A stretch of DNA of 64,000 nt from Companilactobacillus formosensis (GTDB lineage Bacteria; Bacillota; Bacilli; Lactobacillales; Lactobacillaceae): assembly GCF_005405305.1 (NCBI RefSeq), contig NZ_BJDU01000010.1, forward strand, positions 1 through 64,000, read 5' to 3'. Below, piece after piece: positions 1-64,000 of this stretch. Made by a program: the position numbers and the translations under genes. Numbering within the stretch: position 1 is the stretch's first letter; each line of letters starts with the position of its first letter. The notes beneath the pieces were generated by a model, which did not search any database, was not told the origin of the DNA, and was given only the letters and a program-made list of their open reading frames with translations.

Positions 1-2
1 TT

Positions 3-31
3 ATCTTATCGAAGATGCAAGAACAAGTCAA
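3..31 (-). promoter_or_regulatory. Strong leftward promoter, rrn-P2-like
   Basis: On the minus strand TTGACT and TAAGAT are separated by exactly 17 bases, with an A/T-rich tract just upstream that resembles an UP element. The start point would lie at or beyond the left edge, so the gene served is not visible. Together with the second promoter about 120 bases upstream this resembles a tandem rRNA operon promoter pair. That reading is inference. Confidence 0.6.
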
Positions 32-121
32 GCACTTTTTTAAAATAATTTTTGACGTCTTGGATAAGCTGTAAGGCTTGAATCCGTTGACGCCGTTGCA
101 TCTGTCGTGACAACAGGTAAT

Positions 122-150
122 ATATTACCGTTAATAATAAGTCGTTGCAA
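122..150 (-). promoter_or_regulatory. Upstream leftward promoter, rrn-P1-like
   Basis: Minus strand TTGCAA, a 17-base spacer and TAATAT. It points the same way as the promoter at 3-31, with no open frame of note between them. The rest of 32-311 holds no gene that I can support; it is A/T-rich spacer. Confidence 0.45.
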
Positions 151-311
151 GTACTTTTTATTATTTTTTTCAATTTCTTTTGAAAAACTGACTAATTGAA
201 TAGTTTCTTCCTATTAATTATCAAATAAAAAAACTTTTAAAAAAACTACAACATGACTTTATTGATTAATACTATATCACGATTTCAAACAAATGAAACC
301 CCTTTTATACA

Positions 312-349
312 AAAAGACAACCACCAGTTTATACCAGTGATTGTCTTTT
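312..349 (-). terminator. Terminator of the YeiH gene
   Basis: AAAAGACAA and TTGTCTTTT arms with a GTG/CAC extension and a T run on the minus strand, directly after the stop of the transporter gene. Confidence 0.7.
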
Positions 350-351
350 AA

Positions 352-1371
352 TTAAAAGAAACTCTTACTTACAACAATAGCGAAGATCAATAAAATAACT
401 GAAGAAGATAAGGCTGCTAATACAGCATTCTTTCCACTACTGATAAAGGCCTTGAAGTTCACGCTCATCCCCAAAGCTGCCATTGCCATCCCTAATACTA
501 TATAAGCTAATTTAACTAGGGCATTTAAAACACCAGTTGGCATAGGAATGAATGTTCCAATTACACTAGCCAACAAAAATCCTGCCATGAACCAAGGAAT
601 GGGCAACTTACCTTTACTACCATCTACTACAGGTTCTTGTCTTTGATACCAAATACCGATAACTAGAGCAGCAGGTGCCAATAATAAAACTCGTGATAGC
701 TTAGTAATGATTGCGGCACTCAAACTGACTGAACCACCGGCGCCACCTGTAGCAATCGCATGAGCAATTTCATGAAGTGATCCACCAGCCATTACTCCAA
801 ACTGCGTTGGTGACATGTGTAGTAAAGGTTTAATAGCAATTTCTATCAAGGTAAAGACCGTTCCTAATATTGCTACTATCGCTACAGCTAATACTTCATC
901 ATTGTGCTTAGCTTCTTCTTCCTCTTTTGAAACTTTGATTTGGGGTGAAATACCCATGATTGCAGCTGCCCCACAAATCCCTGTTCCACTTGCTGTCAAA
1001 ATTGCCAAACGTTTGCTGACTCCAAATTTTCGGGCAACATTATAAGTCAAAAAGATTACTCCACTGACAATAAACATCGCAAACAAAATCGTTTTGACCC
1101 CTGCATGAGCTAAATCAATCAAATTCAATTTGAATCCTAATAAAATAATTCCTAAACGTAAAAATTTATTGGAAATAAAACCAATACCCACTTTAGATTT
1201 CTGAACTAGTGGCTGACTAACTTGAAACATCATCCCTAGAATCAAGGAAATAACTAAAGCACCGATAATTGTCAAATATGGCAACCCACCTAACAGAGTT
1301 CCCACGATTGAACAAAGAAGTGTTATCCCAAATGCATATAGGAAACTTCTCTCAAAAAATTTTGCATACAT
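352..1371 (-). CDS. YeiH/UPF0324 family putative sulfate exporter
   Basis: A 339-residue polytopic membrane protein with about ten hydrophobic segments and the glycine-rich ASGTGICGAAAIMG segment typical of the UPF0324/YeiH family, annotated as putative sulfate exporters; the substrate is not firmly established. I start at 1371 because GGAGG sits 7 bases before that ATG; an upstream in-frame ATG has no such site. A LysR gene is divergent at 1471, the usual arrangement for this family with a CysL/YeiE-like activator, so local control by that regulator is likely. Confidence 0.85.
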   Translation of the reverse strand: MYAKFFERSFLYAFGITLLCSIVGTLLGGLPYLTIIGALVISLILGMMFQVSQPLVQKSKVGIGFISNKFLRLGIILLGFKLNLIDLAHAGVKTILFAMFIVSGVIFLTYNVARKFGVSKRLAILTASGTGICGAAAIMGISPQIKVSKEEEEAKHNDEVLAVAIVAILGTVFTLIEIAIKPLLHMSPTQFGVMAGGSLHEIAHAIATGGAGGSVSLSAAIITKLSRVLLLAPAALVIGIWYQRQEPVVDGSKGKLPIPWFMAGFLLASVIGTFIPMPTGVLNALVKLAYIVLGMAMAALGMSVNFKAFISSGKNAVLAALSSSVILLIFAIVVSKSFF

Positions 1372-1470
1372 ACTAATTCCTCCGTGATTAAGATGATAAT
1401 ATAGAATCATCATAAGTAAAAATTAGTATTTCTTTGATATACATAAATTCAGCTTATAAGGAGAACAATC

Positions 1471-2316
1471 ATGCTAGATCGACGCTATCAAACACTCATC
1501 ACTTTGGCTAAATATCAGTCATTCACCAAAACTGCCCAAAAGCTCTACATCACTCAACCAGCAGTATCCCAACAAATCGCCTCATTGGAAGAAGAATTAG
1601 ATTTTGCTCTAGTCATCAGAGATCATGGCAAAATCCATCTAACTCCTGCTGGCGAGAAATTGGCACAGTTTGCTACTCAAATCGAATTCGAAGGGACCAA
1701 AGTAATTGATAGTCTACGTAATAACGTGGAACATCTAAAAATGGGTTGCACTTTATCACTCAGTTCCACCATCTTACCTAAATTTGTTCAACAACTATCT
1801 ACTAGGACTAATATCGTCACAACGAAAATTAACAATACCCAACATATCTTGCAAAATATTCGTGATGGCAAAGTCGACTTTGGCTTAATCGAAGGTAATT
1901 TCAATAAGAAAGAATTCGATGCCTTCCTATTGCAAAAAGAACATTTCATTGGTGTTGGTCATATTAAATATCGGTGTGATTCAATTGAAGATTTATTTAA
2001 CCAACCATTATTACTGCGAGAAAAGGGTTCTGGTAGTCGAGAAATATTTGAAAACTGGTTAGCAACCCAAAACTACAATATTAATGATTTTAAAAATACC
2101 ATCGAAATCGCTAGCCCTTCTGCCATCATTGAATACCTCAAACAAAATGATGGAATTAGTTTTATGTACGAGTCTCTAGTAATAAATGAATTAAAATCCG
2201 AACAATTAAAAAAACTAGATCTAACAGGATTCCACGTGGAACATCCCATCAATCTAGTTTTTCTCAAAAATTCTTATTTCAAAAATATTTATCAAGAAAT
2301 TGCTGAATCAGTTTAG
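1471..2316 (+). CDS. LysR family regulator divergent from the YeiH gene
   Basis: 281 residues. An N-terminal winged helix-turn-helix (about 1-60, with [20 protein letters not shown]) is followed by a LysR substrate-binding domain. It resembles the CysL/YeiE group by position next to yeiH and by overall form; this is inference. AAGGAG precedes the ATG. Its TAG stop overlaps the stop of the convergent cyclophilin gene, so the two genes share four bases. Confidence 0.88.
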
Positions 2317-2897
2317 TCAGAGATTTCAACACTTTCCATCACGATATCATCGTTAGGTTTGTCATTACTGTTGCGTTTAGCGCGGGCAATATCACGAACA
2401 ACGTCCATACCGTCGATAACTTGACCAAATACAGTGTGGCGATGATCCAACCATGGAGTTCCACCATTCTTGTATGCAGCGATGATTTCTTCTGGATAAC
2501 CAGCTGAAGCCATTTCCTTAATCATGCGTTTTGGCATATTTTGGTTAGAAACGATGAAGAATTGACTACCATTAGTGTTAGGACCAGCGTTAGCCATTGA
2601 TAGAGCACCATCTAAATTGAATAATTGATCAGTGAATTCATCTTCAAAACTATCGCCGTAGATACTTTCGCCACCCATACCAGTTCCAGTTGGGTCTCCT
2701 CCTTGAATCATGAAATCAGGAATAACACGATGGAAGATAACCCCGTTGTAGTAGCCTTTCTTAGCTAGTTCAATGAAGTTCTTTACAGTCTTAGGTACTA
2801 ACTCATCGAAAAGTTGAATTTTGATTGCTCCGTGATTAGTATTAATTGTTGCGACACTACCAGTAGCATTGGCTAAATCTAATTGTGGATATGACAT
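2313..2897 (-). CDS. Cyclophilin-type peptidyl-prolyl cis-trans isomerase
   Basis: 194 residues of one cyclophilin domain with no signal peptide, so it acts in the cytoplasm and catalyses proline isomerisation during protein folding. The signature [19 protein letters not shown] is near residues 55-73, with NTNGSQFFI and the C-terminal [14 protein letters not shown] block. AAGGGAA lies upstream of the ATG. It is monocistronic and convergent with the LysR gene. Confidence 0.93.
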
Positions 2898-3015
2898 TTT
2901 AAAGTTCCCTTCTATATATAAGTAAATTTACTTTACCACATTTAACCAATAAGCCAAATCAAAGGAGATTTTAATTACTTTTGATAAACTGAAAGAAACA
3001 CCTTTGGAGGTCATT

Positions 3016-3366
3016 ATGCCTAAGAAAGATATCACCCAAATGTATTTCAACGATATTTACCCGCTATACGTCAAAAAAGTAGCGAGAAAAAATCATACTC
3101 AAAAAGAAGTAGATCAAATCATCACTTGGCTAACTGGATATACCCAAAACTCTTTAGAATCCATCCTTCAAGATAAAATCACTTTTGAAGATTTTTTCAA
3201 TCAAGCACCTAACTTTAATGACCAAGCAAAGCTCATCACTGGCACTATTTGTGGCGTCAAAGTCGAAAATATTACAGATCCACTCGTTCAGAAAATTCGC
3301 TATTTGGACAAACTAATTGACGAGCTTGCTCACAACAAAAAAATGGATAAAATTTTGCGCCATTAA
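3016..3366 (+). CDS. DUF2200 family protein
   Basis: 116 residues matching the DUF2200 pattern: a tyrosine-containing N-terminal segment (YPLYVKKVARK) and EVDQIITWLTGY near residue 45. No function is established for the family. GGAGG with a 5-base gap supports ATG 3016; a TTG twelve bases upstream is inside that site. The end overlaps the convergent XRE gene by four bases. Confidence 0.8.
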   Translation: MPKKDITQMYFNDIYPLYVKKVARKNHTQKEVDQIITWLTGYTQNSLESILQDKITFEDFFNQAPNFNDQAKLITGTICGVKVENITDPLVQKIRYLDKLIDELAHNKKMDKILRH

Positions 3367-3809
3367 TTTCGTTTGAAACGCCGGATTAGATAAGTTACTC
3401 CACCAATCAAACCAGCCAATAAGAATAAATAGCCAATCGGTACTAAGAAAAATGGTTCCTGCAAATAACCATTTTTATCAACAGTGCTACCAATCAATAC
3501 AAATAATAGGAAACTAATAACACCTGCGATTATCATTGCTAAACTGAAATACAAATTCCACTTAGTTTTCTTCATCTCACTACCATCCTTCACTAATTTA
3601 TCAGTCATCGTAGGATCGCCTAATATCAAATTATCCAACGAAATGTTAAAAATTTGGGCAATCAAAACTACCATTTCTAAATCAGGCAAATTGCGGTTGT
3701 TTTCCCAACTAGAAATAGTTTGCCGAGAAACATTCAACTTCTGGGCAATTTGTTCTTGAGTTAATTTTCGACTAGTTCGTAATTTCTTTATCTGTGCTCC
3801 AAAGTCCAT
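3363..3809 (-). CDS. XRE-family HTH protein with two membrane segments
   Basis: 148 residues. An N-terminal Cro/C1-type helix-turn-helix (about 1-60, LTQEQIAQKLNVSRQTISSW) is joined to two hydrophobic segments near 90-115 and 120-140. This DNA-binding plus membrane-anchor form is common in Firmicutes, where it is thought to link transcription to a membrane signal. The target is unknown. AAAGGAG precedes the ATG at a good distance. Confidence 0.85.
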   Translation of the reverse strand: MDFGAQIKKLRTSRKLTQEQIAQKLNVSRQTISSWENNRNLPDLEMVVLIAQIFNISLDNLILGDPTMTDKLVKDGSEMKKTKWNLYFSLAMIIAGVISFLLFVLIGSTVDKNGYLQEPFFLVPIGYLFLLAGLIGGVTYLIRRFKRN

Positions 3810-3987
3810 GAATTCAACTCCTTTAACCTCAGTTATACATAATCTCTGTCAAAAACTAAAGCTAGAGTTACAAGCATCCTTGGTTTAACGGGATTTATAA
3901 AACATATTTCCATATAGTACAGAATACTACAAATTACGTTTTCTATATGTTATGTTATATACTCATTCCAATTGAGGAGATTTTAAT

Positions 3988-4239
3988 TTGGTTACAGAAA
4001 ACATTCAAGATTACACATTAGGACAAAATGAACCTACTTTAGATATTACCGTGACTGGAAATAGCGAACTTGACTATTCCCACGACGACTTAAAAATCGC
4101 CGCTGCCATTAAATTGATTGAATCATGCGACAACCTAAACTTTACTTTAATGACTGGCGAACACGAGCTATACAAAAAGCTATCCGATAAACTATACGTA
4201 GCAACAGAAGACTTCGTTCCTAAAAGTTATTTACAATAA
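3988..4239 (+). CDS. Small acidic protein of unknown function
   Basis: 83 residues, acidic, no membrane segment, no recognised family. The start is TTG 3988, supported by TTGAGGAG upstream; there is no usable ATG close by. Its own terminator follows at 4247, so it looks like a stand-alone gene. The protein reads as alternating beta strands and one central helix. I cannot assign a role. Confidence 0.6.
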   Translation: MVTENIQDYTLGQNEPTLDITVTGNSELDYSHDDLKIAAAIKLIESCDNLNFTLMTGEHELYKKLSDKLYVATEDFVPKSYLQ

Positions 4240-4246
4240 TAAATTC

Positions 4247-4280
4247 AAGTCAGAGAAGACCGTTTCTCTGGCTTTTTCTT
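4247..4280 (+). terminator. Terminator after the small acidic protein gene
   Basis: AAGTCAGAGAA pairs with TTCTCTGGCTT, followed by a T run. Confidence 0.7.
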
Positions 4281-4326
4281 TTGTGATAATATTATTTGAG
4301 TAATTATCCAGAAAGGAATAAATAAT

Positions 4327-5163
4327 TTGTCATTTAATCTCAACACCTTAATCAAAAAACTCTTTCTCAAAGTCGATTGGGAATCAGTTTTACAGCACGT
4401 TGCCTCAGTTGCTTTCCAATTAATACTATTAACTATCGTCTTACTCTTAATCAATTGGGTCGGTAAAAAAATTATTCGTCACATTTTCAAAACTGGACTT
4501 AGAGGCACTAAGCGCCAAATTTCACCTAAAAAACTTGATACCGTTTATACATTAGCTCTCAACATTTTTAAATATACGTTGATGTTCTTTTGGATCTACG
4601 CCATACTTTCAGCCATAGGAATCCCTGTTGGTACATTGATTGCTGGAGCCGGAATCTTCAGTTTGGCAATTGGTCTTGGAGCTCAAGGTTTCGTTTCCGA
4701 TATGGTCAACGGTTTCTTCATTTTATTGGAGCAACAAATCAGTGTCGGCGATTTAATTCAAGTCAACAATATCGAGGGAGAAGTTACTTACGTCGGCATT
4801 AGAACAACTCAAGTCAAAAGTTTCGACGGAACTTTAAACTACATCCCTAACCGTAACATCACTATTGTCAGCAATCTATCGCGTAATAATATGCGAGCTT
4901 TAATGGAAATTCCCGTTTCCAGTGACTCTCCTTTTGAAAAAATTACGCAAGTTATTGACGATGTTAATGACAATTTAAATTTAAAAGAACTTCAAATTAC
5001 CCAAAAGCCCTATATTTTTGGTTTTTCCAATTTAAACGACGGTACCTTATCAATTCAAGTCGCCTGTTATACCACTCCTGGTGCTCAATACAATGCCAGA
5101 AATGTATTATTAAAGAAGTATTTGAATGCATTAAAAGATGCTGGGATTAATCTACCTAAGTAG
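4327..5163 (+). CDS. MscS family small-conductance mechanosensitive channel
   Basis: 278 residues. Three hydrophobic helices occupy about 25-45, 75-95 and 98-130. The last is the glycine/alanine-rich pore helix (GAGIFSLAIGLGAQGF), followed by the beta-domain block ISVGDLIQVNNIEGEV. This is the MscS core; the protein releases osmolytes upon hypo-osmotic shock. The start is TTG 4327 after AAAGGA. It is slightly short at the C terminus compared with E. coli MscS, as is usual for YkuT-like Gram-positive homologues. Confidence 0.88.
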   Translation: MSFNLNTLIKKLFLKVDWESVLQHVASVAFQLILLTIVLLLINWVGKKIIRHIFKTGLRGTKRQISPKKLDTVYTLALNIFKYTLMFFWIYAILSAIGIPVGTLIAGAGIFSLAIGLGAQGFVSDMVNGFFILLEQQISVGDLIQVNNIEGEVTYVGIRTTQVKSFDGTLNYIPNRNITIVSNLSRNNMRALMEIPVSSDSPFEKITQVIDDVNDNLNLKELQITQKPYIFGFSNLNDGTLSIQVACYTTPGAQYNARNVLLKKYLNALKDAGINLPK

Positions 5164-5238
5164 TTAGCTTAGTTGGTTTCCTACATTATAAAAGTTATAA
5201 TTAATCTATTAGAGATTATAAAAAGGAGCTAATTAATA

Positions 5239-6648
5239 ATGGAAAAACGCATTAAAGGTTCTTGTACTTCGATTTTAGTTGGTAAAAAAGCTTCAATTGA
5301 CGGTTCAACTCTTATTTCAAGAAATGATGACGGTCATGAAGCCTTAGATCCACAACGTTTCGTAGTCGTAAAACCAGAAGATCAACCTAGAGATTACACT
5401 TCAGTTATCAGCAAGGTAAACGTTAAATTACCTGATGATCCACAACGCTATACTTCAATTCCTAATTCAATTTTGACAAACGGAATTTGGCCAGCCGCCG
5501 GTATCAACAGTTCAAACGTTGCTATGTCAGCTACTGAAACTATTACTACTAATTCACGTGTTCAAGGACTCGATCCCTTCGTTGAAAATGGCCTAGGTGA
5601 AGAAGACTTAGTTACTGTTGTTCTTCCTTACGTCAAAAGTGCTCGCGAAGGTGTTAAACGTCTAGGTTCACTACTAGAAGAATACGGAACTTATGAACCA
5701 AACGGTATTTCATTTGCCGATAATGAAGAAGTTTGGTGGTTAGAAACTATCGGTGGACACCACTGGGCAGCCGTTCGTATTCCTGATGATGCTTACGTTG
5801 TAGCTCCAAACCGTATGAATATTGACCAATTTGACTTTGATTCAGATGACACACTTTGTTCAAGCGATTTGAAAGACTTGATTGACAACAACAACCTCAA
5901 TCCAGACTTTGAAAACTACAACTTAAGACATATCTTTGGTAGTGCTTCTATTAAAGATACTGTTTACAACAACCCCCGTACTTGGTATGGTCAAAAATTC
6001 TTCAGTCCTGACGATACAGCTGATGATCCAATGGAACAAGATCTACCATTCATCTGCCACGCCAATCGCAAGATTTCTGTTGAAGATGTGAAATTCGTTT
6101 TGAGTTCTCACTTCGAAAATACTAAATACGATGTCTACGGTAGTGGCTCTGAAAGTGACAAGAAACTCTTTAGACCTATTGGTATCAACAGAAACCACAA
6201 TGTTCACATTCTTCAAATCAGAAACAATGTTCCAAAAGAAATTGCCGGTATCCACTGGTTAGCTTATGGTGCTAATACTTTCAACACAGTTGTTCCATTC
6301 TATGCCAACGTTAATGACACACCTGCCCAATACAAAAACGCTACCGGTAAATTCGATTTGAATAACATGTACTGGTTGAGTTGTACAACTGCCCTACTTG
6401 GTGACACAGATTACGACTTCTACGTTGATATGAGAAATGATTATGAACTAGACGCTATGAGTGCTTACCGTAAAATTCAAAACGATACCGACGCCGATAT
6501 TTCTGGACAAAAAGATATTGAAAAATACCTCGAAAATGCCAATAAGAAATTAGCTGACGTAGCCTTTGAAAAACAAAATAAATTGCTCGGAGACATGGTA
6601 ACAACAGGTTCCAACAATATGAAACTTCGTTACAATTTAAATGATTAA
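5239..6648 (+). CDS. pepD: C69 family dipeptidase
   Basis: 469 residues, the normal length for lactic-acid-bacterial PepD. The N terminus reads [20 protein letters not shown], with Cys9 as the expected N-terminal-nucleophile residue of peptidase family C69. It is cytoplasmic and hydrolyses a broad range of dipeptides. AAAGGAG precedes the ATG and a strong terminator follows at 6654, so it forms a single-gene unit. Several pepD paralogues usually occur per genome, so the precise allele letter is not assigned. Confidence 0.9.
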
Positions 6649-6653
6649 TCACT

Positions 6654-6688
6654 AAAAGTCGATAATTTTTTTATCGGCTTTTTTTTGC
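6654..6688 (+). terminator. Terminator of pepD
   Basis: A 12-bp stem, AAAAGTCGATAA with TTATCGGCTTTT, plus a T run. It separates pepD from the SOS-controlled sbcDC unit. Confidence 0.8.
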
Positions 6689-6696
6689 AATTTTAT

Positions 6697-6710
6697 CGAA
6701 CATACGTTCT
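6697..6710 (+). promoter_or_regulatory. LexA/SOS box before sbcDC
   Basis: CGAACATACGTTCT matches the Gram-positive SOS operator CGAAC-N4-GTTCG in all but the last base. A TATACT at 6721 is a plausible -10, so the box would cover the -35 region and allow LexA to block sbcDC transcription. The box is seen; its use is inferred. Confidence 0.65.
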
Positions 6711-6787
6711 AGTTTAATGATATACTTTAGCTAAATCTTAATTACGGGAAATTTTACGATACAATAAACTCAAATGGAGGGTTGATT

Positions 6788-7978
6788 ATGAAACTATTAC
6801 ACACTGCTGACTGGCATATTGGACGAACTTTAAACGGTTATTCCCTACTAGATGAACAAGAGGAAACTTTCAAACAAATCCTAGATATTGCTAAACAAGA
6901 ACACGTTGATGGCATCGTTATTGCCGGAGATATTTACGACCGAGCCATTCCTAGTCCTGAGGCCGTTACTGCCTTAGATGAAATGTTCCGTAAGATCAAT
7001 TTGGAAAGTCATTTACCGATTTATGCTATTTCTGGTAATCACGACAGCGCCAAACGTCTCAATTATGGTCGTGCCTGGATGAAACAATCTGATTTTTATC
7101 TTAATACGCTTTTAGAAGAAGCTTTTAAACCAATTGAAACTTCACAAGCACAAATATTCTTATTGCCATTCTTCGATCCAATGGATGCTAGAGCTTATTA
7201 CTCTCATCAAGGTATGCCTGACGAACAAGCTCAAGAGATCAAAACCATTTCCCAAGCAATGAATTTAGTTGTCGCTGATATGAAAAAGAACTTTGATCCT
7301 AATAAAAAACACTTACTAGTAACCCATTTTGCTGTAACACCTAATCAAGATACCGAACTAGAACTAACCAGTGAAACTAATTCTAAAGTCGGTGGCTTAG
7401 CAACTTTAACTAGCGACGAATTCAGTGATTTTGATTACGTCATGCTGGGACATATTCATACCCGCTTCGCTTCTCCGACTGATAATATTCGTTATTCCGG
7501 CAGTCCCGTCAAATTCAACGTCAAAGAAGCTCGTATCAAGAACAAAGGTAAAGGTGTCGATATTGTAACGATTGACGACAACGGTATTAGTCGTGAATTC
7601 AAACCTTTAACACCTAAAACTGACTTAATTGTTCTAGAAGAAGATTGGGATACCCTCTGTGATGAGAAATTTTATAGCCAACAACCACTTGATTCAGCCT
7701 GGTTCGCTATCACAATTAAAAACTTTGACCCTAGTGAGCACATTCATACCAACATCCGAGCCAAATTACAAAAACACTATAAAACTATCGTCGAACTAGA
7801 CTACCAAATTAAAGCAAATGACAATCAGCTTCAAACTATCAATACCAATATCAATGATCTCAGTCCCGAAGAGACCGTTGACCAATTTTTCAAAACTATC
7901 ACTGGCAAAAATTTATCCAACCAACAAAAAACACTAGTTGAAAATATTTTCAACGAAGTAGAAAGAGCGCAAAAATGA
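6788..7978 (+). CDS. sbcD: Exonuclease SbcCD, nuclease subunit SbcD
   Basis: 396 residues, Mre11-type phosphodiesterase. The metal-binding motifs are in order: HTADWHIGR at the N terminus, GDIYDR, SGNHDS, THF and GHIHTR. With SbcC it forms the Mre11-Rad50-like complex that opens DNA hairpins and blocked ends. GGAGG fits ATG 6788; a TTG two codons upstream would be too close. It overlaps sbcC by four bases (ATGA), so translation is coupled. Confidence 0.95.
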   Translation: MKLLHTADWHIGRTLNGYSLLDEQEETFKQILDIAKQEHVDGIVIAGDIYDRAIPSPEAVTALDEMFRKINLESHLPIYAISGNHDSAKRLNYGRAWMKQSDFYLNTLLEEAFKPIETSQAQIFLLPFFDPMDARAYYSHQGMPDEQAQEIKTISQAMNLVVADMKKNFDPNKKHLLVTHFAVTPNQDTELELTSETNSKVGGLATLTSDEFSDFDYVMLGHIHTRFASPTDNIRYSGSPVKFNVKEARIKNKGKGVDIVTIDDNGISREFKPLTPKTDLIVLEEDWDTLCDEKFYSQQPLDSAWFAITIKNFDPSEHIHTNIRAKLQKHYKTIVELDYQIKANDNQLQTINTNINDLSPEETVDQFFKTITGKNLSNQQKTLVENIFNEVERAQK

Positions 7979-10900
7979 AACCAATATATTTAGATATCAA
8001 TTTCTTTGGACCACATGAACATTCAACTATTGATTTTAGAAAACTAGATGAATCACCAATCTTTCTAATCGGTGGTGACACTGGGGCTGGTAAATCTACT
8101 ATTTTTGATGCCATGACCTTTGCCCTCTTTGGTAGTACAACTAGTGATCGTGATGCTAAAGAAATGCGCAGTCAATTTGCTGAAGGCACCGATACGACCA
8201 AAGTAATCTTCTACTTCGAGCAAAATGGCAAAATATTCAAAGTTGAACGGACACCTGAACAATTTTTAGATAAGAAAAAAGGGACCGGCTTTACTAAAAA
8301 AGCTCCCACTGCTAATTTGTCGATTGTTGACGAAGTTAATGGCGTCGAAGTTGAAAGTATCGCAACTAAACCAGTTGATGTCGGTACATCAATTCGTGAA
8401 ATTCTCAATTTGTCTGCCGATCAATTTAAGAAAATCATTCTTTTGCCACAAAATGATTTTTCAGAGTTTTTGAAGTCAAATACTGCTGATAAAGAAAAAA
8501 TCCTTAAAAAAATTTTCGGAACTCAATTATTCACTGATTTTACAATCAAACTAAAAGATCATTATGATCAAGCTACTTCCAAAGCTCAAAACTTTAAAAA
8601 CAAAATTCAAAGCCAACTGTCTGCTTCCATTTGGAATGACGAGGAAAAAGCCAAACTTAAAGAAATCGATAACGATCAACTGAATGACACATTAGAAAAA
8701 TTTGTTGCTAATCGTCAAATTACTTTAGATGAAGCCCAAAAGACTGAACGGGCTAAACTTGTAGCCAAGAAGAAGACCGATGCTACCTATCAAACAGCTT
8801 TAGATATTAGTAAAAAATTTGATCAATTAAACGAATATCAGTCACAGTACCAAGACCACATTACAAACCAAGCTGACAATATCAGCCAAAAGCAAGCACA
8901 CATTTCTGAATTACAATGGGCACGACCTCTTCAAGAAACGGTCCGTGATTTAGAGCGCCTCGAAAAAGATCAAACAGATATTTTGAATAATGAAAAAGAT
9001 CTCGAACAGAAGTCACAACTTTCTCATAAGAATTTAGCTGCTGCTCAAGCTAAAACTACCGAGCTAACTAATCAACAAGCAGATTTTGATGAAAAGAATA
9101 AACAAGCTCAAAAATTAACTGTTCTGATTACTAAAGTTCAAGAAATTGAAACCATTAAAAAGTCTCTCTCCCAGTTACAACCTCGCCTTGAAAAAGTCAC
9201 TCAGACCGTTCAGACAAAATCCCAAGAATTAATGACTATTAATGATTCAATTCAAGCTAAGAATGAAGAATTGTCTAAATATCAAGACTTTCCCAATCAA
9301 AAAGACAAATTGGTTCAAGAAAAATCCGATTTTATTGATCAATTCTCACCTCTTGAGACCGACCGTCAAAATGCTGCCGATGCTGTAGCTAAAACGCAAA
9401 ATAAACTCAAGAAATTACATGCTGACTTAGATGAAAAAACTAAGTTATTTGAAGATGCCAAAAAAGACTATCAAGAGAAAATCAAAACTAGACAATCACT
9501 AATGATTGCTCAACTTCGTCAAGAATTAGTAGATGGCGAAGCTTGCGCTGTCTGTGGTTCGACTGAACATCCCTATGCCAAAAAGGCTGCTGTAGCTGAT
9601 GAAAAAGAACTTCGCAAATCAATGGATGCCGTCGACAACTCTCAAAAAGTCTTTGCAGCCAAAGAAACAGATTTAAAGAACATCCAACAAACAATTCAAG
9701 AAGTTTCAGATGAGTTTGACCAACAACAACGAAAGGCTGTCTCTACTCAAATTGCCTTATCAACTCACTACACTCAAGCAGTTACTGGCGCCTCAGTTGA
9801 ATTGCCACAACAGTTTGATTTAACAACTATCAAAGACGTCTTCCAGAAAAATATCGATCAACTAAATAAAAAAATTCAAGCTTCACAAAAACTAACTCAA
9901 GAAATCAAAGCTTTAGAAACAAAATTAAATAACCAACAGGAATTATTAAACCAAGATAAGTCGGAATTGGATAAATTGACAGCTGAAATTCAAACTCGTA
10001 AAAATGACTTACAAGCAAAATCGTCCGAACTTGAAGACTCAACCGCTACAAGTCAGCAATTGATCAGTCAAAAGAATGAATTAGTATCAGCGTATGAGAA
10101 ATTCCAAAAAGACTTAAAAGCTGCTCAAGATGCAGTTCACAGAAATGAAATCAGCTATAGTAACAATCAAACTAAATTGACTGATACTCGGACACAATTA
10201 GATAAATTAACAACCAATTTAAGAAATCTCTCCGATAAATTGCAACAATCACTTAACGCAGATGATGCTAAAACTAACGATCGTAATTTATTGGATAGAT
10301 GGATTTTAGAAATCTCTCAAAATCAACTAAATAAATTACAAAATGACGTCACCAGCTATCAAAAAGAAAAGGAAATTTTAACTGACAACATCACCAAGGT
10401 AAAAACACAACTAAAGAATCAAACAAAACCTGATATTGTCACTTTAAAGCAAGCTAAAGATGATGCTGAACAAAATCATTTAAATGCCGCTAAACAAACT
10501 AATTCATATGACCATGACTTAAAAGAAGCTACCCAAAACTTCGAACAAGTACAAAAGATTCTTCAAGCTCAAGGTAACTTCACCAAGGAATTAGCCGCTG
10601 TCACTAGCCTTTATAATATTGTCACTGGTAAGGATGGCAATGAGAATAAATTAAAGCTAGAAACTTACGTCGTTCAAAACTATTTATTGAAGATTTTGAA
10701 TTACGCCAACAGCAAATTCTTAAGTATCCTTTCTAATGACCGTTATTATTTCCAACTATCGACTGAAAGCACTAATAAGCAACGGGATCACGGTTTGGAT
10801 ATCAACATTTATGATCGTCAAACTAACGCCACTCGTTCTTCCGACACACTTTCTGGTGGTGAAACTTTCATCGCCGCCTTATCAATTGCTCTATCATTGA

Positions 10901-11142
10901 GTGAGGTCGTCCAATCATCAGCTAACGGAGTCCAAATCGATGCGTTATTTATTGACGAAGGCTTTGGTTCATTGGATGAAGAAACACTTAACGAAGCAAT
11001 GAAAGCTTTAACTGAAATCGGTCAAAATCGCATGGTCGGTGTCATCAGTCACATTGAATCTATGAAACAAAGTATCGGCCAACAACTATTAGTTCAAAAA
11101 GTTGGTAATGGTAAAAGTACAATCAAAATTATTACTAAGTAA
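7975..11142 (+). CDS. sbcC: Exonuclease SbcCD, ATPase subunit SbcC
   Basis: 1055 residues of the SMC/Rad50 class. Walker A GDTGAGKST lies near residue 35, a zinc hook CAVC sits in the middle of a long coiled coil (about residues 200-880), and the C-terminal head carries the signature LSGGETF and Walker B ALFIDEGFGSLD. The length is normal. Expressed with sbcD behind an SOS box; a bidirectional terminator follows. Confidence 0.95.
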   Translation: MKPIYLDINFFGPHEHSTIDFRKLDESPIFLIGGDTGAGKSTIFDAMTFALFGSTTSDRDAKEMRSQFAEGTDTTKVIFYFEQNGKIFKVERTPEQFLDKKKGTGFTKKAPTANLSIVDEVNGVEVESIATKPVDVGTSIREILNLSADQFKKIILLPQNDFSEFLKSNTADKEKILKKIFGTQLFTDFTIKLKDHYDQATSKAQNFKNKIQSQLSASIWNDEEKAKLKEIDNDQLNDTLEKFVANRQITLDEAQKTERAKLVAKKKTDATYQTALDISKKFDQLNEYQSQYQDHITNQADNISQKQAHISELQWARPLQETVRDLERLEKDQTDILNNEKDLEQKSQLSHKNLAAAQAKTTELTNQQADFDEKNKQAQKLTVLITKVQEIETIKKSLSQLQPRLEKVTQTVQTKSQELMTINDSIQAKNEELSKYQDFPNQKDKLVQEKSDFIDQFSPLETDRQNAADAVAKTQNKLKKLHADLDEKTKLFEDAKKDYQEKIKTRQSLMIAQLRQELVDGEACAVCGSTEHPYAKKAAVADEKELRKSMDAVDNSQKVFAAKETDLKNIQQTIQEVSDEFDQQQRKAVSTQIALSTHYTQAVTGASVELPQQFDLTTIKDVFQKNIDQLNKKIQASQKLTQEIKALETKLNNQQELLNQDKSELDKLTAEIQTRKNDLQAKSSELEDSTATSQQLISQKNELVSAYEKFQKDLKAAQDAVHRNEISYSNNQTKLTDTRTQLDKLTTNLRNLSDKLQQSLNADDAKTNDRNLLDRWILEISQNQLNKLQNDVTSYQKEKEILTDNITKVKTQLKNQTKPDIVTLKQAKDDAEQNHLNAAKQTNSYDHDLKEATQNFEQVQKILQAQGNFTKELAAVTSLYNIVTGKDGNENKLKLETYVVQNYLLKILNYANSKFLSILSNDRYYFQLSTESTNKQRDHGLDINIYDRQTNATRSSDTLSGGETFIAALSIALSLSEVVQSSANGVQIDALFIDEGFGSLDEETLNEAMKALTEIGQNRMVGVISHIESMKQSIGQQLLVQKVGNGKSTIKIITK

Positions 11143-11148
11143 AATAAA

Positions 11149-11177
11149 AAACATCCCCAAATTGAGGATGTTTTTCT
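11149..11177. terminator. Bidirectional terminator between sbcC and carB
   Basis: AAACATCC pairs with GGATGTTT, flanked by A and T runs on both sides; it can serve both convergent units. Confidence 0.8.
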
Positions 11178-11180
11178 TAT

Positions 11181-14100
11181 CTATAATGGATTTACGCCGA
11201 TAAAACGTTTTTCAAGTACTTTCAAAATAGCATTGGCCGTATCGAGTGAAGTATATAGTGGCACGGCATTCAAGACTGCATTTTGACGAATGATATAACC
11301 GTCTGAATGATGACTTCTACTTTCACCCAAAGTATTGATCAATAATTGAATCTTGTTATGACTCAAATAGTAAACAATATCTTCATCTGCCTGTCCCACT
11401 TCAGGAACAACTTTAGCTTCAACACCATGTTCATTGAAGTACTTAGCTGTACCTTTAGTAGCCAAAATTTGGAAGCCAACTTCATGGAAACGATGCGCCA
11501 AACTGCAAGCTTCAGCTTTGTCATTATCATTAACTGTTATCAAGACATTGCCAGCATCTTTGATGTGTTGGTTAGTAGCTTCAAAGGCTTTGTACAAAGC
11601 TTCAGTATAATCTTTACCTGAACCCATGACTTCACCAGTTGATTTCATCTCAGGTCCCAAAGCACTATCAACATCGTTTAATTTATTGAAGGAGAATGTT
11701 GGTGCTTTGACGTGAATCAAACGAGATTCTGGTGCCAAGCCTGGTTCTAACCCAAGCGTAGCAAAGTTGGCTCCTAAGATTAATTTTGAAGCAATTCTAG
11801 CCATTTGAATTCCTGTGACTTTGCTCAAATATGGCACTGTCCGACTGGCTCTTGGATTAACTTCAATAACGTAAGCTTGGTTTTCATGAATAACAAATTG
11901 AACATTCATGATACCAATACATTTGAGTTCTTTTGCCAAAAGTTTCGCGTATTTAACGATTTGGTTTTGAACTTCTTCAGGAATATTTTGTGGAGGATAA
12001 ACAGCCATAGAATCCCCTGAGTGAACTCCAGATCTTTCGATATGTTCGATGATACCTGGCAATAGAACATTTTCACCATCACTCAAGGCATCAATTTCAC
12101 ATTCACGACCAGTCAAGTAAGTATCGATCAAAACTGGATGGTCGTTTGAAACGTGAACTGCTTCGTGCATGTATTTGTCGAGTTCTTCGTCAGATCTGAC
12201 AATTTCCATCGCACGACCACCTAGAACATAACTAGGACGAATCAAGACTGGATAACCAATCTTATGGGCAACTTCAACCGCACCTTCTTGAGAGGTAGCC
12301 GTGCCACCAGCTGGTTGAGGGATATTTAATTTTTTGATAATTTGATCAAACAAATCACGATCTTCAGCACGATTGATATCTTCAACTTGCGTACCCAAAA
12401 TCTTGATACCATTTTCCTTCAATGGTTCAGCCAAGTTGACTGAAGTTTGCCCACCGAATTGAACGATAGCGCCGACTGGTTGTTCCAAATCACAAACATT
12501 CAAAACATCTTCCAATGTCAAAGGTTCAAAGTATAGTTTGTCGGCAACTGAATAATCAGTTGAAACAGTTTCCGGGTTATTATTGATAACGATAGCTTTG
12601 TAACCCATTTGTTGAACCGCTCTGACACAGTGAACTGTTGAATAATCAAATTCGATACCTTGGCCGATACGAATAGGACCAGAGCCTAGAATCAAGACGG
12701 ATTTTTCTGAAGCTTTTTGTGATTCATTTTCAGTCTCATACGTGCTATAGAAATAAGGAGCTTGAGCTTCAAATTCACCAGCACAAGTATCAACCATCTT
12801 GTAAGTTGGCAAAATTTCACTTTGCTTTCTGAAGTGACGAATAATATCTTCATCCAAGCCATTCAAGCGAGCAATTGTCTTATCAGAATAGCCGAGTTGC
12901 TTAGCCTCTAGAATGATATCTTTGTCCAAAGTTCCGTTAGTCAAAACTTTTTCGTAATTGATGATATTCTTCAATTTGGCCAAGAAAAACGGATTGATAG
13001 CTGTTAGTTGATTAATTGTTTCATAGGAAACATCTCGTCTCAACAATTCAGCGATGTAGAATAAACGGTCATCTGTTGGCGTTTGAACGTATTTTTCCAA
13101 CTCTTCTAAAGGTTTGTCGGCAAGTGAATCCATAATTAAATCATGTTGGTCAATTTCTAGAGAACGAACGGCTTTTTGGAAAGCTTCTTCGATATTTCTA
13201 CCAAGAGCCATTACTTCACCAGTTGCCTTCATTTGGGTACCGATAGTTCTGTCAGCTTTAGAGAATTTATCAAAAGGCCAACGAGGGATCTTGCAGACAA
13301 CATAATCTAATGCTGGTTCGAATTGGGCAAAAGTCTTACCAGTGATTGGATTGATAATTTCATCCAAAGTCAAGCCAACGGCAATCTTAGCCGCAATTTT
13401 AGCAATCGGATAACCAGTAGCTTTAGAAGCTAAGGCTGAAGAACGGCTGACACGAGGATTTACTTCAATGATGAAATAATTACTTGTTTTAGTATCGATA
13501 GCGAGTTGAACATTACAACCACCTTCGATTTTTAGTGCACGAATAATTTTTAGAGAAACATCACGCAATTTTTGAACTTCGTCATCAGTCAAAGTTTGAA
13601 TTGGTGAAATAACAATCGAATCTCCAGTGTGAATACCGACTGGATCAATGTTTTCCATGTGACAAACAGCCAAAGCATTGTCGGCACTATCACGCATTAC
13701 TTCAAACTCAATTTCTTTAAAACCGGCGATACTTTGTTCAATCAAAACTTCAGTTGATGGTGAAGCTTTCAAACCACGACCAACGATTTCTTCTAGTTCG
13801 TCATAGTTGTGAGCTACCCCACCACCAGTTCCACCCATGGTAAAAGCGGGACGGATAATGACCGGAAAGCCGATTCCATCGACGAATTTTTTAGCTTCAC
13901 GATAGTTGTGAGTCGATTTAGAAGCAGGTACTGGCTCATGAAGTTTATTCATTAATTCTTTGAACTCTTCACGATCTTCAGCTTCATTGATAGTGTCAAG
14001 CTTAGTTCCAATAATTTCAATTCCCAATTGGTTCAAAATACCTGATTCTTGTAATTGAACCGCCATGTTCAAGCCCGTTTGGCCACCTAATGTTGGGATG

Positions 14101-14357
14101 ATGGCATCAGGATGTTCTTTGACCAATACTTTTTCAACAAATTCCAAAGTAATTGGTTCGATGTAAACTTTGTCCGCAATGTGTTTGTCAGTCATGATTG
14201 TAGCTGGATTGGAATTAATCAAAACAGTTTCATAACCTTCTTCTTTCAAAGCTAGACAAGCTTGTGTTCCTGAGTAGTCAAATTCGGCAGCCTGACCAAT
14301 AATAATTGGACCGGAACCGATAATCATAATTTTTTTAAGGTCTGTTCTTTTTGGCAT
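11181..14357 (-). CDS. carB: Carbamoyl-phosphate synthase large subunit
   Basis: 1058 residues, full length. Two homologous ATP-grasp halves (starting at [20 protein letters not shown] and again at [20 protein letters not shown] near residue 555) are followed by a C-terminal regulatory domain. It makes carbamoyl phosphate from bicarbonate, ATP and the ammonia released by CarA, feeding pyrimidine and arginine synthesis. It lies 15 bases downstream of carA in one operon under PyrR-type attenuation. Confidence 0.97.
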
Positions 14358-14372
14358 TTAATTCCCCTCCAG

Positions 14373-15431
14373 CTATTTGTTAATTGCATTCCAGAATTTG
14401 TTAAATAAGAAATCAGCATCATGTGGACCTGGTTTAGCATCGGGGTGGAATTGCACAGAAAAAGCATTGTATTTAGTGTGCTCTACTCCTTCAACTGTTT
14501 GGTCGTTTAATTCTACTTGTGTAACTTTCAAATCAGTATCTTCAACTGATTCAGCGTCAACGGCATAACCGTGATTTTGTGAAGTGAAGTAGATACGACC
14601 AGTTTCTAAGTCCTTAACTGGATGGTTAAATCCACGGTGACCAAATTTCATCTTGAAAGTCTTAGCACCGTTAGCTAGGCACAATAATTGATGACCCATG
14701 CAGATTCCAAAGACTGGATAAAGTTTTTCCAATTCCACAATAGTTGGCAAAACATCCATATGTCTAGTTGGATCTCCAGGTCCGTTACTTAACAAAATTC
14801 CATCTGGTTTGAGATTTTCGATTTCTTCTAGTGAAGTGTTGCCTGGTACGATAGTGATTTTCAAACAACGCTTCTTTAGTTCGGAAATGATACTTTCTTT
14901 ATATCCGAAATCTAGTACAACGACGTGTTTGCCGCTGCCTGCAAATTCTGCTGGTGTAGGGGTGATACTCTTTTCTAACTGTGAATCGTCTAATTTCCAA
15001 GTACTGATTTGGTCAATAAGTCCTGAGTCTAAATCGTCAACAATAGCTGCTTTTAGTGAGCCAGCTTTTCTAATCTTTAAGGTAATTGCACGTGTATCAA
15101 CTCGTCGGATACCGGGGACATTCTCTTGCTTTAGGAATTCATCGATAGTCATTTCGCTTTGGTAATTTCCTGTGACATCGGTTATTTCTCGGGCTAGTAC
15201 GCCCTTTATAGTAGGCTTTTTGGATTCATTAAATTTCTTGGCGACACCATAATTACCGATCATTGGTGCACAAAAGTTAATAATTTGTCCATTGTAGGAT
15301 TGATCAGTAATTGCTTCTTGATATCCGCTCATCCCTGTTGTAAAAACAAGTTCGCCGATTGTTTCTGTGTCGCTTCCAAAAGCCGTACCTTCAAAGTATG
15401 TTCCATCTTCAAAAACTAGGTATCTTTTCAT
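14373..15431 (-). CDS. carA: Carbamoyl-phosphate synthase small (glutaminase) subunit
   Basis: 352 residues: an N-terminal CPSase domain (about 1-130) and a class I glutamine amidotransferase domain with the nucleophile in FGICMGHQLL and a downstream histidine in SVQFHPD. It supplies ammonia to CarB. CGGAGGA precedes ATG 15431. The 475-base leader with two PyrR-type attenuators indicates repression by pyrimidine nucleotides, which makes this the pyrimidine-specific rather than the arginine-specific enzyme. Confidence 0.96.
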   Translation of the reverse strand: MKRYLVFEDGTYFEGTAFGSDTETIGELVFTTGMSGYQEAITDQSYNGQIINFCAPMIGNYGVAKKFNESKKPTIKGVLAREITDVTGNYQSEMTIDEFLKQENVPGIRRVDTRAITLKIRKAGSLKAAIVDDLDSGLIDQISTWKLDDSQLEKSITPTPAEFAGSGKHVVVLDFGYKESIISELKKRCLKITIVPGNTSLEEIENLKPDGILLSNGPGDPTRHMDVLPTIVELEKLYPVFGICMGHQLLCLANGAKTFKMKFGHRGFNHPVKDLETGRIYFTSQNHGYAVDAESVEDTDLKVTQVELNDQTVEGVEHTKYNAFSVQFHPDAKPGPHDADFLFNKFWNAINK

Positions 15432-15465
15432 ATTTGTCCTCCGAATTGATAAAAATTTGGTACAT

Positions 15466-15558
15466 AAAAAGGGATGCTGATAAGCATCCCTAAAGTTAGT
15501 CCTAGACGATTGATTAGACTGAACTTTTGGGACCTCTCTGGATCCAATTAAAAATTCA
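15466..15558 (-). promoter_or_regulatory. PyrR-type attenuator next to carA
   Basis: Read on the minus strand. A hairpin at 15520-15558 presents the PyrR-binding loop TCCAGAGAGG between arms ending TGAA/TTCA. An antiterminator can form between AAAGTTCAGTC and GACTAACTTT (15492-15527). A terminator GGGATGCT/AGCATCCC with a T run lies at 15466-15491. The first hairpin and the antiterminator share bases, the arrangement known for pyr attenuators where PyrR with UMP favours termination. Confidence 0.85.
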
Positions 15559-15622
15559 AATTTAAAGACTTTTCACCAGTACGAATTGCTCAGAGAATCC
15601 TCTCTGTGGTTCTTTCGCCTTC

Positions 15623-15640
15623 AAGATCTCACAGGGTCCC
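15623..15640 (-). promoter_or_regulatory. Degenerate PyrR-box-like element
   Basis: GACCCTGTGAGATCTT on the minus strand resembles the PyrR loop consensus CCNGNGAGGY with one altered G. It follows AACTTTTAAT, the same stretch that precedes the intact box at 15834-15851. Just downstream CAGAGA/TCTCTG forms a small hairpin without a T run. It may be a decayed copy of a PyrR box. Confidence 0.4.
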
Positions 15641-15659
15641 ATTAAAAGTTATTGTTCCC

Positions 15660-15688
15660 ATGATACAAACATCTTCGTGAATCGTCAA
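15660..15688 (-). promoter_or_regulatory. Second carAB promoter, inside the leader
   Basis: Minus strand TTGACG, 17 bases, TATCAT. It lies after the first attenuator and so could start transcripts that meet only the second one. It is similar in sequence to the first promoter, consistent with a promoter-leader duplication. Confidence 0.6.
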
Positions 15689-15762
15689 TAGTTTTATTAA
15701 AATAATTCTAATTTAAATCATAGTTTTATTAGATATTTTTAAATATATTAAACACAAAGCAA

Positions 15763-15860
15763 TAAAAAAACTTCCTCTGCCAGCAGACAAAGAAAGTTTA
15801 GTTTGAGAAAGTTCCCCTCCTAATTGTTACTTTCTAAGCCTCTCTGGACTTAATTAAAAG
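15763..15860 (-). promoter_or_regulatory. Upstream PyrR-type attenuator
   Basis: Minus strand. AAGTCCAGAGAGGCTTAG (15834-15851) is an excellent PyrR-binding loop, enclosed by CTTT/AAAG and TAAG/CTTA arms. A terminator-like stem with TCTGC/GCAGA at its tip and a run of seven T follows at 15763-15800. No gene lies between this terminator and the second attenuator. Confidence 0.8.
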
Positions 15861-15871
15861 TTGTTGTAATT

Positions 15872-15900
15872 ATAATACAAATCACTTGTTGATTAGTCAA
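15872..15900 (-). promoter_or_regulatory. First carAB promoter
   Basis: Minus strand TTGACT, a 17-base spacer and TATTAT (with an overlapping TATAAT). The start would fall a few bases before the first PyrR hairpin. Confidence 0.7.
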
Positions 15901-15906
15901 TAGCCA

Positions 15907-16830
15907 TTAACGCTTAAATATGTGCTCACGGTGGTATTGTAAATAATTTTTATTAGGAGAATATTCTCTATTCATATGTATTTTTCTATTTTTATATTTA
16001 TTTAGTGTTTTATTGAGCTCTGGGTCGTCTGAACTTATGTCGGATAAGATTATGTGTCCTTGATTAGAAAACGTGAAATAGCCTTGTGTAAAAGCTTTTG
16101 AGAGTATTTTTGTTAAGCAGATGCCATTACGATAATCTAGACGAGTGGTTTTATTTTCTTCCCATGGGATTATTCTAGTGGCAACTAGTTCATCCTCATC
16201 AGAGGCTCCAGTTAGAGCTGATTTATAATGATAATTAAATTTTACTTGGTCGGAGAAATATTTATCTGCGGCTCTGCGAGTTGGGACTCCTTTGGCGGTA
16301 TCTTCAATTGTATACAATTCGTGCCTTTGAGCTTGGTAACATTTGACCGACAATGATTCTTCAGCACTAGACAAATTGTCAAACTCTGGAGACAAATTGT
16401 TTTGTCGATCCAATAAACCAAGGAAATCTTCTTTAGTTATTTGGGTAATACCGTTCATGTTGAAGAAGTTAGACCACTTACCTTTGAACTTGCGGAATTC
16501 CCAGTCGAAGGTTCGTAAGTTTTGTTTCATTAGACGATGAGAGAACAGATAGGGATTCTTCACTTCAAGTAGGCTATTGCCTGTTGTTGGGTCTACTTGG
16601 ACTATATCCCCTAGTTGAGCCGCACCATATAGATAGAATTCGTTACCCCATTCGGATGCACTGCCAGATCTGCGATAGATTATCAGGTCTCCGGTGTGGA
16701 GTTGTTTGTTGGTTTGATTTTGGTAGCTGTAGTATTTGAAGTCTACGTCATTGTGGTTGGGACTGGAGCTGGAGTCTATTATGAAGTAATTGGTTTTGGG
16801 ATTGGTTGTTTGAGATTGAGATTTGTACAT
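15907..16830 (-). CDS. HNH_2-like protein with degenerate active site
   Basis: 307 residues. The N-terminal half (about 1-150) is an unassigned domain with a TGDLIIYRR segment. The C-terminal part (about 200-275) follows the HNH_2 pattern: a TG start, LVATRIIPW, RLDYRNGICL and SKAFTQGYFTF. In typical members the second block reads like LVASHIKPW and the third has a histidine before the KAF segment. Here these are Arg and Ser, so nuclease activity is doubtful. GGGAGAAG precedes the ATG. It is divergent from the NUDIX-helicase operon, which suggests a shared island. Confidence 0.65.
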   Translation of the reverse strand: MYKSQSQTTNPKTNYFIIDSSSSPNHNDVDFKYYSYQNQTNKQLHTGDLIIYRRSGSASEWGNEFYLYGAAQLGDIVQVDPTTGNSLLEVKNPYLFSHRLMKQNLRTFDWEFRKFKGKWSNFFNMNGITQITKEDFLGLLDRQNNLSPEFDNLSSAEESLSVKCYQAQRHELYTIEDTAKGVPTRRAADKYFSDQVKFNYHYKSALTGASDEDELVATRIIPWEENKTTRLDYRNGICLTKILSKAFTQGYFTFSNQGHIILSDISSDDPELNKTLNKYKNRKIHMNREYSPNKNYLQYHREHIFKR

Positions 16831-16944
16831 TAATTATCTTCTCCCGTCTTTTAATTATCACTTATATTTTATACTTTGAATTCGGCACATACCTACATTT
16901 GATATACTAGATCTATTGAAATAACGATTAATAGGAGTGGTCAT

Positions 16945-17352
16945 ATGAGTAAAATTCAAGTTGTAGGAGCAATCATTATTAAAGATCACAAATTACTTGC
17001 TGCTCAACGTGCATCCAATCGAGTTCTTGGAGGATATTGGGAATTTCCTGGTGGAAAAATTGAACCCACAGAAACACCAGAAGTTGCAATGTCGCGTGAA
17101 CTCCGAGAAGAGTTTGGAGCAAAAGCAACTGTATTCGAAAAGTTTTCTATTGATGGAATTGCAGAATTAGAATTTGGAGAAGTAATACTTCATTGTTATT
17201 ACGTTAGATTAGACAGTAATATTTCTAAGACTATTGCACACGATGAATTACGCTGGGTTACTCCGAATGAAGCTCTCACATTAGATTGGGCTCCCAGCGA
17301 TGTTTCCGTAATTAAGGCCCTAGCAAAGACTGGATTTAATTATGAATACTGA
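16945..17352 (+). CDS. NUDIX hydrolase, MutT-like nucleotide pyrophosphohydrolase
   Basis: 135 residues with a perfect Nudix box, G-X5-E-X7-REUXEEXGU, at about residues 37-60 (GKIEPTE ... RELREEFGA). This kind of protein usually hydrolyses modified or non-canonical (deoxy)nucleoside triphosphates such as 8-oxo-dGTP or 5-methyl-dCTP; the substrate here is not determinable. AGGAG precedes the ATG. Its last 11 bases overlap the start of the PLD-helicase gene, so the two are very likely translationally coupled and work together. Confidence 0.85.
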   Translation: MSKIQVVGAIIIKDHKLLAAQRASNRVLGGYWEFPGGKIEPTETPEVAMSRELREEFGAKATVFEKFSIDGIAELEFGEVILHCYYVRLDSNISKTIAHDELRWVTPNEALTLDWAPSDVSVIKALAKTGFNYEY

Positions 17353-20236
17353 TTATGAAAAAAATATAAAAAAAGGGATAGATTTTGGTTTTATTGATAA
17401 TTCAATCGAATCACTAGATCGTTATCAGCCCTCACTTGTAACTAACCATAATGGAACTGTACTTGATACATTGGAAGAAGAATTACGTAGTACCAAATCA
17501 TTTACCATTGCAGTAGCATTTGTCACATCTGATGGCTTATTAGATTTAAAAAGTACCTTAGCCGATATCGCATCTCATGGTATACGAGGCAGATTAATCA
17601 CATCAACCTATTTAAAATTTAATAACCCAAATATGTTCGAAGATCTGTCTTACATTCCTAATCTAGATGTTAGAGTTTTACATCAAGAAGGATTCCATAC
17701 AAAAGCTTACTATTTTAATCATGGTAATTATGAAAGTATTTTAGTTGGAAGCGCCAATTTAACTCAAAATGCTCTGAAGAAAAACTTTGAATGGAATCTA
17801 AGAGTAACTTCTACTGAACGTGGAGATATTGTTCAAAGTGTCAAAAGAGAATTGGACGACCTTTGGCAAAAGGCGACGCCTCTAACTAACTCTTGGATAG
17901 AAAAATATCGTCAAAATTGGGAACCACCAGCTCTTTCAGTATCAGAGCCCTCTCAAAAAGAGCAAGCACCTGGAACAATTTCACCTAATGAAATGCAAAA
18001 TAACGCCTTAATGTCGTTAAAAGATTTAAGAGAAAAAGAACATGCTAAAAAAGCTCTAGTGGTCGCAGCGACAGGAACAGGAAAAACGTATTTAGCGGCC
18101 TTTGATGTTAGAAACGTCAAACCTAAAAGAGTCTTATTTGTTGTACACCGCGCACAAATTCTGGAACAAGCAAAAGAAAGTTTCCAAAAAATCTTGGGCG
18201 GTCCCGATAAAGATTACGGCATACTTAGTGGAAGTAAAAAGCAAATTGATGCTCGTTATCTTTTTGCTACAGTAAACATGGCTTCTGACGAAAACGTTTG
18301 TAAGCAATTGGATTCAAAGAGATTTGATTACATAATTATTGATGAAGCTCATCGTGTCAGCGAGAATCAAGCCGGCGAAAAACAAACAATGTATCAAAAA
18401 TTAATGAATTTTTATGAGCCAAAATTTATGCTCGGCATGACCGCCACACCAGAACGTACCGATGGTACAAATGTCTATGCATATTTTGACTACCATCTGG
18501 CCTATGAAATTTCTCTTTTGGACGCCTTAGACCATAATTTTCTTACACCATTCCACTACATTGGCGTAACAGACTACGAAATAGATGGCCATATTATAGA
18601 TGACAAAACTAGTTTAAAATATTTAGTTTCTGATGAAAGAGTTAATTATATTGTAGATAAAACTAAGTACTATGGCCCACGTGGAGAAAATGTTCATGGT
18701 CTAATCTTTGTTAGTCGTATAGAAGAAGGCCGTGATTTAGTAACCAAATTAAAATTGCGAGGTATAAATGCCCAATTCGTCTCAGCTGTGGATTCAATCG
18801 ACACTAGAGAAAAGGCCGTTCGAAAACTAATCAAGGGTGAACTCCAATATATCGTAACTATCGATATCTTTAATGAAGGTGTTGATATTCCTTGCCTAAA
18901 TCAAATTGTTATGATGCGCCCTACTAAGTCCAGTATTATATTTTTGCAACAACTTGGACGAGGATTACGTAAATTCCCTGGTAAAACATCAGTTACCGTA
19001 TTAGATTTCATTGGAAATTATGATGAAAATTATATGATCCCGATGGCTTTTGACCAATCAAACACCAGTAATAAGGAAAAAATACGAAAACAAATTATTA
19101 GTCCTAGTATTTCTGGAGTCTCTACCATTCACTTTGAGGAAGTAGCTCGTAATAGAGTACTCAAAGCTGTCTCAAAAGCTTCATTAGAAAGTATGAAAAG
19201 ATTCCGAGATGCCTACAATAATCTAAAAGATAAGATCGGTCTTCGACCACCTATGTTTATGGATTTTGCCAAATTAGGAACCATCACTGTTTCTGATATA
19301 GTACATAAATTTAATACTATATATGATATGCAATTAAAATTTGAAAAAGGATCTTCTCAATCATTAAACGAAAAGCAATACGCATTTTTAGATTTTATTT
19401 CCAGAGAAATAACTGTTTCAAAGCGTCCAGTTGAAGCTTGGATTTTAAAACAATTATCAATAAAAAAGGTTCTAACCGATACTGAAATCTTATCCGGGCT
19501 TCAAGCTGCAAATATCTTTTACGATAATGATTCTTTAAAAAACGTCGCTTCCATACTAAACCTAAGTTATTTCATGGATAGGAATCGTCAAAAATATGGT
19601 GACACGCCTTTAATCAATCATTATGACAACAACTGGGAACTAACCTCTGAATTCAAATCGGCTTTAAATTCAAAAGAATTCAAAAAATATTTTGAAGATG
19701 CTATCAATGTAAACTTATTAAAACTTCAAAATCATCCATTAGCTTTCAGCAATCGTTTTATTATTGGCGAAAAATACTATCGTACTGATGTTATTAAATT
19801 ACTAAATTGGCAAAAAGAACAAAACGGTCAAAATGTTGGCGGTTATATTATGAGATCTGATTCCAAGTTTTTACCTGTTTTTATAGCATTAGAGAAAACT
19901 GAGAATTTTCAAAATAAAATGGCCTATGAAGATGCATTCTTAGATCGTTCAACAATGAGATGGTTTTCAAAGAGTGGTCGTTCAACTACTAGTAAAACCG
20001 AAAGTAAAATTATTAGTAATAAAGACTTTGGAATGATTCAATTATTCGTTAAAAAATCCGATGATGACAAGCGTGAAGGTAAAGATTTTTATTACTTGGG
20101 ATCTGCACGTGTTATAAATGCTGAAGATAAAATTGCTAGAAATTCGGACGATAAAAAAACGAAATTAATTGATTTTACTCTTCGACTCCAACGAGAAGTT
20201 GATTTAAGTTTATATCGTGCTTTGACGGAAAGCTGA
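17342..20236 (+). CDS. PLD nuclease-SF2 helicase-DUF3427 protein, copy 1
   Basis: 964 residues. Domains in order: a PLD-like nuclease domain with one HxK...GSANLT motif (H119, K121), an SF2 DEAD/DEAH helicase with Walker A ATGTGKT near 240, DEAH near 335, MTATPERTDG and motif VI QQLGRGLRK, then a C-terminal DUF3427 block (about 750-950). The single PLD motif implies that dimers form the active site. It has no good ribosome binding site of its own and starts inside the NUDIX gene. Third codon positions are more A/T-rich than in copy 2. A role in DNA repair or phage defence is inferred from domains. Confidence 0.85.
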   Translation: MNTDYEKNIKKGIDFGFIDNSIESLDRYQPSLVTNHNGTVLDTLEEELRSTKSFTIAVAFVTSDGLLDLKSTLADIASHGIRGRLITSTYLKFNNPNMFEDLSYIPNLDVRVLHQEGFHTKAYYFNHGNYESILVGSANLTQNALKKNFEWNLRVTSTERGDIVQSVKRELDDLWQKATPLTNSWIEKYRQNWEPPALSVSEPSQKEQAPGTISPNEMQNNALMSLKDLREKEHAKKALVVAATGTGKTYLAAFDVRNVKPKRVLFVVHRAQILEQAKESFQKILGGPDKDYGILSGSKKQIDARYLFATVNMASDENVCKQLDSKRFDYIIIDEAHRVSENQAGEKQTMYQKLMNFYEPKFMLGMTATPERTDGTNVYAYFDYHLAYEISLLDALDHNFLTPFHYIGVTDYEIDGHIIDDKTSLKYLVSDERVNYIVDKTKYYGPRGENVHGLIFVSRIEEGRDLVTKLKLRGINAQFVSAVDSIDTREKAVRKLIKGELQYIVTIDIFNEGVDIPCLNQIVMMRPTKSSIIFLQQLGRGLRKFPGKTSVTVLDFIGNYDENYMIPMAFDQSNTSNKEKIRKQIISPSISGVSTIHFEEVARNRVLKAVSKASLESMKRFRDAYNNLKDKIGLRPPMFMDFAKLGTITVSDIVHKFNTIYDMQLKFEKGSSQSLNEKQYAFLDFISREITVSKRPVEAWILKQLSIKKVLTDTEILSGLQAANIFYDNDSLKNVASILNLSYFMDRNRQKYGDTPLINHYDNNWELTSEFKSALNSKEFKKYFEDAINVNLLKLQNHPLAFSNRFIIGEKYYRTDVIKLLNWQKEQNGQNVGGYIMRSDSKFLPVFIALEKTENFQNKMAYEDAFLDRSTMRWFSKSGRSTTSKTESKIISNKDFGMIQLFVKKSDDDKREGKDFYYLGSARVINAEDKIARNSDDKKTKLIDFTLRLQREVDLSLYRALTES

Positions 20237-20255
20237 CAACAACCCATAAATTATA

Positions 20256-20283
20256 GGCTCCCTTAATTAGGAGTCTATTTTTA
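20256..20283 (+). terminator. Terminator between the two helicase copies
   Basis: TAGGCTCC pairs with GGAGTCTA (one G-T pair), followed by a T run. The two copies are therefore separate transcription units. Confidence 0.7.
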
Positions 20284-20355
20284 TACAGTAAATCTCTCCC
20301 CATTGCTACATCTGCTATACTTATCCCAAAATCAATCACAATTAGGAGCTCACTA

Positions 20356-23241
20356 ATGAATACCAACCAAGAAATCAACAAAGGTGTAAACTTTGGCTTT
20401 ATCGACAATTCAATCCAATCACTATCTCGCTATCAACCAGCTCTAGTGACCAACCAAAATGGCACAGTTCTCGACACGATTGAAGATGAACTGCGTAATG
20501 CCACAACATTTACGATTGCAGTTGCCTTTGTTACTTCTGGTGGTCTACTAGATCTAAAGAGTACCCTAGCTGACCTTGCAACTCACGGTGTTCACGGGAA
20601 ACTTATTACTTCAACTTACCTTGGTTTCAACAATCCTCAAGTCTTTGAAGATTTACTCCAAATTCCCAATCTCGATGTCAAAGTTTTAGATCAAGATGGA
20701 TTTCACACTAAGGCTTATTATTTCAATCACGACGACTACGAAAGTCTAGTAATTGGAAGTGCCAACTTAACTCAAAACGCTTTGAAAAATAATTTTGAAT
20801 GGAATCTACGCATCACTTCAACTGAACGCGGTGAAATTGTTCGTAATGCTAAATCTGAACTGGAGAAACTTTGGCAACAGGCTACTCCACTAACTCAAGC
20901 ATGGATTGATGAATACAAAGAGGATTGGCAACCAAATTACTCATCGTTTTCTCGAAAGAAAAAAATTAATAAATCTGGCAAAATCATTCCCAATCAGATG
21001 CAAAAGCCAGCTTTAGAAGCTTTGAAACACCTTCGAGATGCTCAACATGCCAAAAAAGGCCTAGTCGTTGCGGCCACTGGAACTGGAAAAACTTACTTAG
21101 CAGCTTTTGATGTCCAACAATTTCAACCTAAACGACTATTATTTGTCGTCCATCGAGAACAAATTTTGCGCAAAGCAATGTCTAGTTTTCGAGAGATTTT
21201 AGGTGGTTCTGACAGTGATTACGGCATTCTCAGCGGCAGTCAAAAAAATCTCAATGCTCGCTATCTTTTTGCCACCGTCAATATGGTTTCCAAAAAATCA
21301 ATCCGTGAACAGCTTGGTGCCAAAGCCTTTGACTACATAATCATCGACGAAGCTCATCGAGTTGGTCAAAATAATCACGGTGAAAAAGAAACTATGTACC
21401 AGCGTTTGATGAATTTTTACAAACCACAATTCATGTTGGGAATGACTGCCACTCCTGAACGAACTGATGGGACGAATGTCTACGAATATTTTGATTACAA
21501 TTTGGCCTATGAAATATCTTTGCTAGATTCATTGGATCATAATTTGTTGACGCCTTTTCACTACATTGGTGTCACTGACTATGAAAAAAATGGCGAAGTA
21601 ATCGACGACAAGACTAGTCTCAAGTATCTCGTATCCGACGAACGGGTTAATCATCTAATTGAAAAAACTAACTATTATGGTCCCAGAAAAGACTCTGTCC
21701 ACGGTTTAATTTTTGTCAGTCGTATTGCTGAGGGACATGAATTGACCATCAAACTGACTAATAAAGGTATCAATGCTCAATTTGTTTCCGCCGAAGATAC
21801 TGTCGAAGCACGCGAAAAAGCAGTTCACCGACTAACTAAAGGTGAACTGCAATATATCATCACGGTTGATATTTTTAATGAGGGTGTCGACATTCCAATT
21901 CTCAATCAAATTGTCATGATGCGTCCTACCAAATCTAGCATCATCTTCCTTCAACAATTAGGTCGTGGTTTGCGTAAATTTGCCCACAAAGAATACGTTA
22001 CTATTTTAGACTTCATCGGTAATTACGACGAAAATTATATGATCCCGATGGCCTTTGACCGTTCACACACTAATAATAAAGAAAAAATCCGTAAACAAAT
22101 TATCAGCCCCAGTATCTCCGGTGTTTCAACGATTCACTTTGAAGAAGTTGCTCGACAAAAAATTCTTGCTTCTGTTTCTAAAGCTCGCTTGAACGACATG
22201 AAACGATTCAAAACTGCTTATCAAAATCTCAAGGAAAAAATCGGCTTACGTCAACCCATGCTCTTGGATTTTGCCAAAATGGGTAACATCGAAGTTCCTG
22301 ATATAATTGATAAATTCGTCACTCTCTACGATATGCAAAACAAATTTGAAGATGATTTTTCAAACGTCCTCACTGAAAAACAATATGCCTTTTTAAAATT
22401 CATCTCCGCAGAAATCACCGTTTCCAAACGCCCTGTTGAAGCTTGGATTTTGAAACAATTATTAGACAAACCAGTTTTAAATGATGAAGAAATTTTATCA
22501 GGCTTAAAAGTCCAAAATATTTTTTGCGATAAAGAAACTTTGGATAACGTGGCATCAGTTTTGTGCTTCAATTATTTCTCAAAAGTAAAACGAAAGAAAT
22601 ACGGTCAAATGATTTTGATCGACCGCACTAACAACAAGTGGACTTTCACTTCAGAATTACAACAACTGCTGCAATCACTAATTTTTAAAAGTTATTTTGA
22701 AGATGCCCTTGATGCAAATCTCTGGAATGTATCGCAAAACCCAGAAATTTACCAAAATAGATTCACTATCGGAGAAAAATACTACCGTCCGGATATTATT
22801 AAGATGCTGAATTGGACAAAGGAACCCAACTACATAAATATCGGTGGCTATGCTCTAAGAGATGATGAACGTTTCCTCCCTGTCTTTATCTCTTTGAAGA
22901 AAAATAAAAAAATTCAAAATAAGCTAGTCTATGACAACACTTTTCTCGACCGTTCAACAATTCCCCTATTTTCTAAAAGTGGGCGTACAACTTCTAGTGC
23001 AGTAGAAAGTAAATTATTAAAAAATAAAGATTTCAGCATGATTCAACTATTCATCAGAAAATCTAACGACGACCGCATAGATGGCAAGGACTTCTACTAT
23101 CTTGGATCCGCAAAAACACTCAGTGCTAAAGATATCACCGAAGAAAATATCGACGGCAAGCCAACCAAGTTAGTTGAATTTATCTTGCGATTAGAACACG
23201 AAGTCGACCTAGGCTTATACAGATTTTTAACTGAGGACTAA
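20356..23241 (+). CDS. PLD nuclease-SF2 helicase-DUF3427 protein, copy 2
   Basis: 961 residues, collinear with copy 1 over the full length and about two thirds identical by eye. It is most alike in the PLD and helicase parts and least alike between the helicase and DUF3427. All motifs are intact: HTK...GSANLTQNAL, ATGTGKT, DEAH, MTATPERTDG, QQLGRGLRK. TTAGGAG precedes the ATG, so unlike copy 1 it has its own start signals. No NUDIX gene precedes it. Codon use has more C-ending codons than copy 1, which argues against a recent in-place duplication. The end overlaps the convergent MocR gene by 15 bases. Confidence 0.85.
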   Translation: MNTNQEINKGVNFGFIDNSIQSLSRYQPALVTNQNGTVLDTIEDELRNATTFTIAVAFVTSGGLLDLKSTLADLATHGVHGKLITSTYLGFNNPQVFEDLLQIPNLDVKVLDQDGFHTKAYYFNHDDYESLVIGSANLTQNALKNNFEWNLRITSTERGEIVRNAKSELEKLWQQATPLTQAWIDEYKEDWQPNYSSFSRKKKINKSGKIIPNQMQKPALEALKHLRDAQHAKKGLVVAATGTGKTYLAAFDVQQFQPKRLLFVVHREQILRKAMSSFREILGGSDSDYGILSGSQKNLNARYLFATVNMVSKKSIREQLGAKAFDYIIIDEAHRVGQNNHGEKETMYQRLMNFYKPQFMLGMTATPERTDGTNVYEYFDYNLAYEISLLDSLDHNLLTPFHYIGVTDYEKNGEVIDDKTSLKYLVSDERVNHLIEKTNYYGPRKDSVHGLIFVSRIAEGHELTIKLTNKGINAQFVSAEDTVEAREKAVHRLTKGELQYIITVDIFNEGVDIPILNQIVMMRPTKSSIIFLQQLGRGLRKFAHKEYVTILDFIGNYDENYMIPMAFDRSHTNNKEKIRKQIISPSISGVSTIHFEEVARQKILASVSKARLNDMKRFKTAYQNLKEKIGLRQPMLLDFAKMGNIEVPDIIDKFVTLYDMQNKFEDDFSNVLTEKQYAFLKFISAEITVSKRPVEAWILKQLLDKPVLNDEEILSGLKVQNIFCDKETLDNVASVLCFNYFSKVKRKKYGQMILIDRTNNKWTFTSELQQLLQSLIFKSYFEDALDANLWNVSQNPEIYQNRFTIGEKYYRPDIIKMLNWTKEPNYINIGGYALRDDERFLPVFISLKKNKKIQNKLVYDNTFLDRSTIPLFSKSGRTTSSAVESKLLKNKDFSMIQLFIRKSNDDRIDGKDFYYLGSAKTLSAKDITEENIDGKPTKLVEFILRLEHEVDLGLYRFLTED

Positions 23242-24678
23242 ATCGGCAATTTTTCTCATAGCATCGTTGAATTCTTTTTCCGTGACATAAGCAAACGAAA
23301 TTCGTAACGAACGATTGTGGCGAAAGTCATAAATATCACCAGGATTCAAAAGTATCCCTTTATCCAAGGCTCTCTCAAACAAATCATCAGCTTCTACATC
23401 AGGATTAAAAGTCAGCCAAATATAAAAACCGCCAACTGGCACGTCCCATGTAGCAATATCCTTAAAATATTTTTCCAAAGTTTCCAAGGCATTATCACGA
23501 CGTTTCTTCAAAGTAATCTTCAAATCAGCCAAGTATTGATCATACATACCACTTTCCAAAAACTCCGCAAACACTAGTTGCGACAAAGAACTTGCTCCAT
23601 AGTCCATTTGCATTTTGGCATCTCCTAGTCGCTTGATAACTGCCTCTGGAGCAATTACCCAACCAATTCTCAGTCCCGGTGCCAAAGCTTTCGAAGCACT
23701 GCCTAAATACATCACCATACCATTTCCATCGATTGCCTTGAGTGGACGTGGTGCTTTTTTAAAACACAATTCTTGATAGACTCCATCTTCTATGATTGGC
23801 AGTCTATTTTTTATGCAAAAATTCATCAGTTCTTGACGACGAACATCACTCATTGTAATGCCAGTAGGATTTTGATTAGTCGGAATCGTATAAAGAATTG
23901 CCGGCTGGTTTTCTTTTAAAAATTTCTCCATTTTCCAATATTCCAAGCCTTCATGATCCATAGAAATGCCGTTTAATTTCAACCCAGTCGACTGAAACAT
24001 CTGTATTGATTTCAGATAAGTCGGCGCCTCAGTAAAAACAGTGCTGCCTTCTTCCAACATGCACGACGAAATCAGTTGCAAACCTTGCAGTGCACCTGAA
24101 GTTATCAAGATATTATCTACTGATGCTTTTACTCCAATTTTTCTCATGTGTTCAACTATCGCCAAACGCAAATTCATCATTCCTAAAGGTTCAGCGTATC
24201 CTAAAGAAGTAACCTCGATACTCAATTTTTGCATAATTTTTGACCACATTTTTTGCGGGAATAATCGTGGATCTAATTCACCAGTTCCCAAACGAATGAT
24301 ATCTGGTGAAAATTCCAATTGATTTATCTGCTGCAGCCGACGGTCACTTTCTTTTAAATATCCGGCTGAAATAAATTTTTTCCAACTTGGTTTGGTTGGC
24401 AACATCACCGACCAGGTATTACTGACAATCCTCGTTCCCGCACCGTGTTGGCCAGAAATAATTCCATAAGACGTCAGTTCATCGATAGCTGTTGAAATGG
24501 TGCTACGATTGACTTTGAACATCAATGCTAAAGCCCGTTGTGACGGCAATCTTGAGTTGATAGGCCAAGCTCCACTAGCGACTTGATCACAGACGTATTG
24601 CACGATTTGGCGGTAAACCGGAATTTTAACTTTTTTATCAGGTTGCCAAGTAATTTGTAGTGGTATATTTTTTTGCAT
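23227..24678 (-). CDS. MocR family (GntR-aminotransferase) regulator
   Basis: 483 residues. A GntR-type winged helix (about 15-80, with LPSQRALALMFKVNRSTIS) is fused to a fold-type I aminotransferase-like domain. The PLP lysine is in GSASKALAPGLRIGW near residue 320. Members such as PdxR and GabR use PLP as an effector. It is divergent from a LysE-family exporter, which is the likely target. Repeated TTTGG-TGG motifs lie in the shared promoter region. Confidence 0.88.
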   Translation of the reverse strand: MQKNIPLQITWQPDKKVKIPVYRQIVQYVCDQVASGAWPINSRLPSQRALALMFKVNRSTISTAIDELTSYGIISGQHGAGTRIVSNTWSVMLPTKPSWKKFISAGYLKESDRRLQQINQLEFSPDIIRLGTGELDPRLFPQKMWSKIMQKLSIEVTSLGYAEPLGMMNLRLAIVEHMRKIGVKASVDNILITSGALQGLQLISSCMLEEGSTVFTEAPTYLKSIQMFQSTGLKLNGISMDHEGLEYWKMEKFLKENQPAILYTIPTNQNPTGITMSDVRRQELMNFCIKNRLPIIEDGVYQELCFKKAPRPLKAIDGNGMVMYLGSASKALAPGLRIGWVIAPEAVIKRLGDAKMQMDYGASSLSQLVFAEFLESGMYDQYLADLKITLKKRRDNALETLEKYFKDIATWDVPVGGFYIWLTFNPDVEADDLFERALDKGILLNPGDIYDFRHNRSLRISFAYVTEKEFNDAMRKIADLVLS

Positions 24679-24689
24679 GATTAACTCCT

Positions 24690-24790
24690 TTTGGTTGGGT
24701 AAAGTTAATCAATTTGGATGGTTACTTTACTCTCTAACACTTATATAATCGTTAATGTCGGTAAAAATCAATACAATTTGGTTGGTAAAG
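24690..24790. promoter_or_regulatory. MocR operator candidates, three direct repeats
   Basis: TTTGGTTGGGTAAAG (24690-24704), TTTGGATGGTTACTTTAC (24713-24730) and TTTGGTTGGTAAAG (24777-24790) repeat in the same direction between the MocR gene and the exporter. MocR proteins commonly bind direct repeats, so these are plausible sites. Confidence 0.45.
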
Positions 24791-24801
24791 GGGGACTAAT
24801 C

Positions 24802-25419
24802 ATGAACTTTTTCTTACAGGGATTAACTATGGGGATTGCTTACGATGCGCCAATCGGTTTAGCAAATTTATTCGTCATCAATTCTGCTCTGACTCAGACG
24901 CGCAAAAAGTCACTATTGACGGCAATTATCATCATCATTTTTGATGTAAGTCTAGCCTTTGCCTGTTTCTTTGGTATCGGTGCTATCATGAAAAAATTCG
25001 AATGGCTACAATTGATTATCTTGTTGGTCGGCAGTTTGATCGTAATTTATATGGGAATAAATCTCCTACGCTCGCAAACGACTGATATCAGTGCCGAAGC
25101 TACAACTGAAATGACACTTTTCAAAACCATTTCTTCAGCTTTTGTAGTCATTTGGTTCAACCCACAAGCAATTATCGACGGTTCAATGATGCTGGGAGCT
25201 TTTCAAGTGACTTTGCCTAGCTACAGCCACCCTATTTTTATCACCGGAGTGGGAATTGCTTCTGCTCTCTGGTTCATTTTATTGAGCATTATTGTTTCTA
25301 AATTTAAAGATAAATTCAACGCTAAAGTATTGAGAATTATCAATCTAATCTGTGGAATAATCATTATTCTTTACGGTGGTAAACTATTTTGGAATTTTAT
25401 TACTTTGTTAATAGCGTAA
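24802..25419 (+). CDS. LysE family exporter
   Basis: 205 residues with about six transmembrane helices. The N terminus (FLQGLTMGIAYDAPIGLANLF) has the proline/glycine loop of the LysE/ArgO/RhtB fold, and a second conserved loop reads WFNPQAIID. Such proteins export amino acids or related metabolites. AAAGGGGGA supports ATG 24802; an upstream TTG-type frame extension has no such site. Likely controlled by the divergent MocR protein. Confidence 0.82.
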   Translation: MNFFLQGLTMGIAYDAPIGLANLFVINSALTQTRKKSLLTAIIIIIFDVSLAFACFFGIGAIMKKFEWLQLIILLVGSLIVIYMGINLLRSQTTDISAEATTEMTLFKTISSAFVVIWFNPQAIIDGSMMLGAFQVTLPSYSHPIFITGVGIASALWFILLSIIVSKFKDKFNAKVLRIINLICGIIIILYGGKLFWNFITLLIA

Positions 25420-25435
25420 AAATAGCCTCAAGTTC

Positions 25436-25457
25436 TCAACTGAACTTGGGGTTTTAC
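25436..25457 (+). terminator. Terminator of the LysE-type gene
   Basis: A 10-bp stem CCTCAAGTTC/GAACTTGGGG with a short T-rich tail. Confidence 0.7.
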
Positions 25458-25533
25458 TTATTCTTTGAGCTTTTCAATCATTAATTATCCTCTAATAATT
25501 CATGCCAAAATTAATAAAAATCAAATTTACTTG

Positions 25534-25561
25534 TTTACATTTTCAAAAAAGATGCTAATAT
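25534..25561 (+). promoter_or_regulatory. Promoter of the asnA T-box transcript
   Basis: TTTACA, a 16-base spacer and TAATAT, ending about 25 bases before the T-box stem I. Confidence 0.55.
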
Positions 25562-25586
25562 TAGTGTCACAAGATAAAAAACGACA

Positions 25587-25859
25587 AGAAAGAGGAGTAG
25601 AATCTTCCACACTAACAGTGAGTTGGGAATGGTGAGAACCCAATTAGTAAATGGATTTTTCGAATAACACTTTCTTAATGTTTCTGGCTAAAATGAGCAA
25701 TCAAAGTAAGTACAGACGTTAACCGGTACGTTACCATCGGTGGAACATGTTAGTGTTCTTATTGAGCTGGTCTATTTTATATAGGCAACTTGGGTGGTAC
25801 CGCGAAGTCTTTCGTCCCAGTTATTATTAATTTAATAACTGCGATGAAAGACTTTTTTA
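25587..25859 (+). promoter_or_regulatory. T-box leader of asnA
   Basis: Stem I is closed by AGAAAG/CTTTCT and carries GAGGAGTAG near its base (the AGTA S-turn). The right arm of its lower loop reads ATAACAC, so the specifier is AAC (Asn) followed by a purine. The T-box GGGTGGTACCGCG lies at 25792-25804. A long terminator, AGTCTTTC with GAAAGACT around a second stem and a T run, ends at 25859. Uncharged tRNA-Asn should stabilise the antiterminator, fitting the downstream asparagine synthetase. Confidence 0.93.
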
Positions 25860-25910
25860 TTTTGCAAAGAATAAGGTTGACCAATCGGCCACTAATTGGA
25901 GGAAAACTAT

Positions 25911-26918
25911 ATGAACTTAATTATACCTAAGGATTATGATCCAAAATTATCTGTTAAAGAAACACAAAAAGCTATTCAATACATCCGTGAAACATTCCAA
26001 GATGAATTTGGTAAAGAATTGAATTTGTCACGTCTCTCAGCACCTATGATGGTTGAAAAAGGTACTGGTTTGAATGATAACCTTAATGGTGTGGAATCTC
26101 CTGTTTCCTTCACTATGAAAGGTCTACCTGGCGAAACTATCGAAATCGTCCACTCTTTGGCTAAATGGAAACGTCTAGCTTTGAAACGTTATGGCTTTGG
26201 TATGCACGAAGGTATCTACACAAACATGAACGCTATCAGAAAAGATGAAGATCTCGATAACATCCACTCAATCTACGTTGACCAATGGGACTGGGAAAAA
26301 ATCATCGCCAAAGATGAACGTAACACTGCGGCTTTGAAGCACACTGTTCGTCAAATTTTCAAAGTTATCAAGCATATGGAACACGAAGTTTGGTACAAAT
26401 TCCCTAAGGCTGTTCACCACTTGCCTGACGAAATTCACTTCGTAACAACTCAAGAACTAGAAGATAGATGGCCTGACAAGACACCTAAGGAACGTGAAGA
26501 TGCTATTTGTAAAGAACTCGGTTGTGTCTTCTTAATGCAAATCGGTGGACCTATGAAGAGTGGTAAACGCCATGACGGTCGTGCCCCTGACTACGATGAC
26601 TGGAAACTAAATGGTGATATTTTATTCTGGTATGAACCTTTACAACACGCCCTAGAAATCTCAAGTATGGGTATCCGTGTCAGTGAAGAATCAATGAGAG
26701 AACAATTAAAGATTGCTCATGCTGAAGACCGTGAAAAACTTCCATTCCACCAAATGTTATTAAACGGCGAACTACCATACACAATCGGTGGTGGTATCGG
26801 ACAATCTCGTCTATGTATGTTACTTCTTGGCAAAGCTCACGTTGGTGAAGTCCAAGCTGCTGTTTGGCCAGAAGACTTACGTCAAAAATGTGAAGAAAAC
26901 GACATTCACTTGCTATAA
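25911..26918 (+). CDS. asnA: Aspartate-ammonia ligase (asparagine synthetase A)
   Basis: 335 residues, the usual length for AsnA, a class II tRNA-synthetase-like enzyme making asparagine from aspartate, ammonia and ATP. Recognisable blocks are VQRPLS-like ESPVSF near the N terminus, [17 protein letters not shown] and the C-terminal [14 protein letters not shown] with an 8-base gap supports ATG 25911. Control by the T-box leader matches this function. Confidence 0.95.
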
Positions 26919-26925
26919 AACAAAA

Positions 26926-26955
26926 AGTCACTGATTAATTTCAGCGGCTTTTTTT
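26926..26955 (+). terminator. Terminator of asnA
   Basis: AGTCACTGA with TCAGCGGCT and a T run. It touches the stop of the convergent gene at 26954. Confidence 0.7.
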
Positions 26956-27310
26956 AGTTGATATCAAATAATTTTTTCATAGCTTCAAAGTTATCGGGAT
27001 ACTTGTTGGAACCAAAAATTTCTTTACTCTTACCGTTATCAAAAGAGACCTTTAAACTCCATTGAGTACCGTCCAAAATCTCATTATCACTATATTCGTC
27101 TTGCCAATCTTCCAAATGTAAATCAGCGATTCTTTTTTGTAATGATTTGATTTGTTCTTCACTCAAATCATTTTTTACAGCCGAACCCGAACGTTCAGAA
27201 TCCAGAATTCCTTTACTATATTTAAACGTTTTATTCAGCAGATCTATTTCACCAAACTCTGGCACGCCAAAAAATCCGCCTTCTTCAAAGAATAATTTAG
27301 TGATTCGCAT
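26954..27310 (-). CDS. Hypothetical protein
   Basis: 118 residues, soluble and acidic, no signal peptide. The C-terminal half reads WSLKVSF followed by KEIFGSNKYPDNF, a W-x-L then GxNxYPxNF arrangement seen in an uncharacterised group of small Firmicute proteins. GAGGTG precedes the ATG. Single gene, no informative neighbours. The following 150 bases to 27467 show no gene. Confidence 0.65.
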   Translation of the reverse strand: MRITKLFFEEGGFFGVPEFGEIDLLNKTFKYSKGILDSERSGSAVKNDLSEEQIKSLQKRIADLHLEDWQDEYSDNEILDGTQWSLKVSFDNGKSKEIFGSNKYPDNFEAMKKLFDIN

Positions 27311-27467
27311 AGTCTCACCTCTGGCTAATTTTTCTTCATTATATCAGCGCTAGCTTAATTTAAAAATAAACAGCTCTTCTCAATAAAGACTTAGCTTCGG
27401 TTAAGTATTCCGCCCTCCATAGCAAAGCAAAACAGTTGATAACATCCCACAAAAGGGGGACTAACTA

Positions 27468-28196
27468 TTATCCCCTAACTTCCTTTAAATAGTCGCTAAT
27501 TTCGTCGTACTCACCCAACTTCATAACCTTGTGAATATTTTCTTTCGTGATAGCTGAGTCGTTGGAAGAAAATTCATAGAAGTAATCAGTTAATAAATTA
27601 AATTTGGCAACTAATTCTTCATCCTCCAAGTTAGTTCTCTCACGTAAGGCTTGCATGATAACTTGAGCCCATTGATCATAATTCTTAAAAATGAAAACTG
27701 GTTTGGCACTGATTGAGAAGTCCAAAATTCGATCAATAATCAATGATGCAGCGTATTTAGCCGATTTCAAATCTACATAGCTTTTATCAGCTTTCAAAGT
27801 GGCGTCTTGATAGGCCAACAAATGCAAATCGCAAATCTTCAAATTGTCAAAATAAGTTTCATCTGCTTCATTTTTCAAAAAATCATAATATTTAACTTTT
27901 GAATCTTGGTGCAATAAGTAAAAGTAATATGAATCTAAATAATAATGTTCACTTTTGCCTGCTTTCAAATTACGCAATTCTTGTCCCAAAATATTGGTGT
28001 CCGTCGAGATAACCTCTTGAGAATAATTATTTACTTCCGGCTTCATCAGGCACAAAAATAAATTAGCCGTCTGTGGATTGCCAATAACTTGACTTGGATT
28101 GATATCTGTTTTACTAAAATCCAAAACTTCTTTATCCGCATCTAAAATTTTTTCATCTGTTTTAACCCATGGGTTGATATTTACTTTTAATCCCAT
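27468..28196 (-). CDS. Hypothetical protein, second gene of a two-gene unit
   Basis: 242 residues, soluble, rich in Asp, Tyr and Leu. I recognise no family. TAGGAGGG precedes the ATG. It starts 9 bases after the stop of the 117-residue protein upstream, so the two are almost certainly co-transcribed. The middle part (about 90-200) looks helical with aromatic residues; the end is acidic. Confidence 0.65.
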   Translation of the reverse strand: MGLKVNINPWVKTDEKILDADKEVLDFSKTDINPSQVIGNPQTANLFLCLMKPEVNNYSQEVISTDTNILGQELRNLKAGKSEHYYLDSYYFYLLHQDSKVKYYDFLKNEADETYFDNLKICDLHLLAYQDATLKADKSYVDLKSAKYAASLIIDRILDFSISAKPVFIFKNYDQWAQVIMQALRERTNLEDEELVAKFNLLTDYFYEFSSNDSAITKENIHKVMKLGEYDEISDYLKEVRG

Positions 28197-28205
28197 AATT
28201 CCCTC

Positions 28206-28559
28206 CTATTTAATCCGAAATCGCCGTGCTGTACGAAAATCATCAGGCAGTCCATCCACCACGTCCCCAACTCGACAATAATCAAACAAATTATTTTGAT
28301 ATGAACCATTTTTATCATAAATACTAGTCACGACGAATTGATTGTCATGATTTCTACTAATTCCAATGATAAATTCAATATCTGTTAAAATAATTTGTTT
28401 CATCGTAGCTTGTTTCAAAAGTTCCAATTCCTTTGGTTCTAAAAAGAAGAAGGATGTATTTTTAACAATAATTCGATGTAATTCTGAATCATTTTCTTCC
28501 AAAGGAACTAGTAAAACTTTGCTATGCGGTTTGCCGTCTCGATCATTTTCGACTTTCAT
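28206..28559 (-). CDS. Hypothetical protein, first gene of a two-gene unit
   Basis: 117 residues with no recognised domain. The predicted pattern is mostly beta strand, with a basic tail (FRTARRFRIK). An AAAGGAGGT site, nearly perfect, stands just before ATG 28559; a longer in-frame extension lacks such a signal. Paired with the 242-residue protein downstream. Confidence 0.65.
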   Translation of the reverse strand: MKVENDRDGKPHSKVLLVPLEENDSELHRIIVKNTSFFFLEPKELELLKQATMKQIILTDIEFIIGISRNHDNQFVVTSIYDKNGSYQNNLFDYCRVGDVVDGLPDDFRTARRFRIK

Positions 28560-28868
28560 TGCGACCTCCTTTATTTCTTCAACAACCATATTTTATAAAA
28601 CGGGTGTGACATATTATGTCGTTTTGCAATTTTAAAGACGAAAAATGACAATTTTTCCAACAAAAAAATTGTCATTAATATTTTTATTCAATTTTTTCAA
28701 AATATAATTGTTCAGAAAGATAATTTTCTTTGAACTAAGCATTTCAAACTACAACCTAGAACAAGTGAAATCGACTGAAAAGTAACTGAATTCAGCAGTT
28801 TCTTAATTTTACGAGAAATGTTATCCTATTGTACAATTGTTATAATAGTTAAAATAGAGGTGGATTAT
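28560..28868. other. 309-base gap with a 13-bp perfect inverted repeat
   Basis: No gene is supported. AATGACAATTTTT (28644-28656) and its exact complement at 28664-28676 form an inverted repeat with a 7-base loop and no clear T run after it. TATAAT at about 28841 is a probable -10 for the BI-1 gene, preceded by the palindrome ATTGTACAAT. Confidence 0.5.
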
Positions 28869-29567
28869 ATGCAAACAATAGACAAAGTAAAATCCGCTGG
28901 TTTGGCTAAATTCACATCCCTAGTATATTTATATACTGGTTTGGGAATTGCCTTTTGGATGATCAGCGCACAAGCCATTGCTAATAACCAAGCATTCTCA
29001 ATGGCAATATTCCAAGGAATGGCACAACATCGAATTATTTCCATGATTTTGATGATTGGTATTCCAATTGCTTTCATTAGCTTATGCGGACATTTCGCAA
29101 CGAGATCATACTTCCTAACTTTTCTTAGTTACTTAGCTTTCTTGTTCACATTGTCCTTTATAGGAGTTCCAATTTTCTACATTTACTCAGCTAGAAGTAT
29201 TGTTCAAATGTTATCTCTTACTTCAGTCGTCTTTATCGTTTCAGCTGCTATCGGTTTCTTTACTAAAAAGGACCTGATGAAGTGGAACCGCACTTTGATG
29301 ATTGGAATTATCTCAATTATCGCAATTGAAGCTATTAACTTATTGATTTTCAGAAGTACTCCATTGATGATGTTAGTCAGTGCAGCTATCGTTATTCTCT
29401 TCTTGTTCTACATTGCTTTTGATTCTCAAAACATCAAACGTATTTATCAAAACAATTCAACTTCAAATAGTCTCGGTGCAATTGCCTTACTTGCCTCAGT
29501 TACTTTGGTGCTTGACTTCATCAACGTCTTCTTGAGCTTGTTACAACTATTTGGGGATAATAACTAG
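28869..29567 (+). CDS. Bax inhibitor-1/YccA family membrane protein
   Basis: 232 residues with seven hydrophobic segments. The C terminus (LVLDFINVFLSLLQLFG) and the preceding FYIAFDSQNIKRIY match the BI-1/TMBIM family, where conserved acidic residues in the last loops are linked to a pH-gated calcium leak. GFFTKKDL in the middle is also typical. AGAGGTGG precedes ATG 28869. Single gene with its own terminator. Confidence 0.82.
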   Translation: MQTIDKVKSAGLAKFTSLVYLYTGLGIAFWMISAQAIANNQAFSMAIFQGMAQHRIISMILMIGIPIAFISLCGHFATRSYFLTFLSYLAFLFTLSFIGVPIFYIYSARSIVQMLSLTSVVFIVSAAIGFFTKKDLMKWNRTLMIGIISIIAIEAINLLIFRSTPLMMLVSAAIVILFLFYIAFDSQNIKRIYQNNSTSNSLGAIALLASVTLVLDFINVFLSLLQLFGDNN

Positions 29568-29570
29568 ATA

Positions 29571-29605
29571 AAAAATCGGACATTAAATTGTTCGATTTTT
29601 TTTAT
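29571..29605 (+). terminator. Terminator of the BI-1 gene
   Basis: AAATCGGACA with TGTTCGATTT and an eight-T run. Confidence 0.75.
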
Positions 29606-29686
29606 TTCTCATTGAAAACCCTTTACAAATAACCTATGATTATCTTGTCCTTTAATAGGGAATTAAATATTTAGGAGGGAAATAAT

Positions 29687-30673
29687 ATGAGATTATCAAA
29701 AACTGCTTCAATTGTTGCAGCTTTAGCTCTAGGGGTTACAGGAGCCTTGACCTTTTCTCAAAGTACTGCTGATGCAGCTTCGGTTGTGACAGTCACTGCA
29801 CCTAGATATGCCAGACTTTATACATCTACTGGCCAATTAGTTCAAAATCGGGCATTAGCTTACAATACACCTTGGAAAGTTGGCAAAATCATCCAAATAG
29901 ATGGTGAACCTTACTACCAGGTAGCAACAAATGAATATCTCAAAGCTAGTGATGGGTCTTTGAATTATAATGCAAATCAAGTTTTGCATGGAAAAGTTGT
30001 TGGCAATGCATCAATTTACAATGACCAAACTCATTCTATCGAATCACGAATTTTGCCTAATGGTTCTGAATGGACTATTGGTAAAACAGTCCGCAATTCA
30101 AATGGCGACATCTACGCTCAAGTCTCATCACACGAATATATCAATGCAAATCAAGTTCTATTCGATGCTCCACCACAAAATACCATTGAAATTTCTGATT
30201 TTGGTCAAATTGATCCTAATGCAAATCAGAATAATAACACAAACACTGATTCGTCAGTACCAAGTACCCAAGCAGTTCAACAAGCCTTCTTGACATCTAT
30301 TAATAATGAAAGAGCTTCAAAGGGAATTGCTCCCTTGACCATGGATAATTCTCTTAATCAAACCGCAATGACTCGTGCCCAAGAAATAGATTCTGTCTTT
30401 GCCCACGTTAGACCTAATGGTTCTCCTTGTTGGTCAGCTTTTCCTGGTGGGAGTAGTAATATGGAAGAAAATATTGCTGCCAGTTCTACTTACCTCTTCG
30501 GCAATTCAGCCACAAAGTTTGCCGACAACATTATGAAATCATTCAGGGCAGAAAACTTCACACCTAGTCATTACACAAATGTCATGTCAACTGACGTAAC
30601 TAAAGTTGGTATTGGTGTTTACTATGATGCTAACAAACAATGGATGTACGTTGCTGAAGATTTTGCTAGCTAA
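29687..30673 (+). CDS. Secreted CAP-domain protein with SLAP-like repeats
   Basis: 328 residues. A signal peptide (about 1-31, cleavage near ADAAS) is followed by two SLAP-like repeats (about 32-95 and 98-160, each with a YYQV/YAQV and EYI/EYL core), an Asn/Thr-rich linker, and a CAP/SCP domain (about 200-328, with INNERASKGIAPL and FAHVRPNGSPCWSAF). SLAP domains bind cell-wall polymers in lactobacilli; the CAP domain role is unknown. AGGAGGG precedes the ATG. Confidence 0.85.
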   Translation: MRLSKTASIVAALALGVTGALTFSQSTADAASVVTVTAPRYARLYTSTGQLVQNRALAYNTPWKVGKIIQIDGEPYYQVATNEYLKASDGSLNYNANQVLHGKVVGNASIYNDQTHSIESRILPNGSEWTIGKTVRNSNGDIYAQVSSHEYINANQVLFDAPPQNTIEISDFGQIDPNANQNNNTNTDSSVPSTQAVQQAFLTSINNERASKGIAPLTMDNSLNQTAMTRAQEIDSVFAHVRPNGSPCWSAFPGGSSNMEENIAASSTYLFGNSATKFADNIMKSFRAENFTPSHYTNVMSTDVTKVGIGVYYDANKQWMYVAEDFAS

Positions 30674-30792
30674 TAATTAGATTCTTATCATAGTTTGGTT
30701 ATATAAAAATGCAGAGAAATTCCATTTTCAATGCATTAGTTGTATGTAAGTTTATTTTTTGAATTAAACAAAATAAATAATAGAACTAGGAT

Positions 30793-30962
30793 CTAATCTG
30801 GAGCACAAGCCCTGTGATGGCTCAGCCGCCAAATTATTCTTAGCAACTTGTTGCTTAGAATAAGACCAATCTTGAAGACTTTGCCCGAACTTGGTCTTAG
30901 CAAAGGCTCCAAGTTGCGTCGGCAGCGTTCCAGCCAATCACAGGGCTTGTGCGGAAGACGGC
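30793..30962. repeat. Intergenic repeat family, full copy A (170 bp)
   Basis: Outer ends are CTAATCTGGAG and GGAAGACGGC. Inside lie perfect 16-bp terminal inverted repeats GCACAAGCCCTGTGAT and ATCACAGGGCTTGTGC, and further hairpins (AGCAAC/GTTGCT, AAGACCAA/TTGGTCTT). Copy B at 36181-36350 is the same element in the opposite orientation, with only scattered changes. No protein is encoded. The remaining parts of 30674-31119 hold no gene. Confidence 0.85.
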
Positions 30963-31058
30963 AATTAACACTAACCAATTTTTAGTAAGAACCAATAATT
31001 ATTGACGAAACGTATCTTTTGATTTAACAAAAATAAGGTAGTATTATATGTAATCTAC

Positions 31059-31107
31059 AAAAAGACTCGAAAACATTTAGCCCTCAGCTATGATTTCGAG
31101 TCTTTTT
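31059..31107. terminator. Terminator for the WxL lectin gene
   Basis: AAAAAGACTCGAAA pairs exactly with TTTCGAGTCTTTTT around a 21-base loop; it can act in both directions. Confidence 0.75.
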
Positions 31108-31119
31108 GCTTTTTATTAT

Positions 31120-33375
31120 TTAAATTGTGTCGGATAAAACCCAGTTCATTTTTCCAGAGTAATTTCCGATAACATTTTGTCCAGTAGTTTTTAACATGAT
31201 TCCTTCAGAGTCATTCCAATTTTGCCCTACATTAGTAACTTCACGTCCGCTACCTTGCTTGTAACCTGTAGCAATCGGTACATTATCATTGTTGAAAAGA
31301 TTGATTATCACGCCACTGGAACTTTTGAAAATAATATTACCCTTAAACGATGTATCTCCATTTGATAAGCCTTCATTAGAAGCTGATAACTTCCAAGGCG
31401 ATGTTGTTCCATCTTTTCGACTATCTTCAACCAAAATATTCCAAGTACCCTTTCGAGGAATCAACATTGATGGTGTAGCTTGGTTAATACTTCCAAAGGA
31501 ATAATCATCTACACTCAAAGCTAATCCACCGGTCTTCGTTATTACGACTGTTGAAGTTGTGGAGACATTACCTTTTTTGTCCATGACGTGAACTTTTAAA
31601 GTATTAGTTGGTTGCGTCAATTTATTGTACGGAATATCAAAATTCAATTTTCCACTAGTTGTATTCGCAACATTGGTACTATCAGCCAAAGTGAATTTAT
31701 TCAATGAATCGTCATTTAACGTAGCATAAACTGTAACATCAGAATTATTTACTGTTGTTTGATCTGCATAAGATACAACACCAGTTATATTGGCATTTTT
31801 ACCAACACCGACTGAAATGTTGCTTTGATCCAAATTTAGATTGATTGGCTTACTTTTTTGAATAACGAATTCTGGAGTATCTGTATCTTGAATTAAATTA
31901 GGGCTATTAAAGTTGGCATGAGCTGAAGCCACTAATGTATTGGCATACACCGTGTTAGCTACCCCATAAAGCGTAATTGTTGCATTTTTATTAGTATCAT
32001 TTAATCCTTGACCAAGAGTGTGCGTAACAACTTGAGTAGTACTATTTTCTTTTGTCGTTATTTCACTAGCATAGATTGGTTCGCTTTTATCATCAGTCGC
32101 ATTATTGTAAGTCACATAACCGATAATTCCATTTGAGAAAGTCACATTCGATGGCAAGTCAATTTTGGCGACATTCTCGGTCCAATCCTCACTACCACTC
32201 TTATAGCTTAAATTATAGTTAAAAGCTAAATCATCACCGGAATTAATTGTATTATCAGTACTATCATCTTTAATAGTTTTATTTTGCGTTTGGTCGACAA
32301 TATTTGAAGAAACTTCACCCTCAATTTCAGAAGGGATAGATTCAAAAGCAATCAAATTAGCTTCATAGGCATCCCCGTTACTAGAGACGAATCCCCAACG
32401 CAATTTTCCACCGATTTTATTCAAAGCATCGTGTCCACCAAATTCAGTCGCTTGAACTGCAGAAGTAGTCGCCACTAAGGGATTAGCTCCTTTAGAACCA
32501 TCAAGATTTTTATCATTAAATTTATAAGTAATAGTGAAATCATTAGGATGCCAGGTCAAAGTCAAATGATGCCATTTTCCATCGTGCAATTCGATGTAAT
32601 TAATGCCTTGATGCAACATGGAGAAATAATTTTCCTTAAAAATCAGTCCAGAAGTATTTCTTATATACGTATTTGAACTACCAGGATAACCATAAGCAAT
32701 GTGTTGACCTGAAATATTATAATCAAAGTCATCATAGGAACTCTTTGAAGAATTTGAGTTAGTATCAAATTCCAAAGCCCAACTTTTTTGGATGGCAGTA
32801 TTGGCTATCTGAAGTGGATCAGTTACTGAAGTATCATTATCAATCCCCCAAACACCCATACTTTCACCTCTACCTATTTCAGTTCCCTTATGAGCAAAAG
32901 CTTTTATTCTATCGTCAGAATTCTGTAAAACAAAGGCCATCCCATCACCAAAACCGTCACTACTATTTTTGTGAGTCTTGGGTCCAAAATACATCCATAA
33001 AGATAGGGTCTGTTGTTTAGTTATATCAACATAGTTTCCACCTTCGACATTAGACCAGATGGCTCCTGCTTGATTCTTATAGGTATTCACTCTAATAGCA
33101 CGAAATGGATCATAAGAAGCAGCCGTAGGTCGTCCCATAGCAGTTTCTAAGATGGCATAATTTTTTGTTCCATTATATCCACTTAAATCCCCTGGCGTAA
33201 ATTGTGTCGAATCTAATCCTAAATTATTCGGCGCATCATTTAATCCTTCCATTGATTCATTCAAAGCATCCGTTTGTGAAGTTGCAAAAGAAGTCATTGG
33301 ACTATCTAAAATAATTATTAAATTAAAAAATATTGCTAAAAAAGTTAAAAATAATAATTGTTTTTTCCCACTCAT
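31120..33375 (-). CDS. Secreted L-type lectin protein with C-terminal WxL domain
   Basis: 751 residues. A signal peptide (about 1-35) is followed by a legume/L-type lectin-like domain (about 50-285; DGFGDGMAFVLQ, WALEFDTNSNS), a long beta-rich middle part, and a C-terminal WxL domain with SPWKLSAS and the terminal MNWVLSDTI. WxL domains attach to peptidoglycan non-covalently, so this is a surface adhesin candidate. GGGGG before ATG 33375 decides the start. No DUF916 or other WxL partner genes are adjacent, which is unusual since WxL proteins are often encoded in clusters. Confidence 0.85.
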   Translation of the reverse strand: MSGKKQLLFLTFLAIFFNLIIILDSPMTSFATSQTDALNESMEGLNDAPNNLGLDSTQFTPGDLSGYNGTKNYAILETAMGRPTAASYDPFRAIRVNTYKNQAGAIWSNVEGGNYVDITKQQTLSLWMYFGPKTHKNSSDGFGDGMAFVLQNSDDRIKAFAHKGTEIGRGESMGVWGIDNDTSVTDPLQIANTAIQKSWALEFDTNSNSSKSSYDDFDYNISGQHIAYGYPGSSNTYIRNTSGLIFKENYFSMLHQGINYIELHDGKWHHLTLTWHPNDFTITYKFNDKNLDGSKGANPLVATTSAVQATEFGGHDALNKIGGKLRWGFVSSNGDAYEANLIAFESIPSEIEGEVSSNIVDQTQNKTIKDDSTDNTINSGDDLAFNYNLSYKSGSEDWTENVAKIDLPSNVTFSNGIIGYVTYNNATDDKSEPIYASEITTKENSTTQVVTHTLGQGLNDTNKNATITLYGVANTVYANTLVASAHANFNSPNLIQDTDTPEFVIQKSKPINLNLDQSNISVGVGKNANITGVVSYADQTTVNNSDVTVYATLNDDSLNKFTLADSTNVANTTSGKLNFDIPYNKLTQPTNTLKVHVMDKKGNVSTTSTVVITKTGGLALSVDDYSFGSINQATPSMLIPRKGTWNILVEDSRKDGTTSPWKLSASNEGLSNGDTSFKGNIIFKSSSGVIINLFNNDNVPIATGYKQGSGREVTNVGQNWNDSEGIMLKTTGQNVIGNYSGKMNWVLSDTI

Positions 33376-33501
33376 AGCAACCCCCATAAAGTACGTTATA
33401 TTAATCACAATATCTGATTAACATAAATTTTATACCCATTAATAATAATTACAAGCAATAAATAAAATATCATTTTTAAAATAATAATTTATGATTTAAT
33501 G

Positions 33502-33535
33502 AAAAAGTTCCCACAATTGAATGTGAGAACTTTTT
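33502..33535 (-). terminator. Terminator of the metal ABC operon
   Basis: AAAAAGTTCCCACA with TGTGAGAACTTTTT and a T or A run on each side. Confidence 0.75.
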
Positions 33536-34469
33536 ATTTTAATCCTTCATAAATATGATCAATATTCCACTTCATCATCGAATAATAAGTATCCCCATCA
33601 CTGCCTTCTTTAGCTAAAGAATCAGTAAATAATTTAGAATAAATCTCCAAACCAGACTCCTTCGATACTTTTTCCATTGATTTAGGTGAAACAGAAGACT
33701 CAACAAACAAGTTTTTGACGGCAGATTTTCTAATTTTACCCAAAACTCGTTGCATTTGTTCCGGCGTTCCTTGCGATTCAGTATTGATTTCCCAAATATA
33801 GGCCGGTGTCACGTGATAAGCCTTACCGAAATACTTGAACGCACCTTCTGAAGTTACTAATAAACGTTGTTTTTCAGGGATTTCTAAGTACTTTGATTGT
33901 GCTTGATGATGCAATTTTTCTAACTTAGCAATGTATTTATCAGCGTTTGCTTGATAGTAGCTGGCATTTTTCTTATCTTTTTCCTTCAAAACTTTCGTAA
34001 TAACTTGAACATATTTGACCCCGTTGGCTAAATCTAACCAGGCATGCGGATCTTCTTCATCCACGTTAGTTGTCAAATGTTCCGGTGTCACTTCGCTACT
34101 AGCTGAGAAAACATCTTCATTGAATTTCTTATGTGAAGTCTCGACTAATTTATTGAACCAGCCATTCCCACCAGTTTCTAAATTCAACCCATTGTGGAAA
34201 ATCACATTAGCTTCAGTTGCGGCTGAAACATCACTTGGTTGTGGCTCATACTCGTGCGGATCAGTTCCACGTTTGACGATACTGTACAATTCGATTCGGT
34301 CGCCACCAACGTTTCTGACCATATCTTCCAAAATCGAATTAGTTGTCACGACTTGTAGTTTATCACCAGCAGTTAAATCAGCGGAATGATTATCACGACT
34401 ATTTAAGAAAAAGTAAACTCCACTGATCATGGCAATCACAGCGACTAAAGTTATCCAAATTCTCTTCAT
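33534..34469 (-). CDS. Metal ABC transporter substrate-binding protein (Mn/Zn type)
   Basis: 311 residues, cluster A-I (ZnuA/PsaA) family. Likely metal ligands are His in DPHEYEP, His in DPHAWLD, Glu in INTESQGTPEQ and Asp in SDGDTYYS, the His-His-Glu-Asp set of Mn-type PsaA/MntC. There is no His-rich loop as in ZnuA. The N terminus has a hydrophobic helix but no lipobox cysteine, unlike most Gram-positive members, so it would be held by an uncleaved anchor. Last gene of the operon, overlapping the permease by four bases. Confidence 0.88.
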   Translation of the reverse strand: MKRIWITLVAVIAMISGVYFFLNSRDNHSADLTAGDKLQVVTTNSILEDMVRNVGGDRIELYSIVKRGTDPHEYEPQPSDVSAATEANVIFHNGLNLETGGNGWFNKLVETSHKKFNEDVFSASSEVTPEHLTTNVDEEDPHAWLDLANGVKYVQVITKVLKEKDKKNASYYQANADKYIAKLEKLHHQAQSKYLEIPEKQRLLVTSEGAFKYFGKAYHVTPAYIWEINTESQGTPEQMQRVLGKIRKSAVKNLFVESSVSPKSMEKVSKESGLEIYSKLFTDSLAKEGSDGDTYYSMMKWNIDHIYEGLK

Positions 34470-35320
34470 CGAGCCACACTCCTTTTCAATTTAAAGAAGT
34501 TTTGTTTTGGTGAAAAGATAAACGATAAAGCAAACAAACTAGCTGCCACAATAACGATTGCCGGACCAGATGCCCAGTTGAAAGTGTAACTAAAGTACAG
34601 ACCAGTTATCGCTGAAATTATTCCTATGACTGCCGATAAAACTAACATAATGTTTAACTTGTCAGTCCATAAAAAGGCGGTTGCGGCTGGCGTAATCAAC
34701 ATCGCCACTACCAAAATAATTCCGACTGTTTGCAAAGCGGAGACAGTAACCAAAGTTAACACCAACATTAAAGCATAGTGGATAACTTGGACTTTCAAGC
34801 CGTACGTTCTAGCGTAAGTTTCATCAAATGACGTCACCAACAATTCTTTATAGAACACGACAACAAATAAGATAACTAATCCTAATACAACTGCTGTAGT
34901 CATAATGTCACTGTCACTAACTGCCAAGATATTTCCAAACAAAATATGATGCAAATTAGTGGAGCTTTCGGCCATTGAAATCAAAATAAATCCTAAAGCA
35001 TAAAAAGCACTAAAGACGACCCCTATTGACGTATCAGTTTTGATTTTACTTCGTGAGGCAACAAAACCAATCAATAAAGCTGCTAGAACACCAAAGACTG
35101 ATGCTCCTAATAAAATATTGATACCTAACATGTAAGCCACGGCAACTCCGGGTAAAACCGCATGCGAAATGGCATCCCCCATCAAGGACATCCCACGTAA
35201 AATAATGAAACTACCGATTATCCCTGACATAATTCCGACCATAACTGCTGTTAATAAAGCACTTTGCAGAAAGTCGTATTTGGTTAAAGCATTAAAAAAT
35301 TCTACTATTGATGCCATCAC
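34466..35320 (-). CDS. Metal ABC transporter permease
   Basis: 284 residues with about eight transmembrane segments, of the ZnuB/MntB (ABC-3) family. MSLMGDAISHAVLPGVAVAYMLG near residue 45 and ITPAATAFLW near 200 are typical. It forms the membrane channel for Mn2+ or Zn2+. ATGA overlaps join it to both neighbouring genes. Confidence 0.92.
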   Translation of the reverse strand: MMASIVEFFNALTKYDFLQSALLTAVMVGIMSGIIGSFIILRGMSLMGDAISHAVLPGVAVAYMLGINILLGASVFGVLAALLIGFVASRSKIKTDTSIGVVFSAFYALGFILISMAESSTNLHHILFGNILAVSDSDIMTTAVVLGLVILFVVVFYKELLVTSFDETYARTYGLKVQVIHYALMLVLTLVTVSALQTVGIILVVAMLITPAATAFLWTDKLNIMLVLSAVIGIISAITGLYFSYTFNWASGPAIVIVAASLFALSFIFSPKQNFFKLKRSVAR

Positions 35321-36057
35321 TGCACACCTTCCTTTTCCGCAAACAAGACTGAAGAAAGATCTGCACTAAAAGCTCGTTCGATATTTTTTGGATTATAAAC
35401 TTCATTAGTAGGTCCAAAGTCCACGATACCGTGATTCAAAATCACCAAATCATCAAAATAATCATGAACTTTATTCAAATCGTGGTGAATGACGATAATT
35501 GTCTTACCAGCATCTCGCCACTGTTTCAAAATTCTCATAATAGCTGTTTCACTCTGCAAGTCGATTCCGACAAAGGGTTCATCTAAAATGATAATTTCTG
35601 CTTGTTGGACGATTGCTCGAGCTACGAAAACTCGCTGCAATTGCCCACCAGATAAATTTCCAATTTGACGTTTAGCAAATTCCGTCAGTGAAACTTGTGC
35701 CAAAGCATCCTGTGAAAGTTTCTTCTCAGCTTTGCCTGGATTTTTAAACAAGCCTAATTTTCCATAAGTTCCAGTAAGGACGACATCAAAGACATCGATT
35801 GGAAAAGTTAAATCTAAATCCTTTCTTTGTTCAACGTAAGCAACTTGCTTTTGAACTGATTTCATTGTCTGACCATCATAGTCAATATGACCACTTTTGG
35901 TTTTGATCAGATTTAAAATTGCCTTAATGAGTGTAGATTTCCCTGCACCGTTCGGTCCAATGATTCCAGTGATCTTACCTGCGTTAAAGTTAACGGCAAC
36001 ATCAGAAAATACTGGTGTGTCATCGTAAGCGACAGTGAGGTTCTTAACAGTTAACAT
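35317..36057 (-). CDS. Metal ABC transporter ATP-binding protein
   Basis: 246 residues. Walker A GPNGAGKST near 35, Q-loop VEQRKDLDLTFP, signature LSGGQLQRV, Walker B IIILDEPFVGID and the switch histidine in VIHHDL. First gene of the ABC-permease-binding protein operon. Confidence 0.93.
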   Translation of the reverse strand: MLTVKNLTVAYDDTPVFSDVAVNFNAGKITGIIGPNGAGKSTLIKAILNLIKTKSGHIDYDGQTMKSVQKQVAYVEQRKDLDLTFPIDVFDVVLTGTYGKLGLFKNPGKAEKKLSQDALAQVSLTEFAKRQIGNLSGGQLQRVFVARAIVQQAEIIILDEPFVGIDLQSETAIMRILKQWRDAGKTIIVIHHDLNKVHDYFDDLVILNHGIVDFGPTNEVYNPKNIERAFSADLSSVLFAEKEGVQ

Positions 36058-36135
36058 AAAGAGCCTCCATTCTTAGGCGGATTACCCGCTCTATCCAAAG
36101 AGTAACATATACCTTATGGTGTTTCAAGAAAATTA

Positions 36136-36149
36136 TTAGGTTTACTTAA
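36136..36149. promoter_or_regulatory. Possible MntR/DtxR-type operator of the metal operon
   Basis: TTAGGTTTACTTAA is an imperfect palindrome whose TTAGG-type half sites resemble DtxR/MntR operators. Downstream toward the operon, minus strand TTGAAA (36122-36127), a 17-base gap and the extended -10 TGTTACTCT make a possible promoter. Metal-dependent repression would fit a Mn-type importer. Confidence 0.4.
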
Positions 36150-36180
36150 CTTGAATTTTAAATATAGTTTAACTAAATAT

Positions 36181-36350
36181 GCCGTCGTCCGCAAAAACCC
36201 TGTGATTGGCTGGAACGCTGCCGACGCAACTTGAAGCCTTTGCTAAGCCCAAGTTCGGGCAAAGTCTTCAAGATTGGTCTTATTCTAAGCAACAAGTTGC
36301 TAAGAATAATTTGGTGGCTGAGCCATCACAGGGCTTTTGCTCCCGACTAG
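36181..36350. repeat. Intergenic repeat family, full copy B (170 bp)
   Basis: Starts GCCGTCGTCCGC and ends TCCCGACTAG. It is the reverse complement of copy A over its whole length, with the inverted ends CCCTGTGAT and ATCACAGGG and the same internal hairpins. A 63-codon open frame inside it is a by-product of the repeat. The rest of 36058-36618 is A/T-rich and holds copy C and no gene. Confidence 0.85.
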
Positions 36351-36518
36351 ATTTCAATTTTTATTTAGATAGAGTTAAACATATACTTCTTAAATAACAG
36401 TTCTATTTCTTTACATAAAAAAAGAAAATACTACTAAAACCACAGCAATATACTGCAATTCCAATAATATCTTCTATTAATTTTCTGAAGTAATTTATAT
36501 AAAGATAGAAACCACTAT

Positions 36519-36577
36519 CTAGTCGGGAGTGAGGTCCTGGAAAATGCTCAGCCGTGAAAGGCCGAACGGACGACGGC
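36519..36577. repeat. Intergenic repeat family, short copy C (59 bp)
   Basis: Has the same outer ends as the full copies, CTAGTCGGGAG and GGACGACGGC, with ATGCTCAGCCG in between, but lacks the central 110 bases. It looks like an internally deleted member. Confidence 0.65.
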
Positions 36578-36618
36578 AGCTTAATACAAGTTAAGCTAAA
36601 AAGCTAATCTACAAAAGA

Positions 36619-39150
36619 TTATTTATTTTCAGCAATTGCCTTATTAACAGCATCCTTTTCGCTTTCAACTAATTGAACCTTAGTTTCAACAATCTTAATA
36701 TCCATCTTGATTTCACGTGTCAAACCTGGTGTATTAACTTTTGGTTCGAAAAAATCTTTAAATTCAGCCAAACGTTCTGGTGTATGGAAGATCATTGAAG
36801 TAACTGTGATGTAAGTTGAGAATTCCATATCTCCACCGACAGTCTTTTCTAGCCAGTTCCAGTCATTTCTGATCCAGTCCCAAGCATCTTGTTGTGCGTA
36901 TTCGTTAGCCAAAGTTCCACGATACCATGCACGTAAGTCTTGTGGCTTGATAACATCGGCATTTTCAAATTGTTTAACGAGCTTTTGAATCAAGTTAGCA
37001 TCTGGTGTGCTTGTGATAGCTACTGCCAAATCAGCTTTGTAACTAGGGTCACTTGATTTAACATAATCATTCAACAAATTATCAAACAATTCTGCACTAC
37101 CATAATTCTTAACTTCATTTCTCAAAACTAGCAAACGAATGTCAGCTGATAAGGCACCTAAATTATCTTTATTATTAGTAAAGATTTCATGAGCTTGAGC
37201 TACGGCATCTTTATTCTTAGCATACAAAGCAGCATTTAGAACATAAGGACGAGTCAATTGATCATCATTTGATTCATCTTTCTTTGGTTCCCAGCCTAGA
37301 CGAGCAACTTGGTTAACACTCAATTTGTTAAAGAAGGCTTTCAAGTTTTCTTCGGCTTCTGAACCTGGTGTGACGAACTTCTTCAAGTTGTTAGCTGTAC
37401 GATACAAAGCGGCGTTAACAACATTTGACTTGCTATCAGAAACTTTTGTCAATAATGGCACGATTGAAGCATAAGAAATTTGATGTGCATCAGCCAACAA
37501 TTGTAAGTCTTGGATGATACCAAGTTGTGAAATAGCATCAATTGAATCAATGTTTTCCAAAATGTCGCTTAACAAAGTATCGTCATATTTAACGATAAAG
37601 TGTGAGTTGTTACCGACATTTAGGCGGAATGGAACTCCAGCATCTTTATGCAATGTTTCGTAATCACCAATTGTAATTGTTTGGTCAGCCATAATCTTAG
37701 GAGCAGCACCGTAGTTACTGTTCAAAGGAATTTGCCATAGACGTCCTTCATCTTTACCGGCACCGATGAAGAATTGTTGTTGTGACAATTGAATCTTACC
37801 GTCAACGACACTAGCTGAAACCACTGGATAACCCGGTTGTTGGAGCCATGAGTGCATGATCTTACCAACATCGATACCAGAAGCATCACCTAAAGCATTC
37901 CAAAGGTCATCCCCTTGAGCATTACTATATTTGTGAGCCTCAAAGTACTTCTTCAAACCAGCACGTAAGTTGTCGTCACCTAACAATGAACGTACCATAA
38001 CTAGCATACGAGCACCTTTGGCATAAACGATAGCTGAGTCAAACAAGGCATCGATTTCAGCTGGATTATTAACTTGAACGTGAACTGATTGAACACCGTC
38101 AGTCGCATCACGTTGTAAAGCAGCTGGAACATCGGATGTTTGGAACAATTCCCAGACATTCCACTCAGGTTCGATAGCATCAACAGCAACGTATTCCATC
38201 ATGTTGGCAAAACTTTCATTTAACCATAAGTCGTCCCACCACTTCATAGTTACCAAGTCACCAAACCATTGGTGAGCTAATTCGTGTGTAATAACAGTAG
38301 CGACTAATTGCTTAGTATCGAGTGAAGTATTATCAGGATCGACCATCAAGTAAGCTTCACGATAAGTTACTAGTCCCCAGTTTTCCATTGCACCAGCTGA
38401 GAAATCAGGAAGTGCCAATTGCCATGAATGTGGTAGTGGATAAGGTGTTTGATAGAAGTCTTCGTAAAATTCGATGGCACGTTTAGCAATGCTCAAAGCA
38501 AAATCTAGTTCGTTAGCTTTGTGAGCCTTAGTTGCGAAAACGCCGACTTCAACGCCACTCTTAGTCTTAGTAACTTTACTTTGAAGGTCACCAAAGGCAA
38601 AAGCAATTAAGTAAGTTGACATCTTAACAGTTGTGTCAAAGTAGTGAATGCCATTTTCAGTTCTAATTTCAGGCATGTTAGCCAAAATTGTTTCGCCAGG
38701 TTTTTCATCGAACTTGATAGCCATGTCAAATTTAGCCTTAGCTTCAGGTTCATCGACACATGGGAAGGCTTGACGAGCAAAAGTTGTTTCAAATTGTGTA
38801 CCAATAATTTGTTTCTTTTCGCCGTTTACTTCGTAATATGAAGGATAAATACCCATCATTGAGTCAGTAAGTTTGGCATTGTATGCGATAGTTAAAGTTG
38901 TTTCACCAGCTTGTGGTAAGTCGATATTGATAGCATCGTTGTCATCATCAGTTGTGAATGGAACATCTTTACCATCAGCTTGAACAGATTCAATATTCAA
39001 ATACTTTTGGTGGATAGAAATTGATGGCACCTTAGCTTCACCATCAATAACAGTCTTACCAGAAAATTGTTTTGTGCCACGGTTGATATCGATAAAGACA
39101 TCGTAGCGGCTAGGTTGAAATTTATCATAAAAACGTGTTATTTCAGTCAT
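36619..39150 (-). CDS. pepN: Aminopeptidase N (lysyl aminopeptidase)
   Basis: 843 residues, the full length of lactic-acid-bacterial PepN, an M1 zinc metallopeptidase. The exopeptidase motif GAMENWG lies near residue 255, and HELAHQWFGDL with the third ligand in NESFANMMEY near 290-315. It is cytoplasmic and removes N-terminal residues from peptides taken up by the cell. Promoter and leader are short; no operon partners. Confidence 0.95.
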   Translation of the reverse strand: MTEITRFYDKFQPSRYDVFIDINRGTKQFSGKTVIDGEAKVPSISIHQKYLNIESVQADGKDVPFTTDDDNDAINIDLPQAGETTLTIAYNAKLTDSMMGIYPSYYEVNGEKKQIIGTQFETTFARQAFPCVDEPEAKAKFDMAIKFDEKPGETILANMPEIRTENGIHYFDTTVKMSTYLIAFAFGDLQSKVTKTKSGVEVGVFATKAHKANELDFALSIAKRAIEFYEDFYQTPYPLPHSWQLALPDFSAGAMENWGLVTYREAYLMVDPDNTSLDTKQLVATVITHELAHQWFGDLVTMKWWDDLWLNESFANMMEYVAVDAIEPEWNVWELFQTSDVPAALQRDATDGVQSVHVQVNNPAEIDALFDSAIVYAKGARMLVMVRSLLGDDNLRAGLKKYFEAHKYSNAQGDDLWNALGDASGIDVGKIMHSWLQQPGYPVVSASVVDGKIQLSQQQFFIGAGKDEGRLWQIPLNSNYGAAPKIMADQTITIGDYETLHKDAGVPFRLNVGNNSHFIVKYDDTLLSDILENIDSIDAISQLGIIQDLQLLADAHQISYASIVPLLTKVSDSKSNVVNAALYRTANNLKKFVTPGSEAEENLKAFFNKLSVNQVARLGWEPKKDESNDDQLTRPYVLNAALYAKNKDAVAQAHEIFTNNKDNLGALSADIRLLVLRNEVKNYGSAELFDNLLNDYVKSSDPSYKADLAVAITSTPDANLIQKLVKQFENADVIKPQDLRAWYRGTLANEYAQQDAWDWIRNDWNWLEKTVGGDMEFSTYITVTSMIFHTPERLAEFKDFFEPKVNTPGLTREIKMDIKIVETKVQLVESEKDAVNKAIAENK

Positions 39151-39262
39151 AAGTTCCCCTTTAATCTTTTTTTAATACACTTCTAATTAATTATAATCTT
39201 TAGTTTAGAGTAGTTTCAACAAATTTGAAATGATTTGAATCAAAATAGTACTATACTGCACT

Positions 39263-39309
39263 GCCGTCTTCCGCTCGGCCCTGGAAAACGCTGGAACGCT
39301 GTGGCCCCC
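39263..39309. repeat. Intergenic repeat family, end fragment D
   Basis: GCCGTCTTCCGC followed by GGCCCTGGAAAACG and CTGGAACGCTG matches the left end of copy B and the ends of A and C. The other end is missing or too diverged to see. Confidence 0.55.
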
Positions 39310-39360
39310 AATTGAAATTTATTTAAGGGTATCATAATTTTTTAGACACAAAAACTTGCT

Positions 39361-39849
39361 CTAATCATTCAATTCTTTAACCAAGTTATACCAAGTTTCA
39401 CCGGCATGTTCTGAATCGGCTATTCCGAGATTCTTGAAACCATTCTTCAAGTAAAATGGTAGATTTTTTTCCAAACTAGTTAAAGAGATACTTTCTCGTT
39501 GAGCTTTTCTGGCATTATCTTCCATTGCCTTCAACAACTTGCTGCCAATACTGTGTACTCTGAATTTAGGATCAACGGCGATGGTAAAGATAATTTGATT
39601 GCCACCGGTTGGCAAATTTTTCGGCGTGTTCTCGTACATCCAGTCTTCCACGAATTTTTCTTTGACGGCCGGTCCTACGACAAAACCCGCTACTTGTCCA
39701 TCGATACGAGCTACCAAAAAAGTATCCTGTAATTTTTTAATCCGATCTTGATATTGTTCTTTGGTTCCTGCCTCTTCAGATGTAAAACCTAAGTTCTCAA
39801 TTCTAACAATTTCTGGTAAATCTTTTAATGTTGCTTCAGTAATTTCCAT
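39361..39849 (-). CDS. GNAT family N-acetyltransferase
   Basis: 162 residues of a single GNAT domain. The acetyl-CoA binding segment is VDPKFRVHSIGSKLL near 100-115, followed by LPFYLKNGFKNLG near 140. The substrate is unknown. GAGGT six bases before ATG 39849 decides the start; an upstream ATG four codons earlier lies ahead of that site. Confidence 0.85.
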   Translation of the reverse strand: MEITEATLKDLPEIVRIENLGFTSEEAGTKEQYQDRIKKLQDTFLVARIDGQVAGFVVGPAVKEKFVEDWMYENTPKNLPTGGNQIIFTIAVDPKFRVHSIGSKLLKAMEDNARKAQRESISLTSLEKNLPFYLKNGFKNLGIADSEHAGETWYNLVKELND

Positions 39850-39931
39850 GTGTAACCTCAATTTAAATGATTAATATTTTGATTAGTTTATACTATCATA
39901 ATCATAGAGTTAAAAGAGGAGTGTTGATATT

Positions 39932-40390
39932 ATGGAAACTGAAAAAATGATTAGTTCTCGTAAAGCTGTTCGTCAATATAGTGGTCAAATTACCGATGAG
40001 CAACTCCACAAAATTTTACTAGCTGGTAACGCCGGACCCGTTGGTATGGGTGAATATGATAATTATCGTTTGACAGTTATTCAAAAACCCGAAATTCTTA
40101 ACAAAATGAGCGGAATTTACGATGCTCCAACTGTTATCGTCGTTTCAGCTAAGAATCCCGATACTATGGAAGATCTTTCTGCCGGTGCTATCGTTCACAA
40201 CATGGAATTGGCCGCTGAAGACCAAGGATTAGGCGCCAATTACAATATGGCTAGTGTTGGTTCAATTCCTAGTGGCGTTGTTCCTGATGGTTTTAAAGCA
40301 GTCTTTGCTTTAACTATTGGTCAAACTTCTGAGAAATTTGTTCCACGTGAAATACCTATGGATAGAATTAAGACTAATATCGTTAAATAG
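39932..40390 (+). CDS. Nitroreductase family protein (short type)
   Basis: 152 residues. The N terminus SSRKAVRQYSGQITDEQLHKIL is the FMN-binding start of nitroreductases, followed by GNAGPVGMGEYDNYRLTVI. At 152 residues it is shorter than the usual 200, but this length is common for a lactobacillar subgroup. Probable NAD(P)H-dependent flavin reductase of unknown substrate. AGAGGAG precedes the ATG. Confidence 0.8.
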   Translation: METEKMISSRKAVRQYSGQITDEQLHKILLAGNAGPVGMGEYDNYRLTVIQKPEILNKMSGIYDAPTVIVVSAKNPDTMEDLSAGAIVHNMELAAEDQGLGANYNMASVGSIPSGVVPDGFKAVFALTIGQTSEKFVPREIPMDRIKTNIVK

Positions 40391-40428
40391 AAAAAAGTGA
40401 GTAGATTAATCAGTCTACTCACTTTTTT
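40391..40428. terminator. Bidirectional terminator
   Basis: AAAAAAGTGAGTAGA pairs with TCTACTCACTTTTTT. It serves the nitroreductase gene and the convergent LysR gene, whose last codons lie within it. Confidence 0.85.
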
Positions 40429-41287
40429 CATTTTTCATTTCTTTTAAAAATTCTTCTGCCAACCGTGATAAAGTTCGCGATTTCTTCCAGATCAGGACAG
40501 TCTTAATCGAATCTAAGTAATTCAAACTTTTAAAAACTAGCTCCCCACTCTGATATTCAGGTTTATTAAATGTAATAGCACATCCCATCCCAGACATAAC
40601 CATGGCTCGCATATTGTAATTCATATCATAAGTACCCGTAATTTCATAATCACGAACGTATTCGTCTAAATAAGACATCAATTGTGAATGAACGTCAATT
40701 TGTCTTGGTATTAATAAATTCATTCCTTTTAAATCAGCTGCCACAAAACTTTCTTTACCAAAATTATCTTCTGATCTAGGCATCACAATCCCAATTTTGT
40801 TATCAATTGGCAATGATAATTTGTTATAACGGTCTAAAGAATCATTTGTGTAAACGACCCCGAAGTCCAAAATTCCTGCATCGAGATTTTTAAAAATTTG
40901 ATCCGCATCTTGGGTTTCAAAGTTAATGTTGATATTTTCGCCCTTTTTGATCAGCTCATTAAAAGTTCTTGTCAACATAGCATTAGCTTCACCTTCACCG
41001 GCCGCAACATATAAATCTCCTGACAAAACTTTTTTATTCAAAATAGCAGAAGTAGTCGATTCAACCAGACTATTAATTTCTTTAGCTCGTTCTAATAAGA
41101 AATAGCCGTCATCAGTCAAAGAAATTTCTCGTGGTCCTCTTTCAAAAAGTATTGTCCCTAATTCTATTTCTAAATCCTTAATTTGCCGTGACAAAGTTGA
41201 CTGCGAAATGTGTAATTTTTCCGCCGCTGAAGTGATACTTTTATCGTTTACGATCTCGATAAAATACCGTAATACCCGTAATTCCAT
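40415..41287 (-). CDS. LysR family regulator
   Basis: 290 residues: N-terminal helix-turn-helix (ITSAAEKLHISQSTLSRQIKDLE, about 15-40) and a substrate-binding domain. The start at 41287 has AAAGG at a normal distance; an ATG three codons upstream would overlap that site. It is divergent from the SDR-flavodoxin pair at 41398, its probable target. Confidence 0.87.
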   Translation of the reverse strand: MELRVLRYFIEIVNDKSITSAAEKLHISQSTLSRQIKDLEIELGTILFERGPREISLTDDGYFLLERAKEINSLVESTTSAILNKKVLSGDLYVAAGEGEANAMLTRTFNELIKKGENININFETQDADQIFKNLDAGILDFGVVYTNDSLDRYNKLSLPIDNKIGIVMPRSEDNFGKESFVAADLKGMNLLIPRQIDVHSQLMSYLDEYVRDYEITGTYDMNYNMRAMVMSGMGCAITFNKPEYQSGELVFKSLNYLDSIKTVLIWKKSRTLSRLAEEFLKEMKNEKSE

Positions 41288-41397
41288 CTTACCCATCCTT
41301 TTTAGTCATGGTTACCATTGCAATATAACTGTTTTACATCACAACTTTTAGCATCTATATTATAAACATAAATTGATTCACAGGAGGAATTTAAAAT

Positions 41398-42132
41398 ATG
41401 GATTTATCAAATAAAGTCGTTGTAATTATGGGTGCTTCATCAGGTATCGGAGCTGCTACAAGTAGATTATTAGCTAAAGACAACGCTAAATTAGTTATTG
41501 CTGCTCGTCGTTTAAATCGTCTAGAAGAAATTCAAAAAGATTTTCCAGGGAAGATTGATGCTTATAAGGCTGATGTCACAAAATTCGAAGACGTTAAAAA
41601 CGTTATTGATAAAACGGTTGAAAAGTATGGTCGTATCGATGTTCTTTACAATAATGCTGGTATCATGCCAACTGCTCCTTTAATTGAAGGTCGCCGTGAT
41701 GAATGGCAAAATATGCTTCAAATCAACATCATGGGTGTACTAAATGGTATTGCTGCTGCTTTACCTTACATGGCTAAAGCTAAGAGTGGTCACATCATTA
41801 CAACTGATTCAGTTGCTGGACACGTCGTTGGACCAGATTCAGCCGTATATAGTGGTACAAAATTTGCTGTTCGTGCCATTATGGACGGTCTTAGACAAGA
41901 ACAAGCAGAAAACAATATTAAAACAACAATCGTTTCCCCAGGTAGTACTGGTACTGAACTATTCAATTCAATTAATGATTCTAATCAAAAGAAATTTGCT
42001 GAAGATTTCTTTGAAAACGTCGATGGATTACAACCAGAACAAATTGCTTCAGCTGTTGAATTCGCCATTGGCACAAAAGATAACATGTCAGTCAGTGAAG
42101 TAATCGTTCGTCCAACTAGACAATCTCTATAA
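41398..42132 (+). CDS. Short-chain dehydrogenase/reductase
   Basis: 244 residues, classical SDR. NAD(P) site GASSGIGAAT near residue 12, NNAG near 87, catalytic Ser and YSGTK near 150. An Arg in AARRLNR suggests NADP(H) preference. AGGAGG precedes the ATG. A flavodoxin gene follows after 15 bases, so both probably form a redox operon under the divergent LysR protein. Confidence 0.88.
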   Translation: MDLSNKVVVIMGASSGIGAATSRLLAKDNAKLVIAARRLNRLEEIQKDFPGKIDAYKADVTKFEDVKNVIDKTVEKYGRIDVLYNNAGIMPTAPLIEGRRDEWQNMLQINIMGVLNGIAAALPYMAKAKSGHIITTDSVAGHVVGPDSAVYSGTKFAVRAIMDGLRQEQAENNIKTTIVSPGSTGTELFNSINDSNQKKFAEDFFENVDGLQPEQIASAVEFAIGTKDNMSVSEVIVRPTRQSL

Positions 42133-42147
42133 TAAGAAGGAAAAAAT

Positions 42148-42630
42148 ATGAAAACTCTACTAGTCTATTACTCAAAAACAGGTATCGTTGATAAAATGGC
42201 GCAACTTATTGCCAAAAAATTGAACAACGTTGATTTATATAGAATTCAAACTGTTCGTCAATATGCAGCAGGCATGTACGATGCATGGGATCAAGCCCAA
42301 GTTGAAATTGCAGACAATAACATGCCAGAATTATCCGGAAAATTACCGGACCTTTCTAAATATGACAATGTAATCATTGGTGGTCCCGTTTGGGGATTCA
42401 ATCCATCTAACCCTATCTTGTCATACATCAGACAAAATGACTTCTCAAACAACAACATTGCTGCTTTTTGGACTTACTACGATCATGATGAAAAATACAC
42501 TAGTGCCTTACATCGGGAAATACCTACTTTTGACCCCCAAAATGGACTAGCTTTGAGTATGTCATTAATGGATAATGATAAATTGTTAAATCAAAATATC
42601 GACAAATGGATCAAAAAAATTAATTTCTAA
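42148..42630 (+). CDS. Flavodoxin-like protein
   Basis: 160 residues. The FMN phosphate loop YYSKTGIVDKMA is at the N terminus, and the mid-protein block VIIGGPVWGFNPSNP (about 75-90) is the flavin-stacking region typical of flavodoxins. Probably an FMN-dependent electron carrier or quinone reductase. Co-transcribed with the SDR gene upstream. Confidence 0.83.
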   Translation: MKTLLVYYSKTGIVDKMAQLIAKKLNNVDLYRIQTVRQYAAGMYDAWDQAQVEIADNNMPELSGKLPDLSKYDNVIIGGPVWGFNPSNPILSYIRQNDFSNNNIAAFWTYYDHDEKYTSALHREIPTFDPQNGLALSMSLMDNDKLLNQNIDKWIKKINF

Positions 42631-42633
42631 TCT

Positions 42634-42671
42634 AAAAAATCAACTAATCATCATTGGTTAGTTGATTTTTT
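42634..42671. terminator. Bidirectional terminator
   Basis: AAAAAATCAACTAA pairs with TTAGTTGATTTTTT between two convergent units. Confidence 0.85.
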
Positions 42672-42676
42672 CATTT

Positions 42677-43387
42677 CTAAATTATTGTTCCTGTAATCTT
42701 AGCTAATTGCTCTAAATAATCAGCTTGTAGTTTTTCATCATCAGCTCGTTTATCATAATGACTTGGTTTTTGATGATGGAAGTATCCACCATTCAGACTT
42801 AAATCATCAGAAGTAGCCAATTTTACTTGAGTCATATAGCCTGCCGTTAAGTCATCAGTTGCCATTTGACCACCCATTTTTGTCGGTACCCAACCGGGAT
42901 CAACTGCTGTCGAAATCATTTCTGGATAACGTTTGGCCAAAGCTTTTACTAGCAACACGATTTGTAACTTAGACGATGAATAATCTGTCGTCTTAGCCAA
43001 ATTATTAATATCTAATTTTGCTCCAACGTGCATTCCTGACGAAACATAAATATTGCGTTTAGGTTTATTGATTAAAGCTGTTAGTAAATATGGTGCCACG
43101 TCATTTACTTTAAAAGTCAGTTCACGATCAGAAGTATAAACTCCTGCATTGTAAATAACCGTATCGAATTTTCCTAACGCATTTACTTGTTTAGCAATAC
43201 CTTCGACTTCTGATTGACTGCCTAAATCACCAATGACGATATTCTTAACGTTTAATTTTTGACGAACATCTGCGGCTCGTTGGTCATTTCTAGCATGTAG
43301 AACTACTTCATTTCCATCTGCCAATAATTTTTTAGCGGCTAAGAAACCCAATCCATCGGTCGAACCAGTAATAAATATTTTTGCCAT
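42677..43387 (-). CDS. Short-chain dehydrogenase/reductase
   Basis: 236 residues. NAD(P) site GSTDGLGFLAAKKL, YNAGVY in place of NNAG, catalytic serine in YVSSGMH and YSSSKLQ. It resembles retinol-dehydrogenase-like SDRs; the substrate is unknown. GAGGTGAG just before ATG 43387 sets the start. Single gene. Confidence 0.85.
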   Translation of the reverse strand: MAKIFITGSTDGLGFLAAKKLLADGNEVVLHARNDQRAADVRQKLNVKNIVIGDLGSQSEVEGIAKQVNALGKFDTVIYNAGVYTSDRELTFKVNDVAPYLLTALINKPKRNIYVSSGMHVGAKLDINNLAKTTDYSSSKLQIVLLVKALAKRYPEMISTAVDPGWVPTKMGGQMATDDLTAGYMTQVKLATSDDLSLNGGYFHHQKPSHYDKRADDEKLQADYLEQLAKITGTII

Positions 43388-43540
43388 TTTACTCACCTCT
43401 TCTAATATCAAATATAATATTTTTTGTTAGTTGCGTAAAATAGTTATATCGGATGATTATCCATGACTAAAAGTAATAATCAAAAATTTCCCTTTGATTT
43501 AAAAAAATTCTAGTGATATTCTTTTAAAGTATTTACTGCG

Positions 43541-43599
43541 TATAATTGTTCAGCGTAAAGCACACAAAAGTGTCTTTGCGCTTTTTTTTGTGCAAAGAC
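43541..43599 (+). promoter_or_regulatory. Promoter followed at once by a terminator/antiterminator-like pair
   Basis: TATAAT (43541-43546) is followed by a strong hairpin GCGTAAAG..ACAC with GTGT..CTTTGCGC (43553-43581, one bulged C) and eight T. The right arm GTCTTTGC (43572-43579) can instead pair with GCAAAGAC (43592-43599). The transcript would begin at the hairpin, ahead of the DUF2798 gene. This may be an attenuator or the end of a tiny RNA. The rest of 43388-43540 shows no gene. Confidence 0.5.
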
Positions 43600-43619
43600 A
43601 AAGAAAGAGGTTTAATATT

Positions 43620-44099
43620 TTGGATTTTTACATGAAGCTTCCACGGAATAAAAGAGAATTTACATTGTTTATTGCAATCGTTTCAGTTCTCTCGGTCAAT
43701 ATCATTGCTCCACTCATTACTTGCTTTGAAGTAGGATTTAGTTTTCACACTTGGGGGCAAACTTTACAAGTTCTACCCTTTATTTGGCTAGTAGTAGTCG
43801 CATTTGTTTTAATTACCAATGCACCGGCATCGAAAGTAACTAATCAAATACTCGCTAAAGAAGACAGCTTCAATGCTCATATGATTATTAATTGCTTAGT
43901 AAATGTTCTAATGATGTCAGTCTTCTTGACCGTCATTGGAAGTTGGATCGGTACCAGACACATTTCTTGGCTACCAATTACCCAATTCTTTTACAAATGG
44001 CCTAGAAACTTCGCTATTTCATTTTTTGTTGAAGCAGTTCTAGCACAACCTTTTGCTCGTTTTATTTTGTTAAAGAAACATCAACTGGAAGAAAAGTGA
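43620..44099 (+). CDS. DUF2798 family membrane protein
   Basis: 159 residues with four hydrophobic helices, two repeats of the DUF2798 unit (second repeat starting at about 85). AGAGG fits TTG 43620; ATG 43632 is the alternative. Function unknown. A second DUF2798 protein lies at 46624 on the other strand, and the broken reductase gene lies between them. Confidence 0.75.
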   Translation: MDFYMKLPRNKREFTLFIAIVSVLSVNIIAPLITCFEVGFSFHTWGQTLQVLPFIWLVVVAFVLITNAPASKVTNQILAKEDSFNAHMIINCLVNVLMMSVFLTVIGSWIGTRHISWLPITQFFYKWPRNFAISFFVEAVLAQPFARFILLKKHQLEEK

Positions 44100-44252
44100 A
44101 AAACCAACTTGACCTAAAGTCGACTTCAAGTAATAAGCTAAAGTCATTAAGAAAAATGGGGGAAATTATGAAAAAGCCATATATTATTTGTCACATGATG
44201 ACTTCAGTTGATGGTCGTATCGATTGCAATATGACTGAGCACTTACAAGGTC

Positions 44253-44449
44253 AAAGTCAACTACCACCGACTAAAGTCAGTGGCTTGCGAACTTCACTAA
44301 ATAGCTCATCACTACTTAATTACTAGTCTCAACTTATTCAGATAAAGCATTGCATCATAATGTCTCATGCCGTAAAGCAATCGGAATCATAACGTCTTAT
44401 GCGCTAATTACCAGAACTTAGGACGTGAGTTGCCAAACGCCCGCACTTA
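44253..44449 (-). ncRNA. Probable omegaRNA (reRNA) at the right end of the tnpB element
   Basis: In tnpB elements the guide RNA scaffold is the 3' end of tnpB plus the right end, finishing at the element border. Here 197 bases lie between the tnpB stop and the border, ending with the hairpin near 44264-44283. The guide would continue into the flank as GACCTTGTAAGTGCTCAGTC, directed at the empty insertion site. Predicted from position, not observed. Confidence 0.5.
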
Positions 44450-45781
44450 TTACTTATATATTGGACTATCTTCAGTTAATGGTTTAGTTAATTCAATCAA
44501 ACCCTTAGCTAAGATATTTTTAGAAGCATTCCAATCTCTAATATGATGAGTACCACAATTAGGACATGTCCATTCTCTATCCTTGAGAGTTAGTTTACGA
44601 GTATTATTCGTACCCATTCTAAAGCCACATTCACTACATTGTTGGGTCGTATAGGCTGGGGAAATTTCAACAAAGGTACGGCCGTACATCGGAGCTTTAT
44701 ATTCCAACATACCTATGAATGTTCTCCAACCAACGTCTGAGATGGACATGGCTAAAGCATGATTTTTTAACATATTTTTACCCTTCAAATTCTCTCCAAC
44801 TACCAAATCGTGGTTTTTGATAAGTGTAGTTGAGAGATTATGAAGGAAGTCTTTACGTTGATTTCTTACCTTAGCGTGAAGTTTAGCTACTAGTTTTCTT
44901 TGCTTCTGATAGTTTTTAGATTTCCAAAGTTTTCTTCCTTCTGATTTAGCCCGTCTAGCTCTTCGAGATAACTTACGTTGTTCTTTGGCTAATCTACCTT
45001 TGATAGAGCGGTAAAATTTAGGATTATCAATGGTATTGCCGTTACTATCAGTTAGAAAATTTTCAGTATTTAAATCATAACCAACCTGAGAGTTTGTTTT
45101 AGGTAATTGTTTTTTAAATGGTTCATCACTTTTTAATAGGAAAGAAACAAACCATTCTCCAGTTGGTAAGTGCTTAATGGAAACAGTAGCTATTCTTACT
45201 AATTGGTTAATAGGTAACTGTCTTGATAGTTTAACTTTGATACGACCAACTTTAGGTAATCTAATATGTTTGTTATCTAAAAATTTAATTGATCCGTTAT
45301 ATAAAGATGGCATACCACCATTTTTCTTAACCGTGATCGAATTGTAATGATTAGATGTTCTATATCCTTGATTGGGATTAGATTTACGTTTGAAGTTTGG
45401 TGCTCCAGAGTTATGTACTTTATGGAATAGATTCCAAGCTGATTTATAACTAACTAGAGCATTATTGATCATATCGCTATCAATGTCTTTATCACCTAAC
45501 CATGGATACTTATCTTTAGTAATCCGAGATAATCCTGTTGGTCGAACCGTACTAGGTTTAAGTAGCTTACCGTTTTTATTGTGCCTCCAGTATTTTTTTG
45601 GAATGGGATACAGTTTATCTAACTTATTTTTAAAAATAGGTGAGTCAGTCCAACTGTTGGCAACTAACTTGTTGTAAACAAAGCGAGAAGCATTGATATT
45701 CTTCCAGAATATTTCTTCCTGTCTTCTACTAGGATACATTCTCATTTTTAAGCCCATCATATATTCCATTTCATTCTTCAT
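44450..45781 (-). CDS. tnpB: RNA-guided nuclease TnpB
   Basis: 443 residues, apparently intact. RuvC residues are present: Asp in VGYDLN, Glu in VVGENLKG and Asp in HIRDWNASKN. The zinc finger is CSEC...CPNC. An N-terminal helix-rich region and a basic stretch (RKLSRRARRAKSEGRK) are as in the family. TnpB cuts DNA that matches the guide next to a transposon-associated motif and so promotes element retention. GGGAGGTG precedes ATG 45781. Confidence 0.93.
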   Translation of the reverse strand: MKNEMEYMMGLKMRMYPSRRQEEIFWKNINASRFVYNKLVANSWTDSPIFKNKLDKLYPIPKKYWRHNKNGKLLKPSTVRPTGLSRITKDKYPWLGDKDIDSDMINNALVSYKSAWNLFHKVHNSGAPNFKRKSNPNQGYRTSNHYNSITVKKNGGMPSLYNGSIKFLDNKHIRLPKVGRIKVKLSRQLPINQLVRIATVSIKHLPTGEWFVSFLLKSDEPFKKQLPKTNSQVGYDLNTENFLTDSNGNTIDNPKFYRSIKGRLAKEQRKLSRRARRAKSEGRKLWKSKNYQKQRKLVAKLHAKVRNQRKDFLHNLSTTLIKNHDLVVGENLKGKNMLKNHALAMSISDVGWRTFIGMLEYKAPMYGRTFVEISPAYTTQQCSECGFRMGTNNTRKLTLKDREWTCPNCGTHHIRDWNASKNILAKGLIELTKPLTEDSPIYK

Positions 45782-45820
45782 CGTTTCACCTCCCTCGTAT
45801 CTTTATAGACTCATTGTATA

Positions 45821-45834
45821 CGAACGTGTGTTCA
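45821..45834 (-). promoter_or_regulatory. LexA-like box upstream of tnpB
   Basis: CGAACGTGTGTTCA fits CGAAC-N4-GTTC, about 40 bases before the tnpB start, inside the element. A TTGAAC overlapping it and TATAAA downstream are possible promoter parts but with poor spacing. One such 8-base core match is expected by chance in a window this size, so this is tentative. Confidence 0.35.
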
Positions 45835-46545
45835 AAATCCCGTAATAAGGGTGAAATATAAGAAGTTCGATATCAAAAACTAATATATTAATAAAAAAAG
45901 AGGGCTTACCTCCCACGAATAAATTCGTGGGTATCACGCCCGGCTTAATGAATATTACGACACTTTGAAAGCTACTAAAGCTCCAACTACTATCAGTGGT
46001 CGTGTAACTGCTGAATTAGAATTAGCCCAATCTGGTAAATTCGAGTCTAAGATTAACGAAGCTTTAGGCAAAGAATCCTTCTCTAAAAAAGTAGCTGCCG
46101 ATAATTACAATATCGTTATGGATACAAAAGGAACTTTACTTTGGGAAAACGATTCACAATAGAGTCATCCCCATCTCATTATCACGAGTGAAAAAGTCAC
46201 AAAAGATTATTTAGAATATCTTGATTCTAAAAACATCTCATGGATTTCTACTGGTGAGAAACATATTGATTTAGCACGTGCTGTTGAAATCTTATCTACT
46301 GAATTCAACGTCGAAAGACTAGCTATCGTTGGTGGTGGAAAAATCGACGGTGGTTTCTTGGATGCTGGTTTGATCGATGAAATTAGTATTTTAATGGGAC
46401 CGGGCGTTGATGGTCGAACTAATGCACCTTCTGTTTTTGATGGACGTGCAAACGATAGTCATCCATTATCTTTAAAATTACAAAGTGTTCAAAGTTATGA
46501 TGACGGTGCTATTTGGATTCGTTATCAAGTTCAAAAATAATACAA

Positions 46546-46583
46546 AAAAATTACCGCTGCTTAATTGTCAGCGGTAATTTTTT
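46546..46583. terminator. Bidirectional terminator
   Basis: AAAAAAATTACCGCTG pairs with CAGCGGTAATTTTTTT. Confidence 0.85.
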
Positions 46584-46623
46584 TGTATGCTAGTTTTATC
46601 CATAACATCCTTGTATATTTAAA

Positions 46624-47133
46624 TTAAACTTCTTCTTCAACGATTTCTTCTGCTTCAGCTTTCTTAGCAGCAACACTTTGCATCTTACCCAAAACTCCAC
46701 GAGCAATAGGTCCAACGATGATCAATTGCAATGGTAAAGCAACAATCAAGTTAAAGATCCAAGTGTGACCATAAGTAGCTAATACGTGGCCATTTGATAA
46801 TTCACCTTCAACGGTAATACCGAAGAATGACATCAATGTTACCATTCCTAGAACCATCAAAACTGAGATTGTAATACCGATTAAAACGGTATTTTTCTTC
46901 ATATAATCATTAATAATGTATTTGAAAGCCAATCCTTTAGCAATTGGTCCAACAATCAATAAATCTAAGATAATCGCAACGATCAAACCTAGTGGATAAC
47001 CTTTTAAAATTTCCATAACTAGTCCACTACTTAATCCCTGTGCCATTGCGACGTTGTAACCTGTCATTACTAACACCATCAATCCGGCCATAATGGCTGT
47101 GAATACAACTTCTTCTTTTAAATTACGTGGCAT
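46624..47133 (-). CDS. DUF2798 family membrane protein
   Basis: 169 residues with four transmembrane helices in two similar halves (each ending LIVGPIAKG/LIIVGPIARG) and an acidic tail EAEEIVEEEV. DUF2798 has no known function. The ATG follows AGGAGTGTGGG. Single gene. Confidence 0.8.
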   Translation of the reverse strand: MPRNLKEEVVFTAIMAGLMVLVMTGYNVAMAQGLSSGLVMEILKGYPLGLIVAIILDLLIVGPIAKGLAFKYIINDYMKKNTVLIGITISVLMVLGMVTLMSFFGITVEGELSNGHVLATYGHTWIFNLIVALPLQLIIVGPIARGVLGKMQSVAAKKAEAEEIVEEEV

Positions 47134-47330
47134 ATATTTCCCACACTCCTATTTTTTTATCAGCGAATATAAATATACCACGTTAAAAATTTCTTCATAA
47201 GTTACAATTTGATTACAATTTCAAAAAATCGCTTGCATTTTTAAATGAAAACGTACTCATTCTAATTAGATTGACAAAAGGCCTTTTCCAACTCAAACTA
47301 GGTATAAATAGAAGAAACGTAGGTACAAAA

Positions 47331-47675
47331 ATGGACAAACAAACTAAGTTCGTTAAATTATCAAATATCGGCTTGGATAACTTGGAATTATATAAAAAGG
47401 TAGAAACTGGTTATTTGGATAATGTGTGTTATTTATATACTAACAAAAACAGTCGCAGCGCCTTTGTTGCCATGAACTCAACTCAAAAAGTTTTGGATTT
47501 TTACAAATTCTACACTTCAATGGATAAAGACGACATCATCGACAAGATCAAAGCTATTTTTAGTAATGACGAAGCAACTGATTTCAAAAAGGAATTCGAA
47601 AATACTAAAGAATTCACTTTGACAGATAACGTTGTGGTTGAATTGCCATTTGATAATGGTGTGTTCAAAATATAA
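47331..47675 (+). CDS. Hypothetical protein
   Basis: 114 residues, soluble, acidic, no family recognised. The start at ATG 47331 has only a weak TAGGT. An in-frame TTG at 47271 would add 20 residues, but it coincides with a TTGACA that looks like part of a promoter, so I prefer the shorter form. Confidence 0.6.
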   Translation: MDKQTKFVKLSNIGLDNLELYKKVETGYLDNVCYLYTNKNSRSAFVAMNSTQKVLDFYKFYTSMDKDDIIDKIKAIFSNDEATDFKKEFENTKEFTLTDNVVVELPFDNGVFKI

Positions 47676-47678
47676 AAA

Positions 47679-47718
47679 AAGCTCAGTTAGAAATTTCAAT
47701 CTAACTGAGCTTATTTTT
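47679..47718. terminator. Bidirectional terminator
   Basis: AAGCTCAGTTAGA pairs with TCTAACTGAGCTT, with T-rich tails on each side. Confidence 0.85.
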
Positions 47719-47951
47719 TATTTTAATTTTCCAACTTCATTTAATTTAGCTAAAACAGAATGCTTATGTGGTGCGTGATTAATTACTTCCGAGAGATCCT
47801 GACCGGCAACATTTCCGTGGTGTTCTCCACCTTGCCAAGGATCAACATCAGTAACATCATAGATAATCCCATCAATTGCAACATAGGCAGGTCGACCTTC
47901 CTTTCCATCAAACTTCTTTAATTCGTCTAACGTCATTTGCTTATCTGGCAC
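47718..47951 (-). CDS. Stand-alone cytochrome b5-like heme/steroid-binding domain protein
   Basis: 77 residues forming one cytochrome b5-like domain: MTLDELKKFDGKEGRPAYVAI, IYDVTDVDPWQGGEHHG and LSEVINHAPHKHSVL. The His pairs in GGEHHG and APHKH are at the heme-ligand places of the short bacterial version. Membrane segment and signal peptide are absent, so it is cytoplasmic. Ligand and partner unknown. Confidence 0.85.
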   Translation of the reverse strand: MPDKQMTLDELKKFDGKEGRPAYVAIDGIIYDVTDVDPWQGGEHHGNVAGQDLSEVINHAPHKHSVLAKLNEVGKLK

Positions 47952-48024
47952 ATCTACAACCTCACTTTCCTTCTATTTACATCCTTATTATTACACGTTC
48001 CTATACAGGCTACATGCAATATGC

Positions 48025-48693
48025 TCACTCAAATTCAGACTGTGAAACGTGCTCTGGGTAGAAGGCTTCTACTTGATTACGTTTTTCTAATAAATTCCAA
48101 TATGTTTGAGCTACTTTGTCTGGGGCCATCTGATCTGACGAACCGATGATTCCTTGAATAGTTACTAAACCAACAAAAATATCATCTTGAGCCACTTCTT
48201 TGTGCAAAGTATAAGCATAACTTCTCAAAGCAGCCTTAGTTAAAGACAACGTTGAAGCTTTATCGGACGGACGAATGGCTGCTCCACCACCAGTAAAAAT
48301 AATCGAACGTGGTAAATTTGGATTAGTGCTCTCAATAAAGGATTTAGCCGCATTGATAGCACTCAAAACGTTAGTTTCAAAAATATCCCCAATCAAACCG
48401 ACGGTACTAGACAATGCATTATCCAAATGTTTATTACCAACATTGAAAACTAAATTATTGATTTTCCCATCTTGCATAATTAATTGTTGGATCATTTTAT
48501 CTGTGCCCGCAAAGTCATTGACGTCACAAGCATAGTTAGCGGCCGCAATATGTTCTTTACGTAATTCTTTAGTAGCAGTATCTAGCTTATTTTGGTCACG
48601 TGATACTAAGACTATTTTTTGACCGTGCTGTCCGTATGATTTTGCAACTTCCAAACCGACACCACTATCTGCACCGATTACTATTGTTGTCAT
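48025..48693 (-). CDS. SDR family protein lacking the catalytic tyrosine
   Basis: 222 residues with the SDR NAD(P) loop GADSGVGLEVAKSYG and FNVGN in place of NNAG. The expected YxxxK reads LSLTK, so Tyr is replaced by Leu while Lys remains. IIFTGGGAA marks a subgroup that also includes the protein at 57400. It may bind NAD(P) without classical catalysis. GAGGGGGC precedes the ATG. Confidence 0.8.
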   Translation of the reverse strand: MTTIVIGADSGVGLEVAKSYGQHGQKIVLVSRDQNKLDTATKELRKEHIAAANYACDVNDFAGTDKMIQQLIMQDGKINNLVFNVGNKHLDNALSSTVGLIGDIFETNVLSAINAAKSFIESTNPNLPRSIIFTGGGAAIRPSDKASTLSLTKAALRSYAYTLHKEVAQDDIFVGLVTIQGIIGSSDQMAPDKVAQTYWNLLEKRNQVEAFYPEHVSQSEFE

Positions 48694-48723
48694 AATATTG
48701 CCCCCTCAAGCCAATTATAAACA

Positions 48724-48752
48724 CAAAAAAGACCCATCAATTGATGAATCTT
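48724..48752 (-). terminator. Terminator of the MerR operon
   Basis: Minus strand AAGATTCATCA with TGATGGGTCTT (two mismatches) and a T run, just after the MerR stop. Confidence 0.65.
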
Positions 48753-48753
48753 C

Positions 48754-49257
48754 TTATTTATTACGATAATCTTTAACATTAGAAAATCTTTTCAGTTCAT
48801 CCAAATTATTTTCATCTTCTAGATGTTTAGTATACTCTTCTGCTAAATTCGGAATAACTTCATTCGTATCTTTTACAAAGTGAATAGTTTCTGTACCTGC
48901 ATCAACTGCAGTTTTATAATACCATTCTTTAAATTTCAAATAACTCATCGTATCTTGTAAATCGGTTATTTGTTGTTGAAGATCTTTTCTATGTTCTTCT
49001 AAAAGATTATATCGTTGCGTTAAAGTGCTATCGCCTTGTAATCTAAACTTAATAAATTTAGAAATATCAGCCACCGACACGCCAGCATTTTTTAAACAAA
49101 TTATTGTTCTCATTAAATGAATATCATTATCAGTGAATTCTCTTCTACCAATTTCATTTCTCTTCACAAACGGCAATATACCAGATTTATCATAGTAACG
49201 AATAGTGTCAATCGTTACACCTAATATTTTAGAAACTTGACCAATGCTATAAGTCAT
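48754..49257 (-). CDS. MerR family regulator
   Basis: 167 residues. The N-terminal MerR helix-turn-helix (SIGQVSKILGVTIDTIRYYDKSGILP, about 4-30) is followed by a dimerisation coiled coil (about 80-115) and a variable acidic tail. It lacks obvious metal-binding cysteines; AdhR-like MerR proteins respond to aldehydes or other organics. GAGG nine bases before ATG 49257 sets the start. Last gene of the operon that begins at 51623 with a MerR-type promoter, so it probably controls its own operon. Confidence 0.87.
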   Translation of the reverse strand: MTYSIGQVSKILGVTIDTIRYYDKSGILPFVKRNEIGRREFTDNDIHLMRTIICLKNAGVSVADISKFIKFRLQGDSTLTQRYNLLEEHRKDLQQQITDLQDTMSYLKFKEWYYKTAVDAGTETIHFVKDTNEVIPNLAEEYTKHLEDENNLDELKRFSNVKDYRNK

Positions 49258-49271
49258 TTTTACTAACCTCA

Positions 49272-50103
49272 TTAATCATCTGTTGATACAGAAAGATTGC
49301 GTCGACTCTTTATTTCATCGACTATACTCTCTAAATTACTAATACCACCCTCAAAAGCAAATTGTCCCAATGGTAAATGTTTAGGTAATTCTTTTCCGCT
49401 TATAACTTGATTATAAATCACTTGGGCAATTTTTTGTGGATTTCCGGGTGGCTGATGTAACAGAATCAGGAACACTACTAATGTCATCAGAGAATTTTTG
49501 ATAGTCACTAATTGTTGGTTTGACCTTCTTAGAAGAACGGCCAGACCAATTAGTTCTAGCTCCACTAGGTTCAACATTCATTACTTGAATGCCAAGATCA
49601 CTGACTTCTTGACGAAGAGTATCAGAATATCCTTCGACGGCATATTTAGTAGCACTGTAAAAACCCATTGTAGGTAATGTCGTTAATGCCAGGGCTGAAG
49701 ATAGGTTAACAATAATTCCATCTTTTTGCTTTCTCATGATAGGTAAAACTGCATTAGTCATATTTGCTAATCCAAAAACATTAACATCAAACATATAATG
49801 AACTTGTTGCATATCACTTTCTTCAATGGTAGAGAAATATCCTAAACCAGCGTTATTAACTAGGACATCAATTTTTCCGAAACGGTCATATGCACTCTTA
49901 ACAATATCTTTAACCTTAGGTGTATCAGTTACATCCAAAATCACTTTAAGAATTTTACTATCATTGTATTTATCTAAATAATCTAAATCTGACATCTTTC
50001 TGGCAGTTGCGATTAAATTATTATCAACATTAGCGGCCACTATTTGTGCCAATTCTTTACCAAATCCACTTGAAGTTCCTGTTATTAACCATGTTTTTGT
50101 CAT
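49272..50103 (-). pseudogene. SDR gene broken by a frameshift
   Basis: From 50103 the frame gives a classical SDR (TGTSSGFGKEL, NNAG, YSATK). Near 49458-49470 the frame changes: the original frame runs into unrelated residues up to 49411, while the next frame continues with the expected QPPGNPQKIAQVIYNQVISG to 49272. One base inserted or lost would explain it. A sequencing error cannot be excluded, since the sequence there is not a long homopolymer. Confidence 0.8.
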
Positions 50104-50119
50104 ATTAATTTACTCCTTA

Positions 50120-50623
50120 TTATTTTTTAGAAATATTGATCAAACCAACTAGCCACTTTTGGTGACCGTTCAACATTGGATTAGGATCCTGTTTTGCTAA
50201 ATCTTTAGCGGGTTTCCCAATTTGTGATTCTTGAGTAATTATTCTAATTCGACCATCATCTAACTTTTCAATCAAAAAAGCATGATAAACATCGAATTGA
50301 GTATCTTCATCACCATTTTGCCAACCGTGCCATGCCAATCTAGCGGTTTTTCCATCAACTGGTTTGACTAATTCCATTACTTGAGCATCAATTGGAAATC
50401 CAAAAGTGTCAAAATGAAATTTTTCGGCAAATTTTAATAAAGAACTAGATTTATCACTTAAAACGATATTTGTGGCATTGTCGTAATAAGTTTCCCATTT
50501 AGACGTATCAACTAAATTACTCCAAACTGTGTCGATGTCGACTTGATTACTGATAACTTCATTTGAGACGAAGTTATCTGTCGTTCCTGGTAAATATTCT
50601 GTAGACCAATTAATTGATTTCAT
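50120..50623 (-). CDS. SRPBCC family (START-like) protein
   Basis: 167 residues. The form matches the SRPBCC/polyketide-cyclase-like fold: an N-terminal strand with VDIDTVWSNLVDTSKWETYYDN, a central ARLAWHGW and a C-terminal helix (NPMLNGHQKWLVGLINIS). It probably binds a small hydrophobic ligand. Lies 13 bases after the dehydrogenase gene in the MerR operon. Confidence 0.75.
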   Translation of the reverse strand: MKSINWSTEYLPGTTDNFVSNEVISNQVDIDTVWSNLVDTSKWETYYDNATNIVLSDKSSSLLKFAEKFHFDTFGFPIDAQVMELVKPVDGKTARLAWHGWQNGDEDTQFDVYHAFLIEKLDDGRIRIITQESQIGKPAKDLAKQDPNPMLNGHQKWLVGLINISKK

Positions 50624-50636
50624 ATTAATTTTCTCC

Positions 50637-51623
50637 TTAAATGTTTGTTTGATTTTCTATCACTAATTTTCCAACCATATGGTGTCCACCAACAATCTCA
50701 TGTGCTTTTTTTATTGTTTCCGCATTGAGTGGTGCCTTAATAGATTTACCTTTTGTAGAATGAATTTTATTCTCTGATATAAGTTCACCCAGTAAACTCA
50801 ATAGTTCACCTTGACTTTGAATACGGTAATTATATTTACTCTTGGTAAACATCAATTCCCAATCAAAGCTCAATGATTTCTGTTGTAATTTTCTAACATC
50901 GACTGGTGTATTAGTTCCCGTAATATTGACCAAATGTCCAAATGGGCGAACTAATTCCACTGTTTCGTCAAAATATCGTCCTGTATCGAATAAATTAATA
51001 CTGTTGTCGATTGTTAAACCTAAATCATTAATCTGTTGCACTAAGTCTTTATGGTAATCGATTTGATAGTCGACATGGTTCTTCTTTAACCATGGATAAT
51101 TTTTAGGGCTACTAGTTGCTACTACTTTTAAACCAATCAAATGCGCTAATTGGGTCAAAATTGAGCCAACTCCACCAGCACCGTTGATTACTAAAATGGT
51201 TTCATTATTATTCTTAGCTGGATTTTGAGAGTAATTTAATTTTTCAAATAAAATTTCCGCTGCGGTCAACCAAGTTAATGGCATTGCGGCTAAATCACTA
51301 AAATTATTATTAGGAGCTAAAGCTACGAGATTTTCATCAACTAACTGTTCATCCGCATAACTCCCAGCTCTTTGTGTCGTTCCAGAATAAAAAACTAAAT
51401 CGTCTTTATGAAATTTATTTACTTTAGATCCGACTTCAATAACCACGCCTGCTGCATCAAATCCTAGAACTCTAGAATTAGCAGTGTGGGGATTCTTTTT
51501 TATATCAACTGGATTGATTGAAATTGCTTTAACTTTTACCAAAATATCTGAGCCAGTTGGATGTAGTTCTCCCATCGGTTTATCAGAAAAACTACCATCG
51601 TCGTTAATTATTACTGAATTCAT
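50637..51623 (-). CDS. Zinc-independent medium-chain (quinone-oxidoreductase-like) dehydrogenase
   Basis: 328 residues. GroES-like N-terminal domain with the start PTGSDILVKVKAISINPVDIK, and a Rossmann domain with GAGGVGSILTQLA near 150. No zinc-binding cysteines, as in the quinone oxidoreductase/ZADH group. NADPH-dependent reduction of quinones or enones is likely. AAAGGA before ATG 51623 sets the start. First gene of the MerR operon. Confidence 0.87.
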   Translation of the reverse strand: MNSVIINDDGSFSDKPMGELHPTGSDILVKVKAISINPVDIKKNPHTANSRVLGFDAAGVVIEVGSKVNKFHKDDLVFYSGTTQRAGSYADEQLVDENLVALAPNNNFSDLAAMPLTWLTAAEILFEKLNYSQNPAKNNNETILVINGAGGVGSILTQLAHLIGLKVVATSSPKNYPWLKKNHVDYQIDYHKDLVQQINDLGLTIDNSINLFDTGRYFDETVELVRPFGHLVNITGTNTPVDVRKLQQKSLSFDWELMFTKSKYNYRIQSQGELLSLLGELISENKIHSTKGKSIKAPLNAETIKKAHEIVGGHHMVGKLVIENQTNI

Positions 51624-51655
51624 ATGATTATTCCTTTCCATCAAAGAATAAACAT

Positions 51656-51686
51656 ACTTTATATCCTGGAGTCGGCTCCAGCACAA
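51656..51686 (-). promoter_or_regulatory. MerR-type promoter with 19-bp spacer
   Basis: Minus strand TTGTGC, a 19-base spacer and TAAAGT. The spacer carries the palindrome CTGGAG-CCGA-CTCCAG, overlapping the last -35 base. Long 19-bp spacers filled by an inverted repeat are the hallmark of MerR-activated promoters. Confidence 0.7.
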
Positions 51687-51707
51687 GCATTTAATTTATT
51701 TTTTTGC

Positions 51708-51734
51708 AAAAAAAAAGATGCTCTCGCATCTTTA
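51708..51734 (-). terminator. Terminator of glcU-gdh
   Basis: Minus strand AAAGATGC/GCATCTTT followed by nine T. Confidence 0.8.
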
Positions 51735-51744
51735 AAAACATTAA

Positions 51745-52548
<804 letters not shown>

Positions 52549-53403
52549 TTAAAATAATGTAGTAACAACGGCCCCGACAACAGTCAATACTAAACCAAAA
52601 ATCGTTAATTGTAATTCATGTCGACTTTTCTTTTCATGCAAGAAAACCATACCACCAATAGTAGAAATAACTACTGATAGTTGTGAAACGACAAAAGCTG
52701 AATTAACACCGTTGTCACGAACTGACAAGATATAAGCAACCGAAGCAATTGAAAAGATGAATCCTGCTAGTAAACTTTGCCAACTAGACTTTTCTTTCAA
52801 TATTTTTGGCTGACGAATAAATATTATATAGAGTAGTACTACTACTACCATCCCCACTGATTCTGGGAAAAAGATAGCTAAACCAGAAGATATCATAGCT
52901 TTAGGAATGGAGTTATAAACTAGAAAACCTACTGTTGTTAAAATTAACATCACTAAAGTTCTAGTTTGCTTGTTTGTTGAAGAACTCTTTTGATCTTTTT
53001 TAGCCGTCATGAAAACGCCAATAATCAAAAGAATAATTCCTAAAAAGCCAAAAATTTTAGCGTTAGTTGACACCCATTCTCCAAAAAGAAAAACTCCTAT
53101 TAAAGACGTTCCAATCAATTGGAGCCCTGTTGAAATTGGCATTGTTTGCGACACACCGATTTCTCTATACGCATTATACTGTCCTAATTGACCGACAATC
53201 CAAAATCCCCCTGCCAAGGCTGCTAATAGAAAGGTCCCAATGGAAATACTTGGCTTCATTATTAATAGAACAACTATACTGACAATCAATGTCCCAACGG
53301 CTGTTCCAAATATCTGATTAATAGGTTTCCCATTTATTTTTGATACAGCCAAGGGCAAAATTCCCCAGGCCAGAGCTGGTAATAACATTAAAATGATACT
53401 CAT
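52549..53403 (-). CDS. glcU: Glucose uptake protein GlcU (GRP transporter family)
   Basis: 284 residues with ten transmembrane helices, DMT superfamily. The N terminus LPALAWGILPLAVSKINGKP and GQYNAYREIGVSQTMPISTG are typical of GlcU/RbsU proteins. Probable proton-linked, PTS-independent glucose uptake feeding the dehydrogenase downstream. A 21-bp palindrome shared with two aldo-keto reductase genes is about 95 bases upstream. Confidence 0.85.
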   Translation of the reverse strand: MSIILMLLPALAWGILPLAVSKINGKPINQIFGTAVGTLIVSIVVLLIMKPSISIGTFLLAALAGGFWIVGQLGQYNAYREIGVSQTMPISTGLQLIGTSLIGVFLFGEWVSTNAKIFGFLGIILLIIGVFMTAKKDQKSSSTNKQTRTLVMLILTTVGFLVYNSIPKAMISSGLAIFFPESVGMVVVVLLYIIFIRQPKILKEKSSWQSLLAGFIFSIASVAYILSVRDNGVNSAFVVSQLSVVISTIGGMVFLHEKKSRHELQLTIFGLVLTVVGAVVTTLF

Positions 53404-53497
53404 ATCTTATTCACTTCCGTAATTTTCATACCTCTCAAACAACATAAGTAAGTGTACAGCTGTTGTTTCATGAAAAAAATTACTAGATAAGCATGAT

Positions 53498-53518
53498 AGT
53501 ATACTTCAAATGTATACT
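53498..53518. promoter_or_regulatory. Shared 21-bp palindrome, site 1 (before glcU-gdh)
   Basis: AGTATAC-N7-GTATACT, a perfect inverted repeat. The same element is found at 60209 and 63214. It fits a LysR box (ATAC-N7-GTAT, T-N11-A). On the minus strand it overlaps a TTGAAG that may be the -35 hexamer. Confidence 0.6.
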
Positions 53519-53527
53519 GTTAAAACA

Positions 53528-53558
53528 AAAAAACGACACCTTTCCGATGTCATTTTTC
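53528..53558 (-). terminator. Terminator of the alpha/beta hydrolase gene
   Basis: Minus strand TGACATC...GTGTCG stem followed by a T run. Confidence 0.65.
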
Positions 53559-53562
53559 TCAG

Positions 53563-54402
53563 TTATGCCCATTTATTTAAAATCAATTGACCAATTTCTT
53601 GATAATGTGTTTCCAAAACGAAATGTCCACCATCTAGCAAATGAACTTCCGCATTCTTATCATCCTTTGTAAAAGCTTGAGCTCCTTGATAAACAAAGCT
53701 AGGATCATTTTTACCCCAAGCAGCAATGATTTCCGGTTGATAATCACGAACGTATTTTTGATATTTAGGATAATTAGCGACGTTACTTTGATAATCAAAA
53801 ATTAAATCTGACTGTCTCTCTGCATAATCAGGTGATTCAGTATAGTGAATATCTAACGTGTAGCCATCTGGAGAGACAGTACCCGCTTTTTCGCCACCAG
53901 TGTATTGACCGATAATCGTCTCCGGCTTAAAAGCTGATTTATAATTTTCACGTAATTCCTTAGTAGGATTAGCCCAATAACTCTTGCGACCTTCCCACTT
54001 TGAACCAAGACCTTCTTGATAAATATTGCCATTTTGACTAACGATACCAAGAATTCTATCCGGATATTTTACAGCTAAGTTAAAACCAATTGGTGCTCCG
54101 TAGTCGAAAACATACATATAGAATTTATCAATTTTCATCGCATCTAAGAAACCATCAACGTAATTCGTTAGATTGGCAAATGTGTACTCGAATTCTGTGT
54201 GAACTGGTGCATCTGATTGACCGAAACCGATGAAATCTGGAGCGATGACGTGGAAATCATTTTCTAAGATTGGCATTAAATTTCTAAACAAATGACTAGC
54301 TGTAGGAAAACCATGTAATAGTAGAAATGTTGGTTTATTCTTGTCGCCACTTTCGCGATAAAAGATGTTCAATCTATTTACTTTAACTGTTGAGAATTTC
54401 AT
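53563..54402 (-). CDS. Alpha/beta hydrolase, haloalkane dehalogenase/epoxide hydrolase-like
   Basis: 279 residues. Oxyanion loop HGFPTASHLFRNLMP near residue 30, then the nucleophile elbow FDYGAPIG near 100. The elbow has Asp instead of Ser, as in haloalkane dehalogenases and epoxide hydrolases. The catalytic His is probably in DGGHFVLE near the C terminus. True substrate unknown. Divergent from a LysR gene at 54524. Confidence 0.83.
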   Translation of the reverse strand: MKFSTVKVNRLNIFYRESGDKNKPTFLLLHGFPTASHLFRNLMPILENDFHVIAPDFIGFGQSDAPVHTEFEYTFANLTNYVDGFLDAMKIDKFYMYVFDYGAPIGFNLAVKYPDRILGIVSQNGNIYQEGLGSKWEGRKSYWANPTKELRENYKSAFKPETIIGQYTGGEKAGTVSPDGYTLDIHYTESPDYAERQSDLIFDYQSNVANYPKYQKYVRDYQPEIIAAWGKNDPSFVYQGAQAFTKDDKNAEVHLLDGGHFVLETHYQEIGQLILNKWA

Positions 54403-54523
54403 ATTTACTGACCTCGTTTTTGTTTTAATTAACTTACAAGTTCAGTATATGGTCGTTTGGATATATAATAAACTATGATAATGAGAATTTTGATATATCA
54501 AAAACAGATATCAGGAGTAAATT

Positions 54524-55360
54524 ATGAATACTAACACTTTAGAAATGTTTATTACGATTGCCCAAACAGGCAGTATTTCCAGTGCTGCTGAAAAATTAGG
54601 CTACGCTCAATCTAATATTTCAACTAAGCTTCGCCAATTAGAAGCTGATTTGAATACACAATTATTTTATCGAAACAACCGTGGTATCACCTTAACTGAT
54701 ACCGGCAAGGAATTCTACACCCGAGCCATCAAGATTATCAGCTTGACTAATGATGCAATCGATCAATTAAAACATCCCGAAAACATTCAAGGAAATCTTA
54801 AAATTGGCACTCTTCAGACTGCTGCTTCAACTTTTTTGCCAACAATACTTTCAAAATTTCACCGACAAAATCCGCAAGTTGAATTATCGATTGCTACGGG
54901 GACAACTTTGTCAAGTGCCCAAAAAGTCCTCAATTATGAGTTGGATGGTGCAATTATTGGTGGCAAAGTTAGTGAAACTGACCTTACCGTTATCCCTTTA
55001 ATGGACGAACAATTATCATTAGTCGCTCCCAGTAGTGATATTGATATCGACAATGCACCTCTGTTAGTTTTTCCAGTTGGTTGTGCCTACCGTAAAACTC
55101 TGGAAAGTTATCTCGATTCCAAGCAAATCATGATTCATCATCCAATTGAATTTAATTATCTCAACGCCATCGTTGCCAGTGTCAGTGCTGGTTTGGGCAT
55201 TAGTTTACTACCTACAAAGGTGGTTCAATCTTATTTAGATCAAGGAACCATCAAAGAAATTCCACTACCCAAGGATTTTTCAACATTGCCGGTCTCCTTC
55301 ATTTATCGAAAAGACCATATCATGACCCAATCATTTCAAGAATTTACCAAAATCCTTTAG
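54524..55360 (+). CDS. LysR family regulator
   Basis: 278 residues with a helix-turn-helix at about 15-40 (GSISSAAEKLGYAQSNISTKL) and a short substrate-binding domain. It is divergent from the alpha/beta hydrolase and is followed by the tautomerase gene, so either may be regulated. AGGAG precedes the ATG. Confidence 0.87.
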   Translation: MNTNTLEMFITIAQTGSISSAAEKLGYAQSNISTKLRQLEADLNTQLFYRNNRGITLTDTGKEFYTRAIKIISLTNDAIDQLKHPENIQGNLKIGTLQTAASTFLPTILSKFHRQNPQVELSIATGTTLSSAQKVLNYELDGAIIGGKVSETDLTVIPLMDEQLSLVAPSSDIDIDNAPLLVFPVGCAYRKTLESYLDSKQIMIHHPIEFNYLNAIVASVSAGLGISLLPTKVVQSYLDQGTIKEIPLPKDFSTLPVSFIYRKDHIMTQSFQEFTKIL

Positions 55361-55454
55361 CTATCTCAAATTCAGATAACAAGTTTCGCAACCTAATATT
55401 TCTCAAACGGATAATCAGCTGTTATAGTTAAGAAAAAACAAGGGAGAACACGTT

Positions 55455-55847
55455 ATGCCATTAATGAGAGTCGATATGTTTAGAGGACGTACTAAAGAAC
55501 AAATCAAAGAAATTTTAGATATCAGTTATCAAATCGCTTCCAGAGAGTTTCATCTATTACCTAAAGATAGATACCAAATCGTAACCCAACATGATCCTGA
55601 AGAAATGATTATTGAAGATGTTGGTTTAGGATTTACTCGAACGAAAGATTTCTTGATGTTTAGTTTAACTTCCAGCCCTAGAAAATTAGCTGACAAAGAA
55701 AATTTTTATCGTGAATTAGTTAAAGAACTACATGAAAAAACTGGCATTTCACCAGAAGACATAATGATAAATATCACGCCTAATACTAAAGAAGACTGGA
55801 GTTTTGGTAATGGTGAAGCACAATTTATTAACGGAAAATTAAATTAG
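55455..55847 (+). CDS. Tautomerase family protein
   Basis: 130 residues. Pro2 directly after the initiator Met is the catalytic base of the 4-oxalocrotonate tautomerase superfamily. The sequence holds two beta-alpha-beta units (RTKEQIKEILDISYQIASRE and DKENFYRELVKELHEKTGI), typical of the fused two-unit forms. GGGAG precedes the ATG. Confidence 0.82.
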   Translation: MPLMRVDMFRGRTKEQIKEILDISYQIASREFHLLPKDRYQIVTQHDPEEMIIEDVGLGFTRTKDFLMFSLTSSPRKLADKENFYRELVKELHEKTGISPEDIMINITPNTKEDWSFGNGEAQFINGKLN

Positions 55848-55854
55848 AATCATC

Positions 55855-55888
55855 AAAAAAGCCATATCGAAATTGATATGGCTTTTTC
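55855..55888. terminator. Bidirectional terminator
   Basis: AAAAAGCCATATC pairs with GATATGGCTTTTT. Confidence 0.85.
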
Positions 55889-55895
55889 TTTACTT

Positions 55896-56549
55896 CTAAT
55901 AAACTGGTCGAGACATGCCGTTTGTTGCAGGATCAGAAATACCTATACTTTCACGTTCATATAATTTTGGATCTTCAATTATTGCTGTAATTACACTAGC
56001 AACACTTTCTCTTGATCCAGAGGTGCCCAACCAAGCATCATGTTGACGTGTTATTTGATAATTATTATTTTGGTGATCATTTAAATATGGCAATCTTAAC
56101 GTCGTATAATCCAGTGAAGATTTTTCAAATAATTGATCTTCTTGTCGAGCCAAGTCTAATCCATACCAATTTTCTAATTCAGACATCACATTCTGACTAA
56201 ATTCTGCTGGCAATTCATTATACAACCCCAAAATATTCGTTGCGATAACTCGAGGTACATTATTTGCTTTCATTGCTCTAATAACATTTTGACTAATTCT
56301 ATTTTCGGTTGAACGATCAACCATTGCAATATAAACAATATTTTGTCCTTCCATCGCAGAACTGATTTGTTGATAATCATTAGCATCACCCTCGACTAAA
56401 GTTATTTGTGGGTTATTCACTAAATTATTTAGACGTTGACTATTTCTAAGGAATAAGGTCAAATGAATGTCTGACAAGTTCAACAGAAGCTGCTTTTCAA
56501 CTAATTGAGCAATTCGACCGTTAGCACCAATAATTAAAATATTTTTCAT
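55896..56549 (-). CDS. NmrA-like NAD(P)-binding protein
   Basis: 217 residues, atypical SDR fold. NAD(P) motif IGANGRIAQLVEKQL at the N terminus and YIAMVDR near 80; no YxxxK. It resembles NAD(P)H-binding oxidoreductases annotated as NmrA-like. Third gene of a probable operon read 58053 to 55896. Confidence 0.8.
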   Translation of the reverse strand: MKNILIIGANGRIAQLVEKQLLLNLSDIHLTLFLRNSQRLNNLVNNPQITLVEGDANDYQQISSAMEGQNIVYIAMVDRSTENRISQNVIRAMKANNVPRVIATNILGLYNELPAEFSQNVMSELENWYGLDLARQEDQLFEKSSLDYTTLRLPYLNDHQNNNYQITRQHDAWLGTSGSRESVASVITAIIEDPKLYERESIGISDPATNGMSRPVY

Positions 56550-56566
56550 TCTACTACCTCTTTAAT

Positions 56567-57388
56567 TTAATAAGCTGTTTCATTCATTGATTCTGGCCAA
56601 TTTTTGATTGAGTGATGCTTATCAAATTTTCTCAGAGATTCTATTTCTTCATCAGTCATCTTGAATGAGAAACTGTCAAAATTACTCTTAATATGTTCCA
56701 TATTTGTTGATTTAGGAATAGTGATAATCCCTTGTTGTGTCAAAAATCTTAACAAGACCTGTGCCGAGCTGACGTGATACTTATTTGCCAAATCTTTGAT
56801 TTCTGGTAAATTCATCATTTCTCCACCAAAATTTTCACCCAATGGAGCCCATGATTCATGTTTTATCCCATTTTCTTTTAAGAATGGATGCATTTTTTGT
56901 TGTTGCCAGTAAAGATGAGTTTCGATTTGGTCCACGGCAGGAACAACGTCAGTATTCTTCATTAATACTTCAAGTTGTTTAATATTAAAATTGCTAACAC
57001 CAATTGCACGAGTTTTTCCTTCTTTTAGGGCTTGCTCAAGCGCTTTATAAGTTTCAATATCATCCCCGTTAGGCCAATGAATAATAATCAAGTCTAAGTA
57101 ATCACTGTTTAATCTCTTCAACGATTCATCAATACCTTGAAGCGTTGCCTGATAACCTTTAGTTTGAGTCTTTGAAGTTATGAAGACATCAGATCTTTTT
57201 AATCCACTGCTTGAAACAGCCTCTCCGACTCCAGATTCATTTTGATAAACTTGAGCCGTATCAATACTGCGGTAACCAACTTTTAAAGCATCTGCTACTA
57301 CTTGAGCAGTTTGAGTTGGTGGAGTTTGAAATGTTCCATATCCTAAAATGGGCATTTTAACATCGTTATTTAAAGTTATATATTCCAT
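56567..57388 (-). CDS. Aldo/keto reductase
   Basis: 273 residues, AKR TIM barrel. Catalytic residues are seen in order: Asp and Tyr in IDTAQVYQNE, Lys in ITSKTQ, His in IIHWPNG. Cofactor block IPKSTNMEHIKSN near 225. NADPH-dependent reductase for aldehydes or ketones, resembling the 2,5-diketo-gluconate reductase group. Confidence 0.9.
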   Translation of the reverse strand: MEYITLNNDVKMPILGYGTFQTPPTQTAQVVADALKVGYRSIDTAQVYQNESGVGEAVSSSGLKRSDVFITSKTQTKGYQATLQGIDESLKRLNSDYLDLIIIHWPNGDDIETYKALEQALKEGKTRAIGVSNFNIKQLEVLMKNTDVVPAVDQIETHLYWQQQKMHPFLKENGIKHESWAPLGENFGGEMMNLPEIKDLANKYHVSSAQVLLRFLTQQGIITIPKSTNMEHIKSNFDSFSFKMTDEEIESLRKFDKHHSIKNWPESMNETAY

Positions 57389-57399
57389 AGTTTTCCCTC

Positions 57400-58053
57400 T
57401 TAGTATAAAAGTTGATATTCATTGCGGTCACGATACATTTTCCAGTATTCTTTGGCAATTAAACTAGGGTCATTCTTAGAATCCCCTTTTTGAATAGCGC
57501 CATTAACAATAACACTTCCAACAAAGATTCCTCTTGGTTTTAATTCTTCATGCAAAACAATATTCATGGCATTCAAAGCTGCTTTATCAATGCACAAAGC
57601 CTTTAAATTCATAATTGGTTCAAAAGTCTTGGCAAAACCACCACCAGTAAAAATTATGGCACCTTTTTTATCAGCAAATTCTTGTGTAGAAACTACCTGA
57701 GCGGCATGCCAAGCACTAGCTGCATCGATTTGATAACGTTTCATCAAGAATTCACTGTCAACTTTTTGATCACCATCTGGTGTAGTGATTCCAATGTTAT
57801 AAACCAAAGCATCCGGCGTACCCCATTTTTTAATGACATCATTGATTGCTTCTGTCAAAGTCTCTGGGTAAAGTGCATCACCAGTATGAGTATAAGTTTC
57901 GATTCCTTGGCTTTGGAATTCTTGAGCATATTGATCTAAATGCTTTTGGCTGCGTGAAATTAAGGCGATTCTAAAGTCATGTTGTGCAAATTCTTTGGCA
58001 ACAGAATTGCCTAATCCTTCACCAGCACCAATTAAGATTAAAGTTTTGGTCAT
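57400..58053 (-). CDS. SDR family protein lacking the catalytic tyrosine
   Basis: 217 residues. NAD(P) loop GAGEGLGNSVAKEFA, YNIGI in place of NNAG. The YxxxK place reads LCIDK, so Tyr is Leu. IIFTGGGFA links it to the protein at 48025. First gene of the operon with the AKR and NmrA-like genes; divergent from a LysR gene. Confidence 0.8.
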   Translation of the reverse strand: MTKTLILIGAGEGLGNSVAKEFAQHDFRIALISRSQKHLDQYAQEFQSQGIETYTHTGDALYPETLTEAINDVIKKWGTPDALVYNIGITTPDGDQKVDSEFLMKRYQIDAASAWHAAQVVSTQEFADKKGAIIFTGGGFAKTFEPIMNLKALCIDKAALNAMNIVLHEELKPRGIFVGSVIVNGAIQKGDSKNDPSLIAKEYWKMYRDRNEYQLLY

Positions 58054-58179
58054 TTATAATTCCCCTTTTCCATGAACGAGCTACGAGATTAATTATAATT
58101 TTTCAATAATTGTTTAAGAATAGCCAGAAAGGCTATAATGTATTTACCAAAAGTAAATGCGAAAGGAAATCTACTATTA

Positions 58180-59085
58180 ATGATCAGTCGCCAAATGGAA
58201 GTCTTTATGCAAGTTGTCGAGAGCAAAAGTTTCAATCAAGCCGCCAAAGAATTATTGATTACCCCAGCTTCAGTCATGAAACATATGAACAACCTAGAAA
58301 ATGAACTAGACGTAACTTTATTTAATCGCAATAGCCAAGGCATAACTTTGACTTCTGCGGGGGAATCTTTTTATAAAGATAGTAAGAAAATTGTCGACTT
58401 TGCTCAAGAAGCGGTCACTAGAGCTCAAAATATTGAAAAAGATGAAGGTATCAATATTAGAATCGGTTCCTCTTTGTTAGATTCAAGTTCTGTCTTCACT
58501 AAATTATGGCAACCATACCAAATTAAATATCCACAATATAAATTCGATATTGTTCCTTTTGAAGACAATCATAAAAAAATTCTCTCAGTCTTTTCTAAAT
58601 TGGGAGAGAAAATTGATATTATCGTAGGCTCTTTCAATTCCAATAATATGCGACAACATGCTTCATTCTTACCTTTAGGAAACTATAAATTTTGTATTGC
58701 GGTTCCTAAATCCCATCCTTTAGCTAATAAAAAAATGTTATCCCTGAACGATTTACATAATGAGACTTTAACGATGGTCAAATATGGTGATTCACCAGTC
58801 ATTGATAATTTTCACGATATGTTAAACCAACAGCATCCTGAAATTGAAGTTAAAGGAACTGAATATTATTACGATATTAATACTTTTAATAAATGCGAGC
58901 AGACTGGAACTTTGTTATTGACCTTAGACGGTTGGGAAAACGTTCATCCCGGATTAATCACTATTCCTTTGAATCAAAATTATAAAATTTCTTACGGCAT
59001 CATTTATGCTAAACATCCCTCAGAAAAGGTAAAAAAATTCATTAAAATAGTAGAGAATGAAGATTCTCTTAATTGCAAAAAATAA
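58180..59085 (+). CDS. LysR family regulator
   Basis: 301 residues: helix-turn-helix SFNQAAKELLITPASVMKHM near 18-37 and a substrate-binding domain. Start ATG 58180 after AAAGG; an upstream extension to 58138 has no such signal. A palindrome ATAGCC-N5-GGCTAT lies 40 bases upstream, between it and the divergent SDR operon, and may be its operator. Confidence 0.85.
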   Translation: MISRQMEVFMQVVESKSFNQAAKELLITPASVMKHMNNLENELDVTLFNRNSQGITLTSAGESFYKDSKKIVDFAQEAVTRAQNIEKDEGINIRIGSSLLDSSSVFTKLWQPYQIKYPQYKFDIVPFEDNHKKILSVFSKLGEKIDIIVGSFNSNNMRQHASFLPLGNYKFCIAVPKSHPLANKKMLSLNDLHNETLTMVKYGDSPVIDNFHDMLNQQHPEIEVKGTEYYYDINTFNKCEQTGTLLLTLDGWENVHPGLITIPLNQNYKISYGIIYAKHPSEKVKKFIKIVENEDSLNCKK

Positions 59086-59116
59086 GCCACTGATCAATGC
59101 AGCGACTTATTTTTTT
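59077..59116 (+). terminator. Terminator of the LysR gene
   Basis: AATAAGCCACTG with CAGCGACTTATT (two mismatches) and seven T. Confidence 0.7.
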
Positions 59117-59233
59117 ATTTTTAAACTATTTGCCTGATTTTTAGCCACTACGAAGAAATCTTCAGTTTTTTCGTGTGATCTAATACCCTAAACTATTAAT
59201 TAGGTTTCTACATATCCAGCAACAAAGAACATC

Positions 59234-59270
59234 AAAAAATCCTACTAGATTAATTTCTAGCAGGATTTTT
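59234..59270 (-). terminator. Terminator of the aldo/keto reductase gene
   Basis: AAAAATCCTACTAG with CTAGCAGGATTTTT, one mismatch. Confidence 0.8.
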
Positions 59271-59272
59271 AA

Positions 59273-60130
59273 TTACTTCAATTTAGCCAAACTGGAACCA
59301 AAGATTTGTTCAATTGTAACTGGATCACGGTGGTCGAAGAATTGACTTTCATTTTTGTCCAAGCTACTCATAACTTTCATATCGTCAGCGCTCAATTCAA
59401 AATCAAAGACATCGATGTTTTCTTTAATTCTATCTTCGTGAACTGACTTAGGAATAACTACGATACCACGTTGCAAGAGCCATCTAAGAATTACTTGACC
59501 ATTAGTCTTATTATATTTCTTAGCAATTTTAGCAATCGTTTCGTTAGTAAAAATATCATGTTTTCCTTCAGCGAATGGTGCCCAAGCTTCAACACGAATG
59601 TCTTCTCGATTGGCAAAATCTACTTCTGAAGGTTGTTGATACCAAGGGTTAACTTCAATTTGATTAACGACAGGTTTGATGTTAGTTGTTAGTTCCAAAT
59701 CCTTCAATTGATCGGCATAGAAGTTTGAAACTCCGATAGCACGAATCTTACCTTCTTTTTGGGCCTCTTCCAAAGCTCTCCAAGCACCGACAGTATCGCC
59801 GTATGGTTGGTGTAATAAATACATATCAAGGTAATCTAAGCCGAGATTTTTCAAAGAAGTATCGATACCTTTTTTGGCACGATCATAAGTGAAGTCCGAA
59901 ACCCACAACTTTGAAGTGATGAATAAATCTTCACGACTAACGCCAGATTCTTTGATCGCTTCACCAACGGCAGTTTCATTTTGATAAGCCGCGGCTGTGT
60001 CGATTAAACGATAACCATTTTTAATAGCTGTTAAGACTGCTTGTTTACATTGTTCTAAATCGGTTATTTGGAAAACTCCAAAACCTAATTGGGGCATTTC
60101 CATTCCATTATTTAATTTAACGTTTTGCAT
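59273..60130 (-). CDS. Aldo/keto reductase
   Basis: 285 residues, intact. Asp/Tyr in IDTAAAYQNE, Lys in ITSKLWV, His in YLLHQPYG, and IPKSVHEDRIKEN near 230. Closely related to the broken paralogue at 62264. The 21-bp palindrome lies about 80-100 bases upstream, next to the divergent LysR gene. Confidence 0.92.
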   Translation of the reverse strand: MQNVKLNNGMEMPQLGFGVFQITDLEQCKQAVLTAIKNGYRLIDTAAAYQNETAVGEAIKESGVSREDLFITSKLWVSDFTYDRAKKGIDTSLKNLGLDYLDMYLLHQPYGDTVGAWRALEEAQKEGKIRAIGVSNFYADQLKDLELTTNIKPVVNQIEVNPWYQQPSEVDFANREDIRVEAWAPFAEGKHDIFTNETIAKIAKKYNKTNGQVILRWLLQRGIVVIPKSVHEDRIKENIDVFDFELSADDMKVMSSLDKNESQFFDHRDPVTIEQIFGSSLAKLK

Positions 60131-60208
60131 TTTACTACCTCTTCTTTTATCTGATGACTACATTTTATAATCATGGTTATCATTTGAAAATTACTTGTTT
60201 GATATGCT

Positions 60209-60229
60209 ACCATACGTTCAATGTATACT
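60209..60229. promoter_or_regulatory. Shared 21-bp palindrome, site 2 (AKR/LysR)
   Basis: ACCATAC-N7-GTATACT, one arm with two changes from the perfect palindrome at 53498. It lies 13 bases before the LysR start and about 80 before the AKR start, so the LysR protein could control itself and the AKR gene. Confidence 0.6.
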
Positions 60230-60241
60230 AAGAGGTGCAAA

Positions 60242-61123
60242 ATGATAGATAATTACTTATTAGAAGAACTCGTTGCATTTAAAAAATACGGTACTCTAGC
60301 TGCTACAGCTCAACATTTATTGGTTACTCAACCAACGGTTACTCGAGGAATGCAAAAATTAGAAGATGAATTTGGCGTGCAAATCTTTGATCGCCAACCC
60401 AACCGAATTACCTTGACCAAAACTGGCGAACTGGCTGCTAAGGAAGCTCAAAAAGTCATTGATCAAAACAATCAATTGATTGAAACAGTTAAGAAATATG
60501 ACTACAACCACAAAAATATCAAAGTTGGTTCGGTTGCCCCAGGTCCTTTGATTTTATTAGAAAAAATCAAGTCATCCAAACTAGCTGATGCCCATCTTGT
60601 CTTGGATCACAAATTAATGGAAACTGAAGATGTTTCTGGAAAACTTTTGAATCACGACTACTCATTCATTTTGACTAATCAAGAACTCATGACTGACAAA
60701 ATCGAATCATTATACATTGGAACTGAACGTTTATCTGTCAATCTCAATCAATTCACACTATTAGCCAATAAAAAATCAGTTTCATTTAATGATTTGAAAG
60801 GCTTAAGTTTCATCGTCTTATCAGATATTGGTGTTTGGAAAAAAGTTGCCGAAGGTAAAATCCCTGATGCTAAATTCCTTTATCAAGAACAACGTGAAGC
60901 TTTTTCGGAAATTACTAAGTATTCTGATTTTCCTTACTTCACAACTAATATTTCTAAAATTAATCCTGATGACAATTTCTCCGATCACGACCAAATCAAC
61001 GTTCCTATTAGCGATGAAGCCAGTAGGATGGATTTTTACGCTGCTTATTTAAAAACTAACCAAAAACAAATAGCACCCATTCTTAAAACAATGTCTGCTT
61101 CTTGGAGTAAGTACCTCAATTAG
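60242..61123 (+). CDS. LysR family regulator, candidate owner of the 21-bp palindrome
   Basis: 293 residues with the helix-turn-helix GTLAATAQHLLVTQPTVTRGM near 17-38 and a substrate-binding domain. AGAGGTG fits ATG 60242; the longer frame begins inside the palindrome. Divergent from the AKR gene. Its stop overlaps the convergent lipoprotein gene by four bases. Confidence 0.86.
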   Translation: MIDNYLLEELVAFKKYGTLAATAQHLLVTQPTVTRGMQKLEDEFGVQIFDRQPNRITLTKTGELAAKEAQKVIDQNNQLIETVKKYDYNHKNIKVGSVAPGPLILLEKIKSSKLADAHLVLDHKLMETEDVSGKLLNHDYSFILTNQELMTDKIESLYIGTERLSVNLNQFTLLANKKSVSFNDLKGLSFIVLSDIGVWKKVAEGKIPDAKFLYQEQREAFSEITKYSDFPYFTTNISKINPDDNFSDHDQINVPISDEASRMDFYAAYLKTNQKQIAPILKTMSASWSKYLN

Positions 61124-61620
61124 TCTTTTGAAATCGTGACATTAACATCGTTCCCCATATTCTTTACGACGTCTTTATAATTGTCTGAATCAAAAGATCC
61201 GATAATATGAATTCCTTCATAATAATCTTCTGTACCGTAGTAAAAGACGATTCGTTGTTGTGGTGACCAATAGCCAATGGCACCTTTAGTTCCTTCGTGA
61301 CCTTTGGGCATCCCTTTAGTTGTTAAGGAATGATTCAAGTCGGCAACTTTTTCTGGCATATCCATGAAATCTCTAAACTTTAAATTTGTTGGCAATTCCT
61401 TGGCAAAAGCTTTTGCAGCACTAGAGTTATTCAAATGTGCTTTTAACTTGGTTCCATTAATATTGACTGTTATTTTGGTCCGTTCGTTTTTTTCTGAAGT
61501 TGTTACTTGGCTGACACGATCGTTTGAAGTGCTAGTTTGCGAAGTTTGTTTTTTCTGTCCACAACCAACTAGAAATACTAACACCATTGTAAAAATTATT
61601 AATTTCGAAATTTTTTTCAT
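61120..61620 (-). CDS. Lipoprotein with cyclophilin-like domain
   Basis: 166 residues. Lipoprotein signal peptide with lipobox LVGC (Cys20), a Ser/Thr/Gln-rich linker, and from about 50 on a domain that resembles the cyclophilin-like fold proteins (IGYWSPQQRIVFYYG, IHIIGSFDSD). Anchored outside the membrane. Such proteins often neighbour oxidoreductases; the ligand is unknown. Confidence 0.75.
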   Translation of the reverse strand: MKKISKLIIFTMVLVFLVGCGQKKQTSQTSTSNDRVSQVTTSEKNERTKITVNINGTKLKAHLNNSSAAKAFAKELPTNLKFRDFMDMPEKVADLNHSLTTKGMPKGHEGTKGAIGYWSPQQRIVFYYGTEDYYEGIHIIGSFDSDNYKDVVKNMGNDVNVTISKD

Positions 61621-61716
61621 TAAAATAAACCACCTACATTTTAGATTAGATTTATTTTAAGCGGAAGCGACTTCCATGTTAAATACTTATATTCTATTAT
61701 TAACTATAATATTTTA

Positions 61717-61932
61717 TTATGAATATAAAAAGTATTTATCAGATACTCCAAAAAATCTTCCCAACCTGATGGAAGTATCAACGGTTATTTGTCTCTGGTC
61801 ATGAAGGATGTCTTGTATTCTAGAAGTTGGTACATTAATATTCTTGGCCAGTGCATATGCAGAAAGATTCAAAGGATTCATGAATTCCTCCTTCAGGATT
61901 TCACTAATTTTAGGTGTTGTAATTTTATCCAT
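61717..61932 (-). CDS. HigA-type antitoxin, shortened
   Basis: 71 residues with the HigA helix-turn-helix LSAYALAKNINVPTSRIQDIL near 27-47 and the typical ITVDTSIRLGRFFGVSDKYF. Family members usually continue for 20-30 residues past this point; here the frame stops after YFLYS. AAGGAG before ATG 61932 sets the start. The remnant of its toxin gene lies directly upstream. Confidence 0.78.
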   Translation of the reverse strand: MDKITTPKISEILKEEFMNPLNLSAYALAKNINVPTSRIQDILHDQRQITVDTSIRLGRFFGVSDKYFLYS

Positions 61933-61942
61933 AATATTCTCC

Positions 61943-62071
61943 TTAATGATTAGCCGGAGGAACTCTAAGATCATTAATATTAGCTGCATTATCTATCATA
62001 ATCAATTTACGTAAAGCAATCTTCTGAATTGATTTTTGAAATTTCTTTGAAAAACATTGATAATATACCAT
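61943..62071 (-). pseudogene. HigB/RelE-type toxin remnant, N-terminal half only
   Basis: A 42-codon frame with a good site (AAGGA, 7 bases before ATG). It reads FSKKFQKSIQKIALRKL then IDNAANINDLRVPPANH and stops. This matches the first half of HigB toxins, which continue from RVPPGN into a LExLKGDR...QWRI catalytic half that is absent here. The stop is 10 bases before higA. The missing half points to an internal deletion. Confidence 0.7.
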
Positions 62072-62177
62072 TCTCGTTTCCTTATCAGCGAAAGTTTTTA
62101 TCATACACGCAATTCGTTACATTCAAATCATTTGTATTGTTTTTTATATTAATACAATATTTCTATTTCACGATTTC

Positions 62178-62206
62178 ATCATACAGAACATACGTTCTGC
62201 AAACAA
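62178..62206 (-). promoter_or_regulatory. SOS promoter of the HigBA remnant
   Basis: Minus strand TTGTTT, a 17-base spacer and TATGAT. The spacer is almost wholly the LexA-type palindrome CAGAACGTATGTTCTG (62184-62199). The core equals that of the sbcDC box. The toxin remnant starts about 105 bases downstream. Confidence 0.65.
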
Positions 62207-62216
62207 GTAAAAAAAT

Positions 62217-62252
62217 AAGAGCTCCCAGACGTAAAAATCTGAGAGCTCTCTT
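62217..62252 (-). terminator. Terminator of the broken AKR gene
   Basis: AAGAGCTCCCAGA with TCTGAGAGCTCTCTT, one mismatch; minus strand T run follows. Confidence 0.75.
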
Positions 62253-62263
62253 CTTATCTATTA

Positions 62264-63133
62264 TTAATCATTAGCATGGACATCAAAAGCATTCAACAAC
62301 ATATCTTCAACACCAGGTGCATCAGGATTGTGCATGCCTTTACCATTACGGTCTAAGGTTCTAATTGCATCCATTTCATCTGAAGTTAATTCAAAGTCAA
62401 AGATATCTTTGTTAGATTTAATTCTTGCTTCGTGAACTGACTTAGGAAAGACAATTACACCTTCTTGATGTTCGAAACGTAAGATGATTTGTCCAACGTC
62501 TTTACCATATTTCTTAGCTAAATCATTCAACAATGGTTCACTGAACAATTCCTTACTACCTTGACCAAGTGGACCCCAAGCTTCTAGAGTCACGTGTGCT
62601 TTAGCCATAATTTGACGTAGTTCTTTTTGTTGGAAATATGGGTCAAATTCGACTTGGTTAACACTAGGCATTGTCGCAAACTTAGGAACAAATTCATTCC
62701 AAATCTTAGGGGTCATGTTAGAAACACCGATTGAACGAATCTTGCCAGCCTTTTTAGCCTCTTCCATAGCCTTCCAAGCTTCGTCAACTTTGCCATATGG
62801 TTAGTGAATCAAGTATAAATCAATATAGTCTAAACCTAATTTTTTAAGTGAAAGATCAATTGCTTTTTTAGCATCTTCATAGGCATAATCTTGGAGCCAC
62901 ATTTTTGAAGTTACCCAAATTTGATCACGAGGGATGCCGCTGTCTTTGATAGCCTTGCCGACTTCTTGTTCATTGAAGTATGCGACCGCTGTATCAATGT
63001 GACGATAGCCGAGTTTCAAAGCATCACTTACTGCCTTATAAGTGCTTCCGTCTGCAGGAATTTGGAAAACTCCGAAACCAAATGATGGAATTTCTGTGCC
63101 GTCATTTAACTTGAATGTAGGAATGTTTGTCAT
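62264..63133 (-). pseudogene. Aldo/keto reductase gene with a nonsense codon
   Basis: The two parts join into one 289-codon AKR frame. The stop is TAA at 62801-62803, in the block LIH-stop-PYGK where the paralogue at 59273 has HQPYG, so a CAA to TAA change is likely. Asp/Tyr (IDTAVAYFNE) and Lys (VTSKMW) lie before the stop and IPKS-like FPKSVHEARIKSN after it. No other lesion is seen. Confidence 0.88.
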
Positions 63134-63213
63134 ATAATTACCTCTTCTTGTTTATTCGTTGTGACTAGTATAAGACGTAATTCATGATTAAAAAATTACT
63201 AAAATGGCATGGT

Positions 63214-63234
63214 AGTATACGTTTAGTGTATGCT
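63214..63234. promoter_or_regulatory. Shared 21-bp palindrome, site 3 (before the broken AKR)
   Basis: AGTATAC-N7-GTATGCT, one change from perfect. It lies 81-101 bases before the AKR start, the same distance as at 60209, and ends in the stop codon of the gene upstream. Confidence 0.6.
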
Positions 63235-63998
63235 TATTTTTTTGTAAAAAGATTTAAAATTTGATCTGCCAACATTTGATTAATAACTCTCTCATCCGCT
63301 TTAAATTGAACCAGAGCTTTTACAATAGTTTCTTCTTTTACCATTCCAGAATCAAAGGAATCAGCAATCATTTGCCAAGTTTCTATCGACCAATTTTTCG
63401 GTATTTCTAAAGTTCTTGCATATATTCTTGTTTCAAGTGAAACGACATATGCCATAGCATCGATAGCTTTCAAATATTTAAGTAATTTATATTTATCCTT
63501 ATCAAGCCATAATTTTATGCCGTCTTTTATACCATTATGCTCAATTCGTTCAAATTGCTTTCTGCTCCAACGATGATTATTGTGTACACTAATATGCTCA
63601 TCCGCAATCTCTTCCAGACCAACTGAAAACCTATCAATGATATTATCCAGATGTTCAGGATGATTCAAAACAAAACGCATTTCTTCTTCAGTAAAGTTAT
63701 GCTTATCAACTACCTCTTTTGGCAAAAGGCTATCGATTCCACCATTATCATTTACTTCTTGAATAAACTTTTCAACTTCATCCCTATTGTCAATATCAAG
63801 CCCACGTCGTTGCATTTCTTGATAAATCACCTTGCTGGCACCATAATTTCCTGGGTCCTTAGCCGCTTCTAACATGTCAGCTTCACCAGCTGCTAAATAT
63901 TTTTTATAATTTTCAACTTTTTTAGAATTAAGTAATGCTCTTTCACCAAGATAATCTAACATTGAGGACATTGCAGGGACAATCAATTTATATTCATC
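63234..63998 (-). CDS. Hypothetical protein, partial at the right edge
   Basis: At least 254 codons; the frame is open to the window edge, so the true start lies outside. The protein is soluble, charged and mostly helical, with no family that I recognise. A segment rich in His and Trp (EHISVHNNHRWSRKQFERIEHNG) near the middle is notable. No link to the AKR gene downstream is evident beyond direction. Confidence 0.6.
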   Translation of the reverse strand, partial: DEYKLIVPAMSSMLDYLGERALLNSKKVENYKKYLAAGEADMLEAAKDPGNYGASKVIYQEMQRRGLDIDNRDEVEKFIQEVNDNGGIDSLLPKEVVDKHNFTEEEMRFVLNHPEHLDNIIDRFSVGLEEIADEHISVHNNHRWSRKQFERIEHNGIKDGIKLWLDKDKYKLLKYLKAIDAMAYVVSLETRIYARTLEIPKNWSIETWQMIADSFDSGMVKEETIVKALVQFKADERVINQMLADQILNLFTKK

Positions 63999-64000
63999 AA

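Follow-up and report, generated by a model that had tools for sequence, protein, structure and literature searches.

The window analysed here is a stretch of 64,000 nucleotides from Companilactobacillus formosensis (contig NZ_BJDU01000010.1, positions 1 to 64,000). The locus comprises four open reading frames (ORFs) and two short elements (Table 1). The ORF coordinates bore out the gene layout described in the first-pass annotation: all four ORFs were in place, a second helicase copy lay 3' of the first, the HNH-like gene was divergent, and the overlap between the NUDIX and first helicase genes had the length reported. Overlaps of 4, 8 and 11 bases were common among relatives of this gene pair, and translational coupling of NUDIX and copy a through the overlap is possible. 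The terminator scan of the region returned 10 terminator-like sites against 5.1 expected, and the hairpin between the two copies, absent from the first-pass annotation, is weak on its own. Its position suggests, weakly, one unit made up of NUDIX and copy a and a separate one for copy b.

Table 1. Genes and elements of the NUDIX-SauUSI locus, in positions of the window.
Feature	Position	Strand	Remarks
Divergent HNH-like gene	15907..16830	-	ORF list; 307 aa
NUDIX pyrophosphohydrolase gene, NudG/MutT2-like, PADLOC candidate PDC-S07	16945..17352	+	135 aa
SauUSI copy a: PLD nuclease, SF2 ATPase, coupler, SRA (DUF3427)	17342..20236	+	964 aa; D-type
SauUSI copy b	20356..23241	+	961 aa; N-type; no NUDIX directly adjoining
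11-base overlap, end of NUDIX gene and start of SauUSI copy a	17342..17352	+	ORF coordinates
Hairpin of terminator type with a T tail, between the two SauUSI copies	20253..20278	+	terminator scan

Both helicase copies carried the Pfam domains PLDc_2, ResIII, Helicase_C and DUF3427, and the two were 69% identical over 963 columns. Copy a matched the structure of S. aureus SauUSI (PDB 7clg) with an E-value of 1.5e-220. The PADLOC mREase_IV model matched copies a and b at 3.4e-229 and 2.4e-223, covering 9-952 and 7-952, respectively, of its 953 positions. The complete PLD-ATPase-coupler-SRA architecture of SauUSI was present in both, and DUF3427 has been assigned to SauUSI (PMC3874153). Judged by homology, both PLD-helicase-DUF3427 proteins are full-length SauUSI, a type IV restriction enzyme for 5-methyl- and 5-hydroxymethylcytosine. 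These matches rule out a new PLD-helicase defence fusion, and the helicase is not the undescribed fusion for which it had been taken. Mokosh type II also combines a PLD domain and a helicase in one protein, and the locus had been compared with it; this comparison did not hold, since no Mokosh model was among the PADLOC matches (E ≤ 0.001) of either copy.

All 151 aligned rows, both copies among them, have His and Lys at the positions of the PLD catalytic His119 and Lys121 of SauUSI. The SRA pocket residues Asp858 and Trp868 of SauUSI (PMC7913695) correspond to Asp864 and Trp874 of copy a, which also keeps Tyr831, Phe841 and Ile842. Met829 of the S. aureus enzyme is replaced by Gly in both copies. 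In copy b, Asn and Leu stand in place of Asp858 and Trp868, so that the cytosine specificity of this SauUSI homologue should not be assumed.

The HNH-like protein matched Pfam HNH_2 (7.8e-05) and PADLOC HNH (3.2e-29). In a profile search its C-terminal half matched PDB 6yex (E 4e-18), and its N-terminal half gave no Pfam match above the cut-off. The motif SHI.PW was found in four of four distant relatives, and in 11 aligned proteins from the genus the His is replaced by Arg (10) or Gly (1). In the window protein the catalytic His is aligned with Arg and later Asp residues are also lost, indicating that the protein has lost the HNH catalytic residues. An AlphaFold model, built from 2 sequences, had a pLDDT of 36.7, and no relatives were found in viral contigs. 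In the genus survey, the HNH-like gene often adjoined the SauUSI locus.

The neighbours in the window were, by best NCBIfam match, carB, sbcCD, a MocR-type regulator and a LysE-type exporter, along with a gene that we take to be carA. Among 10 flanking proteins tested with PADLOC (carB and sbcC not among them), a single weak match was obtained, SbcD-like at 1.3e-07. With these neighbours and this result for the 10 flanking proteins, the defence island proposed for the window was rejected. A core gene set, which the first-pass annotation had named as an outcome contrary to its proposal, is ruled out as well, SauUSI being present in just 16 of the 31 genomes of the genus Companilactobacillus. 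A phage-borne system was also discarded: most of the 70 relatives in viral contigs were other helicases, as judged from the identity and extent of the match, the best two being partial, and the best of the 9 phage records matched was a Staphylococcus contig labelled phage.

The window NUDIX protein matched Pfam NUDIX (2.8e-19) and the PADLOC candidate PDC-S07 (5.7e-40), and no other protein of its genome matched PDC-S07 at E ≤ 1e-25. Its sequence relatives in the PDB were 5x1x (an S. aureus protein whose entry is titled MutT), 2rrk (NudG) and 5zrc (MutT2). The AlphaFold model had a pLDDT of 96.8, and a Foldseek search with it returned BdRppH first and MutT2 with 5mdCTP second. At position 119, presumably the base-reading position, the protein has Asp as in E. 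coli NudG, where MutT has Asn. This NudG-like Asp was found in 125 of 131 NUDIX rows linked to SauUSI; it is common to all 34 unlinked PDC-S07 relatives and therefore marks the family, not the SauUSI partnership. The NCBIfam scores lay below the cut-offs for both NudG (PRK10546, 99 bits against 156) and MutT (TIGR00586, 8-oxo-dGTP diphosphatase, 68.5 against 97.9). In sequence and fold, the window NUDIX resembles the 5-methyl-dCTP pyrophosphatases NudG and MutT2. NudG acts on 5-methyl-dCTP with 1.3e6 M-1 s-1 and on CTP with 4.7e4 M-1 s-1, and enzymes of its type take further nucleotides, among them 2-OH-dATP and CTP (PMC5158307).

We found a related NUDIX gene within 1.2 kb of 173 of the 214 SauUSI-like ORFs among the matches listed (36 without, 5 at a contig edge); these ORFs came from 211 sources, some of which can be the same genome, and a single source, L384, does not represent a SauUSI locus. 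The loci fetched were the best 129 of the matches listed; some 16 further rows of the list, partial or distant ones, were not among them. NUDIX was present in 68 of 80 loci of named organisms, and the pairs extended over Bacillota, Bacteroidota, Actinomycetota, a Vibrio and archaea. In S. aureus, NUDIX lies one base upstream of SauUSI in OR845003.1 and is annotated directly upstream of it in NZ_CP077890.1. The coupled NUDIX and helicase-nuclease of the first-pass annotation are thus a real, widespread pair, and the association is not rare. The NUDIX gene was upstream on the same strand in 94 of 128 cases, downstream on the same strand in 18, convergent in 14 and divergent in 2. Since the gene order varies, a single frozen operon does not account for the link. 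In the tree, the linked NUDIX proteins formed nearly one clade (131 leaves including 1 unlinked, support 0.71), with 2 rows labelled linked outside it. NUDIX and SauUSI have co-diverged (Mantel r 0.72; 0 of 2000 permutations as high). One plasmid SauUSI locus has a second pyrophosphohydrolase, which is MazG-like.

The overlapping genes, and a NUDIX relative fused to a nuclease (described below), would fit a physical partnership in which NUDIX regulates or senses SauUSI, by binding or through control of the ATP/dATP that drives it, and is no pool cleaner. We regard this as highly improbable. The Nudix box (Gly37, Glu43, Arg51, Glu52, Glu55 and Glu56) was invariant in 128 of 128 linked proteins, which suggests that catalysis is kept, and the convergent and divergent gene orders fit strict co-translation poorly.

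The same NUDIX family was found in 8 of 13 loci of nucleases matching the SRA-HNH model, adjoining in 5 and fused to the nuclease in 3. In the SRA-HNH enzyme of one such locus (L199), the HNH part matched 6ghc, and residues 47-254 gave a weak match to 6ghs (E 0.003). Within 1.5 kb flanks, no NUDIX of this family was found in the McrC (0/29), Mrr (0/30) or GmrSD (0/30) loci, the latter two sets being the 30 best-scoring loci each from longer lists. Of 20 McrC loci refetched with wider flanks (at most 5 kb either side), none had it.

PDC-S07 had 46 matches in 119 genomes, most of them away from SauUSI or SRA-HNH genes; the model also matched E. coli, and it has been called in 99% of Enterobacter genomes (PMC12851794). 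As a stand-alone defence gene, PDC-S07 is therefore doubtful. The same distribution would suit a housekeeping enzyme, namely a MutT-like enzyme that removes oxidised nucleotides and either hitch-hikes with SauUSI or is useful under restriction stress, as would the unlinked relatives near unrelated genes, the MutT-type family match and the title of 5x1x. Such a role is nevertheless improbable given the Asp where E. coli MutT has Asn, the SauUSI linkage of 173/214 (among the matches listed) versus 0/89 for the three other nuclease families, and the correlation of NUDIX presence with the cytosine-reading residue of SauUSI.

This correlation concerns the position of SauUSI Asp858. After removal of near-duplicate rows (97% identity or more) and of ORFs shorter than 780 aa, Asp occupied this position in 148 of the 153 rows with a linked NUDIX, and Asn did so in 27 of the 34 rows without one, both among the matches listed. 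Six Asp-type rows without NUDIX and four Asn-type rows with NUDIX were exceptions, and the window has one SauUSI of each type in tandem. A tree-based test of correlated change between residue and NUDIX, run without the 5 rows at contig edges, one row with Glu and one with a gap, gave an LR of 24.9 (p 5e-5). Independent pairs on the tree were concordant in 4 cases, discordant in none and undecided in 5, and the sign test was not below 0.05. Our first reading, that the residue changed first and NUDIX was lost second, was not borne out by the order models, in which residue-dependent NUDIX loss (lnL -56.4) fitted slightly worse than an Asp-to-Asn change after NUDIX loss (lnL -54.2). In thymidylate synthase, Asn229 sets a precedent for moving between uracil and cytosine by an Asn/Asp change. 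Copy b, with Asn at the cytosine-reading position and no adjoining NUDIX, probably reads another modified base or context.

As a test of what the Asn-type enzyme targets, we also compared the carriage of C5-methylases, with taxonomy not controlled. They were present in 25 of 95 genomes with SauUSI versus 45 of 95 without (p 0.004), and no difference was seen between Asp-type (19/69) and Asn-only (6/26) genomes (p 0.80), where the Asp-type state of some genomes came from near-identical rows and the residue of one genome with a broken SauUSI (G297) was not scored. An Asp-type SauUSI without NUDIX adjoined a C5-methylase gene at locus L132.

We lean, with limited confidence, towards a reading in which NUDIX removes modified dCTP and thereby keeps host DNA from ever gaining the mark cut by SauUSI. 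NUDIX and SauUSI copy a would then be a two-gene modification-dependent restriction system. As established for S. aureus SauUSI and predicted here from homology, copy a would bind DNA, flip 5-methyl- or 5-hydroxymethylcytosine into its SRA pocket, move along the DNA with ATP and then cut. Modified deoxycytidine nucleotides could be supplied by digested foreign DNA, salvage or phage, and NUDIX would convert modified dCTP (5-methyl-dCTP, perhaps 5-hydroxymethyl-dCTP) to the monophosphate. Random incorporation of modified cytosine would turn the host genome into a SauUSI target, and NUDIX would keep the base out of new DNA. It would thus stand in the role of the methylase of ordinary restriction-modification, with self protected by exclusion of the mark. 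The first-pass annotation had suggested that NUDIX clears or senses modified nucleotides, and these are still the most likely theme of the pair.

Much of the same evidence would serve a NUDIX that attacks, destroying the modified dCTP pool of 5-methyl- or hydroxymethylcytosine phages while SauUSI cuts the DNA already made. The relationship to NudG and MutT2 and the Asp position are the same substrate evidence, a link to the cytosine-reading Asp is also predicted, and the MazG-like enzyme of the plasmid locus would fit. However, SauUSI cloned alone in E. coli, without a linked NUDIX, restricts (PMC3874153), so NUDIX is not needed for cutting, although E. coli carries a NudG of its own. An attacking NUDIX also leaves the change of reader after NUDIX loss, the slightly better-fitting order, unexplained, and we consider it unlikely.

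The self-protection reading can be extended, tentatively and with more doubt than trust in the whole. Restriction enzymes with SRA readers of modified cytosine would be a class protected from itself in its own way, by a dedicated NUDIX that excludes modified dCTP from the host genome and not by a methylase that marks it; one Asp-to-Asn change would shift SauUSI to another modified base (e.g. 5-substituted uracil) with loss of the guard; and some Companilactobacillus strains would stack both versions (NUDIX with the Asp-type, followed by the Asn-type) in the same place, against phage DNA of two kinds.

As a barrier to gene transfer SauUSI has been studied, and its structure has been solved, yet the papers that we found do not describe its usual partner; the word Nudix is absent from the main text of both the structure paper (PMC7913695) and the review of 2013 (PMC3874153). 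A partner that is a modified-dCTP pyrophosphatase would explain how the cell tolerates a nuclease that cuts any DNA with modified cytosine although its own nucleotide pool may contain such bases. The same finding would assign a function to the SauUSI-linked part of the PADLOC orphan candidate PDC-S07, re-label a solved "MutT" structure and provide a one-residue handle on the base read by SRA restriction enzymes.

Among known systems, S. aureus SauUSI has the PLD HxK motif, SF2 ATPase and SRA domain in common with the window copies. NudG (E. coli Orf135, 2rrk) and MutT2 (5zrc-5zrp) share sequence, fold, Nudix box and Asp with the window NUDIX; position 115 is Trp in 125 of 131 linked NUDIX proteins, in contrast to Leu in NudG and Phe in MutT. 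Enzymes of the SRA-HNH model (cf. EcoKMcrA, 6ghc; TagI, 6ghs) can be paired with the same NUDIX family as SauUSI is, but they have a different nuclease and no ATPase, and they are absent from the window. The pairing was partly anticipated in Streptococcus suis, in which PDC-S07 and RM type IV co-localised in 23 of 23 cases (PMC12813430). That candidate is the same as the window NUDIX, but it was treated there as stand-alone, we found no mechanism given for it, and the words Nudix and SauUSI do not occur in the main text. The known part of the system is SauUSI, and the new part is its NUDIX partner.

The locus lies on contig C10 of a 2.47-Mb genome, and the first-pass annotation had described its genes correctly, as an HNH-like gene, a NUDIX gene and two helicase genes; the NUDIX gene and helicase copy a overlap by 11 bases. 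Both helicases, copies a and b, are SauUSI. Each matched the PADLOC SauUSI model mREase_IV (953 positions) over its full length (E = 3.4e-229 and 2.4e-223), and PDB entry 7clg aligned to residues 11-962 of copy a. In passages of PMC7913695, SauUSI is built of a PLD nuclease, an SF2 ATPase, a coupler and an SRA domain. Among organism-named loci the best match was one of Companilactobacillus crustorum, where a single SauUSI (70% to copy a) stands with carB, carA and the HNH-like gene; this places the window within Companilactobacillus or near it.

Features of the window and of the comparison loci (L numbers)
Feature	Stretch	Positions	Remark
carA	window	ends 15431	left neighbour of locus
HNH-like gene	window	15907-16830	minus strand
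NUDIX gene	window	16945-17352	
Helicase copy a	window	17342-20236	
Terminator-like hairpin	window	20253-20278	3' of copy a
Helicase copy b	window	20356-23241	
MocR-type regulator	window	23227-24678	right neighbour of locus
Two extra genes	L475	10612-11982	332 and 122 aa
HNH-NUDIX fusion	L185	4143-5387	
HNH-NUDIX fusion	L187	4950-6218	
HNH-NUDIX fusion	L489	770-2008	
NUDIX, SauUSI, MazG-like genes	L457	4580-8215	plasmid NZ_CP028230.1
Unlinked NUDIX and neighbours	L384	4316-6471	
C5 cytosine methylase (PF00145)	L068	8220-9458	near NUDIX-less Asn-type SauUSI
C5 cytosine methylase (PF00145)	L473	7604-8875	near NUDIX-less Asn-type SauUSI
C5 cytosine methylase (PF00145)	L132	4751-6139	near NUDIX-less Asp-type SauUSI

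We determined how often a NUDIX gene accompanies SauUSI. The sample comprised 129 loci among the matches listed for 395 genomes from the order to which the window belongs, 80 organism-named loci, the stretch L384 and the window, some loci being from the same genome. Among the matches listed there were 214 SauUSI-like ORFs of 500 aa or longer; a NUDIX gene lay within 1.2 kb of 173 of them, 36 had none and five stood at a contig edge. Judged by record title, the 68 of 80 named loci with NUDIX belonged to Bacilli, Clostridia, Bacteroidota, Actinomycetota, a Vibrio, Methanobrevibacter, Methanolobus and a Bathyarchaeota bin. In the 128 linked cases from the first 151 sources, the NUDIX gene was upstream on the same strand in 94, mostly overlapping or a few bases off, downstream in 18 (same strand) or 14 (opposite strand), and upstream on the opposite strand in 2. 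This reshuffling of gene order with adjacency retained points to a functional pairing. In addition, NUDIX and SauUSI distances were correlated over 124 pairs (r = 0.72; none of 2000 permutations as high). In a tree including 34 unlinked relatives, the linked NUDIX copies formed one clade of 131 leaves with one unlinked member, at a support of only 0.71; two copies labelled linked, beside weak helicase matches (L167, L173), fell outside it.

The archetypal S. aureus SauUSI also has a NUDIX partner. On contig OR845003.1 (L456) the NUDIX gene stops one base short of a SauUSI of 953 aa; the record, filed under a Staphylococcus phage name, contains both NUDIX and a full SauUSI and resembles bacterial DNA. 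In NZ_CP077890.1 (L458), recorded as a linear plasmid of Staphylococcus aureus, the SauUSI gene is in pieces, and the gene immediately upstream is annotated as a (deoxy)nucleoside triphosphate pyrophosphohydrolase (WP_000755954.1). This NUDIX equals PDB 5x1x ("MutT" of MRSA) letter for letter over the stretch compared.

By sequence, the nearest solved relatives of the window NUDIX were 5x1x, NudG (2rrk) and MutT2 (5zrc), and its predicted fold (pLDDT 96.8) was closest to BdRppH and to 5mdCTP-bound MutT2. It scored under the NCBI cut-offs for both NudG and MutT. Position 119 of the window NUDIX aligns with Asn in E. coli MutT, through which MutT reads 8-oxoguanine, and with Asp in E. coli NudG; Asp was found in 125 of 131 linked rows, but likewise in 34 of 34 unlinked relatives matching the PADLOC candidate model PDC-S07. 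PMC5389931 lists NudG among pyrophosphatases of 5-methyl-dCTP, and PMC5158307 gives its kcat/Km as 1.3e6 M-1 s-1 for 5-methyl-dCTP and 4.7e4 M-1 s-1 for CTP, with 2-OH-dATP also listed. From such resemblances we infer 5-methyl- or 5-hydroxymethyl-dCTP as the putative NUDIX substrate. Position 115 is Trp in 125 of 131 SauUSI-linked rows, a mark of this group; NudG has Leu, MutT Phe, and copies linked to SRA-HNH genes Phe or Leu. This Trp may help to shape the base pocket.

The PDC-S07 family also has free-standing members: most of its 46 matches, in 43 of 119 genomes of the phylum, did not lie near SauUSI. Five adjoined a McrA-like SRA-HNH gene and two were fused to one. A search with the SRA-HNH model PDLC03656 gave 9 loci in 149 genomes plus 4 more in an overlapping 378; NUDIX was present at 8 of these 13, adjacent at 5 and fused at 3. 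When read as ORFs, the loci without NUDIX had a different N-terminal half (L197, L486), a short open frame (L487) or a broken one (L203); at L488, with the usual N-terminal half, no NUDIX was found within 1.5 kb. One SRA-HNH protein matched EcoKMcrA (6ghc) and weakly TagI (6ghs, E = 0.003), and on another Pfam SAD_SRA was below cut-off (E = 0.001-0.002). In each fusion a McrA-like HNH nuclease carries at its C terminus a NUDIX belonging to this family; the N-terminal part of the one in L185 had no Pfam assignment.

Within 1.5 kb, NUDIX was found at 0 of 29 McrC loci and at 0 of 30 each for Mrr_cat and GmrSD_N (best 30 of longer lists), nor was it found at 20 of the McrC loci with flanks of up to 5 kb each side (less at contig ends). 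McrBC, another 5-methylcytosine reader, was never paired with NUDIX. Given that SRA-HNH and SauUSI are paired and McrC, Mrr and GmrSD are not, the partnership in this sample tracks the SRA reader rather than type IV restriction generally. The PDC-S07 model (PDLC04899) also matches housekeeping NudG-like enzymes (E. coli), so a call with no type IV enzyme next to it probably does not mark a defence gene; sections of PMC12851794 place PDC-S07 in 99% of Enterobacter genomes.

We next compared NUDIX linkage with the SauUSI residue at S. aureus Asp858. Among 192 rows of at least 780 aa (97% redundancy removed; loci among the matches listed), NUDIX-linked rows had Asp in 148 of 153 (4 Asn, L062, L087, L094 and L095; 1 Glu) and unlinked rows Asn in 27 of 34 (6 Asp, 1 gap); five contig-edge rows had 4 Asp and 1 Asn. 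The Fisher p of 8e-22 is inflated by kinship of the sequences. A tree of the nuclease and ATPase columns alone required at least 10 changes in NUDIX presence and 6 in the residue, and independent pairs were 4 concordant, 0 discordant and 5 undecided (sign test not significant). A likelihood test on this tree (185 tips, rooted at the midpoint) supported correlated change (LR 24.9, 4 df, p = 5e-5). With neither dependence lnL was -64.9; it was -56.4 when NUDIX loss depended on the residue (about 30 times faster on Asn) and -54.2 when Asp-to-Asn change depended on NUDIX (almost only without it). The two fits are close, the second being slightly better. Self-protection would predict this second order, the guard being lost first and the reader then changing, but it requires the four Asn-type rows with NUDIX to be regains.

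Within the genus (L078 assigned to it by name), NUDIX was directly adjacent to 6 of 7 Asp-type and 0 of 15 Asn-type genes; four of the latter, including window copy b, stand behind an Asp-type gene with NUDIX. This NUDIX-Asp-Asn tandem occurred in four genomes (G000, G302, G695 and G687). Beside the same HNH-like gene there was in other species an Asn-type gene only (e.g. L474, L477, L481-L483) or NUDIX and an Asp-type gene only (L484). Such single or combined occurrence indicates that NUDIX and SauUSI behave as a module. In the tandem locus L475, two extra genes lie between NUDIX and the HNH-like gene, and at L480 a similar-sized pair adjoins an Asn-type SauUSI.

The HNH-like gene was found in the window and at L052, L061, L068, L474, L475, L477, L481, L482, L484 and L485. 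The C-terminal half of its product matched the HNH endonuclease structure 6yex, which we take to be the EVE-HNH enzyme VcaM4I (E = 4e-18, 15-sequence profile). Distant relatives (L298-L301, with a Pfam HTH domain in L299) and 6yex keep the SHI.PW His, which is Arg or Gly in the proteins of this genus; these have also lost Asp residues in the next D..FD stretch. Judged by these residues, the protein is probably no active HNH nuclease; its N-terminal half is well conserved in the genus.

SauUSI can do without a methylase, and the host would tolerate it because its own DNA lacks the modified-cytosine mark. Any modified dCTP in the host pool would undo that tolerance, and digested invading methylated DNA could be a source of modified nucleotides. 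NUDIX hydrolysis of 5-methyl- or 5-hydroxymethyl-dCTP would close the loop. This proposal fits the pairing with SRA cytosine readers and the absence of NUDIX where the reader residue differs. SauUSI without the linked NUDIX cuts in E. coli, according to portions of PMC3874153. E. coli encodes NudG, and dispensability of the linked NUDIX for cutting there is consistent with protection of the host.

The main rival, in which NUDIX is an attack arm that breaks down a phage's modified dCTP, explains the data almost equally well. Hints in its favor are that a Lactiplantibacillus plantarum plasmid (L457) carries consecutive genes for NUDIX, SauUSI and a MazG-like pyrophosphohydrolase, and that the sole unlinked NUDIX of the clade (L384) has as neighbours a nucleoside 2-deoxyribosyltransferase-family protein and a protein with a weak EVE match (E = 0.003, below cut-off). 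C5-methylase carriage did not separate the two SauUSI types (19 of 69 genomes with the Asp type carried one), and at L132 an Asp-type SauUSI without NUDIX adjoins a C5-methylase gene; both count against host protection. The C5-methylase genes beside NUDIX-less SauUSI may bear on what these enzymes read. As separate observations, the plasmid combines at its SauUSI locus two nucleotide-cleaning enzymes that are unrelated to each other, with a GIY-YIG/Schlafen-type helicase gene after the MazG-like gene, and L384, which also encodes an AAA_28 protein, is perhaps another modified-nucleotide module.

The co-localization has been counted before at least once: in S. suis, 23 of 23 cases had PDC-S07 and RM type IV together (PMC12813430), and extracts of other papers tabulate it in S. 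thermophilus or mention it in an archaeal survey. A description of the two genes as a system, or of what their pairing means, was absent from the open-licence literature searched. In the portions of that literature available, a Nudix-SauUSI link as a system was not found (one co-mention, with the two unrelated), Nudix with type IV restriction gave no relevant description (the paper checked was unrelated), and Nudix with modification-dependent restriction and 5-methylcytosine gave only a match on human RNA methylation. The word Nudix was absent from the main texts of the four papers on PDC-S07 (S. suis, S. thermophilus, archaea, Enterobacter) and of three on SRA-HNH enzymes or restriction.

Finally, we compared the window copies with the known enzyme. 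In the SauUSI model, as given in parts of PMC7913695, 5-methylcytosine is flipped into a pocket of Tyr831, Phe841, Ile842 and Trp868, and Asp858 is positioned for base-specific hydrogen bonds. Identity between the two copies is 72-79% over the PLD and ATPase parts, and over the coupler and SRA it is about 60%. Copy a has all five residues (Tyr831, Phe841, Ile842, Asp858 and Trp868), whereas copy b retains the first three, with Asn replacing Asp858 and Leu replacing Trp868.
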